This document shows positions 1-64,000 of a stretch of DNA of 64,000 nt, piece after piece. The DNA is from a cyanobiont of Ornithocercus magnificus. GTDB taxonomy: Bacteria > Cyanobacteriota > Cyanobacteriia > PCC-6307 > Cyanobiaceae. The notes under the pieces are model-generated. The model saw only the letters and a list, made by a program, of their open reading frames with translations, made no database searches and had not been told where the DNA came from. Numbering within the stretch: the stretch's first letter is position 1; each line of letters begins with the position of its first letter. A program made the position numbers and the translations under genes. Location: positions 558,001 to 622,000 of the forward strand of contig BIMP01000001.1 of the NCBI GenBank assembly GCA_007996965.1, read 5' to 3'.

Positions 1-932
1 CTAAGCAGTATACCATTAATATTTTGTTGTATTACTTCTCGTGGACCTGTAGGGCAGTCGGTCGCAATACAGGCACAACCGGCTGCCATAGCTTCTTGTA
101 AGGCATTAGGGGACCCTTCATAGCGTGATGGTAAGACAAAGATTGTTGCTCGTGCATACCAGCAGTCAATGTCGCTTACGATTCCAGGCATTAACAAGCG
201 CGCCCGGGCTGTTGGAGTGAGGATTTTTAAGGCTAACTGTAGCTGAGGATGGTTGATTGATATTCCTACTAGTGCTAGCCAACAGTTAGGGCAATCTGAC
301 GCAATGTCAGAAAAAGCAGCTAGCAAGCGGTCAAATCCCTTTTGATATGGCTTGGTTCCCACTGCCAAGAGCAGTAGTGCTTTTGGAGGCAACTGCGCTT
401 TTTCTAGAGAGCCCTGACCTTTGCGAGTTGGTAAAGGCCATAAGATAGGATTAGCAAGTGTTGCTATGTGCTGAGCCTGTGCTAGACCACGTTTCTCAAG
501 CCAAGTCCCAATACGCTTGGTTTGAACTAGATGAAGAGCTGCCTGTGGGTAGAGACAGCGGCGTAGAAGCCACAACAATGGGTTCAAAGGGCGTGCAGGA
601 GGGTAGTTACGCTCTGCTACTACTACTGGCCAGGGACGACCAAGACTGGCCAATAGTAAATTCAGAGATGGTCGTGTCGTAATTCCAATAGCTAAATCCG
701 GGGAGTATTTATGTAGCCAGTGCCACAGCCAAACCACTGTTAACTTGGGCAGTCCGGATGTTGGATATATCACTAACTGCACACCATCAGGAGCTGTAAA
801 AAAAATATCCCTACGGCCCAGCAGCAGATGAACCTCATGACCTGCTTCCTGCAGCCAGGCTGCCCAACACAGAGCAATCCGCTCAGCCCCGCCAGGACCA
901 AGTGCGTGGATATGCAAAGCAACACGGGCCAC
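1..932 (-). CDS. Glycosyltransferase, GT4-like (partial, 3' end outside window)
   Basis: The frame is open from a GTG at 932 to the window edge, so about 310 residues are visible and the C-terminus is missing. The N-terminus reads ARVALHIHALGPGGAERIA, the glycine-rich donor-side loop of GT-B glycosyltransferases. Near the end are EGSPNALQEAMAAG and ATDCPTGPREVI, the GT4 nucleotide-sugar binding signature. The family transfers a sugar from a nucleotide donor onto a growing glycan at the cytoplasmic membrane face. The start lies 4 bases past the TAA of the upstream gene at 937, so the two are probably co-transcribed as part of the 1-8236 glycan cluster. Family assignment is firm. The sugar and acceptor cannot be told from sequence. 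Confidence 0.88.
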   Translation of the reverse strand, partial: MARVALHIHALGPGGAERIALCWAAWLQEAGHEVHLLLGRRDIFFTAPDGVQLVIYPTSGLPKLTVVWLWHWLHKYSPDLAIGITTRPSLNLLLASLGRPWPVVVAERNYPPARPLNPLLWLLRRCLYPQAALHLVQTKRIGTWLEKRGLAQAQHIATLANPILWPLPTRKGQGSLEKAQLPPKALLLLAVGTKPYQKGFDRLLAAFSDIASDCPNCWLALVGISINHPQLQLALKILTPTARARLLMPGIVSDIDCWYARATIFVLPSRYEGSPNALQEAMAAGCACIATDCPTGPREVIQQNINGILL

Positions 933-936
933 CTTC

Positions 937-1830
937 TTAGTACTCTTGCTTGGAAAGCTCACGCTGTAGCCAGATTTCGAAGCCTGAGGCCACTGTTATT
1001 GCTGAGGTGTTGATCATTAGACCCAGCCATAATTGCGGTTGGCAGACACCCCTACCACACACGAATAGCTCCAATTCATAGCAAAGACTCTCTAGGGTAG
1101 CAAGATGTCGCTCGCTGGCATAGCAGCGGCTGGGTACATAGCGCAATTGCCTAAGCTCTTGCCGTAAACCCTGGAGAGGTAGCAGAACCTGTTGACAAAT
1201 GTGAGTATCTAATGTTAATGGTAATAGACCCCTTAGTAAATTGGTGGTAGCTCGGTAAAGTACATCGGCAGGAATTAGATGGGGCTTAAGATCATCAAGG
1301 AGATAGTAGTCGGCTTCAGCAATGCGATAGATCACATCCTGATCTGCACGAGCTAATGCCAGTTGTAATAAGCAAGCCCGGGAAGATACTGTTTGTTTCC
1401 AAGGATGCTCGCGATTACGCTGACCAGTTGCTGCTGGAGTTGGGACAAAAAGCATTGCTAGATCAGCTTGCTGTTTCAGCCAGGGTTCTAGTCGCTGCAG
1501 GCACAGTTGATCATCTCGATCAAGTGCGGCGTAGACAGAAGCGATGCCAGCGTAAAATTGCTGATAAGGAGGAAGAACGGGGCTGCAATGAAGTGCTTCC
1601 AATAATGCCTGACTTACATGAGAATCTTTTGGACGCCGGTGCCGCCGAAACAGCAATTCTTCAACTTGAAATGGCCATTTGTAGCAGCACAGTTGTATCT
1701 CTAAGAGGGCTACAGCGGTGGGAACATCAGCTGCTGCCAGCGCAATTGATGTTTGGTCCTGAAGTCGCCGCAAAATATGCCGATGCTGCCACCAAACGGA
1801 GCGGTGGCGAAGAGATTGCATTACAGTCAC
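937..1830 (-). CDS. Hypothetical protein in polysaccharide cluster
   Basis: I do not recognise this 297-residue protein. It is Leu- and Gln-rich with many predicted helices, has no signal peptide or clear membrane segment, and shows no glycosyltransferase motif such as DxD or the GT4 EX7E. Eight Cys are scattered without metal-binding spacing. Translation may begin at the GTG at 1830 or the ATG at 1821. It starts 6 bases after the stop of the GT2 gene and ends 4 bases before the next glycosyltransferase, so it is embedded in the operon and very likely expressed with it. A role in glycan assembly or modification is inferred only from position. A 159-residue antisense frame exists at 1356-1835, but operon fit favours this strand. 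Confidence 0.7.
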   Translation of the reverse strand: MTVMQSLRHRSVWWQHRHILRRLQDQTSIALAAADVPTAVALLEIQLCCYKWPFQVEELLFRRHRRPKDSHVSQALLEALHCSPVLPPYQQFYAGIASVYAALDRDDQLCLQRLEPWLKQQADLAMLFVPTPAATGQRNREHPWKQTVSSRACLLQLALARADQDVIYRIAEADYYLLDDLKPHLIPADVLYRATTNLLRGLLPLTLDTHICQQVLLPLQGLRQELRQLRYVPSRCYASERHLATLESLCYELELFVCGRGVCQPQLWLGLMINTSAITVASGFEIWLQRELSKQEY

Positions 1831-1836
1831 TATAAT

Positions 1837-2805
1837 TCATCTGCAGTATTTGACTAGCTGGCGTAGCAGCATAAGCATCATTAAGGGTAGGCGTTGTAGA
1901 GGTTTCACAATATGCCAATAGAGATGGTGCCACCAGTTCGTAACAAAGCGGCCATTTTGCTCTAGTGGCAATAGTTGCTGTGGCAGTTGCTTAACGTGTA
2001 ACTCAGGAATCTCTAGAAAGTACGACCAAAAAATCAGACGCCGCAAACGCCGCAGCTCTGCCTCTGTACATGGCGCAAGCCGGGGCAATGATTCTTCCTG
2101 ACGCTGCCAAACACCCTCGGCGAGGCACTGGTAGTGAGTGGGTGACCGGCAAGCCGTCCAAGGATAGTAAGCTGCCGCAACTCTATTGCTCATTGCTGTT
2201 GCTCTACGTTCAGCATAGCTACGGGCTTCTTCAAGAGCAAAAGTCTTTTGCCTCTCAGTCAGCTTCCGCCCGACGCGTTCGTGAATGGAATGTGGGATCA
2301 CCTCTATAGCTGTAACAGGCAGTAACTCAATTCGCCAGCCTTGGCTACTTAGACGAGCCTTGAGGTCCTTGTCATCAAACCCATAACCGGCTAGCACCTC
2401 GTTAAACCCTCCTACTGCCTCAAAAGCAGTGCGATGCATTAGGAACTGGCCAATTCGACCGTTAGGACCACTACCAAACCAACAGATACTAGCCCCGCGC
2501 ATTATTAGGTCTGACGGGTCAAAACTCCCGGGCCAGCAATCAGCATCTAGCTTCAGCAACCAACTACTTTTGGCAAGACGGGCTGCAAGATTATAGGCAC
2601 GACAAAGATTCCAGGATGTCTCCCCTTCTACTCGCTGCAGGACAATCCGGGAGTCACTAGGAAGTTCTTCACGACGCACAGGCTCACGACTACTCCAGTC
2701 AATGAGCAGATGTTCATGATGATAAGGCCAATCTGCAATGCGGGCAATAGAGCTCAGTAGATGCTGCTTTCGGTTCATGCAGACTGTGACAATAGCGAGT
2801 TTCAT
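1837..2805 (-). CDS. Glycosyltransferase family 2-like, galactosyltransferase type
   Basis: The 322-residue product starts MKLAIVTVCMNRK, the usual GT-A opening in which the donor nucleotide binds. DAD at residues 87-89 (KLDADCW) is the metal-binding DxD motif. GGFNE near 132-136 followed by GFDDKDL near 142-148 matches the C-terminal acceptor domain of the beta-1,4-galactosyltransferase-like branch (glyco_transf_7C). It would transfer a sugar in the cytoplasm onto a lipid-linked glycan. It sits between a GT4-type gene and the unknown 297-residue gene, all on the minus strand with gaps of 6 to 11 bases. The true sugar is unknown. Confidence 0.85.
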   Translation of the reverse strand: MKLAIVTVCMNRKQHLLSSIARIADWPYHHEHLLIDWSSREPVRREELPSDSRIVLQRVEGETSWNLCRAYNLAARLAKSSWLLKLDADCWPGSFDPSDLIMRGASICWFGSGPNGRIGQFLMHRTAFEAVGGFNEVLAGYGFDDKDLKARLSSQGWRIELLPVTAIEVIPHSIHERVGRKLTERQKTFALEEARSYAERRATAMSNRVAAAYYPWTACRSPTHYQCLAEGVWQRQEESLPRLAPCTEAELRRLRRLIFWSYFLEIPELHVKQLPQQLLPLEQNGRFVTNWWHHLYWHIVKPLQRLPLMMLMLLRQLVKYCR

Positions 2806-2816
2806 GGCCCTAGGCT

Positions 2817-4013
2817 CTAGCGCGGCAGTTTTCTTCGTTGTGCTTTGCCCACAGCTTGAAGTGCCTCAAGAGCTACTAACTGACACTGAGTACGGGCAGC
2901 ATAGGTATGTTCTGATGCTAGAGTTAGGCGAGTAGAAAGTGGTGGACCACCTCCTGTTATAGCTGTATCTAGTGCAAGGCTAAATGTTGCCGTTGTAGGC
3001 TTACACAAGAGAGCTACATCACTAAATTTTTTTAGGGAGTCGATATAAGTCGCTACTACTGGAAGACCTGCAGCTAGATATTCAAAGAACTTCATTGGAA
3101 ACATAGCTTTGGTATAGGGTGTTAGTCGCAAGGGTAACCAGCCACACGAAAACCCAGCGCAGTAATTAGGAAGTGAACTGTAGGGCCGCCAGCCTAATAA
3201 ATATACATTTGGCTCAGCATCAAGTGGCTGAGTATCTGTGTGAATTTCTCCTTCACCAGTAGGGCCAATAAACACAAAAGACCAATAAGGATGACAATTA
3301 GCTAAAGCAGCTATTAGTGCAAAATCAAGTTTGTAGCTGCTAACGGCACCTATAAAGCCAATGCGTGGCTCTGGTATTTCTTTAAGGTCATCTGGTATAG
3401 ATGAAACCGCCATAGCTTTAGAAAAGTGACCTTGATCAGCTACGTTTGGGTCATAGCGGATACGCTGAGACCAAGTTTCCAGCTGACGCTGTAGCTGTGG
3501 GGAAGTAACTAGCACCTGATCAACTAGACCACAAAGTCTGCGCTCTTCCACAGCTATTAGCCTGCTCGGCATACAAGGCTGTTCTTGCAAAGCATCAACC
3601 GCGTGATATATAGTCACGCGGAAATCTTTGAGGTTTAGCAAGTGCGCAGCAAGTGGATTAAAAGTCCACAGCCATGGGTCTTGAAAGTGTAGTAAGCGCC
3701 GGTTAATGTAAAGGCCTATATGTAAGCTGAGGCGGTTCACGATAAGACCGATGCCCATAAAACCACCTGGAATTACAAGTGGCGACCATACCCAAAGATC
3801 TGGCTTTACAGAACGAGGTGGGCGTAGACCATACCAAAGTCTTTTCAAAGTGCGCTGCAAATCGCGCATCGTGGGTTGGATGTTACGAAGTCCTAGAGAA
3901 TTGATGTAGAGAACACGGTGTCCTGCTTTAACAAGTGCAGTGGCAACATGTTGTTTGTTAGTCCAGAGTGGGTGATCCCAGTCTGCAGTAGCTAGTAAAA
4001 CAATATCAGCCAT
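2817..4013 (-). CDS. Glycosyltransferase, GT-B fold (GT4/WcaI-TuaH-like)
   Basis: The 398-residue product starts MADIVLLATADWDHPLWTNK, as in the TuaH-like group of GT-B enzymes that begin with a short strand and a DW(D/x)xP motif. The second domain holds PRIGFIGAVSSYKLDF (start of the C-terminal Rossmann domain), VYLLGWRPYSSLPNY, and PMKFFEYLAAGLPVVAT, where the E is the conserved donor-binding glutamate. The ATG start at 4013 overlaps the last 8 bases of the ABC exporter gene, so the two are translationally coupled. A cytoplasmic glycan-building role is inferred from family and context. Donor and acceptor are unknown. Confidence 0.85.
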   Translation of the reverse strand: MADIVLLATADWDHPLWTNKQHVATALVKAGHRVLYINSLGLRNIQPTMRDLQRTLKRLWYGLRPPRSVKPDLWVWSPLVIPGGFMGIGLIVNRLSLHIGLYINRRLLHFQDPWLWTFNPLAAHLLNLKDFRVTIYHAVDALQEQPCMPSRLIAVEERRLCGLVDQVLVTSPQLQRQLETWSQRIRYDPNVADQGHFSKAMAVSSIPDDLKEIPEPRIGFIGAVSSYKLDFALIAALANCHPYWSFVFIGPTGEGEIHTDTQPLDAEPNVYLLGWRPYSSLPNYCAGFSCGWLPLRLTPYTKAMFPMKFFEYLAAGLPVVATYIDSLKKFSDVALLCKPTTATFSLALDTAITGGGPPLSTRLTLASEHTYAARTQCQLVALEALQAVGKAQRRKLPR

Positions 4014-5859
4014 GTTGCAATTTAACTAGTTCCCGGAACGAGTCGGATTGACACTGGAGTTCATCAAAAGTTCCTGAAGCAATAGTACGCCCTTGACTGA
4101 ATTGGTAAATGCAATCGCAGTAGCGGATTGTGGATAAGCGATGAGCTATAATAACTGTAGTATAGTAACGGCCAATCAACCCTAGAGATTCCATCACATT
4201 GCTCTCTGTTTTATTATCTAAGGCACTAGTGGCTTCGTCTAGCACCAAGACACGCGCACGCTTGTAGAATGCCCGGGCTAGAGCTAAGCGCTGGCGCTGG
4301 CCGCCTGAAAGATGCATTCCATTCTCGCCAACACGTGTAAAAGCACCGTAGGGCAGTTCAGAAACGAAGTCAGCTAGTTGGGCCATTTCTAGACAGCTCC
4401 AGAGTGCATCCTCATTTATGGCATCATCACTAATACCAAAAGCAACATTTGCCCGTATGCTTGTATCGAGAAGCATTATATTCTGGGGAACGAAGGCACA
4501 ACACTGCTGCCATGCCTGTATTTCTTTGTTGTGGAGTGGAACACCATCGAGCAGGAGCTGACCACTCTTTGGCCTTAATAATCCTAGAAGCAAATGGGCA
4601 GCAGTAGTCTTACCACCACCTGTAGCGCCTACTAGAGCTATACGAGCACCAACCGGAATTGTCAGGGAAACGTTCTGGAGAGCACAGTCTTGATCTGCAA
4701 AGTATTGATAAGAGACACCTTCAAGCTTAATCGTATACTGGGGCATAATTCCCTCTGGACTAAGAGCGCTTTGGGATAAGTCCAGCAATCTTTTAGGGGA
4801 GAGAGATAGAAGCTCGAGAGCATCATCCAAGTCAGGTAAAGAAGCCCGCAGGCGGTTAAGAGCTCGGAAAACAGCTTGGGTTGGAGTAGCAAGACGCAAT
4901 GAGGCGAAAACAATACCTACAAGGGCAGGCAGAGCATCACGCACTTCGCTCTTGCCAGTGCTACTAAGCAATGGTGGTAGCAATCCAAGCGTAAAGAGCA
5001 CGGTAACACCTGCGGGCTCGATCACAAAGCGTGGCAAGTCTGGGAGAATTTTGACCATTCTGTCGTAACGTTTACCTGCCATGCCAATATGTTTAAAGCG
5101 ATTAAGAAAAAACTTTTCTGATGCATGAAGATGGATATCTCGGATTGAGCGAGTTGAATCGAGAAAAATTTCGTTTACTTGGCGCTTGTAGAGAAATTGT
5201 TGGCGAACCAAGAAGCGCATATGTGGAGTTATCAATAGTGAAGCCACGGAATAAGCAGCAACTAGCAAGAAAAACACTGCTAGGGCTATCCAGCCAAAAG
5301 TAGTAATCACACCAGATACCAGAATTAGTGCTGAGAGTGACTTGCTGCAGATAGTTAGTAGAGGCAGAATTACTCCATCAGAAACCTTACTAAGCACCCG
5401 ATTTAGCCGGGTTAGTAGCGCCGCTGAGTTACTATTGTTAAAGTAATCAAAAGACTGGCATAAAAGATTGCTGTAGGTTTTGTTGCCAAGAGTACACCAG
5501 ATTTTGGCACTAATATTTGCCTCAATCAACCTAGAGAGAAACCTTAAGCTTGCAGATATCCAGATCAGTATAATTAAGATTGCCGCAATCCAAAGATTGC
5601 GATCTAGAGCATCATTACTAAATACCTGCACAAAGGGTAGGTTATCAGATAACTTTGATTTGCTTAAAGATCCCACAAGTTTGGCAACCAAACCCACAAA
5701 CACAAGATCAGATAAACCTACCGCTGAGGAGATTGCCAGCAAAAACCAGCAGCCACGAAAATGGCTTGGTGGCAGATAGGAAAAGATCTGCAGAATACGC
5801 GTCAGGGTGACACTTGGAAGGGAAATAGAGCAAAGCCTTTTCTCATGTCGCTCAGTCAA
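4006..5859 (-). CDS. ABC exporter, fused membrane and ATPase domains (MsbA/PglK-like)
   Basis: The 617-residue protein has a type I exporter membrane domain with about six hydrophobic segments (residues 35-330) and a C-terminal nucleotide-binding domain. Walker A is GATGGGKTT (411-419), the signature is LSGGQ (517-521) and Walker B is VLVLDEA (about 537-543), with the switch His in IIAHRLST. These elements are intact, so it should be active. The family flips lipid-linked sugars or lipids across the inner membrane, or exports peptides. Inside a glycosyltransferase cluster, flipping of a lipid-linked glycan is the likely job, in place of a Wzx flippase. The start is TTG at 5859; no ATG lies nearby. 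Confidence 0.88.
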   Translation of the reverse strand: MTERHEKRLCSISLPSVTLTRILQIFSYLPPSHFRGCWFLLAISSAVGLSDLVFVGLVAKLVGSLSKSKLSDNLPFVQVFSNDALDRNLWIAAILIILIWISASLRFLSRLIEANISAKIWCTLGNKTYSNLLCQSFDYFNNSNSAALLTRLNRVLSKVSDGVILPLLTICSKSLSALILVSGVITTFGWIALAVFFLLVAAYSVASLLITPHMRFLVRQQFLYKRQVNEIFLDSTRSIRDIHLHASEKFFLNRFKHIGMAGKRYDRMVKILPDLPRFVIEPAGVTVLFTLGLLPPLLSSTGKSEVRDALPALVGIVFASLRLATPTQAVFRALNRLRASLPDLDDALELLSLSPKRLLDLSQSALSPEGIMPQYTIKLEGVSYQYFADQDCALQNVSLTIPVGARIALVGATGGGKTTAAHLLLGLLRPKSGQLLLDGVPLHNKEIQAWQQCCAFVPQNIMLLDTSIRANVAFGISDDAINEDALWSCLEMAQLADFVSELPYGAFTRVGENGMHLSGGQRQRLALARAFYKRARVLVLDEATSALDNKTESNVMESLGLIGRYYTTVIIAHRLSTIRYCDCIYQFSQGRTIASGTFDELQCQSDSFRELVKLQHG

Positions 5860-5957
5860 ATATTACTGCTACCTAAGTGAACAGTTTCCAACATACATGC
5901 AATTAGGCTAGGGTTGTACCGATGGTGCCAGTCAGCAAACTGATCGGCCATGAAAAC

Positions 5958-7172
5958 TCAGCTATATTGGACAGCACTAGGCCCGCGGTCAGGGATACAA
6001 AAGAAGCCATCATTCTGACCACAATCTAGCCCCTCTGGCATCCAAACTTGGCTGCCCCAGAAGATAAGGTTAACTATCAGCAATGGTACCAAAGCAACTT
6101 CCATGTGATGGACTTGTAACCAAGTCAACAAATTTACTAACAGGAAGAGAGCTTGTATATCACTGAGTCGGAAGCCAATCTGGGGTAGTACCTGCCAGCT
6201 AACCGATAACTGCAGCAATATGTAGATGACAATATTAAGAACAAGGCGACAACTGTAGGGGCAAGCTGCTAGAACTTGCCAGTTAAGACCACGACGCCAA
6301 CAAGCCCATAACAAGCTGGCTAGCAACACGAGTTGACCCTGCAGTACCTGCCGGCGGATTGGATAAGAGCTAAAGAAGTTATTGTGCCTTACATAAGCCT
6401 CAGTCTTCTGTAACAGTGCAGGACCAACAATAAGCGCAGCAGCTGTTAAAAGTGCGACTACAACTATAATCATCAGTGAGCTCAGCCAGAATTTGTGGCT
6501 GCTGCTGATAGGGTGCCGTACAGACTGGGTCCACGGTAAGGCATTTAGGGCCCCAAAGCTGAGTGATAGTAGTGCTGTGGTGTGGACAAATAAAGATGAT
6601 ATGCTCACAAGTATCAATAGCCACAGTCGTACATGTGCTAACTTGGCAAGATATAACATTAGCGGCAAGGCAAGTAGACTTGCTAGAGCCTGTCGTGAAT
6701 GTGCGTTTTGAAGAAAGCCATGAAGCATTGGGCTAGTAGTGATTGAAAGAGCCCACCAGCTACCCCAAGCTACCAAACTTCGTTGATAAGCTAAAAGTAG
6801 ACCGATGGTCGCATAACCAGCGACTACAAGACCATGAACAGCAGCCATACGATATGGCAGATGTAAAATTAGGCTGGAAAAAGACCACCAAAAGGGTTCC
6901 CCTGGTAGGTACCGTATTGGGTCCTCAGCCAAGTAGTAGTTGAGCTTTGTGATATCACTAGTTCCCCAGCAAGCCAGTGTAAAAAACACGGCTGTGACAA
7001 TCAGCCACAAAAAAGATACCATCCACCAGTACTTCCGGTACCCAGCAGCTCCAATCCAACTCAGTAAACCAGCAAGCAATAGCTGGATGGTGAAAAGGCC
7101 TCCAAGCAAGAGAGGAGCTGCTGTTACCTGATCAATCCGGAACGGTGTTTCAGCCGGTAAGCTGATCAGCAT
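5958..7172 (-). CDS. Polytopic membrane protein, EpsG/Wzy-like polysaccharide polymerase
   Basis: The 404-residue protein has about ten hydrophobic segments spread along its length. RYLPGEPFWWSFSSLI near residue 90 resembles the first periplasmic loop of EpsG-family proteins, followed by a run with HSRQALASLLALPLML, the conserved polar R in a helix start typical of EpsG. These proteins are thought to polymerise exopolysaccharide repeat units on the periplasmic side. Its ATG shares a base with the TAA of the glycosyltransferase upstream (TAATG), so translation is coupled. Assignment as a polymerase is by fold and context, since Wzy-type proteins share little sequence. Confidence 0.7.
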   Translation of the reverse strand: MLISLPAETPFRIDQVTAAPLLLGGLFTIQLLLAGLLSWIGAAGYRKYWWMVSFLWLIVTAVFFTLACWGTSDITKLNYYLAEDPIRYLPGEPFWWSFSSLILHLPYRMAAVHGLVVAGYATIGLLLAYQRSLVAWGSWWALSITTSPMLHGFLQNAHSRQALASLLALPLMLYLAKLAHVRLWLLILVSISSLFVHTTALLSLSFGALNALPWTQSVRHPISSSHKFWLSSLMIIVVVALLTAAALIVGPALLQKTEAYVRHNNFFSSYPIRRQVLQGQLVLLASLLWACWRRGLNWQVLAACPYSCRLVLNIVIYILLQLSVSWQVLPQIGFRLSDIQALFLLVNLLTWLQVHHMEVALVPLLIVNLIFWGSQVWMPEGLDCGQNDGFFCIPDRGPSAVQYS

Positions 7173-8236
7173 TAGTAACGTCGCAGGTGGTTAATCAAGC
7201 GATCTGCAGATAACTGCCGCCGATACCACTCTAGCTGTAGCAAGCAATATCTCCTGCGGCGGAGAGATCTCTCAGATGAGGTAATAAGATGTTGGTTAAT
7301 GCTATATAAGGCTGTAAGTACCTGATGCCAGCGGGACAAAAGCGCGGCCTCTGAATGATGCTGCAGCAAAAATTCGATTTCTGCATGCGGTATTGTCCAG
7401 GCCGCCGGATTGTGTACAGCTGCAGATATACGCTGCAGATCCCAACTAAGGGTTCCACAGCCTATCTGGTGTCCCACAAACCCTGGGTCAATAGTATCGG
7501 CAAGTGCATGATTCAAACTGCTGAAAACTACACAGCCACAGGCCAGTGCTTCTAGTGGCGGTAGGCCAAAACCTTCGCTAATACCCTGGCTGCGCCAGTA
7601 CTCTGCAGAGTCATAGAGAACTACGGTTGAGCTGTTAAACAGCTCAACCAGATCGGAGACCCAGTCGTGTTGAACAGTAACCTTCAGGCCTACTGCCTTT
7701 AGGGCGGGCACTAGTTTGTTTAGAACGTAGCGACTGATTTTGCGGGCTTGAACCAAGACGTCAATTGGGCGTGAGTCCACTTTGTTGCTATCTATATCTC
7801 TATCCAGAGACTTGCAACAGCGTGCTCCACGTTGAAGCCATTGTGGCTCAAGAGCATTTGGAACTAGGAAAAGAGGGTTGTGCGGGGCACGATCGCCCCA
7901 GTACCCAAGTGTGTTTCGGCTCACAGCTAACACAGGGACCCCAGGGGGTAGGTCGAAACCGTAACCGCTGCTATGAGCATGATAGGCCACGCAGCGACCG
8001 TGCAGACGGCGTAAAAGATTCGGTACATCAAATCCCCAGCTTACTAACCAGAGAATCTCGTCTTGACCAGGGAAGGTCTCGGCCCTTAAGAGATCTGCAA
8101 GATAGAGGAAGTTAGCCTGCTTCTGTCGGTAAGTTATTACCTCAGTAGTGATTAGATGCGATAGCAATCGTGCTGTCTGCAGCTCAACATTCAAGCCACC
8201 GCAATGAAAGCGAGGCCCAGTTCCTGGAACAAGCAA
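7172..8236 (-). CDS. Glycosyltransferase, GT4-like
   Basis: The 354-residue product begins LVPGTGPRFHCGGLNVELQTARLL, a GT-B donor-domain loop. GFGLPPLEALACGCVVFSS contains the conserved glutamate motif of GT4 enzymes. It therefore probably adds a hexose to the cluster's glycan. The called start is TTG at 8236. The natural start seems to be two codons further up, where the reading is VRLLVPG and the codon is GTA, not a normal start. The start may have mutated, with translation shifted to the TTG. The gene lies 53 bases beyond the haem oxygenase stop and overlaps the polymerase gene by one base. Confidence 0.85.
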   Translation of the reverse strand: MLVPGTGPRFHCGGLNVELQTARLLSHLITTEVITYRQKQANFLYLADLLRAETFPGQDEILWLVSWGFDVPNLLRRLHGRCVAYHAHSSGYGFDLPPGVPVLAVSRNTLGYWGDRAPHNPLFLVPNALEPQWLQRGARCCKSLDRDIDSNKVDSRPIDVLVQARKISRYVLNKLVPALKAVGLKVTVQHDWVSDLVELFNSSTVVLYDSAEYWRSQGISEGFGLPPLEALACGCVVFSSLNHALADTIDPGFVGHQIGCGTLSWDLQRISAAVHNPAAWTIPHAEIEFLLQHHSEAALLSRWHQVLTALYSINQHLITSSERSLRRRRYCLLQLEWYRRQLSADRLINHLRRY

Positions 8237-8289
8237 TCGTACGCAGCGAAAACCAACTTGAGAAATAGCACTGGGGAAACTAGACTTAG

Positions 8290-9003
8290 TCAGGCTACGA
8301 CTGCCTCTGTGCTACCAGAGCGCTGGCGGCGGGTGAGAAACCCGAAGAGAACTTTGCCTATAGCTGCTACAAGATTTCCCTCAAGCTCCTTAAACATATT
8401 CATATTCAAGTGAAAAGCATGGTTAGCTTCCTCAACGATTCTATTTGCTGTCGGTTGGTCTATGGGTAATTCATCCATTCGAGCCCTATAAGCTACTTTA
8501 AAGTCTTTCTCGTCATCGATTGCTTCAAAGGAGTAGAATTGTAGACCATCATTGGAGGGCAAATTCATCGCTTTCTGAGCTATAGTCCTCAAAATTTGTC
8601 CGCCAGAGAGGTCGCCAAGGTAGCGTGTGTAGTGATGGCCCACAAGTAGTTCTGGAGATTCAGAGGCAACTTGGTGAATGCGCTCGACATAAGCTAAAGC
8701 AGCAGCAGACGGCCTCACTTGCGCAGCCCAGTCCGGTCCAAAGTAGTAGGCGAGATCTTTCTCGAGAGCTTCGCGGCGGTTGAGCTCTTTCATGGCGATT
8801 GGTCCCACTACAGGATGATCGGAGAGAGCTGTGACCTCTTCCTCCATAGCGCTGTACACGAAGTAGAGATCGGCCACAAGTTCGCGGTAACTGGACTTGT
8901 CAACCACGCCCTTCAGAAAACAGCTCACAAAACCAGTGTTTTCAGCCATGGTGTGAGACTTCTTAGTGCCTTCCCGGAGTTGGGATGCCAGTGCAACAGG
9001 CAT
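8290..9003 (-). CDS. ho1: Haem oxygenase
   Basis: Haem oxygenase opens haem to biliverdin IX-alpha, CO and iron, using ferredoxin. Biliverdin feeds phycobilin and phytochrome chromophore synthesis. LREGTKKSHTMAEN holds the proximal haem His at residue 17, the position known for Synechocystis HO1. YLGDLSGGQIL is the distal helix with the flexible glycines. The length of 237 residues matches the family (about 240). The ATG at 9003 is preferred over a GTG at 9024 because it gives the standard N-terminus MPVALASQLREG. Only this gene of bilin synthesis is in the window. Confidence 0.95.
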   Translation of the reverse strand: MPVALASQLREGTKKSHTMAENTGFVSCFLKGVVDKSSYRELVADLYFVYSAMEEEVTALSDHPVVGPIAMKELNRREALEKDLAYYFGPDWAAQVRPSAAALAYVERIHQVASESPELLVGHHYTRYLGDLSGGQILRTIAQKAMNLPSNDGLQFYSFEAIDDEKDFKVAYRARMDELPIDQPTANRIVEEANHAFHLNMNMFKELEGNLVAAIGKVLFGFLTRRQRSGSTEAVVA

Positions 9004-9080
9004 GGAAACGGTGAGTGGTAACACAATCTGATGACATTATTCGGTTGGGAAGGCTCAAGGACTCACGGGGTTGCAAAGGG

Positions 9081-9530
9081 TTACGCACTGGTCACTGCTG
9101 TAACATCTGGTGGAAACAATCCATACAGATCGCGGCAAATTTCACGTAGCTGCTGCTGTTGCTGTTTTTGCGGAAGGTGGCTGCCGCTGAGTTGCCAGTC
9201 GCCAATGGTTGCCAGTCGCCAACGCTCGCCTGCATGTGTCATGCCACGCATCAGAACACCGAGCAACCGCGGAGATGCTTCAGTCTGTATAGCTGAGTCC
9301 TGTAGTCGTAGCTGTAGCAACAGGCTACGGCATTCAAGTCGTGGACTCCAGCCAGGAAAATGAAAGGCTAGATCTAGAGTTTCAGCCTCACTCCAGCGCC
9401 GAGTCTCAGGATCATCACGCCATGGAGCCAGATTTGTCCGTGCATCGGGGAAGCGACGACGCACGATGGCAGCGACAGAGGCTAGCGCTTGAACCATATG
9501 GACGCTGTCCGCCCGATCCTCCGCGTTCAT
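9081..9530 (-). CDS. Conserved hypothetical protein
   Basis: The 149-residue protein is soluble and acidic-to-neutral with no signal or membrane segment. Two stretches stand out: PETRRWSEAETLDLAFHFPGWSP in the middle and a short glutamine run (QKQQQQQL) near residue 125. I do not recognise a domain. It reads away from icd and lies about 80 bases upstream of ho1 on the same strand, so it may be co-transcribed with ho1. I recall a similar gene near ho1/icd in marine picocyanobacteria, but this was not checked. No function is proposed. Confidence 0.6.
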   Translation of the reverse strand: MNAEDRADSVHMVQALASVAAIVRRRFPDARTNLAPWRDDPETRRWSEAETLDLAFHFPGWSPRLECRSLLLQLRLQDSAIQTEASPRLLGVLMRGMTHAGERWRLATIGDWQLSGSHLPQKQQQQQLREICRDLYGLFPPDVTAVTSA

Positions 9531-9931
9531 TCGACAGGGTTGTGTCTGACATCAGATCTTGACGGGAGAGCGTCCTTGCTTGTCGTTACTATTCAGCTGA
9601 GTGACACACTAGTGTTCATGTGCTGCAACATATACGGACTTTGGGACTGTCAGTTCTTGCTAATGTAATCTTTAGTCTTTAGAGAAGCTAGGTTTCTAGC
9701 CACTCCATTGGTACCAATACCTAAAGTCTACTCAGGGTTATGACCTGGATGGTCATATAGCGTCTTTGACCTTAACTATTCATAAGTTGGAAGGCAAACT
9801 GTCAGGGTAGTGGGAGGCTTAGAATCAGGCAATCTTCATAGATAAGTACTTGTCTACAGTGAAACCAAATTGTAACCCTAAGAATCTCTTGATAGTTATA
9901 GGCTGACGACTACTGCAGTCGAACCAGTCCC
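9531..9931. other. Intergenic region between divergent genes, no gene seen
   Basis: These 401 bases separate the minus-strand hypothetical from plus-strand icd. All frames are interrupted by stops and no tRNA-like fold was seen. It must hold the icd promoter. I could not single out a convincing -35/-10 pair. Confidence 0.5.
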
Positions 9932-11356
9932 ATGGCTCAGTTCAGGAAGATCACTCCCCCTAAACAAGGGACGCCGATTTACTTTAAGAATGGTCAACCA
10001 ATTGTTGCGGACGACCCTATTATCCCTTTCATTCGTGGTGACGGGACTGGTATCGATATTTGGCCTGCTACACAAAGAGTTCTGGATACTGCAGTAGCGC
10101 AAGCATATGGTGGTCAGAAACGGATCGAGTGGTTCAAGATCTATGCTGGGGATGAGGCCTGCAGAGTTTATGGTGCTTACCAATATCTGCCAGATGACAC
10201 GCTTAAAGCAATCCGCTCTTACAGTATTGCAATAAAGGGACCATTAACTACACCTGTTAGCAGTGGCATTAGCTCTCTAAATGTTGCCCTGCGCCAAATA
10301 TTTGATCTGTACTCTTGCGTGCGGCCTTGCCGTTACTATGCTGGTACCCCTAGTCCACACCGACACCCTCAGGATCTCGACATAGTCATCTACCGTGAAA
10401 ATACTGAGGACATCTATGTAGGCCTTGAGTGGGATGCAAGTGATCCAGTAGGTCAGCAGCTGCGCGAGTACCTTAACAAAGTAGCGATTCCGGCTAGCCA
10501 AAGGCTTAGACAACATCAAATTCCTGAAGGTTCCGGCATTGGCATTAAACCAGTCAGCAAGTATGGCAGTCAGCGCCACATCCGCAAGGCAATCCAACAT
10601 GCTCTACGGCTTGCAGGTAACAAACGCCACGTTACCTTAGTACATAAAGGTAATATTATGAAGTTTACAGAAGGGGCTTTCCGTGACTGGGGCTATGAGC
10701 TTGCCACAACAGAGTTCCGCAATGTCTGCATTACTGAGCAGGAAAGCTGGATACTTTATAATCTAGAGAAGCAGCCGAGTTTAAGCATCGAGGGCAATGC
10801 TCGCTTGATTGAACCAGGTTATGACGCACTCACCTCAGAGAAGAAAACCGCAATCGAAGTTGAGGTACAGAAGACAATCAACACTATCGGTGCTAGCCAC
10901 GGCAATGGCAATTGGCGGACAATGGTTTTGGTTGATGACCGTATTGCAGACAGTGTCTTCCAGCAGATACAAATGCGACCTCAAGAATACTCGATTCTAG
11001 CCACTCTCAACCTCAATGGCGACTATATCTCGGATGCAGCTGCAGCGATGGTAGGGGGTCTTGGCATGGCTCCTGGCGCCAATATTGGTGAGGATGCAGC
11101 AATCTTTGAAGCTACACACGGAACAGCTCCTAAGCATGCTGGTCTTGACCGTATTAATCCTGGGTCAGCAATTCTTAGTGGAGCAATGATGCTTGAGTTT
11201 CTCGGCTGGCAGGAAGCTGCCAGCCTGATTAAAAAAGGTCTGAGTGCTGCTATTATTGACCAGCAAGTTACTTATGACCTAGCTCGGTTGATGGAACCAC
11301 CAGTGAAACCAGTGAGTTGTAGTGGCTTCTCTAGAGCAATTATTGATAGATTCTAA
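9932..11356 (+). CDS. icd: NADP-dependent isocitrate dehydrogenase
   Basis: The enzyme oxidises isocitrate to 2-oxoglutarate with NADP, which in cyanobacteria provides the carbon skeleton for ammonium assimilation. The 474-residue length is the cyanobacterial form. IPFIRGDGTGIDIWPA (about 29-44) is the start of the fold. Other landmarks are the substrate-binding region with GPLTTPVSSGISSLNVALRQ, YRENTEDIYVG, and NLNGDYISDAAAAMVGGLG leading to the signature with MAPGANIG. All expected blocks are present. The ATG at 9932 gives MAQFRKITPPKQG, the usual N-terminus. It is flanked on both sides by minus-strand genes, so it is monocistronic. Confidence 0.96.
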   Translation: MAQFRKITPPKQGTPIYFKNGQPIVADDPIIPFIRGDGTGIDIWPATQRVLDTAVAQAYGGQKRIEWFKIYAGDEACRVYGAYQYLPDDTLKAIRSYSIAIKGPLTTPVSSGISSLNVALRQIFDLYSCVRPCRYYAGTPSPHRHPQDLDIVIYRENTEDIYVGLEWDASDPVGQQLREYLNKVAIPASQRLRQHQIPEGSGIGIKPVSKYGSQRHIRKAIQHALRLAGNKRHVTLVHKGNIMKFTEGAFRDWGYELATTEFRNVCITEQESWILYNLEKQPSLSIEGNARLIEPGYDALTSEKKTAIEVEVQKTINTIGASHGNGNWRTMVLVDDRIADSVFQQIQMRPQEYSILATLNLNGDYISDAAAAMVGGLGMAPGANIGEDAAIFEATHGTAPKHAGLDRINPGSAILSGAMMLEFLGWQEAASLIKKGLSAAIIDQQVTYDLARLMEPPVKPVSCSGFSRAIIDRF

Positions 11357-11476
11357 AATAAGCTGGCGTACCCTAGCAAGTTGCGTCCCTCAGCCATGAA
11401 CCATATTAGAACCTAAATTAACACGCTTTTCAGGATTAAGATAGCAACACATACAATTAACAGCATCAATCTTAAT

Positions 11477-12832
11477 TTAAGTATTTTCCATTTGTAGCCA
11501 GGCCTCTAAAAGAGTATTCTCATCTCCAAGATTGCCAGGAAAGGTTAAAATCGGTAGGTTCCAAAAATTTCCATATTCTAAAGGCCGCACTAATGATAGA
11601 CCTGGCAGAAGCTGGCCCTCCAATTGTACTAAAGTTAGACTCAATCCTTCTGCTAATAACGTCTGGCTGGTAGTTCCTCCTTTACATATTAGGTATCCCA
11701 GTTGTGGTGCTACTGCAGCCGCCAGGCGTCCTGTCAGCTGCGCTAGCTTCTTAGAGAAGCGGCGTTTGGCTTGTCTTGTAGCAAAGCTCAACTCATCATG
11801 ACTAGTGAATAGCACTGGTGTATGATCATCTTCAAGTGTCTTATAGAGCTGGATAAGCCATTGTTGCTCTAGGCTAGCTAAAGTCAAATCTGGTAAATTT
11901 CCCTCAAAGGCACGAGCAATCTGATGCACAGGTAATTCTATGCCTCGGCAGCGATCTGTTGCCAGCAACTGCTTCAACTGCTGTCTAGCCAGGGGTACAT
12001 GGGATCCAACCAGCACCAGCCCAGGTAGAAGTTCTCCAAGAGAGCTGCGGCGACGAAACCCTGCTAGTGCTCGCGCGTTTGCAGGCTGGGATCCTGGATT
12101 AGCTAGTGCCTTTACTAAGCTGGCGGCTGCTCGAAATAGAAATCGCCTCTTGCCAGCAAGAGATCGCACCACATTGCCAAGAGCTGTCAGCTGTCGCTGT
12201 TGCTCAGCATCTACCACTACTATCTGATTATTTGTTAATCTCTGTAGATGGTTGCTCAATGCTATCATGCCAGTACTGCTCGTAGCAGCCTCATCCAACT
12301 CTTTCAGGCTCAGGCGGTCTACATTAGCAGCACGAATAATGCCCTTACTTTTCTCCTCGACCCACTCAGCTAAATTACTAGTATTGTAGCCGAACAGATG
12401 ATCTTGAGCAAATGGGGACATATGGACTGGTTTACCATAAAGTCGGTGCACACCATCTACAGTCGTGCGCCCGCCTTCTAAGAATGCGGGTGCATGCAAT
12501 GTGGCATCAAAAGGACCGAAATAAGTAGCAAGTACAGCAGGTTCTAGTATTCCATGGCCGCGCAGAGTTGAGTCACCACGACTCACAAGCAACACATTGT
12601 GTCGGGATTGCTTATTAGCAGACAGTGCAGCATCAAGACAACGACATATTTCTCGGTTACGTGCTGCTGCATCTTCCCTGGACATTGCTCGCGTATCTGC
12701 TAAGATAAAAAGAAATGGGGAAGGATGATTTAGCCCATACTGCAAAGTGTCAACATCCCAACGCAGTAATAACAAACACCCATGTACTGTTTGAGAACCA
12801 GTGGGGTCATCATCAATCACTACGACCTTCAC
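11477..12832 (-). CDS. Four-carbon acid sugar kinase family protein (DUF1537)
   Basis: DDDPTGSQTVHG at residues 7-18 is the hallmark of the four-carbon acid sugar kinase N-terminal domain, and GGTTSQTLLAEGL near residue 395 is the nucleotide-binding part of the C-terminal domain. Characterised members phosphorylate threonate, erythronate or related acids with ATP in the cytosol. The 451-residue length fits both domains. The gene stands alone, without the aldolase or dehydrogenase that usually accompanies it in catabolic operons, so the substrate here is unknown. The start is GTG at 12832, which puts the motif at its normal distance from the N-terminus. Confidence 0.8.
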   Translation of the reverse strand: MKVVVIDDDPTGSQTVHGCLLLLRWDVDTLQYGLNHPSPFLFILADTRAMSREDAAARNREICRCLDAALSANKQSRHNVLLVSRGDSTLRGHGILEPAVLATYFGPFDATLHAPAFLEGGRTTVDGVHRLYGKPVHMSPFAQDHLFGYNTSNLAEWVEEKSKGIIRAANVDRLSLKELDEAATSSTGMIALSNHLQRLTNNQIVVVDAEQQRQLTALGNVVRSLAGKRRFLFRAAASLVKALANPGSQPANARALAGFRRRSSLGELLPGLVLVGSHVPLARQQLKQLLATDRCRGIELPVHQIARAFEGNLPDLTLASLEQQWLIQLYKTLEDDHTPVLFTSHDELSFATRQAKRRFSKKLAQLTGRLAAAVAPQLGYLICKGGTTSQTLLAEGLSLTLVQLEGQLLPGLSLVRPLEYGNFWNLPILTFPGNLGDENTLLEAWLQMENT

Positions 12833-13305
12833 AGCTTTTGTTGCAATTTGGTCATTGATATCCTTGTAATGATAATTTGTGGGACCATGAGTTGCTTAAG
12901 CTAAAGCTTATAACCTAGTCTCATGGCTATATTCAGCTTGTCATAGGGAGATAGGATTGTAGGGTCGCAGTTTACTCAAGAGCTATTTAAGGTAAAACTA
13001 TTCAGCCCGGATAACTTACCATACTAGCAATTTGCTGATTTGCTATCAGATCGTGTAATTTGCAGTACCGTATATATACTCATGCAACTACTTATTGTTT
13101 TTTCTAGAGTAAGTACTATTTAAGGTCATCAAGATCCTAAGATCAGAGGAATCCAGTTAGAATAGGATAGGGTAGCTTCTATAAGACTAGCGTGACAATA
13201 GTTAGTGTGTCACTGGTCTCTAGCGTAAATTTTGCGGTACTATTTAGCTATATCATGGGCTATAGTTAACATGGCTTTAGTCTTGATTATCGCGCGGAAA
13301 TTCTC
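12833..13305. other. Intergenic region, no gene seen
   Basis: The 473-base stretch is AT-rich, with stops in all frames at short intervals. I saw no tRNA, no strong terminator and no recognisable gene remnant. It lies between two minus-strand genes, so the DUF1537 gene and the hydrolase are unlikely to share a transcript. Confidence 0.5.
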
Positions 13306-14181
13306 TTAGCTAGAACTGGTAGAATGTTGCATTGTGGATGTCTGTATCCAGTTGAGCAAAGCGATATTTACTTGGTCAGGTACTTCATCATGAGGGCAGT
13401 GACCTGCTTGAAGAACTATCTCAGTGGTAGCAACAGGTGCATGTCTTTGGAAAGCAGCGCGCCGTCCTTCAGCATTAATCCAGGGGTCGCGAATGCCCCA
13501 AAGGAGTAGCAATGGTACACGCAGCTGCGCGAAAAGTTCGTCAAGAGGCTGACCTTGGGGAATGTTAAATACAGTGCGGAACACTCCAAAGGCTCCAGGC
13601 TCAAGGGAAGGCCGGCGAATTGACTCAACCAGCTCTTCGTCAACATTGGTGTGGTCTATATAGACTTGCTTGAGCGTGCGACGGATTGTTCTTGGGCGAC
13701 GTAGATTTTCGAATAGTAAGCGCTGTAGCAGGGGATTTTTGAGAAGAGTCCTGAATATAGTAGCTCGTATCCCTGACGTTTGCCGCTGCTCGTCACTGAA
13801 GGGCCCAGCGGCATTGAGCAAAACCACACCGGCAGCATCTTTTCCAAGACTAGCACCAGCGGCAAGGGCAGCGAAACCCCCTAGGGAATTACCTACCAAT
13901 ACTGTAGGGCGTCCTATACGCTCGTGTATGTAGTACAGAAGCTGGTCACGCCAGAGAATGCCACCATAGGCAAGGTTGGTGGGCTTACTACTGCGACCAA
14001 AGCCCAGTAGGTCTATTGCATGCACCTCATAGTGCTGGCTAAGGAATGGGATGTTATGCCGCCAGTGATCAGTAGAGGCTCCAAACCCATGTACTAGCAA
14101 TAAGGCTGGACCAGAGGGTTGGAGTGGGGCACGGCATAGCGCGTGGACACTATGTCCCTGGAAAGTCCAGGAGCTAGTCAT
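13306..14181 (-). CDS. Alpha/beta hydrolase
   Basis: The 291-residue product has the alpha/beta hydrolase core. The oxyanion region is LLVHGFGASTDHWR, the nucleophile elbow is GNSLGG (Ser), the acid is in LLLWGIRDPWI (Asp) and the base is in AGHCPHDEVPDQVN (His), so the triad is complete. Such proteins hydrolyse esters, amides or haloalkanes. The substrate cannot be read from sequence. The ATG at 14181 gives MTSSWTFQGHSVHAL. A GTG at 14208 would add nine residues. The gene is divergent from the small membrane protein at 14258. Confidence 0.85.
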   Translation of the reverse strand: MTSSWTFQGHSVHALCRAPLQPSGPALLLVHGFGASTDHWRHNIPFLSQHYEVHAIDLLGFGRSSKPTNLAYGGILWRDQLLYYIHERIGRPTVLVGNSLGGFAALAAGASLGKDAAGVVLLNAAGPFSDEQRQTSGIRATIFRTLLKNPLLQRLLFENLRRPRTIRRTLKQVYIDHTNVDEELVESIRRPSLEPGAFGVFRTVFNIPQGQPLDELFAQLRVPLLLLWGIRDPWINAEGRRAAFQRHAPVATTEIVLQAGHCPHDEVPDQVNIALLNWIQTSTMQHSTSSS

Positions 14182-14257
14182 AGCGGCATCTGGAGCAGCA
14201 GTCACCACGGCTTAAGTATGGTCCGCGATGCTAGGAAGCTACGCGGCGATATGACTC

Positions 14258-14581
14258 ATGGACAACATTGTCGGTGCGTACCCTTTCCTCTATGGCAGCA
14301 CTGTTAGCGGAGCTTTACTTTGGGCACTAGCACTCTATTTGCCTTTGTCGGTACCACTAAATCAATTAGAAGTTAGCCTGACAAAGAGCTTTTTGAAAGA
14401 ATCCTGGCAACAGTTATTTTTGACAATCAGTAGTCTATTACTCGCTCTGGTGGTTGGACTCGCAGTACAGCTATTGCTGAGTTGGGCCTTAGGTCCAGGC
14501 TGGGCAGCCAGCCTCGGGATAATAGCTATAGGATGGGAATTGCTACTGGCGCTATCTGGTGATAACTCCGGTAGTGTCTAG
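14258..14581 (+). CDS. Small membrane protein, hypothetical
   Basis: The 107-residue protein has two to three hydrophobic segments: about residues 13-33 (VSGALLWALALYLPLSVPL), 52-72 (LFLTISSLLLALVVGLAVQ) and 80-97. The short linker NQLEVSLTKSFLKESWQQ is polar. No family was recognised. The ATG at 14258 is the only start upstream of the first hydrophobic segment. The gene is convergent with the antiporter (15 bases between stops) and divergent from the hydrolase, so it must have its own promoter in the 76-base gap. Confidence 0.6.
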   Translation: MDNIVGAYPFLYGSTVSGALLWALALYLPLSVPLNQLEVSLTKSFLKESWQQLFLTISSLLLALVVGLAVQLLLSWALGPGWAASLGIIAIGWELLLALSGDNSGSV

Positions 14582-14596
14582 ACCCTATTAGAGGAT

Positions 14597-15955
14597 TTAG
14601 GGAAGTGGCATCGGATCGGTGGTCACATCTTTATCGGCCACAGCTGGTGTTTGCTGCCCACCAAGTACTAGACGTAGCAGTAGCGGTGATAGAAACGTGG
14701 TGCCGACTACCATCAGCAGAATTGCAGTTTCAAGCGACGGCGATAGCAACTGAGCACTGGTACCAAGACCAAGAAAGATCAGGCCAACTTCGCCGCGAGG
14801 CATCATGCCAAGGCCAACTACCAAACGACGAGTAGGTTGTTTGCTGAGGAAAGCCCAACCAGCTGCCAGCTTGCCGGCAATAGCAATAATTAGGAGAAAA
14901 CCGGCAACTACAAGAGAAGAACGACTAGAAGGATTACTAGGATTAATCACTGATAAATCTATGCCAGCACCGACGAGCACAAAGAAGACTGTGGCAAAGA
15001 GAGTTACGATCGGTATAACTGCTTGCTGAATGGCATGATTATACCTGGAACCACTCAGAATCAATCCAGCTGCAAAAGCACCAAGTGCTGCTTCAAGTCC
15101 AATAGCTGTTGCCGCGAAGCAGCTCAATGCGGTTATCACGAATGAAGCAACTAGTACCTCGCCGGGTGCTTTGAGTTGTTCAATTAGCCAGTCGAAGGCT
15201 GGTGCAGCTGTGCGGCTCAGAGTAATAGCAACAATTACAAAAACGGCGGCGGCGATAATGAGCTTTGCAATTGGCACGATCTCGAGACTATTGCCAGAGG
15301 CAAGAGCAACTACAACTGCTAGGATAACAATACCGAGAATATCATCAAGAATAGCGGCACCAATTACTATTTGGCCTTCACGGGTTTTAAGGTAGCCAAG
15401 CTCCCCAAAGACACTAGCTGTAATACCAATACTGGTAGCGGTCATCGAGGCACCAGCGAAAATTGCTGGAACAGCATCAACGTGAAAGATGGCCATTAGA
15501 CCCCAGGTGCCGAAAGCAAAAGGCAACACCACTCCGGCAAGAGCAACAGTAAAAGCCTGTGAACCTACTGCAATCAGCTCTTCAAGCTCACTCTCGAGAC
15601 CAGCTAGAAAGAGAAGAGCAAACAGTCCTAAATCTGCTACAGATTCGAGTGACGGAAAGCTTTCATTGTAGATCTCTGACACCATCTCGGGTGAGATCGA
15701 GACAAGTGAGCTGACTAAACTTAGCAAGCTATCACTGAGTGTGGACTGGGTTTCTGGTGGAACTAAAAGATGAAATCCAGAGGCACCGATTAGCACACCA
15801 GCAAGAAGCTCGCCAAGGATAGTAGGTAGCTGCAGCCTTACCAAAATCTCCGCTAGCAGCCGGGCGGTCACAAAAATCAGCAGGAAACGGGCAACCCCAA
15901 TTAGGGTCTCCGCCATTTCGAGATCGTGACTAGAGATCTCGGCCAGCAAAGGCAT
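14597..15955 (-). CDS. Sodium/proton antiporter, CPA2 (Kef/NapA-type)
   Basis: The 452-residue protein has about 12 hydrophobic segments along the whole length and lacks a C-terminal TrkA-N domain, so it is the antiporter form rather than a Kef channel. LGELLAGVLIG, FLAGLESELEEL and ILDDILGIVILAVV match the NapA/KefB membrane core, where the paired Asp in the middle helix binds Na+/H+. It would extrude Na+ or K+ in exchange for protons across the plasma membrane. The ATG at 15955 is preceded by a 278-base gap to glgP. Ion specificity is not certain. Confidence 0.85.
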   Translation of the reverse strand: MPLLAEISSHDLEMAETLIGVARFLLIFVTARLLAEILVRLQLPTILGELLAGVLIGASGFHLLVPPETQSTLSDSLLSLVSSLVSISPEMVSEIYNESFPSLESVADLGLFALLFLAGLESELEELIAVGSQAFTVALAGVVLPFAFGTWGLMAIFHVDAVPAIFAGASMTATSIGITASVFGELGYLKTREGQIVIGAAILDDILGIVILAVVVALASGNSLEIVPIAKLIIAAAVFVIVAITLSRTAAPAFDWLIEQLKAPGEVLVASFVITALSCFAATAIGLEAALGAFAAGLILSGSRYNHAIQQAVIPIVTLFATVFFVLVGAGIDLSVINPSNPSSRSSLVVAGFLLIIAIAGKLAAGWAFLSKQPTRRLVVGLGMMPRGEVGLIFLGLGTSAQLLSPSLETAILLMVVGTTFLSPLLLRLVLGGQQTPAVADKDVTTDPMPLP

Positions 15956-16233
15956 GACTTTGCAGCAGTAATACTAACCGCGACCTTAAAGGACAAGCTG
16001 GCGTAAGGATCACCTAAATCACTTTAACTATTTCTTCAGAGGTGACCAGAGCTACGTCGCCCTTGTGCTGCTCTCTGTGGCGACAGTCTTTGTGCCACTA
16101 ATACCTGTGCCCGCGCGCGCAGCATATAGGTGCACCACTTAAGCCCACAATTTGTGCTGAATCTGGGGCAGGCCTCCTGCCACGTCTAGCTCCATGCAAT
16201 ACCTCTCAGTCTACCCTCTCTCTTTCCGCTGTA

Positions 16234-18756
16234 ATGAGCATCTCCCAGCCTCTCAACCTACGTCTACCAACCCCGGGCTGCACTTTCGACCCTGAACGGA
16301 CTGGCCTAGACGCTAACTCAGTGTTTGCTGGTATGACTGAGCATCTTTTCTTCACACTTGGTAAACTCGCTCCTACTGCTAGTCATCACGATCTCTACAT
16401 GGCTCTGAGCTATGCAGTGCGCGACCGTCTGATGACTCGCTACCTAGCTAATATTGAGGCAATCCGAGCGCGTCCACACAAAATGGTCGCCTACCTCTCA
16501 GTTGAGTTCCTGATTGGCCCACAGCTAAACAATAACCTGCTGAATCTCGGCATACAGAAAGAGGCAGAAGAAGCAGTGCAGCGATTCGGCATTGAGTCGC
16601 TGCAGCAGATTATTGAGGTGGAGGAAGAGCCCGGCTTAGGCAATGGTGGTCTTGGGCGTCTTGCAGCTTGTTATATGGAATCTCTAGCTAGTCTGCAAGT
16701 GCCAGCAACTGGATATGGTATTCGCTATGAGTTTGGTATCTTTAACCAACTAATTCGTGAGGGCTGCCAAGTAGAAGTCACCGACAAGTGGCTTAAGGGA
16801 GGCTGGCCTTGGGAGCTTCCCCAGCCTGACGAAGCCTGCTGCGTAGGCTTCGGTGGACGTACCGAGAGTTATCTTGACGATAGAGGGAATTATTGCTCCC
16901 GATGGATCCCTGCTGAGCACGCTATTGGTATACCTCATGATGTACCAGTTCTAGGCTACCGTGTTAACACTTGCAATCGGTTGCGTCTGTGGAGAGCAGA
17001 TGCTACCGAGAGCTTTGACTTTTATGCCTTCAATATTGGTGATTACTACGGTGCTGTAGAGGAAAAAGTAGGCAGTGAGACTCTTTCCAAGGTACTGTAC
17101 CCAAATGATGGTACTGATGAAGGCCGCCGTTTGCGCTTAAAGCAACAGCACTTCTTCGTAAGCTGTTCTCTGCAAGATATGCTTCGCAGCTTAGATAACC
17201 GCGGGCTTGCAATCGCCGACTTTCCTGAATATTGGACTGTCCAGCTAAATGATACCCACCCAGCGATTGCCGTAGCTGAGCTAATGCGGCTTCTGATTGA
17301 TGATCATCACTTTGACTGGGATAAGGCTTGGGATATTACTACCCGATCAATGACTTATACAAACCATACTTTGTTGCCTGAGGCCTTGGAGAAGTGGGAC
17401 TTAAGCTTGTTCAGTAGCCTGCTACCCCGCCACCTGGAGCTGATCTACGAAATTAACCACCGCTTTTTGCAACAGGTTCGATTGTGCTGCCCTGGCAATG
17501 ATTCAGTCCAGCGAGAGCTTTCTATTATCGATGAAGAGGGTGGCAAGGCAGTACGTATGGCTCATCTGGCCACTATCGGCTCTCATCATGTTAATGGTGT
17601 TGCCGCCTTACACTCAGATTTGGTACGTCGCCAGTTACTGCCAGGATTCGCCAAGCTCTGGCCAAGGAAGTTCAGCAATGTTACTAACGGTGTTACACCT
17701 CGGCGCTGGGTAGCTTTGGCTAATCCAAAGCTTGCCCAGTTGTTCGATAAATATGTTGGGCTCGACTGGATCACTAGCATGGAGAATCTTCGTCACCTTG
17801 AGAAGTGGCAGTATGACCACAACTTTTTAGAGCAATGGAGTGATACAAAGCTTGCAGTTAAGCGTAGACTCTCCAGCTATATACACCGACATACCGGTAT
17901 ACTGGTAGATCCCTCCTCGCTATTCGACGTACAGGTAAAACGTATCCATGAGTACAAGCGACAGCACCTCAATGCATTGCAAGTAGTAACTCAATACCTG
18001 CGCATCAAAAATGGTCAGACTAGAAGTCTGGTACCGCGCACTATAATCTTTGGTGGTAAGGCAGCACCGGGATATTACATGGCGAAGCTAATAATCCGCC
18101 TCATTAATGGTATTGCTGAGATGGTAAACACCGATCCCAGTATGGACGGCTGCTTGCGAGTACTATTCCTGCCTGACTATAGTGTTAAGGTAGGAGAGCA
18201 AGTATATCCTGCTGCTGATCTATCCGAGCAGATCTCTACAGCAGGCAAGGAAGCATCTGGAACTGGCAACATGAAGTTTGCCTTGAATGGGGCACTCACT
18301 ATCGGCACTCTTGATGGTGCTAACGTAGAGATTCGTGAGCGAGTTGGTGCTGAAAACTTTTTTCTCTTTGGGAAAACTGTTGAAGAGATTCACTCCCTAC
18401 ACCGGGATGGATACCAGCCCTGGGATTTGATCCAGTCAGTTCCTGAATTAGAAGAGGCTATTCATTTGATAGAGCTTGGCCACTTTAGCAATGGTGATGG
18501 AGAATTGTTCCGGCCCTTGTTAGATAATCTCACTGGTAGTGATCCGTTCTTTGTGATGGCTGACTTTGTCGACTACCTACGTGCCCAAGAAGAGGTAGGT
18601 CAAGCTTGGACAAACCGCATGCACTGGAATCGGATGTCGCTACTGAACACTGCCCGCACAGGGTTCTTCTCGTCAGATCGATCGATCCGTGAGTACTGCC
18701 AGAATATTTGGAAGGTTGAGCAACTGAAGGTAGAGATCACTTGCGATGCAGACTGA
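16234..18756 (+). CDS. glgP: Glycogen phosphorylase
   Basis: The enzyme releases glucose-1-phosphate from glycogen, used by cyanobacteria at night. The 840-residue length is typical of the family. EEEPGLGNGGLGRLAACYMESLA (about 130-150) and VQLNDTHPAIAVAELMR are conserved catalytic-domain blocks. EASGTGNMKFALNG near residue 675 contains the PLP-binding lysine. VKRIHEYKRQHLN is the glycogen-phosphorylase signature just before it. A short hairpin (CTGAGC/GCTCAG, 18753-18770) follows directly on the stop but lacks a T-run, so it is at best a weak terminator. Confidence 0.97.
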   Translation: MSISQPLNLRLPTPGCTFDPERTGLDANSVFAGMTEHLFFTLGKLAPTASHHDLYMALSYAVRDRLMTRYLANIEAIRARPHKMVAYLSVEFLIGPQLNNNLLNLGIQKEAEEAVQRFGIESLQQIIEVEEEPGLGNGGLGRLAACYMESLASLQVPATGYGIRYEFGIFNQLIREGCQVEVTDKWLKGGWPWELPQPDEACCVGFGGRTESYLDDRGNYCSRWIPAEHAIGIPHDVPVLGYRVNTCNRLRLWRADATESFDFYAFNIGDYYGAVEEKVGSETLSKVLYPNDGTDEGRRLRLKQQHFFVSCSLQDMLRSLDNRGLAIADFPEYWTVQLNDTHPAIAVAELMRLLIDDHHFDWDKAWDITTRSMTYTNHTLLPEALEKWDLSLFSSLLPRHLELIYEINHRFLQQVRLCCPGNDSVQRELSIIDEEGGKAVRMAHLATIGSHHVNGVAALHSDLVRRQLLPGFAKLWPRKFSNVTNGVTPRRWVALANPKLAQLFDKYVGLDWITSMENLRHLEKWQYDHNFLEQWSDTKLAVKRRLSSYIHRHTGILVDPSSLFDVQVKRIHEYKRQHLNALQVVTQYLRIKNGQTRSLVPRTIIFGGKAAPGYYMAKLIIRLINGIAEMVNTDPSMDGCLRVLFLPDYSVKVGEQVYPAADLSEQISTAGKEASGTGNMKFALNGALTIGTLDGANVEIRERVGAENFFLFGKTVEEIHSLHRDGYQPWDLIQSVPELEEAIHLIELGHFSNGDGELFRPLLDNLTGSDPFFVMADFVDYLRAQEEVGQAWTNRMHWNRMSLLNTARTGFFSSDRSIREYCQNIWKVEQLKVEITCDAD

Positions 18757-19033
18757 GCCGAGAAGCTCAGCAGGAGAAGTTGTGTGAAATAGGCTATATT
18801 TTCTGTAGGGTCTCGCGTGGCTCCAAAAATATTTGGCCCGTTAGCATTAGCTAACAAATATAAGATTACACAGCCATGTTACCACTTGAGTAGATGTCTA
18901 CCACATGCACTTTTACATAATATAGATATTTAATGAGCGGCAAGAGCAAGCTTGACTAGACCAGGAAAGTAAGCTGCTGGCAAGATGGGTATTTTTATAG
19001 TAAATCATCTAGTTTCAAGAAGCTAGACCCAGA

Positions 19034-19534
19034 TCAGCTTCTCTCAGAAATGTCTGGGGTTTGGTGAATCAAGCGGTTCAGACGTAAACGGTCCACGTTA
19101 AGGGGATCGGGTGCCAGCTCACCAGCTATCTCACGGAATTTGCATTCAACCTCTTCTGAAGCGCACACATCGAAGATACGCTCCATCAAAACCTCAATTG
19201 AGAACAGATGGGCATTGATGTTCTCCAGATCTATGATAGACCGTTGAAAGTTTTCTGCTGACTCCTCGGTTGCAGAATCAGCAACAACAGGCAGCGGGCT
19301 GTTGTTGCTGGAGTTTTCCTGCTGCTTCTGTAGCTCCTCAAGAACACGGCCGGAAAGAGTACGGAATGCTTGTAGGACTGCCCAAGCTAGTTCCTGTTGC
19401 TGTCGTAGTGTCGGGTATTCACGGATCAGCCTGTCATGCTCCCGGTAGAAGCGCTGACAGTCAGGGCATTGACAGGGCTCTTCAAGCGGCACCGCAGTCC
19501 CTCTAGCTCGAGCCCCATCATGGCACCCAATCAA
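19034..19534 (-). CDS. Conserved hypothetical protein with N-terminal CxCxxC
   Basis: The 166-residue protein has CQCPDC at about residues 21-26, a possible metal or redox site, then a helical domain (FYREHDRLIREYPTLRQQQELAWAVL). A low-complexity linker with Asn/Ser and Glu (about 93-112) is followed by a second helical part ending in DPLNVDRLRLNRLIHQTPDISER. There is no signal or membrane segment. Its start overlaps the stop of the 19531 gene by 4 bases (ATGA), so they form a two-gene operon. No domain was recognised. It resembles picocyanobacterial conserved hypotheticals from memory only. Confidence 0.6.
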   Translation of the reverse strand: MIGCHDGARARGTAVPLEEPCQCPDCQRFYREHDRLIREYPTLRQQQELAWAVLQAFRTLSGRVLEELQKQQENSSNNSPLPVVADSATEESAENFQRSIIDLENINAHLFSIEVLMERIFDVCASEEVECKFREIAGELAPDPLNVDRLRLNRLIHQTPDISERS

Positions 19535-19857
19535 GCTGCTAGAGGTGGTTCTTGCTTAGTACCATTGTCATCCTCACTTTCAGAAGCTTCAGGGAGGGGA
19601 ATCTCAATCGAGCTCACCACCTGGATAACGTCGCGTAGACGCATTGAATCAGCAAACCAACCCATTGCCTGCTCGGTGTCACCGCGGCGCTCAGCATCGT
19701 TGGCCTGATCCTCGTGGGCCTCAGCTAGTAGGGCTAACCAACAGAGGCAGCGGGCTTGAACTACAGAGAGATCAAGATCAATTGGGTGAGAGCTGGCAAT
19801 CCGTTCGCTCTCTTGCTGAATGAGAAGACGGAGTCGCAGGTCGTGAAGTCGGGTCAT
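19531..19857 (-). CDS. Small conserved hypothetical protein
   Basis: From the ATG at 19857 the protein is 108 residues: an amphipathic helical body (RLHDLRLRLLIQQESERIASS, then QARCLCWLALLAEAHEDQAND) and a Glu/Asp-rich tail (PEASESEDDNG). A start at 19866 would add MGA. The pattern of two long helices with the motif CLCWLALLAEAH is TPR-like in feel but too short for a firm call. It is the first gene of an operon with 19034-19534 through a 4-base overlap. No function is proposed. Confidence 0.55.
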   Translation of the reverse strand: MTRLHDLRLRLLIQQESERIASSHPIDLDLSVVQARCLCWLALLAEAHEDQANDAERRGDTEQAMGWFADSMRLRDVIQVVSSIEIPLPEASESEDDNGTKQEPPLAA

Positions 19858-19866
19858 GGCACCCAC

Positions 19867-20264
19867 TATCCCTCCCTTAACTCTAGCTGCGGGGCAAGCT
19901 TGACTCGGTCTATTAGGTGTAGCGCCGGCTACGAAACTAGCTCAAACTTTAACTTTTTAGACCTTCACTTGTTCGGATCTTAATTGCAGATTCACAGCCC
20001 CGTAAACAGGCCCTACTAATATTCTATTAAGGTCAGTATAGGTCAATTCCGTGAACTTACTAAATCTTAGCTAGGATGTTCTCTTGAAAATAGTTTTTTG
20101 TACTCTGGTCAATAGATAGCTAGCTTCCTGGGAGACGAAAATTTTAGGCTCAGTCCTGATTGCCCAAGTTTATAACTCCTGAAGGAGAAACTTGACTTAT
20201 ATCAAATTCCTAAAGTTGGGCATTCGGCTTTAGTCTCAGAAGTGAGACTTTACTCTATCTTTAA
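19867..20264. other. Intergenic region with a 7-bp hairpin, no gene seen
   Basis: No coding frame or tRNA was seen in these 398 bases. A perfect inverted repeat AGTCTCA/TGAGACT (20232-20249, loop of 4) lies 16 bases after the stop of the ABC-2 operon. It may end that transcript, although no T-run follows on the minus strand. Confidence 0.45.
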
Positions 20265-21059
20265 TCAGCTCGATGCAGAAGTATAACAACTCAGAGCATA
20301 TAACCAGAAAAAGCGAGCAATTGCAAAGAACATACCTGCTAGCCCTAAGCCAGTTAAGAGCATTGGCGCTGTGACACGGCCTAGGATTACTTGAGCAGGT
20401 ACGGTCGTGAGGAAAGCAACTGGCAATATCAGTGTAAATATTAAGCGCAGCACTGCTGGATAAGCGCTAACAGGATATCGTCCCGACGCAAGGAGCACCC
20501 GTAGCACTTCAGTAGCATTCCAGGTTTTTACGAACCAGATGCTGGTGGCTGCAATTAAAAACCATATGGAATAAAGGATTAGGCTGCCAGATATCAACAT
20601 GCCTAATACTGTCATCAACGCTGCGGGCGAGAATGGGGCACCAGCATGAGCAGCTGCCCAAGCTGTCAGTGTCAAGCCAAAAGCCATTTCAGGCAACCCA
20701 GCAGGCTCTAGATCTCTCAGAGAGAGCCAAAATTGGCTATCAATAGGTTTTAGCAACACAAAATCGAGGGTTCCTTCACGTACATAAGTGACAATAGCTC
20801 CAAGATTGGGACGTAGCCAAGCGCTAGACATGCCATCAAAAGTTGTGTATAATCCTTGTACTATTAGTGCCTCTTCCCAAGTCCAGCCTCCAAGATTGCG
20901 ACCCTGCGGCCCAAAGAAAAGGGATAAGGTAAACAGACTGCCAGTCAAGCTGAGTCCTATGGCTAGCAAGTCAATTAGCACATTTGCCTGATATTCCAGC
21001 TGGCTCGCTAAAGCAGTGCTCCAGAAACGTCGCAGGCTTAACCAGTAGCGTTTCATCAC
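20265..21059 (-). CDS. ABC-2 transporter permease, second subunit
   Basis: The 264-residue protein has six hydrophobic segments and the ABC-2/DUF990-type pattern: FWSTALASQLEYQANVLIDLLAI at the N-terminus, then SRGLYTTFDG-like loop (IVQGLYTTFDGMSS) and YVREGTLDFVLLKPIDSQF, a stretch typical of this permease family. It pairs with the permease at 21060 and the ATPase at 21857 to form a three-gene exporter. The start is GTG at 21059 or ATG at 21056, directly after the TGA of the previous gene. The transported substrate is unknown; relatives are linked to glycan, lipid or drug export. Confidence 0.82.
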   Translation of the reverse strand: MMKRYWLSLRRFWSTALASQLEYQANVLIDLLAIGLSLTGSLFTLSLFFGPQGRNLGGWTWEEALIVQGLYTTFDGMSSAWLRPNLGAIVTYVREGTLDFVLLKPIDSQFWLSLRDLEPAGLPEMAFGLTLTAWAAAHAGAPFSPAALMTVLGMLISGSLILYSIWFLIAATSIWFVKTWNATEVLRVLLASGRYPVSAYPAVLRLIFTLILPVAFLTTVPAQVILGRVTAPMLLTGLGLAGMFFAIARFFWLYALSCYTSASS

Positions 21060-21857
21060 TCATGCTCCCATAGCACTATAGTGGCTTACGCCCATACGCC
21101 AGAGAATTAGTACTATTGGTAGTAACACCAAGGTCCAAGTGAACTGTGTGATAAAGCCAACAACTATATCAACTGGTTGTCCAGAGAGGAGCCTGGCTGG
21201 AAAATCTACCAGGTAAGGAAAAGGCGTCCATTTCACCACAGCTTGTACTGCTGGAGGGAAAGCACTTAGCGGTGCCAATAAGCCAGAGAGGAAAAGAAAG
21301 GGAATAAATAACAGCCTCTCAAGAGCACTGGCTTTCTCGCTCCAGAAGCAGAGAGCTGAAATTAAGCTTTGTAGCAAGAAGCCAATAGCAAAGGCTAACC
21401 AAATAGCCAACCATGCCATTAAAAGTACTTTAGGGGAAGGCAGCCAAAGTGCAGCAGGATTTAGCAGAAAGAATACTCCGGCGATGCCAAAAGCAAACGG
21501 AAGACGAGTTAGCTGTTCTCCAAGGTGGGCGGCTACATAACGCCAGAGTGGGTGCAGCGGCTGGAGTAGATATGGTGACAGGCGGCCCAGCAAGGCGTCC
21601 TCTTCAAAGGCATACACCACCCAAACCACGGAGAATTGACGTACTAGAAAAGCACTTAGGAAGTACCGATCCAAGCCAATTCCCTCAAAACCGAAGCTAT
21701 CGCCTGCACCACTGCCTCTCCAGAGGCTGAGCATGATGAATGGCAAAACACCGGAAAAAGCCCAGAGAGCGATCTCAGCTCGGTACTCAAGCATGTGAGC
21801 ATACTGAGATCCAAGCAGAGCGCGCACAATCGGTCGATTAAGGCCGAAGATTCGCAT
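21060..21857 (-). CDS. ABC-2 transporter permease, first subunit
   Basis: The 265-residue protein has about six membrane segments. YAHMLEYRAEIALWAFSGVLPFI at the N-terminus and VYAFEEDALLGRLSPYLLQPLHP resemble its partner at 20265, as expected for two half-permeases of one exporter that arose by duplication. Its ATG shares a base with the TAA of the ATPase gene (TAATG), which couples their translation. The order ATPase-permease-permease is the usual layout for this family. Confidence 0.82.
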   Translation of the reverse strand: MRIFGLNRPIVRALLGSQYAHMLEYRAEIALWAFSGVLPFIMLSLWRGSGAGDSFGFEGIGLDRYFLSAFLVRQFSVVWVVYAFEEDALLGRLSPYLLQPLHPLWRYVAAHLGEQLTRLPFAFGIAGVFFLLNPAALWLPSPKVLLMAWLAIWLAFAIGFLLQSLISALCFWSEKASALERLLFIPFLFLSGLLAPLSAFPPAVQAVVKWTPFPYLVDFPARLLSGQPVDIVVGFITQFTWTLVLLPIVLILWRMGVSHYSAMGA

Positions 21858-22831
21858 TAGAGTTTTCCCTGGCGAAACAAAGAGCCAATCAGCTCATCAA
21901 TTGGAGGGTCATTGACCTCAAGATCTACGACTGTGAAACGCTCCAGTAGATGTGCCACTGTAGTCGTGAGGCGATCGCGGGACACTAGCAGTGTCACTTC
22001 CCTATCTTTGAGAGTTTCCAGATCACCCAACCCAGCAAATTTTTCTGGTTGAATAGGCTCCTGCAGCTCAAAGTGGACACGCCGGTGTGGTGCTAAATTA
22101 GTAGTCAGAGATTCTAGGGGACCATCATGAAACAAAGAGCCCTCGTGAATCAACAATACTCGTTGACATAAGGCTGTGATGTCAGCCATGTAATGGCTGG
22201 TCAACAGTACTGTAGCACCAGTACGGCGGTTGTAGTCTGCTAAAAATTGACGCACTCTTGCCTGAGCGTTGACATCGAGACCTAAAGTTGGCTCGTCAAG
22301 GAATAACACTTCTGGTTGATGCAGCAACGCTGCCAGCAGTTCTGCCTTCATGCGCTGGCCAAGAGAGAGTTTCCTTACAGGCTGAGTGAGCTCCTTGCCA
22401 AGTTCTAGCATTCCAGCTAGTTCATTGATTCGTAGCTTCGCTTCATGATCACTGATGCCATAAACAGCAGCGTTAACTCGCAGTGAGTCTAGCGGTGGCA
22501 AGTCCCAGAGCAGTTGCTGTCTCTGTCCCATTACAAGCGTGATGCGGCGCAGGAAATCTGGATGTCGGCGGTGAGGAAGATGCCCAGCCACCTCTAGTTT
22601 TCCTGCACTGGGATGAATGAGACCACATAGCATCTTTAGCGTAGTAGTCTTGCCTGCTCCATTTGCCCCAAGGAAACCAACCATCTCACCAGGCGCAATG
22701 CAAAATGAAACATCGCGTACTGCCATTACATCCCGATGACGGCGGCGCAGAAAGTGCCGCAAAGTCCCAGTGAGACCAGGCTGTTTTTCCGCAACCCTGT
22801 ATGTCTTCCTGAGCTGCTCAACCTCAATCAT
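21857..22831 (-). CDS. ABC-2 transporter ATP-binding protein
   Basis: This is the ATPase of the exporter. Walker A is GANGAGKTT, the signature is LSLGQRMKAEL (a SLGQ variant common in ABC-2 ATPases) and Walker B is VLFLDEPTLGLD. The H-loop lies in LLTSHYM. A C-terminal domain of about 90 residues follows, as in the polysaccharide/drug ABC-2 branch. The ATG at 22831 (MIEVEQLRKTY) is preferred over a TTG at 22852. The long insert TGTLRHFLRRRHRD before the core strand is a feature of the branch that pairs with DUF990 permeases. Substrate unknown. Confidence 0.88.
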   Translation of the reverse strand: MIEVEQLRKTYRVAEKQPGLTGTLRHFLRRRHRDVMAVRDVSFCIAPGEMVGFLGANGAGKTTTLKMLCGLIHPSAGKLEVAGHLPHRRHPDFLRRITLVMGQRQQLLWDLPPLDSLRVNAAVYGISDHEAKLRINELAGMLELGKELTQPVRKLSLGQRMKAELLAALLHQPEVLFLDEPTLGLDVNAQARVRQFLADYNRRTGATVLLTSHYMADITALCQRVLLIHEGSLFHDGPLESLTTNLAPHRRVHFELQEPIQPEKFAGLGDLETLKDREVTLLVSRDRLTTTVAHLLERFTVVDLEVNDPPIDELIGSLFRQGKL

Positions 22832-23183
22832 CGCTAAATCGAGGCGTGCCAATCATTCATGACTCATTCTTGGTAAGGCCTTACCTTCAATGTTACTCCA
22901 TAGTCTCTTAGCAGCCGTAGGAGAATTTGGTTTGGCTATAGGGGTTCAGAGTTAACAGTCGGCAACTGGATACATATAATCCGCTTCCGCACAATTGGTA
23001 CATCAGATGTGAGCTTTTGTTAAGAAAATATCTAGGCTCATGCGAGCAAGAGTTCTTTCCAGGTTTCAGCTAAAGGCTAAAGTAGTTGAGAGCAAAGACC
23101 TCAAAGTAGGAGTCTTTAAAGAACTGTAGAAGAGGTCAGAAAACTCCAGGTCTAGCAACGGGCGTAAAAGTAGAGCGAAGACA
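22832..23183. other. Intergenic region, no gene seen
   Basis: Between the ABC-2 ATPase start and the 3' end of the tRNA, all frames are broken. It should contain the promoter for the ABC operon. No riboswitch or repeat was recognised. Confidence 0.45.
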
Positions 23184-23257
23184 CGGGGCTAGCGGGACTC
23201 GAACCCACGGCCTACGGTTTAGGAAACCGTCGCTCTATCCATCTGAGCTACAGCCCC
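23184..23257 (-). tRNA. trnR: tRNA-Arg (anticodon CCU)
   Basis: Read on the minus strand, a full cloverleaf folds: acceptor GGGGCTG pairs with TAGCCCC (one G-U), the D-arm is GCTC..GAGC, and the anticodon arm is ACGGT-TTCCTAA-ACCGT with CCT at positions 34-36. The T-arm is GTGGG-TTCGAGT-CCCGC. No CCA is encoded. The anticodon CCU reads the rare Arg codon AGG. It is divergent from rnpB, with roughly 60 bases between them. Confidence 0.95.
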
Positions 23258-23314
23258 GGAATGCATGGATTATGGTTCTTTAGGATCCAAGGCTTCAAGG
23301 GGTCATTATAGAGC

Positions 23315-23721
23315 TTGAAAGCAGGCGAGGTGATCGCGGCTGGACCATCTCCACTATTAGGTAGGATATGGAATCTGGCTGAGGAAAGTCCGGGCTCCCT
23401 AGATGGCCAGGCTTGCTGGGTAATTCCCAGTACGGGTGACCGTGAGGAGAGTGCCACAGAAACACACCGCCGATGGCTCTGTGGGATTTCCTGCAGGCAC
23501 AGGTAAGGGTGCAAAGGTGCGGTAAGAGCGCACCAGCAGCATCGAGAGGTGCTGGCTCGGTAAACCCCGGCCGGGAGCAAGGCCTAGGAACAACTGTTGG
23601 CCATCTACCTAGTTCCGCCACCACGTGCCGCTTGAGGTTGTCGGTAACGGCTATCCCAGATAGATGATCGCCCCCCTTTTGCGAAAGGGAGAACAGAACC
23701 CGGCTTATGTCCTGCTTTCAC
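23315..23721 (+). ncRNA. rnpB: RNase P RNA (type A)
   Basis: The catalytic RNA that trims tRNA 5' ends is recognised by its universal core: GAGGAAAGTCCGGGCTCC near 23383 (5' half of P4 region) and ACAGAACCCGGCTTA near 23693 (3' half). The ends close on each other as helix P1, GAAAGCAGG (23317) with CCTGCTTTC (23711-23719). The length of about 405 bases suits a cyanobacterial type A RNA. A nested inverted repeat follows at 23721-23752 (CTAACT/AGTTAG around AACACTAGTGTT) and may mark the 3' end. Apparent short reading frames here are not genes. Confidence 0.95.
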
Positions 23722-24020
23722 TAACTCAACACTAGTGTTAAGTGCTAGTTAGTCCGAAAGAACGCTCTAGAAGTTTCACAACTCGAACAAGCCAATTTGC
23801 CTATTTTATCTAGAAAGGTTAATTGACAATTCAGTTAAACTACCTTAGGTATAGTATTAGTAGCAATAGTATTGCAATAGATACTATGCTTACTTAGCCT
23901 AGGTAACCTATCTCAATTTTAGCCTCGACCACTCAGTTAACTAGAATTTTGATCTAAGGTAAGAGATGCTATTAGACGCTTACTCCTAACTGATGAGCAT
24001 GATAGCAACATGTAACAGTA
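23722..24020. other. Intergenic region with nested palindrome downstream of rnpB
   Basis: After rnpB lies CTAACT-(AACACTAGTGTT)-AGTTAG (23721-23752), a hairpin within a hairpin, with no T-run. The rest up to rnc is AT-rich without a coding frame. It should contain the rnc promoter. Confidence 0.4.
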
Positions 24021-24026
24021 GTGACT

Positions 24027-24809
24027 ATGGAGCAAAAACGGCGCCGTCGACTGCAAGTCCTTTGTCAAGAGCTTGGTTTCATCTCCAATACTCTCACTGA
24101 GGAAGGTCTAGAACGGATGGATGAGGCTCTCACACATACCTCATCGGGTCGGCCACAGAATTACGAGCAGCTAGAGTTTCTCGGCGATGCAGTGCTAAGG
24201 CTGGCAGCCACAGAATTTATTGCCCGTAGCCAACCTCACTTAACAGTAGGGCAACGCTCAGCGCTGCGAGCGCAACTAGTTAGTGATCGTTGGCTAGCAG
24301 CTGTAGGTAGGGAGGTTAATATCGAGCAGCTACTGCGAGTGGGACCTATAGCTGCAAGAGATACAGCTGCCCGCAATACCCTGCGGGCAGAAGCCACTGA
24401 AGCACTAATCGGCGCACTCTATATAGCCACTGGCAATTTAGACATGGTTCATCATTGGCTAACGCCATATTGGCTTCGCAGTAGTGCAGCGTTGTTGTCA
24501 GATCCACATCGGGGTAATAGCAAATCAGCCCTGCAGGAGTGGAGTCAAGGTCGGCAGCTAGGCCTTCCTAATTACAGATGTGAGCAGCGTAGCTGCCGCC
24601 ATGGAGATTTGCAGCGGTTTCTATGTCAGGTTACGCTAGGCGATCAGATGCTAGGCGAGGGATGGGGTGGTTCACGCCGCAAGGCAGAGCAAGCAGCAGC
24701 ACGTAATGCATTAACCCAGCTCCAGAAGGAGCAGGTAAGAGACACTCTGTGCCAGTTAACTAACTATAGACACAAATCTGTAGATGCATTAAGATTAGAT
24801 AAGACTTGA
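24027..24809 (+). CDS. rnc: Ribonuclease III
   Basis: The enzyme cuts double-stranded RNA, including rRNA precursors. NYEQLEFLGDAVLRLAATEF (about 45-64) is the RNase III signature with the catalytic Glu and Asp. A second acidic site is in AEATEALIGALY. The C-terminal double-stranded-RNA-binding domain ends GGSRRKAEQAAARNALTQL. With the ATG at 24027 the product is 260 residues; a GTG at 24021 would add two. The region downstream opens into a gap before ndhS, in contrast to the tight packing I recall in relatives. Confidence 0.95.
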   Translation: MEQKRRRRLQVLCQELGFISNTLTEEGLERMDEALTHTSSGRPQNYEQLEFLGDAVLRLAATEFIARSQPHLTVGQRSALRAQLVSDRWLAAVGREVNIEQLLRVGPIAARDTAARNTLRAEATEALIGALYIATGNLDMVHHWLTPYWLRSSAALLSDPHRGNSKSALQEWSQGRQLGLPNYRCEQRSCRHGDLQRFLCQVTLGDQMLGEGWGGSRRKAEQAAARNALTQLQKEQVRDTLCQLTNYRHKSVDALRLDKT

Positions 24810-25055
24810 GGGGGTTTATTGGCAACAAGTAGTTTTGCGTTAAAGATCCAGCATTGCATGAGCTTAAGAATACTATAAGAATACTATTTGAGAGAAAATA
24901 TGAAGGGTAAGACACACTCATGTGCACGAACTTGAGGCATTGTTATCTACCTACATCCATGTGCTACTGAAAGGGCTTATTTAGCTATAAGTTACTCTTA
25001 GCAATATCTGCAACAGCTCACCATGGGTGTGTAAAGAATAGTTGGCTAGCCATTC

Positions 25056-25235
25056 TTAAGCCACGACCAGGTCACTCAGGCGCAACGTCACTAACTTGTC
25101 CCAGTTGCCACCCTCAAATAATACAGCAGCACGGTCACCACTAATACGCTGTACAAAGCCAGTATAACCTCGGTAGATCGAACATTTGTCTATCACCACT
25201 ACGGTGGAACCGGGTAGAATTGGCTGAGTAGTCAT
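25056..25235 (-). CDS. ndhS: NAD(P)H dehydrogenase subunit S
   Basis: This 59-residue gene reads MTTQPILPGSTVVVID at the start, then YRGYTGFVQRISGDRAAVLF and EGGNWDKLVTLRLSDL, the SH3-like fold of the NdhS family (PF11623, formerly DUF3252). In plants and cyanobacteria NdhS sits on the thylakoid NDH-1 complex and docks ferredoxin for cyclic electron flow. Length (about 60) and the EGGNWDKLV block are typical of the cyanobacterial form. ATG start at 25235, TAA at 25056. It is convergent with rnc and divergent from the rimM remnant. Confidence 0.88.
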   Translation of the reverse strand: MTTQPILPGSTVVVIDKCSIYRGYTGFVQRISGDRAAVLFEGGNWDKLVTLRLSDLVVA

Positions 25236-25251
25236 AGGTTGCTATGGCAAG

Positions 25252-25715
25252 TGGTTGGGGTATCACCAGCAGTAGACCTTGCCACTATATCGTGCCTGAA
25301 GCGATGCTTACCTGTAAGGTAAAGGAAATAGTTCTGTGGTTGAGCCAACCTTATATCCCAAGTATATATAGCAGTATATAGACTAGTCTAGTTATTGGCT
25401 TCCTACAAAAAATCTACACACTTCAGGATTGCACTAACTACTAAAGACATAGCATAGAGGACTTAGTGGTGGGTCTTCTAAGTAACTAGAGGCTTTATCC
25501 AATTATAATCGTTTGTGGTGCAGCTACAAGAGATTAATGTTAGAGGTCAGCTAGTAGTAATGTCTAAACAGCCACGGCAGCAGCCTGCTAATGTTAATTT
25601 AATAGCCAACCAGTAAGTGCTGATCCCTTTCGCAGACGAGATTTTCCTGTGTATATATTGGTGTCAGTTGCACTTAATATGATCACTAAAGCCATTGGGC
25701 CTTGAATATGTCTAG
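25252..25715 (+). pseudogene. rimM: Probable decayed rimM (ribosome maturation factor)
   Basis: The 535-base gap before manC is the place and size of rimM in related genomes (as I recall them). Fragments in RimM order are visible. WL at 25252 is followed, one frame over, by GITSS (25259), like the family's WLxVGxITS start. V-Q-L-Q-E-I near 25517 resembles the FHLLDL block. VLIPFADEIF (25617-25646) matches the LLIPFVxEIV block, and KPLGLE (25689-25706) matches PPPGLLE. The last two share a frame interrupted by TGA at 25680, and spacing between blocks is close to that of intact RimM. Stops and frame changes preclude a product. This is a reading by eye, not an alignment. Confidence 0.5.
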
Positions 25716-25770
25716 TAGGTGACAAACTTAGTGCAGCTAGGCAAAGCTAGGAAGCATTAACAGCCATCCT

Positions 25771-27210
25771 ATGGCCGCCACCCTACTGATTCCAGTGATT
25801 CTTTGTGGCGGTACTGGTACACGTCTATGGCCACTCTCACGTGCTAGCTACCCTAAACAGTACTGGCCACTAGGCGATTGTGGTGAGAAGACACTGCTAC
25901 AGCAAGCACAGGAACGACTTAGTGGCCTTAAGAACCTTGGCGCGCCGTTGTTGGTCTGCAACGAAGACCACCGTTTCATTGTTGCTGAGCAGATGCGGCA
26001 GATTGGGGTGCAACCTAGCGCAATTTTGCTTGAACCGGTCGGCCGTAATACAGCGCCGGCAGTGGCTATCGCTGCGTTGCAGGCTACTTCACAAGGAAGT
26101 GATCCGCTACTGCTAGTTCTGGCAGCTGACCATGTAATTCACAATGTTGAACATTTCCAGGAAGTCATCGAAGCCGGACGCAGCACTGCTGAAGCCGGAC
26201 AACTAATTGTCTTTGGAATTGTGCCAACAACTGCAGAAACTGGCTATGGTTACATTGAGGCTGCTGAAGCGATTGACAGAGAAAACCTAAGGCCGGTGCC
26301 AGTCACTCGCTTTGTGGAGAAGCCGGACCAAGAAACCGCTGAAAAGTTTCTTACAAGCGATCGCTTTATGTGGAATAGCGGCATGTTTTTATTCCAGGCA
26401 AGCGTAATGCTGGCAGAGTTAGAGCGGCTGACACCAGAGGTGCTCAATTGTTGCCGAGCTGCTTTAGAGCAAGACACAGCTGACCTTGATTTTTTACGGT
26501 TAGAGAAAACGGCCTTCGTTAAATGTCCGAGTGTGGCAATTGATATAGCAATAGTAGAGAAAACTACCTTAGGGATGGTCTTACCTCTTGATGCAGGCTG
26601 GAGTGATGTAGGTAGCTGGAGCTCCCTTTGGAATACAACTGATAGAGATGTAAATGGTAATGTGCTGCGTGGTCATGTGATTGCTGAAAGTAGTCGCAAT
26701 TGCTATCTGCGTAGCGAGCATAGGCTAGTAGTAGGACTAGGCGTAGAAGACTTAGTAGTGGTAGAGACCGATGATGCCGTGCTTATCACCAAACGTAGTG
26801 AGGCACAGAACGTAAAAGCTATTGTGAAGCGACTAGAGGCTGACGGTAGTCCTGAAGGCAAGGCCCACCGCAAGATTTATAGGCCATGGGGTTATTGCAC
26901 AGGCATAGTGCAGGGTAACCGCTGGCAGGTGAAGTGCATCTCCGTAAAGCCTGGTGCTAGTTTATCTCTACAGATGCACCACCACCGTTCTGAGCACTGG
27001 ATTGTGGTAAAGGGTACAGCGTTAGTAGAACGTGATGGTAAACAGGAGATGCTTGGGGAAAATCAGGGGACCTATATACCTCTGGGATGCAAACACCGAT
27101 TAACTAATCCAGGCCGTATCCCAGTAGAGCTAATTGAGGTACAAAGTGGTGCTTATTTAGGAGAAGATGACATTGTGCGCTTTGAGGACCACTATGGAAG
27201 ACAAACCTGA
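25771..27210 (+). CDS. manC: Mannose-1-phosphate guanylyltransferase / mannose-6-phosphate isomerase
   Basis: The N-terminal domain makes GDP-mannose from mannose-1-P and GTP: CGGTGTRLWPLSRASYPKQY at residues 11-30 is the nucleotidyltransferase P-loop motif, and VEKPD follows near 187. The C-terminal cupin domain, with the metal-site HHHRSEHWIVV and a GxxxxIPxxxxHRxxN pattern (TYIPLGCKHRLTN), isomerises mannose-6-P/fructose-6-P. The 479-residue length is the bifunctional type II form. GDP-mannose would feed the glycan cluster at 1-8236. The ATG at 25771 is the first start after the rimM remnant. It is convergent with glmS, 33 bases apart. Confidence 0.95.
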   Translation: MAATLLIPVILCGGTGTRLWPLSRASYPKQYWPLGDCGEKTLLQQAQERLSGLKNLGAPLLVCNEDHRFIVAEQMRQIGVQPSAILLEPVGRNTAPAVAIAALQATSQGSDPLLLVLAADHVIHNVEHFQEVIEAGRSTAEAGQLIVFGIVPTTAETGYGYIEAAEAIDRENLRPVPVTRFVEKPDQETAEKFLTSDRFMWNSGMFLFQASVMLAELERLTPEVLNCCRAALEQDTADLDFLRLEKTAFVKCPSVAIDIAIVEKTTLGMVLPLDAGWSDVGSWSSLWNTTDRDVNGNVLRGHVIAESSRNCYLRSEHRLVVGLGVEDLVVVETDDAVLITKRSEAQNVKAIVKRLEADGSPEGKAHRKIYRPWGYCTGIVQGNRWQVKCISVKPGASLSLQMHHHRSEHWIVVKGTALVERDGKQEMLGENQGTYIPLGCKHRLTNPGRIPVELIEVQSGAYLGEDDIVRFEDHYGRQT

Positions 27211-27243
27211 GGGCTGAGGTAAGTTTTGGCTGACTTTTAGATA

Positions 27244-29130
27244 TCATTCCACAGTAACACTCTTAGCAAGATTGCGTGGTTGATCTACATCGAGACCACG
27301 AAGAGCTGCAATATGATAACTTAGCAGCTGCATTGGCACTAATGTCAGCAATGGGCTAATCCATTCGCTCACTTTTGGTACCGGTAGGAGCGCATCAAAC
27401 ATCTTCATATCTGGTCCCTCTGGTGCTACGCCAATCAGTTGAGCATTTCTGGCTTTTGCCTCCTGTGCATTGGAGAGAACTTTCTCAAAGACAATTCCTG
27501 GCATTGCAACAGCAATTACTGGCACGCGTGCGTCAAGTAATGCAATTGGACCGTGCTTCATCTCACCAGCAGGATAGGCCTCAGCATGGATATAGCTAAT
27601 CTCCTTTAGTTTGAGAGCTCCCTCAAGAGCAATAGGGTAGTTAATGCCTCGTCCTAAGAAAATCACATCTCGAGTTTCTATAAAGCGATGAGCTAGCGAC
27701 TCAGACATACGATTATGACTATTAATTAGCTTACGTAGATGGTCTGGGAGCGCTCTTAGCTCGCTGATTAAGGCCGTCATCTCAGCGGTGTTGCGACTGC
27801 CGCGACGAGCAGCGAAAACCATAGCAAGACTATAGAATGCCAGCAGCTCACCTAAAAAAGTTTTAGTGGCTGCAACACCCAACTCAATGCCAGCACCAAT
27901 GTCAAGAATATGGGGTAACTGCCGCGCTAGTGAACTCTCAATTCGGTTAGTAATGCCAAGTTGCCGTGGAGCGTAGGCAGGATCACAATGATCACGACGG
28001 CGTTTTGCTTCCATTGCTAGAGCTGCCAGCGTGTCAGCAGTTTCACCTGATTGAGTTACGCCAATTGTAAGCGTATGTGGGACTAGCGGCGGTGGAGCAT
28101 AACGAAACTCACTGGCATAATGAGCAGTAGTAGGTAGTCCAGCAAACTGCTCGAGTAAGTACGCACCCACCAATGCTGCATGACGGCTGGTGCCACAGGC
28201 CAGGATCTGTACCTGGTCGATACCACTGTAAAAAGCTTCATCGAAGGGCAACGCAACTGGCATACTTGCTGTTAAACCCTCAGGTAGGTGGCGGGCAACC
28301 CAAAGTTCAGCAGTCTCCGGCTGTTCATGAATCTCCTTCAGCATGAAGTGGCGGAACTGTTGTTTATCTGCTACGTAGTTGCTATTGTTAAGGAGGGAAG
28401 GGCTACGAGTTTGTCGTATCCCGTGCACATTGTAAAGCTCAATACCAAGAGGAGTTAGCAGTGCTGATTCCCCGTCCTCCAACGGCAGAACTGTCCTAGT
28501 AAATCTTGCTAGCGCAGGAGTATCGCTAGCACAGAGAAATTCTCCTTCGCCTAGGCCGATCAACAATGGCGTTGTTCGCCGTGCCACCACCAATGCATCT
28601 GGAGTATCACGCCAAAGCACAGCGAGGGCATATGTACCCTGAAGATGCGGCAACACTGATTGCACTGCCTGGAGTAGCAGTAAACCACTTGTTGATTGCC
28701 CTTTAGCAAGTCGCGTGGCCAGCTCGGCTGCGATCAGGTGCGGAATTACCTCAGTATCTGTATCCGACTGTAAGATTACACCATCGCTTTCCAGTGCTTC
28801 ACTCAATGCCCTGTAGTTTTCGATAATGCCGTTTTGCACAACTGCTACAACCCTTGCCTCATCGAGATGAGGATGCGCATTACGTTTCTCAGGCCTGCCA
28901 TGGGTAGCCCATCGGGTGTGGCCGATACCACAGCAACCCTCAGCACCATGGCTCTCTACTTGGCTCACCAGGTTCACTAACTTGCCTGCGGCCTTATGAC
29001 AAGTCAAGCGTTTTCCAGAAACCACAGCTAAGCCAGCGGAATCGTAACCGCGGTATTGCAAATGGTGCAAACCCTCAAGCAGAACTGGGGCCGCCTCCCG
29101 TGAGCCGATCACCGCAATGATTCCGCACAT
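27244..29130 (-). CDS. glmS: Glutamine-fructose-6-phosphate aminotransferase (isomerising)
   Basis: GlmS makes glucosamine-6-phosphate, the entry point to UDP-GlcNAc for peptidoglycan and lipid A. MCGIIAVIGSREAAPVLLEG gives the N-terminal nucleophile Cys (residue 2) of the glutaminase domain. Two SIS sugar-binding domains follow (ACGTSRHAALVGAY near 310 and GRGINYPIALEGALKLKEISYIHAEAYPAGEMKHGP near 480). It ends in the catalytic SVTVE tail. Length 628, normal for cyanobacteria. It follows psaC on the minus strand, but a clear terminator (29131-29159) separates them. No glmS ribozyme is seen. Confidence 0.97.
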   Translation of the reverse strand: MCGIIAVIGSREAAPVLLEGLHHLQYRGYDSAGLAVVSGKRLTCHKAAGKLVNLVSQVESHGAEGCCGIGHTRWATHGRPEKRNAHPHLDEARVVAVVQNGIIENYRALSEALESDGVILQSDTDTEVIPHLIAAELATRLAKGQSTSGLLLLQAVQSVLPHLQGTYALAVLWRDTPDALVVARRTTPLLIGLGEGEFLCASDTPALARFTRTVLPLEDGESALLTPLGIELYNVHGIRQTRSPSLLNNSNYVADKQQFRHFMLKEIHEQPETAELWVARHLPEGLTASMPVALPFDEAFYSGIDQVQILACGTSRHAALVGAYLLEQFAGLPTTAHYASEFRYAPPPLVPHTLTIGVTQSGETADTLAALAMEAKRRRDHCDPAYAPRQLGITNRIESSLARQLPHILDIGAGIELGVAATKTFLGELLAFYSLAMVFAARRGSRNTAEMTALISELRALPDHLRKLINSHNRMSESLAHRFIETRDVIFLGRGINYPIALEGALKLKEISYIHAEAYPAGEMKHGPIALLDARVPVIAVAMPGIVFEKVLSNAQEAKARNAQLIGVAPEGPDMKMFDALLPVPKVSEWISPLLTLVPMQLLSYHIAALRGLDVDQPRNLAKSVTVE

Positions 29131-29159
29131 AACAAAAGAGCCCGGCAGTAGCCAGGCCC
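29131..29159 (-). terminator. Rho-independent terminator of psaC
   Basis: On the minus strand, directly after psaC, GGGCCTGGC-TACT-GCCGGGCTC forms a 9-bp stem (two G-U) with a 4-base loop and is followed by TTTTGTT. It begins about 30 bases beyond the psaC stop and ends one base short of the glmS start codon (29130). It would stop most psaC transcription before glmS. Strong by structure; not tested. Confidence 0.85.
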
Positions 29160-29188
29160 GAGACTAAGACTGTCTGGACATCAAGAGT

Positions 29189-29577
<389 letters not shown>

Positions 29578-29820
29578 ATGTCCCAGGAAGACATCCTCGA
29601 AAGAGTCAGTCAGATTGTGACGCAGCAGCTCAGTACTGAGGCACTAGACGTGAAGCCCGAATCGAATTTTACGAACGATCTGGGTGCAGATTCTCTTGAC
29701 ACCGTGGAACTCGTGATGGCCCTCGAGGAGGAATTTGAAATTGAGATCCCTGATGAAGCCGCCGAAAAAATCGCTACCGTCGGCGACGCCGTCGACTACA
29801 TCAAAAAGGCAAAGGGTTGA
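29578..29820 (+). CDS. acpP: Acyl carrier protein
   Basis: ACP carries the growing fatty acyl chain on a phosphopantetheine arm. The attachment serine is in [12 protein letters not shown] (near residue 38). The 80-residue length and acidic helices ([18 protein letters not shown]) are typical. The ATG at 29578 ([10 protein letters not shown]) is chosen, as an upstream ATG at 29554 would add eight residues atypical of ACP. It leads acpP-fabF-tkt, all on the plus strand with an 8-base gap to fabF. Confidence 0.97.
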
Positions 29821-29828
29821 GGGCTGGA

Positions 29829-31076
29829 ATGACGCAGGTTATCCATCGCGTCGTGGTTACGGGTCTTGGTGCAGTTACACCAATTGGGAACACCGTTGCC
29901 GCTTATTGGAACGGCCTTTGCTCAGGGCGAAACGGTGTCGCACCAATTACGCTCTTTGACGCATCTTCTCACGCTTGTCGTTTCGCCGCTGAGGTTAAAG
30001 ACTTCGATCCAGTGGGTGTGCTAGAGCCAAAGGAGTCAAAACGATGGGATCGATTCTGTCAGTTCGGTGTTGTGGCAGCCAAGGAGGCCATAGCCAGTGC
30101 TAACTTGTCTATTAGCGCCACAAATGCTCATCGCATCGGCATCATCATTGGCTCTGGTATTGGTGGCCTACTGACTATGGAAAGCCAAGCACACGTGCTG
30201 GAGGGCAAAGGACCAAACAGAGTCAGTCCCTTCACCGTACCAATGATGATTCCAAATATGGCGACTGGCCTGGCGGCAATCGCCCTTGGAGCAAAGGGAC
30301 CTAGCTCGGCAATTGCCACAGCTTGTGCTGCCGGCTCTAATGCTATAGGTGATGCCTTCCGGCTTTTGCAGCTTGGCAAAGCTGATGCTATGATCTGCGG
30401 CGGAGCTGAGTCCGCCATCACTCCTCTAGGCTTAGCCGGATTTGGCAGTGCTAAAGCACTGTCTTTCCGAAATGATGATCCTTCAACTGCTAGCCGGCCA
30501 TTTGATGCCGAACGCGATGGTTTTGTGATAGGCGAAGGATCTGGCATGTTAGTGCTAGAGACCCTAGACCATGCTATCAACCGTGGTGCTGAAGTACTTG
30601 CTGAGGTGGTTGGTTATGGTATGACTTGCGATGCTCACCACATCACAGCGCCATCACCTGGTGGAGTTGGTGGTGCTGAAGCTATGCGTTTAGCCCTCAA
30701 GGATGGCGATCTCTCGCCCTCAGATATCGATTATGTAAACGCACACGGTACTAGTACTCCTGCCAACGACAGCAACGAAACAGCTGCTATTCGGGCCGCT
30801 CTTGGTAAGCGGTCTGAACAAATACCAGTGAGTTCTACCAAGTCAATGACTGGTCATCTGTTGGGCGGCTCTGGAGGTATTGAAGCTGTGGCTTGTGTAC
30901 TTGCCCTGCGTAACAGCACTGTCCCACCCACTATCAACTACCGCCACCCAGATCCAGAATGTGACCTGGATATTGTTCCCAACACTGCTCGTGATTTAAC
31001 GCTGGGAACAGTACTCTCTAACTCTTTCGGATTTGGCGGCCACAACGTCTGTCTTGCCTTTCGACGCCCAGATTGA
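29829..31076 (+). CDS. fabF: Beta-ketoacyl-ACP synthase II
   Basis: FabF extends acyl-ACP chains by two carbons, condensing with malonyl-ACP. The catalytic triad is seen: Cys in [14 protein letters not shown], His in [15 protein letters not shown] and His in [16 protein letters not shown]. The N-terminus [15 protein letters not shown] is standard and the length of 415 residues is normal. The ATG at 29829 lies 8 bases past acpP, so they are cotranscribed. Its end runs into the tkt region, and a frame for tkt overlaps it, but the sensible tkt start is further on (31132). Confidence 0.97.
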
Positions 31077-31131
31077 CTGGAGCTGCTACTCCCGTCTAAC
31101 CCAGATTCCACTGCAACTCCCAATTACAGTC

Positions 31132-33150
31132 ATGGTCGCTGCGCCTGTTTCCCTCGACACGCTGTGCATCAACAGCATTCGCTTCCTCGCGGTAGATGCC
31201 GTTAACAAGTCTAAAAGCGGCCATCCCGGTCTACCGATGGGAGCAGCTCCTATGGGCTACACGCTCTGGCATAAGTTCCTAAGACACAATCCCAAAAACC
31301 CTCAATGGTTTAACCGGGATCGTTTCGTCCTCTCGGCTGGCCATGGCTGTATGCTGCTTTACGCACTGTTGCACCTCACTGGTTACGATTCAGTTTCAAT
31401 AGAGGACATCAAGCAGTTTCGCCAGTGGGGATCCAAGACACCTGGCCACCCTGAGACGTTTGAGACACCTGGCGTAGAGGTGACGACTGGCCCTCTCGGA
31501 GCGGGAATCTCCAATGCTGTTGGACTTGCCATCGCTGAGGCATATCTGGCAGCTAAGTTCAACAAACCTGGAGTCAAAGTTGTCGATCACTACACCTATG
31601 CAGTCATGGGTGATGGCTGTAATCAGGAAGGTGTAGCATCAGAGGCTTGCTCCCTCGCTGGTCATCTAAAGCTGGGGAAACTAATCGCACTTTATGATGA
31701 CAACCGCATAACTATCGATGGTAGAACTGACCTTTCCTTTACTGAGGATGTTCTGAAGCGCTATGAGGCCTATGGCTGGCATACTCAGCATGTACAGGAC
31801 GGTAATACTGATATCGATGCAATTACTAGAGCAATTGAGGCTGCCAAGGAAATAACAGACCGACCCTCAATTATTAAAGTAACTACTACTATAGGCTATG
31901 GTTCACCCAACAAAAGCGACACTGCGGGTGTACACGGTGCAGCCTTGGGCGAAGAGGAAGCTGCCCTAACTCGTAAGCAGCTCGGATGGGATTATGGTCC
32001 TTTCGAGGTCCCTCAGGAGGCATATGACCATTATCGTCAGGCTATCGAGCGTGGCACCAAACTCGAAGCTGAATGGGAACGTACTCTAGCTGCTTACCGC
32101 AGCAAGTACTCTGACGAAGCTGCCGAGTTTGAGCGCATGCTGCGCGGTGAACTTCCTCAGGATTGGGACAGGAATCTACCCACTTATGTTCCTGGAGATA
32201 AAGGCCTGGCCACCCGTAAGCACTCACAGATTTGCTTGGGTGCTCTTGGCCCCACCCTGCCAGAGCTAATTGGTGGTTCTGCTGACCTGACCCATTCCAA
32301 CTATACTGATATTAAAGGTGAGACAGGCTCATTCCAGTCTAAAACCCCTGAGAAACGCTACCTACACTTTGGAGTACGCGAGCATGCTATGGCTGCAGTA
32401 CTCAATGGTATTGCTTATCACAACAGTGGCTTGATTCCTTATGGAGGTACATTCCTCGTATTTGCCGACTACATGCGCGGTTCAATGCGGCTCTCAGCCC
32501 TAAGTGAGCTGGGCGTAATTTATGTACTGACCCATGACTCTATTGGTGTTGGTGAAGATGGACCTACTCACCAACCAATTGAGACAATTGCATCACTGCG
32601 AGCCATACCAAATTTACTGGTGTTCCGCCCTGGTGACGGCAATGAAACTAGTGGCGCTTATAAAGTAGCTGTCCGGAACCGCAAGCGCCCCAGCGCTCTC
32701 TGTTTAAGTCGCCAAGATATGCCTAACCAGGCCAACTCTTCGGTTGAAAAGGTGAACCGTGGTGGATACATACTAGAAGATTGTGGTGGAGGTGGAACAC
32801 CAGACCTCATCCTAATTGGCACAGGAACCGAGCTGGATCTATGTGTGCAAGCATCCAGGCAACTGAGTGCTGAAGCATGGAAAATACGTGTAGTCTCTAT
32901 GCCTTGTGTTGAGCTCTTCGAGGAGCAGAGTAATACTTACAAAGAGGAAGTGCTCCCTAATGCTGTACGCAAGCGCATCGTAGTGGAAGCCGCGGAGTCT
33001 TTTGGCTGGCATCGCTTCATCGGCCTTGATGGTGATAGTGTCAGCATGAGTAGGTTTGGTGCTTCTGCTCCTGGTGGTACATGTATGGAGAAGTTTGGAT
33101 TTACAGTCGAGAATGTGGTAGCGAAGGCAAGAGCACTACTTGCTGGTTAA
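31132..33150 (+). CDS. tkt: Transketolase
   Basis: Transketolase moves two-carbon units among sugar phosphates in the Calvin and pentose phosphate cycles, using TPP. From the ATG at 31132 ([19 protein letters not shown]) the protein is 672 residues, as expected. Conserved parts are [31 protein letters not shown] (TPP/Mg GDG..N site) and [15 protein letters not shown] (Glu activating TPP). A frame upstream overlaps fabF, but this start fits the family. It is the third gene after acpP and fabF. Confidence 0.97.
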
Positions 33151-33281
33151 GATTGACCAGCAAAGCAAATCGCCACTAGGTCTTAGGCCTATTAATAATG
33201 TATGAACTTACCTGACTAGCATCTTTAGCTCCATCCTAATTTACTAGTGTTAGTTACAAATAACACCTATGCACCTCTGTT

Positions 33282-34235
33282 ATGCAAGTTATATGCAACT
33301 TAATTACAGGTGGTGCTGGCTTCCTAGGATCTCATCTTGTTGACCGCTTAATGTATGCCGGTGAGAGAGTAATTTGTCTAGATAATTACTCCACTGGTCA
33401 CACGGTCAATATTGCTGCCTGGATAAATCACCCTCGCTTTAGGTTGGTTTGCCACGATGTGACTGAGCCAATCTATCTAGAGACTAATCGCATCTGGCAC
33501 CTAGCATGTCCAGCTTCGCCAACGCATTATCAGTTTAATCCTATCAAAACTGCTAAGACAAGTTTTCTAGGGACTTACAACATGCTGGAACTGGCAAGAT
33601 GCGTTAGGGCTAGGCTGTTGTTAGCAAGTACTAGTGAGGTTTATGGTAATCCTAAAGTTCATCCACAGCCTGAGGGCTATTATGGCCATGTCAACACAGT
33701 AGGTATTCGCAGTTGCTATGATGAGGGCAAGCGTGTTGCTGAAGCTCTCTGTTTCGATTACCAACGCGTACACAGTACAGAGATACGGGTGATGCGCATT
33801 TTCAATACTTATGGTCCCCGCATGTCACCAGATGATGGGCGCGTGGTGAGCAACTTTATCTTCCAAGCTTTACGAGGCGAACCCCTAACAATCTATGGTG
33901 ATGGTAGCCAAACTCGCTCATTCTGCTATGTAGATGACTTAGTCGAAGGTATGATTCGGCTCATGAATGGGTCACACACTGGACCAATGAATATTGGAAA
34001 CCCACAGGAATTTACCATCCGTCAGCTTGCCGAATTAGTACGTGAGCGCATTAACCCTAATCTATCATTAGTCGAAAAGCCATTACCACAGGATGACCCT
34101 CTGCAACGTCAGCCTGTAATCGATCTAGCTCGGCAGGAGCTGGGCTGGTTTCCACAAATCTCACTTTCAGAAGGTTTAGAGTCTACGATTACTTGGTTTC
34201 GAAATGCTACATATATCTCTCAGGGCTATAGTTAA
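33282..34235 (+). CDS. NAD-dependent sugar-nucleotide epimerase/dehydratase, UDP-xylose synthase-like
   Basis: The short-chain dehydrogenase fold begins [19 protein letters not shown] (GxxGxxG at 10-16). The catalytic parts are STSEVYG (Ser near 118) and Y146xxxK150 in [14 protein letters not shown]. The block [19 protein letters not shown] is characteristic of UDP-glucuronate decarboxylase, which makes UDP-xylose in the cytosol from UDP-glucuronate; related enzymes (4,6-dehydratases) differ here. Length 317. It stands between tkt and thiC, which I recall as adjacent in picocyanobacteria, so it may have been inserted. It could feed the polysaccharide cluster. Confidence 0.85.
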
Positions 34236-34321
34236 TAGTTATATGGGAGCGATGCTTCTCTTTTATTGATATATGAGCGTCTAGTGTCTAGTGAGCGAGT
34301 CTGTTGCATTTAACCATATAA

Positions 34322-35758
<1,437 letters not shown>

Positions 35759-35779
35759 CTATAGCTCAGGATCAACCTT

Positions 35780-35860
35780 GGTCACTTCCCTGCATCAGCA
35801 TGACCCGAGTCAGGTTCGGAGGGTGTGATCTCAGCCGCCCTAGTTGGGGGCACCCCTAGT
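35780..35860 (-). promoter_or_regulatory. TPP riboswitch (THI element) controlling thiC
   Basis: On the minus strand the conserved THI-box elements run in order: GGGGTGCC at the 5' side, CTGAGA, ACCCTCCGAACCTGA, CGGGTCATGCTGATGCAGGGAAGT at the 3' side. This is the TPP-binding core that folds on thiamin pyrophosphate and represses the next gene, most likely by masking translation start or by termination. It sits about 50 bases before the thiC ATG. Match to the consensus is unmistakable. Confidence 0.95.
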
Positions 35861-35898
35861 GGTTCACGAAACCTAGCAACTATCATTGAGTAAAACCG

Positions 35899-36513
35899 TC
35901 AAGCTGGATTCTGCAGCCCATTCAACGCTGCTGCAACAACACGGTGATCTATATCCTTTTGTAGCCTCTGCAGTAGAGCGCGGGCCAGTAGGCGTATGTC
36001 ACTGTTATCTCTTTGTACTAGCAGTCGCCCAAGAATCTCAGCTCCACTAACCCTTACTGTACCATCGGCATCACCAACAGCAATCTCGGCAAGCTCTAGC
36101 AACCAGTTGGGCTCAATCGGCTCCTGCTCTGCTAAAGCAGAGAGAATGCTGCAACGCACAAGCCATGCACTATCGTCGTGGAAGGCCTTACGCAGTAAGG
36201 GCCAAGAGCGCTCTACCCCAAAACTGGCAAGAGCATTAGCTGCCTCGGCGCGGACGTTAGCATCTTCATCGCCATATAGTAGTTCTCGCAAGCGACACCA
36301 GCCTTCCTCAGTGCGTTTCACCCCAAGACCACTACAGCTGAGTGAGCGCACTAGGAAAGGCTGCTGGCGAGAGCCGACTAGCAGCAAAGGCGCTGCCTGA
36401 CTAGCATTGACATCACGCAACTTTGCCAAAGCTGGCATTGCTCTCAATGGGTCGCCGGATGCAATCTCCTGCCGAAGCTGTTCGAGATCAGGTTGGCCAG
36501 TAGTAGAGTCCAT
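35899..36513 (-). CDS. HEAT-repeat protein
   Basis: The 204-residue protein consists of HEAT-like helix pairs. The best is LLYGDEDANVRAEAANALASFG (about 79-100), followed by a second unit (DDSAWLVRCSILSALAEQEP) and a third (VGDADGTVRVSGAEILGRLLV). Alpha-solenoid proteins of this kind mediate protein contacts. In cyanobacteria they include phycobilin lyase-related proteins (CpcE/NblB family), but no specific motif assigns it. It is probably transcribed on its own, upstream of a small membrane protein and an amidohydrolase. Confidence 0.72.
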   Translation of the reverse strand: MDSTTGQPDLEQLRQEIASGDPLRAMPALAKLRDVNASQAAPLLLVGSRQQPFLVRSLSCSGLGVKRTEEGWCRLRELLYGDEDANVRAEAANALASFGVERSWPLLRKAFHDDSAWLVRCSILSALAEQEPIEPNWLLELAEIAVGDADGTVRVSGAEILGRLLVQRDNSDIRLLARALLQRLQKDIDHRVVAAALNGLQNPA

Positions 36514-36540
36514 CGCGGTTAGCAGCAGCGATGCCCATCA

Positions 36541-36759
36541 TTATCCTGTTACTTTAGGATCTTGCTTGTACAAAGCTTGCAGTAGGTGGTGGTGACGCTG
36601 CCGGCGAATCTCACTGCTGATTGCCAAACCTGATCCCACCAGCAGAGCTGGTAGAGCCTGTAGCCGGTGGCTGCCCTGACGCTGCAGACAACCGGCTAGA
36701 GACAGCAAAATCAGCAGTGGGACCGACATGGTCAACCAAGTATGGGAGCGAGCGTTCAT
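36541..36759 (-). CDS. Small membrane protein, DUF3188-like
   Basis: The 72-residue product has a hydrophobic segment at about 10-25 (MSVPLLILLSLAGCLQ) and a second at about 34-48 (LQALPALLVGSGLAISS) with a basic tail (RRQRHHHLLQAL). The block LAGxLQRxGSxRLQALPALLVG resembles DUF3188 of cyanobacteria, from memory. Its ATG overlaps the stop of the amidohydrolase by 4 bases (ATGA), so it is translated from the same message. Function unknown. Confidence 0.6.
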   Translation of the reverse strand: MNARSHTWLTMSVPLLILLSLAGCLQRQGSHRLQALPALLVGSGLAISSEIRRQRHHHLLQALYKQDPKVTG

Positions 36760-37970
36760 AGGTCTTCCATCCAGGTAAGCAGTGCAGCAGTGAGTACCCG
36801 CACGCCAACCCTGAGACTTCTTTCATCTGGTAGGAAGCGGCAGCTATGCAACGGCGCGCATCCCTCAGGCCCAGCTACGCCTAGACGAAACATTGTGCCA
36901 CGAGTTTCCTGAAGGAGCTCGGCGAAGTCTTCTGCACCAAGACTAGGAAAATCTAGGCGCCGCACTTGTTCAGCTCCTAATATATCGATAGCACAACGCT
37001 CAAGTAGATCAGTCAAAACAGGGTCATTACAAACTGGTGGCGTGATCGGTCGATAACGGACGCTTGCTTCGCCCCCATATGCTCTGCATATAGACTTCAC
37101 TGTGGCAGTTATCCATTCAGGCAATATTTCGTGCATAGCTTCATCTAGACAGCGGACTGTTCCAAGTAGACGTACGCTATCGGCAATGACATTGAAAGCT
37201 TTTCCTCCCTCAACACGACCGAAGCTAATTACCACTGGCCGAAGAGCATCAAGCTGGCGGCTGATTGCTTCTTGCAGACCTCCTATTACACGTGAGGTAA
37301 TCCAGATAGCATCTACAGCTTGATGAGGTCGTGCCCCGTGGCCACTCTCACCAATCACCTCAATCTCAAGCTCACTAGCAGCGGCAGTTAAACTGCCGCT
37401 GCGAACTCCAATTGTGCCAACGGGTAGTGATGGGCAAACGTGAACACCAAACAGAGCTACAAGGTTCTCGACAGCACCATCATCACGCATCCAGCGTGCG
37501 CCCTGAGCAAGTTCTTCTGCCGGCTGGAATAGTAAGCGCACACGCGCAGGCAGACCATATCCATTGCAATTGGCCTTAGCTATCAGCTGACCAACGCCAA
37601 GACCAATACAAGTGTGCAGATCATGACCACAGGCATGCATTATACCCTGGTGGCGAGAGGCATAAGCTAAGCCAGTAGCCTCTTCTACTGGTAAAGCATC
37701 CATATCAACTCGTAGCCCAACCGCTGGCCCGTCTGTAGGCCCTATCTCCGCTAGCACCCCGGTACTGCCTCCCACACCCTCACGGACTCGCCAGCCATTG
37801 CAACGTAACTTGTCGGCTATCAAAGCAGCTGTCTGATGCTCTTCACCACTAAGCTCGGGGTAAGCATGGAGATGGCGCCGCAGCTTAAGTAACTGAGGCA
37901 GATAGTTATCGAGAGCCGTTTGGAGATGCAATGTGGAGGTAGCAATCCCAGAAGCATGATGGTGTGCCAC
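36756..37970 (-). CDS. M20-family N-acyl-amino acid amidohydrolase
   Basis: M20 peptidases remove N-acyl or N-acetyl groups from amino acids using two metal ions. Metal-site parts are LRRHLHAYPELSG, GLRVDMDALPVEE (Asp), HACGHDLHTCIGLG (His, Asp) and PAEELAQGARWM (Glu-Glu). The dimerisation domain is in the middle, with GHGARPHQAVDAI. A GTG at 37970 gives 404 residues and fits the family. A TTG at 38096 would add a 42-residue leader not seen in relatives. The C-terminus overlaps the DUF3188-like gene. Confidence 0.85.
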   Translation of the reverse strand: MAHHHASGIATSTLHLQTALDNYLPQLLKLRRHLHAYPELSGEEHQTAALIADKLRCNGWRVREGVGGSTGVLAEIGPTDGPAVGLRVDMDALPVEEATGLAYASRHQGIMHACGHDLHTCIGLGVGQLIAKANCNGYGLPARVRLLFQPAEELAQGARWMRDDGAVENLVALFGVHVCPSLPVGTIGVRSGSLTAAASELEIEVIGESGHGARPHQAVDAIWITSRVIGGLQEAISRQLDALRPVVISFGRVEGGKAFNVIADSVRLLGTVRCLDEAMHEILPEWITATVKSICRAYGGEASVRYRPITPPVCNDPVLTDLLERCAIDILGAEQVRRLDFPSLGAEDFAELLQETRGTMFRLGVAGPEGCAPLHSCRFLPDERSLRVGVRVLTAALLTWMEDL

Positions 37971-38286
37971 TATTTGCAATTTTTCCTGCCTTTCTAGGGC
38001 TAGCCTAAGTACAATAGGCAAGTAGCATAGGGAACCGGAAAAACATAAGATGCATGCCTTAGACTCAATTTGAGAGAGTTGGGTCGAGTGGGTCAAAAAG
38101 CTTGTACATTAGCCAAATGGCACTAGCAAAGTACATGCTCTACCTACTACATCTATCAGTTCAATTGCGTCTAGAAATGGATATGGCGTAAGGCTATTCT
38201 GTAGGCTTTGATTGGACAGATCTAGCTTAGTTTGAATGTTTAAACATGTATTGGAAGCTGTGGAGCAAGCTTTTGTAAGGCAGCAG

Positions 38287-39057
38287 TTATTTTAAGGCGA
38301 GGAACCGTGACAAATCATCAGTCGGTCTTGGAGGCCACCGGCGAACTGCAAGTAGCCAAGCCGCATCTCTATATCGAGGATCCAGTCCCATAACTGATGC
38401 CCAGTGACTTTCCGCTTCTCCCATAGCTCCTTGGTGCCAAAGAAGTCCACTTAGTGCTGCTCTAGCATCAGCAAACATAGGATAACGACGGATTAAGTTA
38501 CGCAGTTCCTGCTCAGCCTCAGTAAGATTTCCGAGCTGGTAGTTCGCCAGTGCCCCACTTGAGCGGGCCATGGCAAAGCCAGGCCTGGCTTCAGCAGCGC
38601 GTTGGTAAAGGACTCGAGCTTGTAACCACTCTCCTTGAGAGTTGCGCACATTACCCAGATTGTAGAGAGCTGAAGCATCATCTGGGTCTCGCTCTAATAT
38701 CCAACCATAGTCGGCAGCAGCTTCTGACCATTGCTGTAGTGCTTCTCTGGCAGTACCCCGGTTGAGGTGAGGGTCAGCAGCTGAGGGATCCAGGTTTATA
38801 GCCTCATTCTGATCACGAATTGCACCCTCAATATCACCTAGAGCAAGACGTACATTGCCTCGGTTACTCCAGGCGGCCGCATCGTCTGGCGCCTCAGCAA
38901 CCACGATATCCCATAGAGTTAGAGCCCCGATCCAGTCTCCAAGATGACTAGCTTCGAGAGCTAGCTCAAATGACTGTTGTAGACCTCCACTGGGGTTTTT
39001 GAGCTGTGCAGGATGCAGTAGCAGTGAAAATAGCATTAAGATCTGGATGAATATCAT
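38287..39057 (-). CDS. TPR-repeat protein with signal peptide
   Basis: The N-terminus MIFIQILMLFSLLLHP looks like a signal peptide or membrane anchor, so the protein is probably exported or thylakoid/inner-membrane bound. Three to five TPR units follow (for example AAAWSNRGNVRLALGDIEGAIRDQNEAINLDPSAAD; then DASALYNLGNVRNSQGEWLQARVLYQRAAEARPG). TPR proteins act as assembly scaffolds; in cyanobacteria some help photosystem assembly, but nothing specific points there. It ends 6 bases from ruvB's downstream side, in the same direction. Confidence 0.75.
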   Translation of the reverse strand: MIFIQILMLFSLLLHPAQLKNPSGGLQQSFELALEASHLGDWIGALTLWDIVVAEAPDDAAAWSNRGNVRLALGDIEGAIRDQNEAINLDPSAADPHLNRGTAREALQQWSEAAADYGWILERDPDDASALYNLGNVRNSQGEWLQARVLYQRAAEARPGFAMARSSGALANYQLGNLTEAEQELRNLIRRYPMFADARAALSGLLWHQGAMGEAESHWASVMGLDPRYRDAAWLLAVRRWPPRPTDDLSRFLALK

Positions 39058-39063
39058 GATTAA

Positions 39064-40143
39064 CTAAGTTCCCTGCATTGCGCAGTGGTTGAGGTGGTCT
39101 TGTCCAGCAGTAGTAACTACTCTTCCACGAGGTGTACGCTGGAGAAAGCCAAGCTGCATCAAAAAAGGCTCAATCACCGCCTCCAATGTGCTCGGATCTT
39201 CGCCAAACGAAGCAGCTAGTGTGTTTAAGCCAACTGGTCTACCCCCATGATACTGTAGTAAAAGCTCGAGTAAGCGACGGTCACAAGCATCGAGGCCACG
39301 CTCATCAACCTGGTGCATTGCCAAGGCTTCATCAACCATTTGAAGTGGCACAATTGACCCCTCAACACCGCGGACAATGGCTACATCTCTTACCCAGCGC
39401 AATAGACGATTAGCTGCCCTGGGAGTGCCGCGGCAGCGACCAGCAATAGCTGCTGCTGCGTCAGGCGTAAGCTGCATACTAAGCAATTGTGCTGTCCGCA
39501 ATACAATTGCTCTCAGGTCTGCTTGTTCATAGAAGTCTAGTCTCTGGACTAAGCCAAATCGGTCTCGTAGCGGTGAGCTAAGCAAACCTGCCCGCGTAGT
39601 CGCTCCTATTAGCGTGAAGGCGGGTAACCGCAGTGATTTAGCGCGAGTTTTGCTGTTCTTGCCAACAGTGAGATCTAACCGCCAGTCTTCCATCGCAGGG
39701 TAGAGCAGCTCCTCAGCAACGCGCGGTAGGCGATGAATCTCATCAATGAATAGCAGCTCGCGAGGCTGCAAGTTAATTAGTAAGCCAATAATATCACGGG
39801 GTCGCTCTAAGGCTGGAGCACTAGCGACGTGGCAATGAACACCTAGCTCTCTAGCTAGCACTAGGGCCATAGTCGTCTTACCAAGACCCGGTGGTCCATG
39901 CAGCAGCACATGATCAAGAGTACTGCCACGTTTCAGGGCAGCCTTAACGGCAATCTTAAGTATTTGTTTAAGTTCATGCTGACCAACGTAATCATCAAGA
40001 CGAGTAGGACGTAAACTGCCTTCGCTCAGATTATTGAACCTAGCTGTATTCACAGCTAATGATGCACCGCCTAGCTGATTCCTACCACTTGTTAGTTGCA
40101 GCCGAGTGCGGCCATGGGTTTTACCAGAAGATACAATGACCAT
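39064..40143 (-). CDS. ruvB: Holliday junction branch migration ATPase
   Basis: RuvB is the hexameric motor that drives branch migration of Holliday junctions with Ruv[21 protein letters not shown] is Walker [14 protein letters not shown] is Walker [19 protein letters not shown] is the sensor 1 and arginine-finger region. [12 protein letters not shown] opens the family domain. The ATG at 40143 gives 359 residues; an upstream frame that reaches 40365 would overlap smpB and is unlikely. It is divergent from smpB with 50 bases between starts. Confidence 0.95.
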
Positions 40144-40193
40144 AGCCGCAGAATATCGGCCTCTCGACAAAGTTAGGAGGTAACAGCCTGGAT

Positions 40194-40694
40194 ATGGTGA
40201 AGAAAAACAGAAGTAAAAAGGTAGCTGCAGCATCTCGGACTGCAGCGAAGCGTTTACTGGCCGATAACCGACTAGCCCGGCACCGCTATGAAATACTCGA
40301 CACTTTGGAGACGGGTATCGAGCTAGTGGGTACTGAAGTGAAGGCAATCCGTGCAGGGCAAGCAAACCTAAGAGACGGTTTCTGCTTGATACGCGATGGT
40401 AGTCTCACGTTGCACAATGTGCACATCTCGCCGCATAGTCATGCCAGCAATTACTTCAACCATGACTCACTGCGAGTGCGCCGGCTGTTGGCGCATCGCC
40501 GCGAGATCGATAGGTTGCGTGGGCAGTTAGATCAGAAAGGACTAACCCTGATACCACTTAACCTCCATCTCAAGCGTTCCTGGATTAAGCTGACTCTTGG
40601 TTTGGGTAAAGGTCGTAAGCTGCACGATAAACGCCAGGCAGAGAAAAAAAAGGTTGCTGACCGAGAAGCGCAACAGGCTATTGCCCGTTACTGA
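40194..40694 (+). CDS. smpB: SsrA (tmRNA)-binding protein
   Basis: SmpB delivers tmRNA to stalled ribosomes. The conserved opening is [32 protein letters not shown], followed by the [21 protein letters not shown] block. [16 protein letters not shown] is the family's C-terminal basic region. 166 residues is normal. The lysine-rich N-terminus ([12 protein letters not shown]) is typical of cyanobacteria. tmRNA (ssrA) itself is not in the window. Confidence 0.95.
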
Positions 40695-40851
40695 AGATCC
40701 TAGACAGGTATAGTTCTATTAGAATCTAAATCAACCATAAATTCAGGAACCATAGCGGGTAGAAAAGTATATAGTGACTTGGAGATCTGAGTACTTGTGA
40801 TAAAGCTAAATTATCGAAGCAAATCTTCAGTGAGAATATCTTTGCTAGTAA

Positions 40852-41853
40852 TCAATTTATTCTAGCAGTAATAACTGCTGGCAATAAACTAGTACGATAG
40901 GCTAATGTAATTAACCCAGAAGCCATACCCTTATTAGTAACAACCAATTGTAATGGCGAGCCAGTATCTGGGCCGACTTTTATAACCGGAGCTAAACCTT
41001 GATTAACGATTACCTTGCCATTGTTTCCAAATATCACTATTTGCATTAACGGTGTGCCCTTGGCAGTAAGGATTAAGTGGTTTCTGGGCAGCATACAAAT
41101 TGTAATCAAGCGAGCTCCACGAGCTGGTACCCAAGCAGATAAGGTTGTGGATTCACTCGTCCAGGCGATAACTGATTTGATATTCACGTCCTCAAGCCTC
41201 TGCAAGGCAGCCGCATACCAAAGCTGACGATAAGGCTCTGGCGGCTTGCGACCTAAAATGGCCCTAGGCATAAATCTTGACTGAATACTGATATTGATGA
41301 ACCGATCCACAGCTGGAGCACTAATACCTGCATCAGCAAGTGCTCGAAGCTGCGCTCGCCAGTCAACAACCTTCAGATTTCCAAGTCGCAAACGTAGCTG
41401 GGGGGGTAGCTGCTCAATGCGGGTTAGCCACTCTTCAGCTAGTTCACTCCAAACATGTTGTAATAACGCATCCTCAGCAGAGCTATTTAGCAAGCGGCTT
41501 GCCGAGTTAAGGTCATGGTTCAGCATGCTCGTGTCTACTAACTGGAAAAACCAGCTACGGTTAACTTGCAAGGCTCGTAGCCTGCTAATCAGATATTGAC
41601 GTTGACTCATATCTGCCGATGACGGTACGGTAGTTATTGATGAATAGTTCACTAAATCCTCTGGCATATTAGATGACAATCTGGCTCGGTGCGTGCCACT
41701 ACGGCCTAGCAGCAACCAGCCAACTGTAGTAACAAACAATACTAATAGAAATAGCACCCCAACCATAGGCCAGATATGACCCTCTCTAGCTTGCTCGCGC
41801 TCAGCTATGCGTCTACGGGAATCTAGACCGCAACTTGCAAACCATACATACAT
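40852..41853 (-). CDS. Hypothetical single-pass membrane protein
   Basis: The 333-residue protein has one strong hydrophobic segment at about 30-48 (PMVGVLFLLVLFVTTVGWLL) and a large soluble part. The N-terminal side has RRRIAEREQAR, so the topology is probably cytoplasmic N-terminus with the rest outside. The C-terminal half looks beta-rich (LILTAKGTPLMQIVIFGNNGKVIVNQG), possibly a domain of its own. I do not recognise it. It lies alone, downstream of smpB on the other strand, with a 549-base gap upstream. Confidence 0.6.
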   Translation of the reverse strand: MYVWFASCGLDSRRRIAEREQAREGHIWPMVGVLFLLVLFVTTVGWLLLGRSGTHRARLSSNMPEDLVNYSSITTVPSSADMSQRQYLISRLRALQVNRSWFFQLVDTSMLNHDLNSASRLLNSSAEDALLQHVWSELAEEWLTRIEQLPPQLRLRLGNLKVVDWRAQLRALADAGISAPAVDRFINISIQSRFMPRAILGRKPPEPYRQLWYAAALQRLEDVNIKSVIAWTSESTTLSAWVPARGARLITICMLPRNHLILTAKGTPLMQIVIFGNNGKVIVNQGLAPVIKVGPDTGSPLQLVVTNKGMASGLITLAYRTSLLPAVITARIN

Positions 41854-42402
41854 AACCTAGATATAAGCTCTGTGGGTTCTGATACCAGTCAAAACCTGAT
41901 CGCAGGAATACTGCACATATTCCCTGCTTAGTTGGCATGTCTCAATATAGTACTGCCGGTCGAGATACACAGCGTTGTTTGCCTGAAGCTTTTGTGTTCT
42001 ACTGCAGATGCTAGAAAACTACAATTGCACAAACTCCGAACACCAAGCATACAAATTATGTCCAGATAATAAACTACCTTAGCAGCAAAGCCACTCCTCA
42101 AGGGCTTGCTATACAAGTAAGGTTTCTAGTCACTGTTACAGGATCAAGAGCTACAGACCTGCACTTCAATTTAGGTGAAGTCACATTTATTACAAATCTT
42201 AACAGAGTCCACAGCTTACTTAAAGTTGTCTAAAGATTCCCACTAGAAGTCATTGCCCTCAAAACAAAGCTACAGCTATAGCGTAGTATGCCCAATAGCG
42301 AGCCCCGTTCCCATTTCAGGCTTTATTTATCAGGAAAAGTGCCACTAGCTGCGCTAAATCCTCATATAAGGTATCTAGGGTCTACTGAACGTTAGCACCG
42401 CT
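41854..42402. other. Intergenic region, no gene seen
   Basis: 549 bases between two divergent genes. A 62-residue frame on the minus strand (41928-42116) has no family features and looks random. No tRNA or hairpin with a T-run was seen. It must contain the egtB promoter. Confidence 0.45.
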
Positions 42403-43623
42403 ATGGTTCTTCCAACGTCTGTGTCAAACCCATCTACAGACTTAGCTACACACCTTCAAGAAGTAAGACATTCTAGCGAGCTGCTAATCAAGCCGCTGGA
42501 GTTGGAGGATCTATGTTTACAGGGCATGGAAGAAGCCAGTCCCCCAAAGTGGCACTTGGCTCATACCAACTGGTTCTTCGAGAGTCTTGTGTTACGTCCT
42601 GGACTTCCTGGATTCACTGCTATTGATCCACGCTGGGATCTTTTATTCAACTCATACTATGAATCTCTTGGAAAACGTTACCCACGTTTGCACCGCGGCC
42701 TGCTCAGCCGTCCTACAATTACAGAAATCTTAGACTGGCGACGGCGCGTAGATATTGGGCTCGCCCAACTGCTTCAGAATAGAAGTCTCTCACCTGAAAA
42801 GCGCGCTCTCGTCGAGCTAGGCTTACATCACGAGCAACAACATCAGGAGTTGCTACTCATGGACTTGCTTGACGGGTTCAGCCGCCAACCGCTTGAGCCA
42901 GTCTATCAACACAATTGGCGTAATCCGCCTGTAGTGAAAGGGTCGCAGACTTGGCTAAGCTGCGATGGTGGTTTGGTGACAATTGGGACCAGCAACGGCT
43001 TCCACTTTGATAACGAAGGGCCGCCTCATCAGGTTTGGCTAGAGCCCTTTATGATATCAGACCGCTTGGTAACTAACAATGATTACGTAGGCTTCATTGC
43101 CGACAATGGGTATAACAGGCCGGAGCTATGGATGAGTGAAGGCTGGTCTATCTGCCAACAGGAGTGTTGGCAAGCACCGTGCTACTGGCGCAGGGAGGAT
43201 AGCTGTGCAGACTGGTCTTGGGAATTTACCTTAGCAGGCCGTTGTCTATTAAACCCTGATGCTCCTGTGCGCCACCTCAGTTGGTTCGAGGCCGATGCTT
43301 ATGCACGCTGGGCAAGTGCTCGGCTGCCTCTTGAAACGGAATGGGAGCAAGCAAGACGTCAATATGGCAACCTGCTACAGGAGGCACATGGTATACTATG
43401 GCAGTGGACGGCTAGTCCATACCGGCCCTACGTAGGCTATGTTCCTGCTGCTGGTGCAGTTGGTGAGTACAATGGTAAATTCATGACTTCCCAATTTGTG
43501 TTGCGTGGTAGCAGTGCGCTGACACCTGCCGGACATGCCCGTGATACCTACAGAAATTTTTTCCCACCAGCAAGCCGTTGGATAGCAGCTGGTTTCCGCT
43601 TAGCACTACATCATAGCAGATGA
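42403..43623 (+). CDS. egtB: Ergothioneine biosynthesis sulfoxide synthase
   Basis: EgtB is an iron enzyme that joins a thiol substrate to hercynine with O2. The N-terminal DinB-like domain has WHLAHTNWFFE (H51 region) and GLHHEQQHQELL (H143 and H147), matching the three-His iron site. The C-terminal half is an FGE-sulfatase (formylglycine-type) domain with WEFTLAGR, WEWTASPY-like WQWTASPYRP and a TYRNFFPPASRWIAAGFRLA end. Length 406, typical. The ATG is at 42403. Its last 4 bases overlap egtD. Confidence 0.92.
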   Translation: MVLPTSVSNPSTDLATHLQEVRHSSELLIKPLELEDLCLQGMEEASPPKWHLAHTNWFFESLVLRPGLPGFTAIDPRWDLLFNSYYESLGKRYPRLHRGLLSRPTITEILDWRRRVDIGLAQLLQNRSLSPEKRALVELGLHHEQQHQELLLMDLLDGFSRQPLEPVYQHNWRNPPVVKGSQTWLSCDGGLVTIGTSNGFHFDNEGPPHQVWLEPFMISDRLVTNNDYVGFIADNGYNRPELWMSEGWSICQQECWQAPCYWRREDSCADWSWEFTLAGRCLLNPDAPVRHLSWFEADAYARWASARLPLETEWEQARRQYGNLLQEAHGILWQWTASPYRPYVGYVPAAGAVGEYNGKFMTSQFVLRGSSALTPAGHARDTYRNFFPPASRWIAAGFRLALHHSR

Positions 43624-44600
43624 AATTCCCTGCTGCTAATCTAATCGATTTGCATCCAGCTCCAGCTGATATGAAGCGTTTAGTATGCCAAGGCTTAAGA
43701 CGCCGACCGCGTCAATTACCTGCCTGGTTTCTCTACGATATTGAGGGATCTAAGTTATTTGACCGTATCTGCGAGCAACCAGAGTATAGCTTGATGCGCA
43801 CTGAAACCAGGCTAATAGAACAGCAAGCCTCTGCCATTGCTCAGGAACTGTGCAAACATGGCCAAAATCTAAATACTGCGATCATTGAGTTTGGCGCTGG
43901 TAGTGCTCGCAAAGTAGGACCGTTGTTGCAAGCCCTGAAACCGGACTCTTACATTGCACTTGACATTAGCTACACACATCTGCAGTTATCTATCGAGAGT
44001 TTGCAACGTCTTTACCCAGATGTCTCAGTGCTAGGAATTTGTTGCGATCATAGCAAGCTTGAGAAGTTGCCAGCTCATCCGCTAATAGGAGAGCATCACT
44101 GCATAGGTTTCTTCCCGGGTAGTTCTTTGGGTAACTTCAGTTCAGAGGAAGCAGTGGCACTGCTAAAGGGCTTCCGCCGCTTACTAAATGGCGGCCCACT
44201 ATTGCTGGGCCTTGACCATCCGAAAGCGCCCTCTCGTCTAGAGGCAGCCTATAATGATGCGGCGGGTGTCTCTGCAGCTTTTGCACGTAACCTGCTAAAG
44301 CGACTCAACCTAGAGTTGAGGGGGGACTTTATTGTTGAGCAATTTGACTATCGTGCCTGCTGGCAGCCAGAGCATAGACGCATAGCAATGGCGTTGATCA
44401 GCTGCCAAGATCAGCAAGTAAACGTCGCTGGGCAGCGGTGGAATTTTAGCAGTGGCGAGGAGCTAATCACAGAATACAGCGTAAAATATGACCCGAGAGC
44501 AGCTTGCTCGATTGCTGCTCAAGCTGGCTGGCGCTGTCGTACACGCTGGCATGACCCAGATGATGACTTATCACTTCATTTACTGGAAACATCAGCTTAA
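43620..44600 (+). CDS. egtD: L-histidine N-alpha-methyltransferase
   Basis: EgtD trimethylates histidine to hercynine with three SAM. DIEGSKLFDRICEQPEYSLMRTE, IIEFGAGSARKVGPLL (SAM loop), YIALDISYTHLQLS and FFPGSSLGNFSSEE are family blocks. 326 residues. It starts inside the egtB stop (ATGA), so the two form an operon. The S-adenosylhomocysteine produced is handled by ahcY at 51630. EgtA, EgtC and EgtE are absent here, as in many cyanobacteria. Confidence 0.93.
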   Translation: MKFPAANLIDLHPAPADMKRLVCQGLRRRPRQLPAWFLYDIEGSKLFDRICEQPEYSLMRTETRLIEQQASAIAQELCKHGQNLNTAIIEFGAGSARKVGPLLQALKPDSYIALDISYTHLQLSIESLQRLYPDVSVLGICCDHSKLEKLPAHPLIGEHHCIGFFPGSSLGNFSSEEAVALLKGFRRLLNGGPLLLGLDHPKAPSRLEAAYNDAAGVSAAFARNLLKRLNLELRGDFIVEQFDYRACWQPEHRRIAMALISCQDQQVNVAGQRWNFSSGEELITEYSVKYDPRAACSIAAQAGWRCRTRWHDPDDDLSLHLLETSA

Positions 44601-44979
44601 GCTAGGACTATGGTAAGGTTTTTAGATTTACTGGGGCTAATGCACGGGGGGCTGTCTGCTTTAGGCAACTCTAGGTAATAGAAGATCGCGAAGAAACATT
44701 ACTTGCTATCAGGGCTGACAATCTAGAATAGGTAACAGATACAGAATAATAACCTCAGAGTCAGCGGTCAGCCAGACAATCTAGAACAGTCGAGCTGTTT
44801 AGGCTGTGCATGTAAATGCACGCTGCAAGTAGTAAGGGCTAGGCCAAAACTTCTCTTGAGGAACTAAATTCTAGAGGGGGTATCAAATCCTGTTCAGAGC
44901 TTGATAAGCATGTAGTACTGGAGGAGATCAAGCCTTAAAGCTAAGCTAATGGCATCAACACAGACTAAAGCCAACCAGA
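44601..44979. other. Intergenic region with a 12-bp direct repeat, no gene seen
   Basis: No coding frame was seen in these 379 bases. GACAATCTAGAA occurs twice (44717-44728 and 44775-44786), 58 bases apart. This may be chance or an element of regulation. No tRNA or strong terminator. Confidence 0.45.
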
Positions 44980-45243
44980 TTAGGACTTTGGTGCTGGTGG
45001 TTCTAAGCTGACATTTTCAGGTGGCGGAGTCGGATCAGGATCAGCAATTAACATGTGCTGGAGCACAATTTCAGGACGCTCACTATCGCGCCAGCGGATC
45101 CGGTAGGCGGGCATTTTTGTACCCCGGCTAGTGGTCTGTTCGACAGGCTCCATGACCCATCCCCGTCGGGATCGGCCCTGCGGATTTCGCTTGACCACTG
45201 CATCAGCATGTTTGAAGCGGAAACCTACGCGCTCGCCACTCAT
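44980..45243 (-). CDS. Small conserved hypothetical protein
   Basis: The 87-residue protein is basic at the start (GFRFKHADAVVKRNPQGRSRRGWV), with a central EPVEQTTSRGTKMPAYRIRWRDSERPEIVLQHMLIADPDP and a proline-rich tail. I recall near-identical short proteins next to lysS in marine picocyanobacteria, but cannot check. It lies 27 bases downstream of lysS on the same strand and is probably in its transcript. No function is known to me. Confidence 0.65.
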   Translation of the reverse strand: MSGERVGFRFKHADAVVKRNPQGRSRRGWVMEPVEQTTSRGTKMPAYRIRWRDSERPEIVLQHMLIADPDPTPPPENVSLEPPAPKS

Positions 45244-45270
45244 GGGAAGAGGATTCTGCCACTAGGTTAA

Positions 45271-46752
45271 TTATCCATGTTGAGGGCTCTCAGGCCGCAG
45301 TAGAGGGAAAGCTATTACGTCACGTATAGAGGGGCTATCAGTGAGCAGCATTACCAGCCGGTCAATGCCAATACCAAGTCCTCCAGTAGGTGGCATACCA
45401 ATCTCAAGAGCTTGCAGAAAGTCCTCATCGATAGAGTGAGCTTCAAGATTGCCAGTCTGCCGACGCTGCTGCTGGATCTCGAAACGTTGGCGCTGGTCAA
45501 CAGGATCAATCAACTCGCTGAAAGCATTGGCAACCTCGCGACCGGCTATAAAAAGCTCAAAGCGCTCAGCAAGACCTGGCTTGGTACGATGTAAGCGTGC
45601 CAGTGGCGAGATTTCGGCAGGATAATCCATAACAAATGTCGGCTGGATGAGTTCAGCCTCAACTGTCTGCTCGAAAGCCTCGTTGAGCAGTTGCCCAACA
45701 CTATAAGTGGGCCCCGGTACTCGCAATCCTGCTTTTGTCATTGCTGCTGCAGCTGCATGCCAGTTTGGAAAAATAGTGAAGTCTATTCCAGTAGCCTCCT
45801 CGACTAGTGCATGCATACTAATGCGCCGCCAAGGGGGTGTGAGATTGATCTCTTGACCTTGATAGCTAAGAACTGTCCCGCTACAAACTTGCTGGCAGAC
45901 TGAGCTAATTAGTTCCTCACTAAGGTGCATCATATCAGTATAGTCAGTATAGGCTTGATAAATTTCAACAGAGGTAAACTCCGGGTTATGATAAGTACTA
46001 ACCCCTTCGTTACGAAATATACGCCCCAGTTCATAAACTCTCTCAAACCCTCCTACTACCAATCGCTTGAGGTGAAGTTCAGTTGCGATGCGCAGGTATA
46101 GCGGTAGATTAAGGGCGTTGTGGTGTGTGGTGAACGGACGAGCATCGGCACCACCAGCTTCAGATTGAAGTATAGGTGTCTCGATCTCTAGGAAGTTGTG
46201 GTTATCGAGCCAGCGTCGGATCGCACTAACTGCAAGAGCACGACGGCGAAAAGTCTGGCGTGATTCAGGTGTAATAACCAAGTCTAAGTAGCGCTGCCGG
46301 TAGCGTTTTTCAATATTAGTAAGGCCGTGCCACTTATCTGGTAGGGGCTGTAGTGCTTTAGAAAGCATAGACCACTGTTTTACCTTAACTGAAAGCTCAC
46401 CACGGTCTGTGCGGCGCAACGTGCCCTTGACACCAATCAGGTCACCAGCATCGATCAGCTCAGTGAGCTGCGTGAAGCTCTCACCAAGTATGGTTTTCTC
46501 TAAGAAAAGCTGAATGGTGGATGTCTCATCAGCGAGGGTGAAGAAGGCAAGCCGTCCCATCACCCGGCGCGTCATTATCCGGCCAGCTATAGCTACGGTG
46601 ATGTTTCGTTCCTCACCCTTTGGCAAGTTTGTGTGCGCTAGCTGAAGTTCTTCTGCTCGATGGGTTTGCTCGAAGCGAAGCCCATAGGGCTCTATGCCAG
46701 CTTCCTTTAAAGAGCGGGATTTTTCGAGACGGATTTTACGCAAGTTGGGCAC
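45271..46752 (-). CDS. lysS: Lysyl-tRNA synthetase, class II
   Basis: LysRS charges tRNA-Lys. The N-terminal OB-fold domain ([21 protein letters not shown]) leads into the class II core: motif 2 is [20 protein letters not shown] and motif 3 is [13 protein letters not shown]. 493 residues, standard. The start is GTG at 46752 ([16 protein letters not shown]). It lies 35 bases past the response regulator on the same strand. Confidence 0.96.
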
Positions 46753-46787
46753 AGCAACAGCCTTTCAGTCAGAGTTATCTTGCACAC

Positions 46788-47624
46788 TCAGCTGACTGCA
46801 GAGGTTGTTATCTCTCCAAAGCGTTGAGAGGCGTAGCCAATACCTCGCACAGTAAGAATTAGCTCGGGATTACGAGGGTCAGGCTCCAGCTTGCCTCGAA
46901 GCCGAACCACGTAGACATCGACTACGCGTAAGTCAGCAGCGCGGCGCGGTGGATAGCCCCAAAGCTGCTCGAGAATTTCAGCACGAGGAATAACCCGGCC
47001 AGGCTCACGAAACAGCAGCTCGAGTAAGCTAAATTCTGTATAGGTAAGTGCAATATTATCGCCCGCACGACTGACTTGCCGACGATTAGTATCAACTATG
47101 AGATCAGCTACACGTAATACACCCTGACTATTAGATATTTCCCTCAACTCACTAACAGAAGGGCAACGGCCCACGCGTCTCAAAATAGTAGTGATACGTA
47201 CCTCAAGTTCCTTTGGGCTAAACGGTTTTAGTAAGTAATCGTCTGCTCCGAGATCAAGACCAGCTACTCTCTCAGAGATCGCTTCTAAAGCTGTTAGGAA
47301 AATAATCGGCACACAAGACTCTGCCCGCAGTCTTCGGCAGACAGCAAAACCGTCAAGTTTAGGCAACATGACGTCTAGGACAATTAGGTCAGGGTGCTCA
47401 CGATGGAAAATTTCAAGGGCTTGCTCACCATCTTGGGCGCAGATCACGCGGTGACCTGCTAGCTGCAAACGGGCTACTAACACACGCTGTACTATCTGCT
47501 CATCATCAACGACTAGGATCGTTGACTTAGCAGAAAGTGGTTCACCTAGCCGCTCACCGGTGCTTCGCCCGGATTGAAGAGGGCTCACCGCGGCCATCCT
47601 GCGATACAGTGAAGGAGACGACAT
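46788..47624 (-). CDS. Response regulator, OmpR family, RpaB/Ycf27-like
   Basis: Receiver domain: TILVVDDE, LIVLDVMLPKLDG (phospho-Asp 84) and ADDYLLKPFSPKELE. DNA-binding winged helix: YTEFSLLELLFREPGRVIPR and VVDVYVVRLRGKLEPDPRNPELILTVRGIGYASQRF. The KPFSPKELE and NPELILT parts are RpaB traits, whereas RpaA has a different C-terminus. It differs from canonical RpaB in the receiver (QIVQRVLVARLQLAGHRV) and has a 33-residue N-terminal extension. RpaB binds light-stress promoters; whether this is the main copy or a paralog is uncertain. It lies upstream of lysS, same strand. Confidence 0.85.
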   Translation of the reverse strand: MSSPSLYRRMAAVSPLQSGRSTGERLGEPLSAKSTILVVDDEQIVQRVLVARLQLAGHRVICAQDGEQALEIFHREHPDLIVLDVMLPKLDGFAVCRRLRAESCVPIIFLTALEAISERVAGLDLGADDYLLKPFSPKELEVRITTILRRVGRCPSVSELREISNSQGVLRVADLIVDTNRRQVSRAGDNIALTYTEFSLLELLFREPGRVIPRAEILEQLWGYPPRRAADLRVVDVYVVRLRGKLEPDPRNPELILTVRGIGYASQRFGEITTSAVS

Positions 47625-48011
47625 TAAACGGACAGCACGATATCAATAGGGGTGGGAAGCGCATAGACTTGCAGGTTACAGATTGTCTTAACAATTGCTT
47701 ACTATCCCCGATTAGAGAGCACTGGCATAGAGATCGAACTGCTGAGACGACTCAGTCATCAAGTTCTCAGCTTTGGTCTATACAAGTACGAGCTCGCTAA
47801 ACCTAAATCAAAGATGACGCTTCACAACTGCACAACTATCTGCAAAGCCTGTCTTTTTCCCTACGATAGCATCGGACTTTTCTAACTATGCCCTACGATC
47901 ATGCGATATAGTAAATCTTTTGCGAGGGTATTATAGAAAAACTTGTTTTCTATTGAGTCCCAAGTAAATAAACTCTAGGTTTAGCCGAAGTATGTTATTC
48001 AGATTTAGTGT
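47625..48011. other. Intergenic region, no gene seen
   Basis: 387 bases between mreD and the response regulator, both minus strand. Frames are broken. AGAAAA-ACTTG-TTTTCT (near 47936) is a weak hairpin. The promoter of the response regulator must lie here. Confidence 0.45.
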
Positions 48012-48506
48012 TCATCGTCGCCACAGTAACAGGAGCCAAGATCCAACTATTGGCGTCAGCAATCCTGTAACAAGAGCTTGAGACAAGAGGCAACGCTGCC
48101 CCCAAGGAGCCAGTAGAGAGATAGTTCCTTTACCTATTAAGAGACTTTGGCCCCATAAAGTGAGACTGAGTAGTACACTACCTATCCAGGCTAATAGGCC
48201 AAGGTTAAGACTACGCTGAACCGGTGGTACACATCGACCCAATCGACCCCACCACCAGCCAAGTCCTGTAAGCCCCGGTACTTGGCTGATCTCCCCAATG
48301 CTGAGGCTATCTAGCGCCAGTCCAAGACAGAGGCCAGCGATTACTCCGGATACTGGGCCATCTACCAATGACCAAGGAAGAAGCCAGATCACAGCCCAGG
48401 AGGGGCCAACACCGCTTAGGCTGAGCCAAGAGGGTTCAGCTAGAGTCAGAAAAGGAACCAGTAGAGCAGAGGCGATGCAAGTCGGCTGACGGTGTAGACC
48501 AGACAT
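48012..48506 (-). CDS. mreD: Rod-shape protein MreD
   Basis: The 164-residue protein has about five hydrophobic segments (for example ALLVPFLTLAEPSWLSL and VIAGLCLGLALDSLSIG), as MreD has. MreD is sequence-diverse, so the call leans on its place after mreC. The ATG at 48506 overlaps mreC's TGA (TGATG). It would sit in the inner membrane with MreC and link MreB to cell-wall synthesis. Confidence 0.78.
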   Translation of the reverse strand: MSGLHRQPTCIASALLVPFLTLAEPSWLSLSGVGPSWAVIWLLPWSLVDGPVSGVIAGLCLGLALDSLSIGEISQVPGLTGLGWWWGRLGRCVPPVQRSLNLGLLAWIGSVLLSLTLWGQSLLIGKGTISLLAPWGQRCLLSQALVTGLLTPIVGSWLLLLWRR

Positions 48507-49258
48507 CAATGGCGGCGATGAATCTGTGCCCAATCAATTGCCTGAGCTGTAGCAGTTAGCTGCACAACAGCCTGAGGAGACGGAACAGCACGCATATTTA
48601 TGGACTGTACTATGCCAATTGGTAGGTTGGGTGGCAGAAGTGTGCTAGCGGGGGACGTACTGACTAGGTCGCCAGGTTGAATGCTTACATCCTTATTAAT
48701 AAATTCCAGTCGCGGACGGTTTGTACCAGCACCAATTAACATCCCGTGCCGCTGTACACGGGGCAACCAAACACCAATACGGCTGCCAGGAGCAGTTAGA
48801 AGACGGACACGAGCTGTAGTGGGTGTAACGCTCTGAACACGGCCTAATAGGCCACCCGGACCAAGAACAGCATCCCCACGACTAACCCCATCCAAGGCAC
48901 CACAGCCCAACTCAAGCTGCTGCCACCAACCCTCTACAGTGCGTGAGATTACAGCTGCCGACAGCCGCTGCACACCTGAAATATCTTCAAGTGCTACGAG
49001 CTCCCGCAGTCGTTTGTTGTCTTCTTCCAACAACTGCAGTCGCGATGCATTTTCTAAATCTACTCCAGACCGGATCCATTGATCCTGAGTAGGGCCCGGC
49101 CAAAATGGACGTGTAAGTAGGGCGTAAGCGTCCACAAATCCAGCGCCCTTACTCCATCTCACCAACCCAAGAGCAAGCACCAATAAAAGCCAATGGGGAA
49201 AGCCGTGCCAGCGTCTCCACCGTCCTTCCACAAGCCCAGGAATTGAGGGAGTCGTCAA
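48506..49258 (-). CDS. mreC: Rod-shape protein MreC
   Basis: The 250-residue protein has an N-terminal membrane helix (HWLLLVLALGLVRWS), then a coiled coil (DLENASRLQLLEEDNKRLRELV), then the beta-rich periplasmic MreC domain (VISRTVEGWWQQLELGCG, GDAVLGPGGLLGRVQ). TTG start at 49258, two bases past the mreB stop. It links MreB to the cell-wall synthases. Confidence 0.93.
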   Translation of the reverse strand: MTTPSIPGLVEGRWRRWHGFPHWLLLVLALGLVRWSKGAGFVDAYALLTRPFWPGPTQDQWIRSGVDLENASRLQLLEEDNKRLRELVALEDISGVQRLSAAVISRTVEGWWQQLELGCGALDGVSRGDAVLGPGGLLGRVQSVTPTTARVRLLTAPGSRIGVWLPRVQRHGMLIGAGTNRPRLEFINKDVSIQPGDLVSTSPASTLLPPNLPIGIVQSINMRAVPSPQAVVQLTATAQAIDWAQIHRRH

Positions 49259-49260
49259 AC

Positions 49261-50340
49261 CTAAACGGTCACTGTGGCTCGGACAAATTCCGGAGTATCA
49301 AGAACACGCTGCAACCGTTTGTAGTCCTCGAGCACCTGGCCACAGCCGTTGACTACACAGAGCAGAGGATTTTCTGCTACGTGAGTGAAAATACCAGTTT
49401 CATGACTGATTCTATCACTGATACCTCGTACTAAGGCACCGCCACCAGCCAGCATGATACCGCGATCTACTATATCAGCAGCAAGTTCTGGTGGGGTGCG
49501 TTCGAGAGTGCGTTTAACTGCTTCAACAATTACATTGATGGGCTCTTTAATTGCCTCACGCAAGTCGCCTGCTCGGAGTTGAATCGTTCGTGGGAGTCCA
49601 GAGAGTAGATGTAGACCTCGTACATCTAGAACAGTTTGATCAAATTCGTCGTCAGGGTAAGCAGAGCCGATGCGGATCTTGATTTCCTCGGCAGTCCGCT
49701 CGCCAACTACAAGGTTATGGACTTTCTTGAGATATACACTAATTGCATCGCTGATCTCATCGCCAGCAACCCGCACAGACTCACTGAGAACAGTGCCTCC
49801 AAGGCTTAGCACAGCGACCTCAGTTGTACCACCGCCGATATCTACAATAATTGTGCCCACTGGCTCAGTGACGGGGAGACCAGCCCCGATCGCAGCCGCA
49901 ACAGGCTCATCAATGAGATGGACTTCGCGCGCACCTGCAAGTCCTGCCTCACGTACAGCACGACGCTCGACGCCAGTAACACCGCTAGGAATGCCAACCA
50001 CAAGGCGCGGTGCCATGATATCGCGACCCTCATTGCCTTTCTGAATGAAAGTTTTGAGCATTTGCTCCGCTGCGTCGAAGTCAGCAATAACCCCATCCCG
50101 GAGCGGCCGCACTGCGCGGATGTTGCCGGGAGTGCGACCGAGCATTAGTTTTGCTTCATCGCCAACAGCAAGGGGTACACCGCGTTCGAGGTCGATCGCT
50201 ACTACTGAAGGCTCCTGCAGCACTATACCGCGGCCGAAGACATAAATGACTGTGTTAGCCGTGCCGAGGTCGATCCCGATGTCGCGCGAAAACTGAAAGC
50301 GACGGAACAGCACAGCGCCTGAGTCGGATCGGCGAATCAT
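49261..50340 (-). CDS. mreB: Rod-shape determining actin-like protein
   Basis: MreB is the actin homologue that guides side-wall growth. Phosphate-1 motif: SRDIGIDLGTANTVIYV. Phosphate-2: TIIVDIGGGTTEVAVLSLGG. Adenosine motif: GIMLAGGGALVRGISDRI. 359 residues from the ATG at 50340. A GTG at 50313 would give the shorter LFRRFQFSRDIG start seen in relatives. It is the first gene of mreB-mreC-mreD and is divergent from ssb. Confidence 0.96.
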   Translation of the reverse strand: MIRRSDSGAVLFRRFQFSRDIGIDLGTANTVIYVFGRGIVLQEPSVVAIDLERGVPLAVGDEAKLMLGRTPGNIRAVRPLRDGVIADFDAAEQMLKTFIQKGNEGRDIMAPRLVVGIPSGVTGVERRAVREAGLAGAREVHLIDEPVAAAIGAGLPVTEPVGTIIVDIGGGTTEVAVLSLGGTVLSESVRVAGDEISDAISVYLKKVHNLVVGERTAEEIKIRIGSAYPDDEFDQTVLDVRGLHLLSGLPRTIQLRAGDLREAIKEPINVIVEAVKRTLERTPPELAADIVDRGIMLAGGGALVRGISDRISHETGIFTHVAENPLLCVVNGCGQVLEDYKRLQRVLDTPEFVRATVTV

Positions 50341-50474
50341 AGGTGCATAGCAGTACCACCCTAGCTATCCGCTGATCGTCATTAAGCTATGATTGGATTG
50401 GCTCCGAAGAGCCGCTAAGCGATTAGTTGTGAAGTATTGTCTACGGAGCTAGCCACAAGAAGAGTTAAAGAGTT

Positions 50475-50855
50475 ATGGGTATCAACTCTGTTACGCTTGT
50501 TGGACGGGCTGGTCGAGATCCTGATGTTCGTTACTTTGAGTCTGGTAGCGTCGTCGCTAACCTCACCATAGCTGTCAATCGGCTTAGTCGCGATGATGAG
50601 CCTGACTGGTTCAACTTAGAAATTTGGGGGAAGCAAGCTCAAGTGGCTGCTGACTATGTGCATAAAGGCTCCCTGCTAGGTATAACAGGCAGCTATAAAC
50701 TCGACCGCTGGGCTGACCGAAACAGTGGTGAGGAACGTGCAAAGCCTGTTATCCGCGTAGATAGACTGGAATTATTAGGGTCAAAACGCGAAAGCACTAC
50801 TGCTGCTATATCCGATTATGGCTCGCCAACTGCTGATGAGGGAGTACCTTTCTAA
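50475..50855 (+). CDS. ssb: Single-stranded DNA-binding protein
   Basis: The 126-residue OB-fold protein begins INSVTLVGRAGRDPDVRYFESG with the family VxLxGxxxxDPE-like start and SVVANLTIAVNR. W54-W60-like aromatic residues (DWFNLEIWGK) bind DNA. The acidic C-terminal tail ends VPF, the usual protein-interaction tip. ATG at 50475. It stands alone on the plus strand between mreB and a DedA gene. Confidence 0.93.
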   Translation: MGINSVTLVGRAGRDPDVRYFESGSVVANLTIAVNRLSRDDEPDWFNLEIWGKQAQVAADYVHKGSLLGITGSYKLDRWADRNSGEERAKPVIRVDRLELLGSKRESTTAAISDYGSPTADEGVPF

Positions 50856-50910
50856 ATCTAGAGACTTTTGCATTCCATGTATTATGGATATATGGCAAAT
50901 ATCGCTTCAC

Positions 50911-51567
50911 CTAGGAATCTATTCTCCGCTGCGAAATACGTCCCATAAACCAGATAGCAGCGGTAAGAAGTACAATCCCCAGTAATACCTTCACTATTTT
51001 CGAGACTGATCCAATCCAAAGTCCTAAGCTGCTATAACCCTCACCCAAAGTCATGCCAGCAACGGTTAGTAAAACAACCCAAATCAAGCTGCCGGCGGTA
51101 GTCCAGATCAAAAATGGCAGCAGGGCCATAAGCTCAATTCCTGCTGGGACGGAGATTAGAGTTCGGATACCAGGTATAAGTCGGCCCCAGAAGACTAAGG
51201 AAGTACCATAGCGTTTAAACCAACGATGGCTGCGTGTTAGTCCGTCTGGACCAACGCCGATCCAGCGACCATGACGGGAGATCCATAACGCAATACGCTC
51301 CTCATTAATCAGACGGCCAGCACCATACCAAAGCAAAGCGCCAAGGACAGTCCCCAGTAGACCAGCAAGTACAACAGGAACCAACTGTAGTTGGCCCTGC
51401 TGCACATAGAAGCCCCCAAGGGGCATTATTACTTCTGAGGGAATTGGTGGTAAGAGATTCTCTAGTAGCATTGCTGCAAAGATGGCTCCGTATCCAGCCC
51501 ATCGGTTGGCTTCAATGGATTGCCCAAGCCAGTTGGTCAGCTGTGAGAGGAAATCTGAAAGTTCCAT
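50911..51567 (-). CDS. DedA family membrane protein (VTT domain)
   Basis: The 218-residue protein has about five hydrophobic stretches. ENLLPPIPSEVIMPLGGFYV and FWGRLIPGIRTLISVPAGI are the DedA signatures. DedA proteins are implicated in lipid (undecaprenyl phosphate or phosphatidylethanolamine) recycling across the inner membrane; the cargo here is unknown. ATG at 51567, 62 bases from the ahcY stop, same strand. Confidence 0.9.
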   Translation of the reverse strand: MELSDFLSQLTNWLGQSIEANRWAGYGAIFAAMLLENLLPPIPSEVIMPLGGFYVQQGQLQLVPVVLAGLLGTVLGALLWYGAGRLINEERIALWISRHGRWIGVGPDGLTRSHRWFKRYGTSLVFWGRLIPGIRTLISVPAGIELMALLPFLIWTTAGSLIWVVLLTVAGMTLGEGYSSLGLWIGSVSKIVKVLLGIVLLTAAIWFMGRISQRRIDS

Positions 51568-51629
51568 TTCGCTGTGTTTGCAGTGAGTTTAATCCTTCCA
51601 CGAAACAAGCATAGTCTACGGACCAAAAA

Positions 51630-53060
51630 TTAATAGCGATAGTGATCAGGTTTGTAAGGACCTGCAATTGATACACCAATATAATTAGCTTGGTCCTGGC
51701 TTAGCTTAGTGAGCTTCACGCCAATCCTTTCTAAATGTAGTCGAGCAACCATCTCGTCAAGGTACTTAGGCAGCACATGGACCTGATTGGTGTACTGGTT
51801 GCCTTTCGTGAACAATTCAATCTGTGCTAGCACCTGGTTGGTAAATGAACTACTCATCACAAAACTGGGATGGCCTGTTGCACAGCCCAAGTTTACCAAA
51901 CGTCCCTCAGCAAGCAGAATAATCTGGTTGCCGCTAGGTAAGGTGATGTGGTCAACCTGAGGTTTGATGTTCTCCCACTTATATTGTCTTAATGAGGCAA
52001 CATCAATCTCATTATCAAAGTGACCTATGTTACAGACAATCGCTTCATTCTTCATCCGCAATAAGTGTTCGTAGCGGACTACTTTGTAATTGCCAGTAGC
52101 AGTTACAAATATGTCTATATCCTGCACAACATCGTCTAGGCATACAACCCTGTACCCTTCCATAGCTGCTTGCAGTGCGCAGATTGGATCTATTTCAGAC
52201 ACCATCACTGTGGCTCCCAAGCCACGGAGAGATTGTGCTGAGCCTTTCCCTACATCACCATAGCCCATTACTAGTGCGACTTTGCCAGCTACCATAACAT
52301 CGGTAGCGCGTTTAATCCCATCTACTAGAGACTCGCGGCAGCCATAAAGGTTGTCGAATTTGCTCTTGGTAACTGAGTCGTTCACATTAATAGCTGGAAA
52401 GGGCAGCTCATTAGCCCTCTGCATTTGGTAGAGGCGGGCTACACCAGTGGTGGTTTCTTCAGTGACACCCTGTATGGCATTCTTAGTACGGGAATAAAAA
52501 TTAGGATCTCTGCCTAGCCTTGTTCTGATTGAAGTGAAGAGTGCGGCCTCTTCTTCATTAGAGGGACTATCAAGCACAGAGATATCTCGCTCAGCTTTGC
52601 TGCCTAACATTATTAGCCCAGTAGCATCACCACCATCGTCGAGAATCATGTTTGGTGAGCCGCCATCACCCCACTCAAAGATGCGGTGAGTGTAGGCCCA
52701 GTATTCATCAAGTGTTTCTCCCTTAGCAGCAAAGATTGGTATGCCTCTAGCTGCAATAGCGGCAGCGGCATGATCTTGCGTGGAGAAGATATTACAAGAT
52801 GCCCAACGCACATCAGCGCCGAGTGCTACTAGCGTCTCAATCAAAACGCCAGTTTGGACTGTCATGTGTAGTGAACCTGCTATGCGTGCTCCTTTAAGCG
52901 GCTGCTCGGCAGCGTACTTCTCACGGAGGGTCATTAGTCCGGGCATCTCTGTCTCAGCAATAGCCAACTCCTTACGGCCAAACTCAGCTTGGCTAATGTC
53001 TGCGATGGCGAAGTTCTGTACGACTTGAAGATCAGTCGCCACTGTGGGTTCTGCCGCCAT
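51630..53060 (-). CDS. ahcY: Adenosylhomocysteinase
   Basis: The enzyme splits S-adenosylhomocysteine into adenosine and homocysteine, relieving inhibition of methyltransferases. NAD-binding part: [27 protein letters not shown]. Substrate block: [13 protein letters not shown]. The C-terminus PDHYRY is conserved. With the ATG at 53060 ([15 protein letters not shown]) it has 476 residues. A longer frame to 53180 is unlikely. The start overlaps the tsaE frame on the other strand. Confidence 0.97.
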
Positions 53061-53085
53061 AGTTCTAGAGAGATTCCTGGGGGAT

Positions 53086-53601
53086 GTGGACAAAAGTCTT
53101 CGCAGAGACACCAAGGCTTTGAGCCCGTGTGTATCGCAATCTACAGATGAAGGATGGGTCCTCGATGATTTAGCCTCCACCTACGCTTTGGGCCGAGAGC
53201 TTGCGCATAGGCTAACAGCACCAGACTTGCTATTACTGCAAGGCCCACTTGGTGTTGGCAAGACTTCCTTGGTACAAGGCTTGGCAAGAGCTCTAGGAAT
53301 CATGGAGCCGATAACAAGCCCAACGTTCGCACTAGCACAGCACTACTCACAGGGCAAGCCACCGTTAGTACACCTTGATTTGTACCGCTTGGACCATCAA
53401 CCAGCCGCAGACGATCTACTTCTGCAGGAAGAGGAAGAGGCTCGATCTATCAATGCACTAGTAGTGGTGGAGTGGCCTGAAAGATTATCTTTAGCCTTAG
53501 GTCTTGGCGACGCTTGGCATCTGCAACTCACATATCATCCTAGTGGTGGGCGGCTAGCACAACTACATATGCCGGACGCGTCTAGGAAATTCCTAACGTG
53601 A
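53086..53601 (+). CDS. tsaE: tRNA threonylcarbamoyladenosine biosynthesis ATPase
   Basis: TsaE is a P-loop ATPase needed for the t6A modification of tRNAs reading ANN codons. Walker [20 protein letters not shown]. The [11 protein letters not shown] and HLDLYRLDH blocks match. 171 residues with the GTG at 53086; a GTG at 53044 would overlap the ahcY start and is less likely. Its 3' end overlaps the PfkB gene by 67 bases in convergent orientation. Confidence 0.9.
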
Positions 53602-54602
53602 GACTGAAAAGGTTGTGGATCAATTCCTCCCGGACCACTACATACTAGAGCTCCACAAGCGGCAGCATAATGGATGACAGCTTCCACCTGATCTCTGCGC
53701 AGCGATGGCATATCTTGCTTCAAACGAGTCAATATAGTGAGCTGATGTAGGAGACCAGCCATAAAAGCATCTCCAGCTCCGGTAGTATCGATTATGTGAC
53801 GCGGTGCTGTAATGTCTGTCATACCTTGGAAGAGTCCAAGCTTCCAGCGCACTGGCCTTTCACCATTAGTGATAACAACGTCAGGCTGTTGCGGCAAGGA
53901 GTTAGAGATGATTCTAGGATTATCAGTCCCGCACAACCAGATTGCTTCCTCCTTTGTCAGCTTCAGAAGAGAAACAGCCTTCAACAAAAGCTGAATTTTC
54001 TTTAGGGCTACAATATCTGGACCGGCATTTGGGTCGTGCTCTGCATCCCAAAAAGTAGGACGCCAATTAACATCCAGTGCAATGGGAAGGTTAGCCATAA
54101 CAGCTTGCTCGACACACCAGCAAAGTGTTTTGGCTGTTTCTAGTGAGGCTAAAGAGATAGTACCTACTAGTAGCCAGTGGGCCCCAGAAGCTAGGTTAGG
54201 CCAGAAAGGCTGAAGTGCGCTCAGGCTAAGAGCCTGATCAGAGAATCCTGCACCACAGTCGCCAACAAAACCCTGGAAAACTCTCTCGCCATTAGTATGG
54301 CGACGTACCAATACGATACGACTGGGGCGAGTAGCATCGTACTGTAGAGCTTCTAAGTTGACCCCCCGCTCAGCAAACAGTCTGCGAAATCTGACTGCAG
54401 TTTTATCTTCGCCAAGACGTCCGATGAAAGCTGCGGTTGTGCCAAGGCGGGCTAAGCCACAGGCAACATTAGCCGGTGCTCCGCCAAGCCAGTCTTCAGC
54501 ACTTCGGTCAAACGCAGGGTCACTACCAGGCGACCCGAGACGATCAATTAACGCCTCACCGAGACAAAGCACCTGTGGTGCCTGAGAGATGATAGATTGC
54601 AT
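53535..54602 (-). CDS. PfkB-family carbohydrate kinase (fructokinase-like)
   Basis: Opening VLCLGEALIDRLG and WLGGAPANVACGLARLG are the PfkB sugar-binding blocks. DTTGAGDAFMAGLLH near residue 280 holds the catalytic Asp and the anion hole. PfkB enzymes phosphorylate fructose or other sugars with ATP. Specificity is not certain from sequence. 355 residues. The last 67 bases overlap the tsaE end on the other strand. Confidence 0.88.
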   Translation of the reverse strand: MQSIISQAPQVLCLGEALIDRLGSPGSDPAFDRSAEDWLGGAPANVACGLARLGTTAAFIGRLGEDKTAVRFRRLFAERGVNLEALQYDATRPSRIVLVRRHTNGERVFQGFVGDCGAGFSDQALSLSALQPFWPNLASGAHWLLVGTISLASLETAKTLCWCVEQAVMANLPIALDVNWRPTFWDAEHDPNAGPDIVALKKIQLLLKAVSLLKLTKEEAIWLCGTDNPRIISNSLPQQPDVVITNGERPVRWKLGLFQGMTDITAPRHIIDTTGAGDAFMAGLLHQLTILTRLKQDMPSLRRDQVEAVIHYAAACGALVCSGPGGIDPQPFQSHVRNFLDASGICSCASRPPLG

Positions 54603-54662
54603 TTGCTTTGAGTGAGATTTTTCTATAAACTGACATATTAAGTCTACCGTTATCTTGACAAT

Positions 54663-55208
54663 TTAGGTAAATTTATTGCTGCCCTCTTTATTACTTTTTA
54701 GGTATATGTGCAGTGCATTAATCATATGAATGCTTGCTGCTGGGAACGGGTATAATAGTAGACTCCCTACTTTTACCCAGCGCACCTGCTGACTCACTAG
54801 TGGCTTGGCCTCGCCACCGATATGGTTGCAGAGATGTACTGAGAAGCTTAATTGCCTATAGCCATAGGTGTGATCTAGGCTGATTAGCTGTTTCCCAACT
54901 TTTACTTCTAAACCTACCTCTTCACGTAGTTCACGAGCTATACATTCCTCAATAGTTTCCCCTGGTACTTGTTTACCGCCTGGAAACTCCCAGAGATCAC
55001 CTAAGGAGTCCCTTGGTAGACGTTGAGCAATTAGCACATGACCATGTTTGTTAAGTATTATGCCCACACCTATTGAATGTGACATGTAGTCCTTGCCAGG
55101 ATTGTCCACTAACATACTAAATGCCATCGCTACAATTAGTGTATTACTTTCGGGCAAAGGTCTTGCGGATCGATCAGTATTAGTCCGGATTTTTAGGATC
55201 TTTTCCAA
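54663..55208 (-). CDS. mutT: NUDIX hydrolase, MutT-like
   Basis: The NUDIX box is complete: GGKQVPGETIEECIARELREEVG (GX5EX7REUXEEXGU). MutT clears 8-oxo-dGTP to prevent A-C errors. The start may be the ATG at 55208 or the ATG at 55085 (MSHSIGVGIIL); the latter fits MutT better. The 41 extra residues of the long form are not family-typical. It ends 60 bases before the PfkB start, same strand. Confidence 0.8.
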   Translation of the reverse strand: MEKILKIRTNTDRSARPLPESNTLIVAMAFSMLVDNPGKDYMSHSIGVGIILNKHGHVLIAQRLPRDSLGDLWEFPGGKQVPGETIEECIARELREEVGLEVKVGKQLISLDHTYGYRQLSFSVHLCNHIGGEAKPLVSQQVRWVKVGSLLLYPFPAASIHMINALHIYLKSNKEGSNKFT

Positions 55209-55781
55209 ATTAAAAACTAGTAGGCAAGGCTAGGTGGAAGAGCCTGTATTTTTGTCAAGAGTTGCTGTAGCCATAAATTGTGTATAATTTTATAGAATAT
55301 TGAATATATCGTTTTCACAATTAATGGTTAAGACTAGGATTACTGAAGGCTTATTGCTGCCAGCTTAGCTAGTCACAGGTAAATACATACTATAGCAAGG
55401 CTAGACTCTAGTCAGCTTAAAAATATTAAATTCCTGACATATCATGTGGGCAGTTCCTTAGAACTTTTTATTAGCGTTCTGTTACTCCACTTGCAGTCAG
55501 GTAACCACTTATAGTTAGGTTAGGTTAACGGCTTTATCGGAAGGGTTTGAACAAAAATCGCATTATGATACCCTATTCTACATGCTTTGGCTGATGTGTA
55601 GTATAATTGTATTGGGCACTAAATTACAGTAAGCATTGGGTAACTTAATTAAAAGTATTGTTGATTGGTGGGTCTTGGTATTCTTAACTGTTATATTGTT
55701 ATAGGGTGTATGTGGCCGTGCAAATTACGATTATGTGTGCATGTTTATAGCTTGCTTATTAAAGATATAGGTAGTGATTAC
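55209..55781. other. AT-rich intergenic region, no gene seen
   Basis: 573 bases, the longest gene-free stretch here. It is very AT-rich with many TAA and TATA stretches. No coding frame longer than about 30 residues, and no tRNA. It lies downstream of the sigma-factor gene and upstream of mutT. Confidence 0.5.
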
Positions 55782-56789
55782 TCAGCAGACAACATAAGCC
55801 TCGACTGCGTCGCTCAGGCGTCGCAGACCAGCTAATCCATCACGCTCTAGGTTGCGCACACGGTCGCGACTCATACCAAGAACACGACCGATCCCAGTGA
55901 GGCTCATTGGCTCCTCGCCATCCATTCCATAACGCATTCGCAGCACACGTCCTTGCAGGTCTGGTAGTTGCTCTAGTAGACCTCGCAGGTCTCCCTTCAT
56001 ACACTCTGCTTCTACTTGTTCGCCTGGAAGCTCATTCTCTCCCGCTAGCAATTCTAGCAACTCTGTGTCATCTCCATCTCCAACCTTCATCTCCAGGCTT
56101 ACCGGCTGACGAGCACGACACATCAGCTCTTTCACTTCTTCCTCTGGCAATTCTACGAATGTTGCTAGTTCTGTTACCGTTGGCGTCCGGCCTAGGTCCT
56201 GGCTTAACTCACGCTGGCCCTTCTTTAGCTTGTTCAGCATCTCTGTAATATGAATTGGCAAACGGATGGTTCGGCTCTTCTCGGCAATTGCTCGAGTAAT
56301 TCCTTGGCGAATCCACCAATATGCATATGTACTGAACTTATATCCTCTTGTCGGGTCAAACTTTTCTACGCCGCGCACCAAACCTATTGTTCCTTCTTGC
56401 ACTAAGTCTAGTAGCTCTATATTTCGCTTTGTATATTTTTTTGCTACGCTCACTACCAGCCGTAGGTTAGCAGCCACCATACGCTCTTTAGCTCTGCGAC
56501 CACTCTGCAGTTTTCGTTTCAACTGCATGATGCTCATCCCAGCTGCTAAAGCTACTTCCTCACGGCTTGGTTCACAGGCTTTCCGCTCCCTTAACTCTGC
56601 CTCTAGCGCCTCTAGGTCCATAAGTTCCTGAACCTGGCGGCCTAGCGTGATTTCTTGCTCATGTGTCAGTAAAGGCACCCGACCAATATCGCGCAGGTAT
56701 GAGCGCACCAGGTCAACATCAGTACTATTGGGGCGACCGGATGAAACAGCCACGGAAGCACGCTTGCTGGAGGAGGGAGCAGCAACCAT
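55782..56789 (-). CDS. RNA polymerase sigma factor, group 2
   Basis: Region 1.2/2: [24 protein letters not shown] and [59 protein letters not shown] (2.1-2.4). Region 3: [27 protein letters not shown]. Region 4: [31 protein letters not shown]. The long N-terminal region of SigA is missing, so it is a group 2 sigma. From the ATG at 56789, 335 residues. Group 2 sigmas in cyanobacteria respond to stress, light or nutrient. The one meant here is not resolved. Confidence 0.9.
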
Positions 56790-56868
56790 CACGACAACTT
56801 TGCGATGTGTAAAGCGTAACTCCTGAAGAACTGTGAACAACCTCTCAGGAAGGTGGGAGCAGCAGCAT

Positions 56869-58326
56869 TTAAGTAGAAATGCTTAAAAAGCGCACTTGTA
56901 AGAGCTGGGGCAGTACTTGCAGAAGCCAGTTGGCTGTGCGGAGATAGATCAGTGTCCCAATCACATCTGTCACTGTGGTGATGAAAGGCGTGGACATTAG
57001 TGCAGGGTCAAAACCCATATGGTCAAACAACAGTGGGAAAGCAGCCCCTGTTGTTGCAGCCAAGGTGGTTATAGCCAGCAGACTGATGCCTACAGATAGA
57101 GCTACAAGTGCACTATCACAACGCCACCAGGCAAATGGAAGAACCAACAAGACCATTAGAAGGCCTAATAAAAGCCCAGAGAGAGCCTCGCGGGCAATAG
57201 CCCGCAGTGGCCCAAGTGCTGCGATACTTTGTGTGCTCAAGCCACGAATAACCACAGTAGAGCTTTGAGCACCGACATTGCCCCCAGTACCTGCCAGTAG
57301 AGGGATGAATGCTGCCAACAAAACTGCCTGCTTCAGTACGTCCTCGTTGACGGTAATAATCTCAGAGGTAAAGAGACTAGCTACTAATAGCACAGCTAGC
57401 CAAGTAACTCTGCGACGAGCAACTGTGAACAAGCTGCTGACAAAGTAGTCATCGTCATCACCGGCTTGCACAGCACCAGCTGCATAGAGATCACGAGTAG
57501 CTTCTTGCTCAATTACATCAATAACATCATCGACAGTGACAATTCCCACTAGTCTTTTCTCAAAGTCCACCACTGGAACAGCCAGAAAATCATAGCGCTG
57601 GATTGCTCGTGCTACTTCTTCCTGATTAGCATCAGTACGCACACTTACTACATCAGTAGTCATTACATCAGCAATCACAGACTCCAGATCAGTTGTAACC
57701 AGATCACGCAGGGACAGGATCCCGGTGAGCCTGCGCTCAGCATCTGTTACGTAGAGGCTATAAACAGTTTCAGTATCGCGAGCACGGCGACGTACGATAG
57801 TCAGAGCTTGAGCTGCTGAGTGAAACTCTTTAAGGTCAATAAACTCAGTTGTCATGAGGCGCCCGGCTGTTTCAGGTGCATAGCCAAGTAGTTGCGCTGT
57901 GACACAGCGCTCAGCCGGACTGAGCTCAGCCAACAACCGCCAGACAACTTTAGCTGGCAACTCGTCGAGCAGACGTACTCGATCGTCAGGAGACATTTGC
58001 TCAACAACCTTCAGCACTTCACCAGAGCGCAACCTCTCTAATAAGCTCTGCTGGACTGAGGGCTCGAGATATTCGTAGACACTGATTGCTTCATCCTTAC
58101 TGAGTAGACGGAAAGCAAGTGCCTGCATGACACGCGGTAACCGACCGATAGCTTCAGCAATGTCTACCGGCTGGAGCGGTTTTAGAAGGAGCTTGACAGC
58201 ATCATAGTTGCTCACTGCCAGCATTTCCTGTAGTTGCTGAGCAATGGAGTCGGCTAGATCACCACTGCCAATGCCGCTAGCTGCTGTCGTCGTGGATATG
58301 GACGATGCCCTGCTTGCCTCGTCCAT
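56869..58326 (-). CDS. mgtE: Magnesium transporter
   Basis: Residues 1-150 form the N (superhelical) domain (PVDIAEAIGRLP). Residues 150-280 hold two CBS domains (FLAVPVVDFEKRLVGIVTVDDVIDVI). The rest has five membrane helices with the pore motif PLLAGTGGNVGAQSSTVVIRGLS and FDHMGFDPALMSTPFITTVTDVIG. MgtE takes up Mg2+ and closes when cytosolic Mg2+ is high. 485 residues. ATG at 58326. Confidence 0.95.
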   Translation of the reverse strand: MDEASRASSISTTTAASGIGSGDLADSIAQQLQEMLAVSNYDAVKLLLKPLQPVDIAEAIGRLPRVMQALAFRLLSKDEAISVYEYLEPSVQQSLLERLRSGEVLKVVEQMSPDDRVRLLDELPAKVVWRLLAELSPAERCVTAQLLGYAPETAGRLMTTEFIDLKEFHSAAQALTIVRRRARDTETVYSLYVTDAERRLTGILSLRDLVTTDLESVIADVMTTDVVSVRTDANQEEVARAIQRYDFLAVPVVDFEKRLVGIVTVDDVIDVIEQEATRDLYAAGAVQAGDDDDYFVSSLFTVARRRVTWLAVLLVASLFTSEIITVNEDVLKQAVLLAAFIPLLAGTGGNVGAQSSTVVIRGLSTQSIAALGPLRAIAREALSGLLLGLLMVLLVLPFAWWRCDSALVALSVGISLLAITTLAATTGAAFPLLFDHMGFDPALMSTPFITTVTDVIGTLIYLRTANWLLQVLPQLLQVRFLSIST

Positions 58327-58400
58327 CGGCTGACGTTAGGGCTTGCATACTGTATTGCCAATTCCAGTCGCTAATGTCGACACGCTAGTGATTTGAAGGT

Positions 58401-58880
58401 ATGACCATCTCAGTGACTGATGTGAAGGTACGTACATCCAAAGGCGGCGAGAAAAGCTTGGGTGACTATTCAGGTGAAGTGCTGCTGATCGTGAACGTAG
58501 CTAGCCGCTGCGGCTTTACCCCCCAATATGCTGGTTTGCAGGAGCTACAGAACACCTATGGCTCAAAGGGGCTCAAGGTTCTTGGTTTTCCCTGTAATGA
58601 TTTTGGTGCGCAGGAGCCTGGTACTCTCGAAGAGATACGCAGTTTTTGCTCCACTACTTACGGAGTTGACTTTGAGTTGTTTGACAAGGTACATGCAAAG
58701 GGTACTACTACTGAGCCCTACACTACACTTAACCGCACTGAACCAGCTGGGGATGTAGCCTGGAATTTCGAAAAGTTTTTAGTAGGCCGAGATGGAACAG
58801 TAATAGCACGCTACAAGAGCGATGTTAAACCTGATGATGTTAGTTTTAAGTCTGCAATCGAGCTGGCGATAGCTGCTTGA
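58401..58880 (+). CDS. gpx: Glutathione peroxidase (Cys type)
   Basis: NVASRCGFTPQYAGLQ has the peroxidatic Cys where selenoproteins carry Sec. CNDFGAQEPG and WNFEKFLV hold the Gln and Trp of the active site. The 159-residue length is normal. In cyanobacteria such enzymes usually use NADPH or thioredoxin to reduce lipid peroxides. ATG at 58401, divergent from mgtE. Confidence 0.93.
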   Translation: MTISVTDVKVRTSKGGEKSLGDYSGEVLLIVNVASRCGFTPQYAGLQELQNTYGSKGLKVLGFPCNDFGAQEPGTLEEIRSFCSTTYGVDFELFDKVHAKGTTTEPYTTLNRTEPAGDVAWNFEKFLVGRDGTVIARYKSDVKPDDVSFKSAIELAIAA

Positions 58881-59326
58881 GCCACTAATGAGTTGTATTT
58901 TTAGTACTTACACAGTCTAAATGTCTAGCATTTGGGGTGCAGAATCTGAGCTGAGCCATAGACATAAAATTAACCAAGCCAGGATATTGGTCCGCGCCGT
59001 AAGTAAATTATCTAAAGTGCGCGGCAACCTCCCCCACTATCCCACTCACTAGTATCTCCATTGAGAATTTAACTATCCGAAATATACATACTAACATCCT
59101 GCCGAAACGTGTATAACCTGAATTTAGAACAAGTATTTCAACGAATAAGGTATAGACTTTGCTGCCAAGCAAAGATTTATGATAGCGATTACAGTGTCGC
59201 TCTGCAAACCCTAAGCTTTTGTTCTCCTAGCTGACGTTGGTCATTACCAATATGGGCAGAACTTATCCATTCCATATACTGTGACTCAGTCCGGCGACAA
59301 GCCAAAAGCATAACATCCCATAGAAT
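58881..59326. other. Intergenic region, no gene seen
   Basis: 446 bases between convergent gpx and gyrB. In memory, related genomes have crcB-type genes near gyrB. I looked for crcB motifs here and found none. No tRNA. It could be a decayed gene, but nothing supports that directly. Confidence 0.4.
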
Positions 59327-61351
<2,025 letters not shown>

Positions 61352-61446
61352 TCAGCTGAATTAGAATCTACTACCAACAAGCTAGAGGAGTTCCCAAAAG
61401 TCTCTGGCTTACCACTTTAGCTGGGGTGCATTCTAACTAACCTTTG

Positions 61447-62346
61447 ATGATCAAATCTGGCCCCTTGGTAATTACTTTGCTTGGCCCTACTGCCAGCGGT
61501 AAGACGAACCTCGCAATTAATATTGCAGAGTTCCTTGACCTAGCAGTGATAAGTGCCGACTCCCGTCAAGTCTACCGGGGTATGGACATTGGCACAGCAA
61601 AGCCAACAGCTTCTCAGCGACGGCGTGTGGTCCATCACTTAATTGACTTGCGCGATCCAGATCAACCTATCACCTTGTGGGAGTTTCAGACTGTCGCTGC
61701 CAACTGTATTGAGGCTGAACTGCGGCGTCGTGGCATAGCTTTAGTAGTAGGAGGTAGTGGTCTCTACATTAAAGCCATCACAAGCGGCCTGAAGCTGCCA
61801 GCAGTGCCGCCACAATTGGAGCTGCGGGCACAGCTTAATGCTTTAGGGCAAAAGGTTTGCCATCCGCTGTTGCAATTAGCCGACCCTGAGGCAGGTTGTT
61901 GCATTGATGCATCAGATGCTGTACGTACACAGAGGGCATTAGAAGTAATTTATGCTACGGGTGCCTCGTTTAGTTGCCAGAAGAAAGCTGAGTTACCGCC
62001 TTGGCCAGTGCTGGAGTTAGGCCTAAATCCAGAAAACTTACGCCAGCGCATTGAGCAACGCACACGGCAGCTATATGCTAGCGGACTGGTAGAGGAAACA
62101 GAACAGCTCTGCAATCGTTTTGGTAACAGTCTGCCGTTGCTACAAACGATTGGCTATGGCGAGGCTCTGCAGCTTCTAAGAGGGTTAATATCTCGCGAGG
62201 CAGCACTCAATATCACCTTGTGCCGTAGTAACCGTCTCGCCAAACGTCAGCGCACCTGGTTCCGGAACCAACACCAGCCATATTGGTTACCAAATGGTCA
62301 AGCTATGAGCCAGGCTATCCAGCTGATCAAAAGGAGACTAATGTAG
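61447..62346 (+). CDS. miaA: tRNA dimethylallyltransferase
   Basis: MiaA adds an isopentenyl group to A37 of tRNAs reading UNN codons. P-loop: [30 protein letters not shown] is the substrate block and [11 protein letters not shown] follows. ATG at 61447 (299 residues); a TTG at 61444 would add one residue. It is followed by infC, 65 bases on, same strand. Confidence 0.95.
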
Positions 62347-62411
62347 AAGCTGGAGATTCCATTGCGCATCAACCACGCTATGCAGTCTCTTCCGCTCCTT
62401 TATCTGCCTGA

Positions 62412-63122
62412 ATGCCTCCACGTCCTCGTTTCGACCGACGCGCTCCGGTCCGGGAACTTCCCAACATCAACGACCGCATCCAATACGCACAGTTGCGGGT
62501 GGTTGATTCTGACGGTACACAGCTAGGAGTAATCAGTCGAGATGAAGCCCTTGCAGTCTCTCAGGAACGAGACCTCGACTTAGTGCTAGTGAGTGAGAAA
62601 GCAGATCCTCCAGTCTGCCGGGTAATGGATTACGGTAAGTACAAGTTTGAACAGGAGAAGAAAGCTAAGGAGGCCAAGAAAAAATCGCATCAGACTGAAG
62701 TAAAAGAGGTCAAGATGCGTTACAAGATTGACCAACACGACTATGATGTCCGCATCGGCCAGGCTGTCCGTTTCCTCAAAGCTGGAGATAAAGTAAAGTG
62801 CACGGTAATTTTTCGTGGCCGCGAAATCCAGCACACTGCTCTGGCTGAATCATTACTGCGGCGCATGGCTAAAGATCTTGAAGAGCAATCTGAGATTCAG
62901 CAAATCCCGAAGCGTGAGGGACGTAACATGATCATGTTTTTGACGCCGCGCAAGACACCACTGGCAAAGAAGGAAGACAGAGGGGAAGCTTCACATAAAG
63001 CTATACGAACAGTTCCAGCGTCACTAAGACTTACCACAGCCAGGAGTGCACCACTTCCAACAATGGCAACCCAGGCTAATCAACTTAATAAAGATATATC
63101 ACCACCTTCTTCATCAGCTTAG
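62412..63122 (+). CDS. infC: Translation initiation factor IF-3
   Basis: IF3 binds 30S subunits and checks the start codon. [28 protein letters not shown] is the N-domain. The linker is rich in Lys ([18 protein letters not shown]) and the C-domain includes [30 protein letters not shown] and [12 protein letters not shown]. 236 residues, with a Ser/Thr/Pro-rich tail of about 50 residues beyond the usual end. ATG at 62412. Its stop overlaps the dienelactone hydrolase gene by 9 bases. Confidence 0.96.
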
Positions 63123-63860
63123 GTGCTTACTGATCAACTGCCACCCCGCTGCTGCTGCTGCTGCATCGAAGGTATCACGGGCTTCGCACATGAATCCGTG
63201 ACCTACCTTAGGAATTTCAATGTAATGAAGACGCTCTGCAGAGGGATCAGCTACTGCCATGGCTGAAGCAACAGCTGTACGCTCACTAATAGGGATTAGT
63301 GGATCAGCACTGCCACAGATATAAGTAAGCTGACCGTATATTTGTGGCAAGACTTCCAGACTAGGAGGACCACCACCAGGACGACTGTGGCTAACGCCGG
63401 CCCCGTAAAAGATTAATGTAGAAGACACCTGTGGCAGGATAGATGTAAGTAGAGCAGCATGACCACCGAAGCAAAATCCTAGTACAATAACTAGCGGTGG
63501 ATTTGGGCCAGCTTTAACTACTCGTTGCAGCCAGGCGATAGCTGCTGCAGCATCTGCTTGAATCTGGTCAGCTCTAGTGGCTTCTTTATGGAGGCGACCC
63601 TCAGCTAGTTCTGCCTCGCTGTATCCCAAATCGAGTGTGGGAGAACTACGTGCAAAAAGCGGTATTGCCAGTGCAGGCGTACCTGTACTGGCAATACGGT
63701 CCGTGACACTACGCACCCAGGCGTTTACGCCAAACACCTCAGGAAGCACAAGTACTACGCGATTACTAGCGCGGGCTGGTGACCACCAGCAGCGCAGTGT
63801 TACCAATGCATTATCAATCGTGATCCAATGTCCAGGGACTATATCGGTGACAGGTGACAT
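63114..63860 (-). CDS. Dienelactone hydrolase family protein
   Basis: The alpha/beta fold has the DLH nucleophile Cys in [12 protein letters not shown], Asp in CGSADPLIP and His in KVGHGFMCE, plus the [17 protein letters not shown] block. DLH enzymes hydrolyse cyclic esters; the substrate here is unknown. The ATG at 63860 ([12 protein letters not shown]) gives 248 residues; a start at 63890 would add ten. Convergent with infC (9-base overlap) and divergent from the GntR gene. Confidence 0.88.
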
Positions 63861-63939
63861 AGGACAGCGAGATGCAAAAACAATTGTCACTGAGAAGATC
63901 GCTCCTTAGGGTGGCCACATTCCAATCTGGCTCACCGGC

Positions 63940-64000
63940 GTGCGATTCCATATCCAGCAGGAGAGTGATATCCCAGCGTCAACCCAGCTGTACAACCAGA
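63940..64000 (+). CDS. GntR-family transcriptional regulator (partial, 5' end only)
   Basis: From a GTG at 63940 the frame reads RFHIQQESDIPASTQLYNQ and runs off the window. This is the typical N-terminus of a short GntR/YtrA-type regulator ahead of its winged-helix domain, and I recall almost the same peptide next to infC in picocyanobacteria. A TAG in frame at 63907 and the usual VRFHIQQ start support the GTG. The 20 residues seen cannot show more. Target genes unknown. Confidence 0.75.
   Translation, partial: MRFHIQQESDIPASTQLYNQ

Follow-up and report, generated by a model that had tools for sequence, protein, structure and literature searches.

The DNA between 12833 and 13305 in the genome of the cyanobiont of Ornithocercus magnificus (probably OmCyn) is free of genes, which raises the question of whether this and similar stretches nearby are scars left by lost genes, functional non-coding DNA, freshly broken genes or faults of the assembly. 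A sequence-only reading had listed ten such places, called them unusually frequent and, pointing to a rimM remnant, proposed recent gene decay. We analysed the window, i.e. the whole stretch of 64,000 nucleotides (G000:C1:558001-622000, from a genome of 1,878,918 bases in 16 contigs that is 95.6% complete), annotating its open reading frames, tRNAs and matches to Rfam families and running a home-made gene finder on it. Using tblastn we anchored on it the syntenic regions of ten relatives, namely five members of one genus (G004, G033, G053, G031 and G050; the G004 genus below) and G001, G003, G010, G011 and G007, along with that of a second probable symbiont, G059 (probable CregCyn). The gene order in most of the window is conserved across the ten relatives and G059. 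The stretches termed scars in Table 1 are non-coding DNA lying in the syntenic position of genes that the cyanobiont has lost.

Table 1. Gene-free stretches of the window and the features within or beside them
Feature	Coordinates	Strand	Length or product	Comparison or basis
Scar	9531-9931	.	401 bp	Genes, 1.1-3.1 kb, in G004, G033, G053, G031, G050, G011
Scar, place of glcF	11357-11476	.	120 bp	glcF in G004, G033, G053, G031, G050, G011, G007, G059
Flanking gene	11477-12832	-	Sugar-acid kinase family	PF07005/PF17042 (Pfam)
Scar	12833-13305	.	473 bp	2.0-4.1 kb with two or three genes in 10/10 relatives
Flanking gene	13306-14208	-	Alpha/beta hydrolase	Pfam
Gap without comparator	19867-20264	.	398 bp	Adjoins cyanobiont-only ABC transporter cassette
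Stretch free of long protein genes	22853-24020		1168 bp	Listed earlier as the 22832 stretch
tRNA-Arg (CCT)	23183-23258	-		Within the 22832 gap
RNase P RNA	23318-23722	+		Rfam, 240.9 bits (gathering 100); within the 22832 gap
Possible scar	24810-25055	.	246 bp	275-276 aa gene in G004, G033, G053, G050 only
ndhS, small gene between two scars	25056-25235	-		PF11623
Scar, place of rimM	25236-25770	+	535 bp	rimM in all ten relatives and G059
Retained C-terminal half	40852-41853	-	333 aa	555-613 aa frame in G004, G033, G053, G031
Scar, N-terminal half of the preceding gene	41854-42402	-	549 bp	About 260 aa lost
Likely scar	44601-44979	.	379 bp	Two small genes, 731-756 bp, in five relatives of the G004 genus
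Ambiguous gap	47625-48011	.	387 bp	430-437 aa gene in G004, G033, G031, G050, G059
Retained C-terminal NUDIX domain of MutY-NUDIX fusion	54663-55208	-	181 aa	Own ORF
Scar, place of mutY glycosylase half and alpha/beta hydrolase	55209-55781	.	573 bp	GC 0.349
Scar, place of two genes	58881-59326	.	446 bp	Genes present in G004, G033, G011

Coding density, gap frequency and spacing

In our curated gene list protein-coding sequence makes up 86.7% of the window (87.6% with RNA elements), which is below the line of 90% drawn in the sequence-only reading. The finder assigns 84.3% of the window to coding sequence, i.e. it undercounts relative to the curated list, and 80-81% of a 400-kb sample drawn from this contig as twenty pieces of 20 kb; that it misses some genes is also evident from an open 285-codon frame in L109:7102-8016, which it had called gene-free. 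With this finder the cyanobiont falls below the syntenic regions of free-living G001, G003 and G010 (0.89-0.905) and is not separable from those of G004 (0.825) and G011 (0.845); the values for G033, G053, G031 and G050 (0.67-0.77) are implausibly low and were set aside. Elsewhere in the genome the same rough finder reports gene-free stretches of 0.9-1.9 kb (L101, L114, L117, L119 and L120), some of which have tRNAs inside them.

Gaps of at least 300 bp number 12.0 per 64 kb in the window and 13.9 in the 400-kb sample by the same finder, versus 4.0-6.4 in six of the ten syntenic regions (G033, G053, G031, G001, G003 and G010), 9.6 in G004, 10.4 in G011, 12.0 in G050 and 12.8 in the probable symbiont G059. 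These counts were demoted from being our main test because G003 and G010, when sampled at random in 80-kb stretches, proved as gap-rich as the cyanobiont (12.0 and 15.2). Finder gap counts alone thus separate the cyanobiont from G003, G010, G004, G011 and G050 inconsistently.

A comparison anchored on orthologs, unlike the finder counts, does separate the genomes. Among adjacent pairs without a lost gene (24-35 ortholog pairs per relative, leaving out scar-flagged pairs and relative intervals of at least 400 bp), the spacing in the cyanobiont minus that in the relative has a median of -0.5 to +6.5 bp across eight relatives, so that most spacing is unchanged; the total spacing in these pairs is 28-62% higher in the cyanobiont. 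The gaps do exist and exceed those of most relatives in length, and the majority of the long gaps listed earlier coincide with genes still carried by relatives: seven (9531, 12833, 25236, 41854, 44601, 55209 and 58881) correspond to lost genes or gene halves, one is ambiguous, one is without a comparator and one holds RNA genes.

The 12833-13305 gap and the glycolate oxidation genes

The counterpart of 12833-13305 always includes an aldose-epimerase-like gene, which is accompanied by glcE in G004, G033, G053, G031, G050, G011 and G007, by a gene for an FMN lactate/glycolate oxidase in G003, and by those for an FMN oxidase and a D-lactate-dehydrogenase-like (Dld-like) protein in G001 and G010. 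In the glcE-bearing relatives glcF sits one gene away, where the cyanobiont is left with 120 bp. The scar at 12833-13305 has a GC content of 0.372, and its longest stop-to-stop frame is 33 codons versus 56 expected from shuffles; tblastn with the relatives' proteins found no matching HSP in it and the HMM scores lay within those of shuffles. Judged by comparison with the relatives, the genes lost at these two places are an oxidase gene (glcE going by the nearest relatives), an aldose epimerase homologue and glcF, and glcD, located elsewhere, is likewise gone.

Consistent with this, genome-wide searches of the cyanobiont assembly (95.6% complete) recovered no true GlcD, GlcE, GlcF, lactate/glycolate-type FMN oxidase or Dld. 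Among 14 genomes that are at least 90% complete, GlcD (about 500-590 bits) is present in 11, and a further two (G003 and G010) have an FMN oxidase scoring >400 bits, such that 13 possess one or the other and the cyanobiont is the sole exception; these glc searches covered genomes other than the high-light-type Prochlorococcus G017. In the neighboring genus, with G059 included, all 19 genomes of at least 90% completeness have glcF and all 19 have GlcD.

We abandoned a stronger statement, that the cyanobiont lacks every glycolate-oxidising enzyme, in light of the glcD2 of PMC9723591 and of a retained FAD_binding_4 protein of 446 aa, which shares 59% identity with one from G004 and may be this glcD2. 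In the parts of that paper available to us, MIT9312 and Synechococcus are stated to carry a glcD2, with glycolate oxidation by glcD2 alone left open, and high-light Prochlorococcus is reported to be without GOX/LOX and MIT9312 without glcE/glcF. Going by this report, the glycolate gene state of the cyanobiont is not unique among picocyanobacteria: Prochlorococcus MIT9312 likewise has no glcE/glcF, no GOX/LOX and just a glcD2-type gene (PMC9723591), but it is free-living and the cyanobiont differs from it by the scars at the lost loci.

It is conceivable, if rather doubtful, that with the loss of the glycolate dehydrogenase locus photorespiratory glycolate goes unsalvaged and is excreted, so that it would be among the main carbon gifts that the dinoflagellate host receives. 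According to the available portions of the respective papers, a mutant of Synechocystis that lacks the two GlcD enzymes excretes >99% of its glycolate with no need for high CO2 (PMC8106553), and complete photorespiratory gene sets are kept by all studied cyanobacteria (PMC6278635). Against such a role stand the retained putative GlcD2 and the GlcDEF kept by the probable CregCyn; indeed, a loss of glycolate oxidation common to both dinoflagellate symbionts was rejected because G059 keeps glcD, glcE and glcF, the stop counted in its glcF falling near the C-terminus. A search of the literature on glycolate in cyanobacterial symbionts, Prochloron and picocyanobacteria, whose coverage did not extend to the original OmCyn description, found no link to OmCyn. 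The glycolate loss makes the question of a symbiont-to-host gift directly testable.

Other lost genes and small genes in apparent gaps

Beyond the glc genes, rimM is absent from the cyanobiont in genome-wide searches and present in 13 of the 14 genomes that are at least 90% complete. A true mutY (259-348 bits) is found in as many of these, the cyanobiont showing just a 48-bit Nth-like match; the Nudix box, by the pattern that we take as its definition, is intact in the retained NUDIX domain. The N-terminal half lost at 41854-42402 was presumably kinase-like, and the product of the retained half matches no Pfam family. We take the genes lost at 9531-9931, whose counterpart in both G010 and G001 is short (159-205 bp), to have coded for a glycosyltransferase, a GtrA-like protein and, in some relatives, a nucleosidase-like protein; those at 58881-59326 were presumably crcB-like and the gene found in place of 24810-25055 ion-channel-like. 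In three cases, i.e. at 24810, at 44601 and for the kinase-like half at 41854, the genes are seen only in the G004 genus, so that a gain in that genus is possible.

Gene decay is upheld by the genes or gene halves that relatives carry at seven of the ten gaps and by the genome-wide absence of rimM, and what had been vaguely described as empty DNA becomes a set of named losses at set positions: glcDEF, rimM, the glycosylase half of mutY and two presumably crcB-like genes. The possibility, raised in the earlier reading, of same-size gaps in free-living relatives applies at 47625, where G001, G003, G010 and G011 have no gene and 74-360 bp, the gap in G001 and G011 being about as long as in the cyanobiont.

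A copy that moved elsewhere could lie in the missing part of the 95.6% complete genome. This completeness and the 16 contigs, together with an OmCyn assembly that is reportedly derived from single-cell work, might also be taken to indicate that the gaps are artefacts of assembly or amplification; we regard this as scarcely credible, given that intact syntenic genes flank each scar on both sides and that glcDEF, rimM and mutY do not occur elsewhere in the assembly.

All ten gaps listed earlier do lack a long protein gene, but tRNA-Arg and the RNase P RNA are encoded in the 22832 stretch. Similarly, the apparent gap at 29131-29816 contains psaC and acpP, and that at 53181-53534 contains tsaE. 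These elements, ndhS, a small membrane protein at 36514-36755 and a TPP riboswitch show that some gaps are functional; however, as an explanation of the scars, functional non-coding DNA in the form of regulatory regions, small RNAs or small genes is unlikely. No scar has an Rfam match or frames beyond those of shuffles, and none has DNA similarity to the relatives except for one 22-bp match at 9531. Additionally, the region 12500-13600 has no terminators and promoter-like sites at chance level, and the GC content of the scars is near that of fourfold sites.

The small membrane-protein-like gene lies at about 36574-36750 (minus strand) in its spacer and shares 52-54% identity over 59 aa with a gene of 75-83 aa in four relatives, and the riboswitch, at 35770-35867 (minus strand), is upstream of the gene at 34322-35728. 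A separate observation concerns 20265-22852 (minus strand), between 19866 and the RNase P RNA, which codes for an ABC-2 type cassette of two permeases and one ATPase without a syntenic counterpart in the compared relatives.

Age and origin of the scars

The remaining alternative is that genes broken recently still lie inside the gaps. The absence of rimM and other genes, the length of the rimM scar, which is about that of the gene, and a faint trace resembling rimM in the expected orientation speak for it. We searched nine scars that had matching queries with the relatives' proteins by tblastn, and nothing rose above shuffled controls apart from a match to flanking ndhS: a rimM match of 23.9 bits (null maximum 19.6) was rejected as being located in this sequence. 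HMMs built from the relatives for 11 families exceeded all 30 shuffles only for rimM and glcF, and the latter was discounted for lying on the strand opposite to that of the gene. The rimM score, 1.6 bits from two short collinear pieces on the expected strand of 25236-25770, was exceeded by 5 of 382 scored shuffles (400 were made), and is at most a whisper; the rimM remnant of the earlier reading is therefore reduced to a faint trace that some shuffles surpass. For the kinase-like half at 41854 nothing scored above 21.2 bits, a figure without a shuffled control.

The same methods do find remnants in G059, which served as a positive control: a glycosyltransferase at 46.5 bits and a fragmentary epimerase at 11.1 bits are readable at the corresponding places of this probable CregCyn. 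Recent pseudogenisation is thus highly improbable, with no scar remnant standing clearly above shuffles. The nine scars pooled have a GC content of 0.399, versus 0.376 at fourfold sites and 0.447 in conserved spacers; they contain no long frames and, within the 464 kb of the genome searched, no repeats. Given that the sequence of the scars is random-looking, lacks a convincing remnant and approaches fourfold sites in GC, we infer that the losses are old and at a late, unreadable stage, and that the decay was not recent as had been claimed. Likewise, the window has no convincing recognizable pseudogene, and if its gaps arose by erosion this again implies a late stage.

The gene-free stretches are thus very probably, for the most part, scars of genes lost one by one, long ago, in an obligate cyanobacterial symbiont whose inheritance is probably vertical. 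Inside the chamber of the host such genes would have become dispensable and been inactivated, and substitutions along with small deletions would have turned each into unrecognizable DNA near mutational equilibrium, with weak selection against surplus DNA leaving 120-573 bp per place. In contrast, a streamlined Prochlorococcus-like genome would keep a few tens of bases after a loss. MIT9312 has such a streamlined genome, and in G017 (32.6% GC), after the one clean loss, that of the mannose-1-phosphate gene, rimM is separated from the following gene by about 40 bp, whereas the cyanobiont does not show such very short spacers. Hence, drift-driven erosion in a symbiosis of long standing is a better fit than streamlining, drift and the symbiotic lifestyle being the presumed force and setting. 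The loss of a DNA-repair gene, mutY, is accompanied by a shift towards A+T: the GC content is 48.7% in the window and 37.6% at fourfold sites, compared with 58-60% in the regions of G004 and G033.

Erosion of this kind is already known: in the available text of PMC4285135, the large intergenic regions of Serratia symbiotica SCc are similarly interpreted as ancient, not-yet-degraded pseudogenes. The latter is an insect symbiont, whereas the lineage of the cyanobiont is marine and photosynthetic and less strongly reduced.

In an unrooted tree of 34 proteins and eleven taxa (G007 left out; genes present in at least 7 of 10 taxa at no less than 40% identity), the cyanobiont branches between the G004 genus and a clade that appears to be Prochlorococcus-like, both with 100% support; no second genome of its genus was found among the 30 genomes searched. 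This position is compatible with, and not proof of, that reported for OmCyn at the base of subcluster 5.1 (PMC11150560). The available sections of that paper report a host-restricted life and vertical inheritance for OmCyn, and describe OmCyn and CregCyn as independently acquired symbionts derived from marine picocyanobacteria, in which about 59% of the ancestral proteome is kept. These sections count protein groups and hold nothing on coding density, pseudogenes, intergenic or non-coding DNA or glycolate, unlike the scars described here locus by locus. On their account of independent acquisition (PMC11150560), the two symbionts would represent two stages of a single process, with readable remnants in the probable CregCyn and unreadable scars in the cyanobiont. 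In G059 we noted a gene-free interval of 1.6 kb (G059:C1:422996-424611) with a readable glycosyltransferase remnant.
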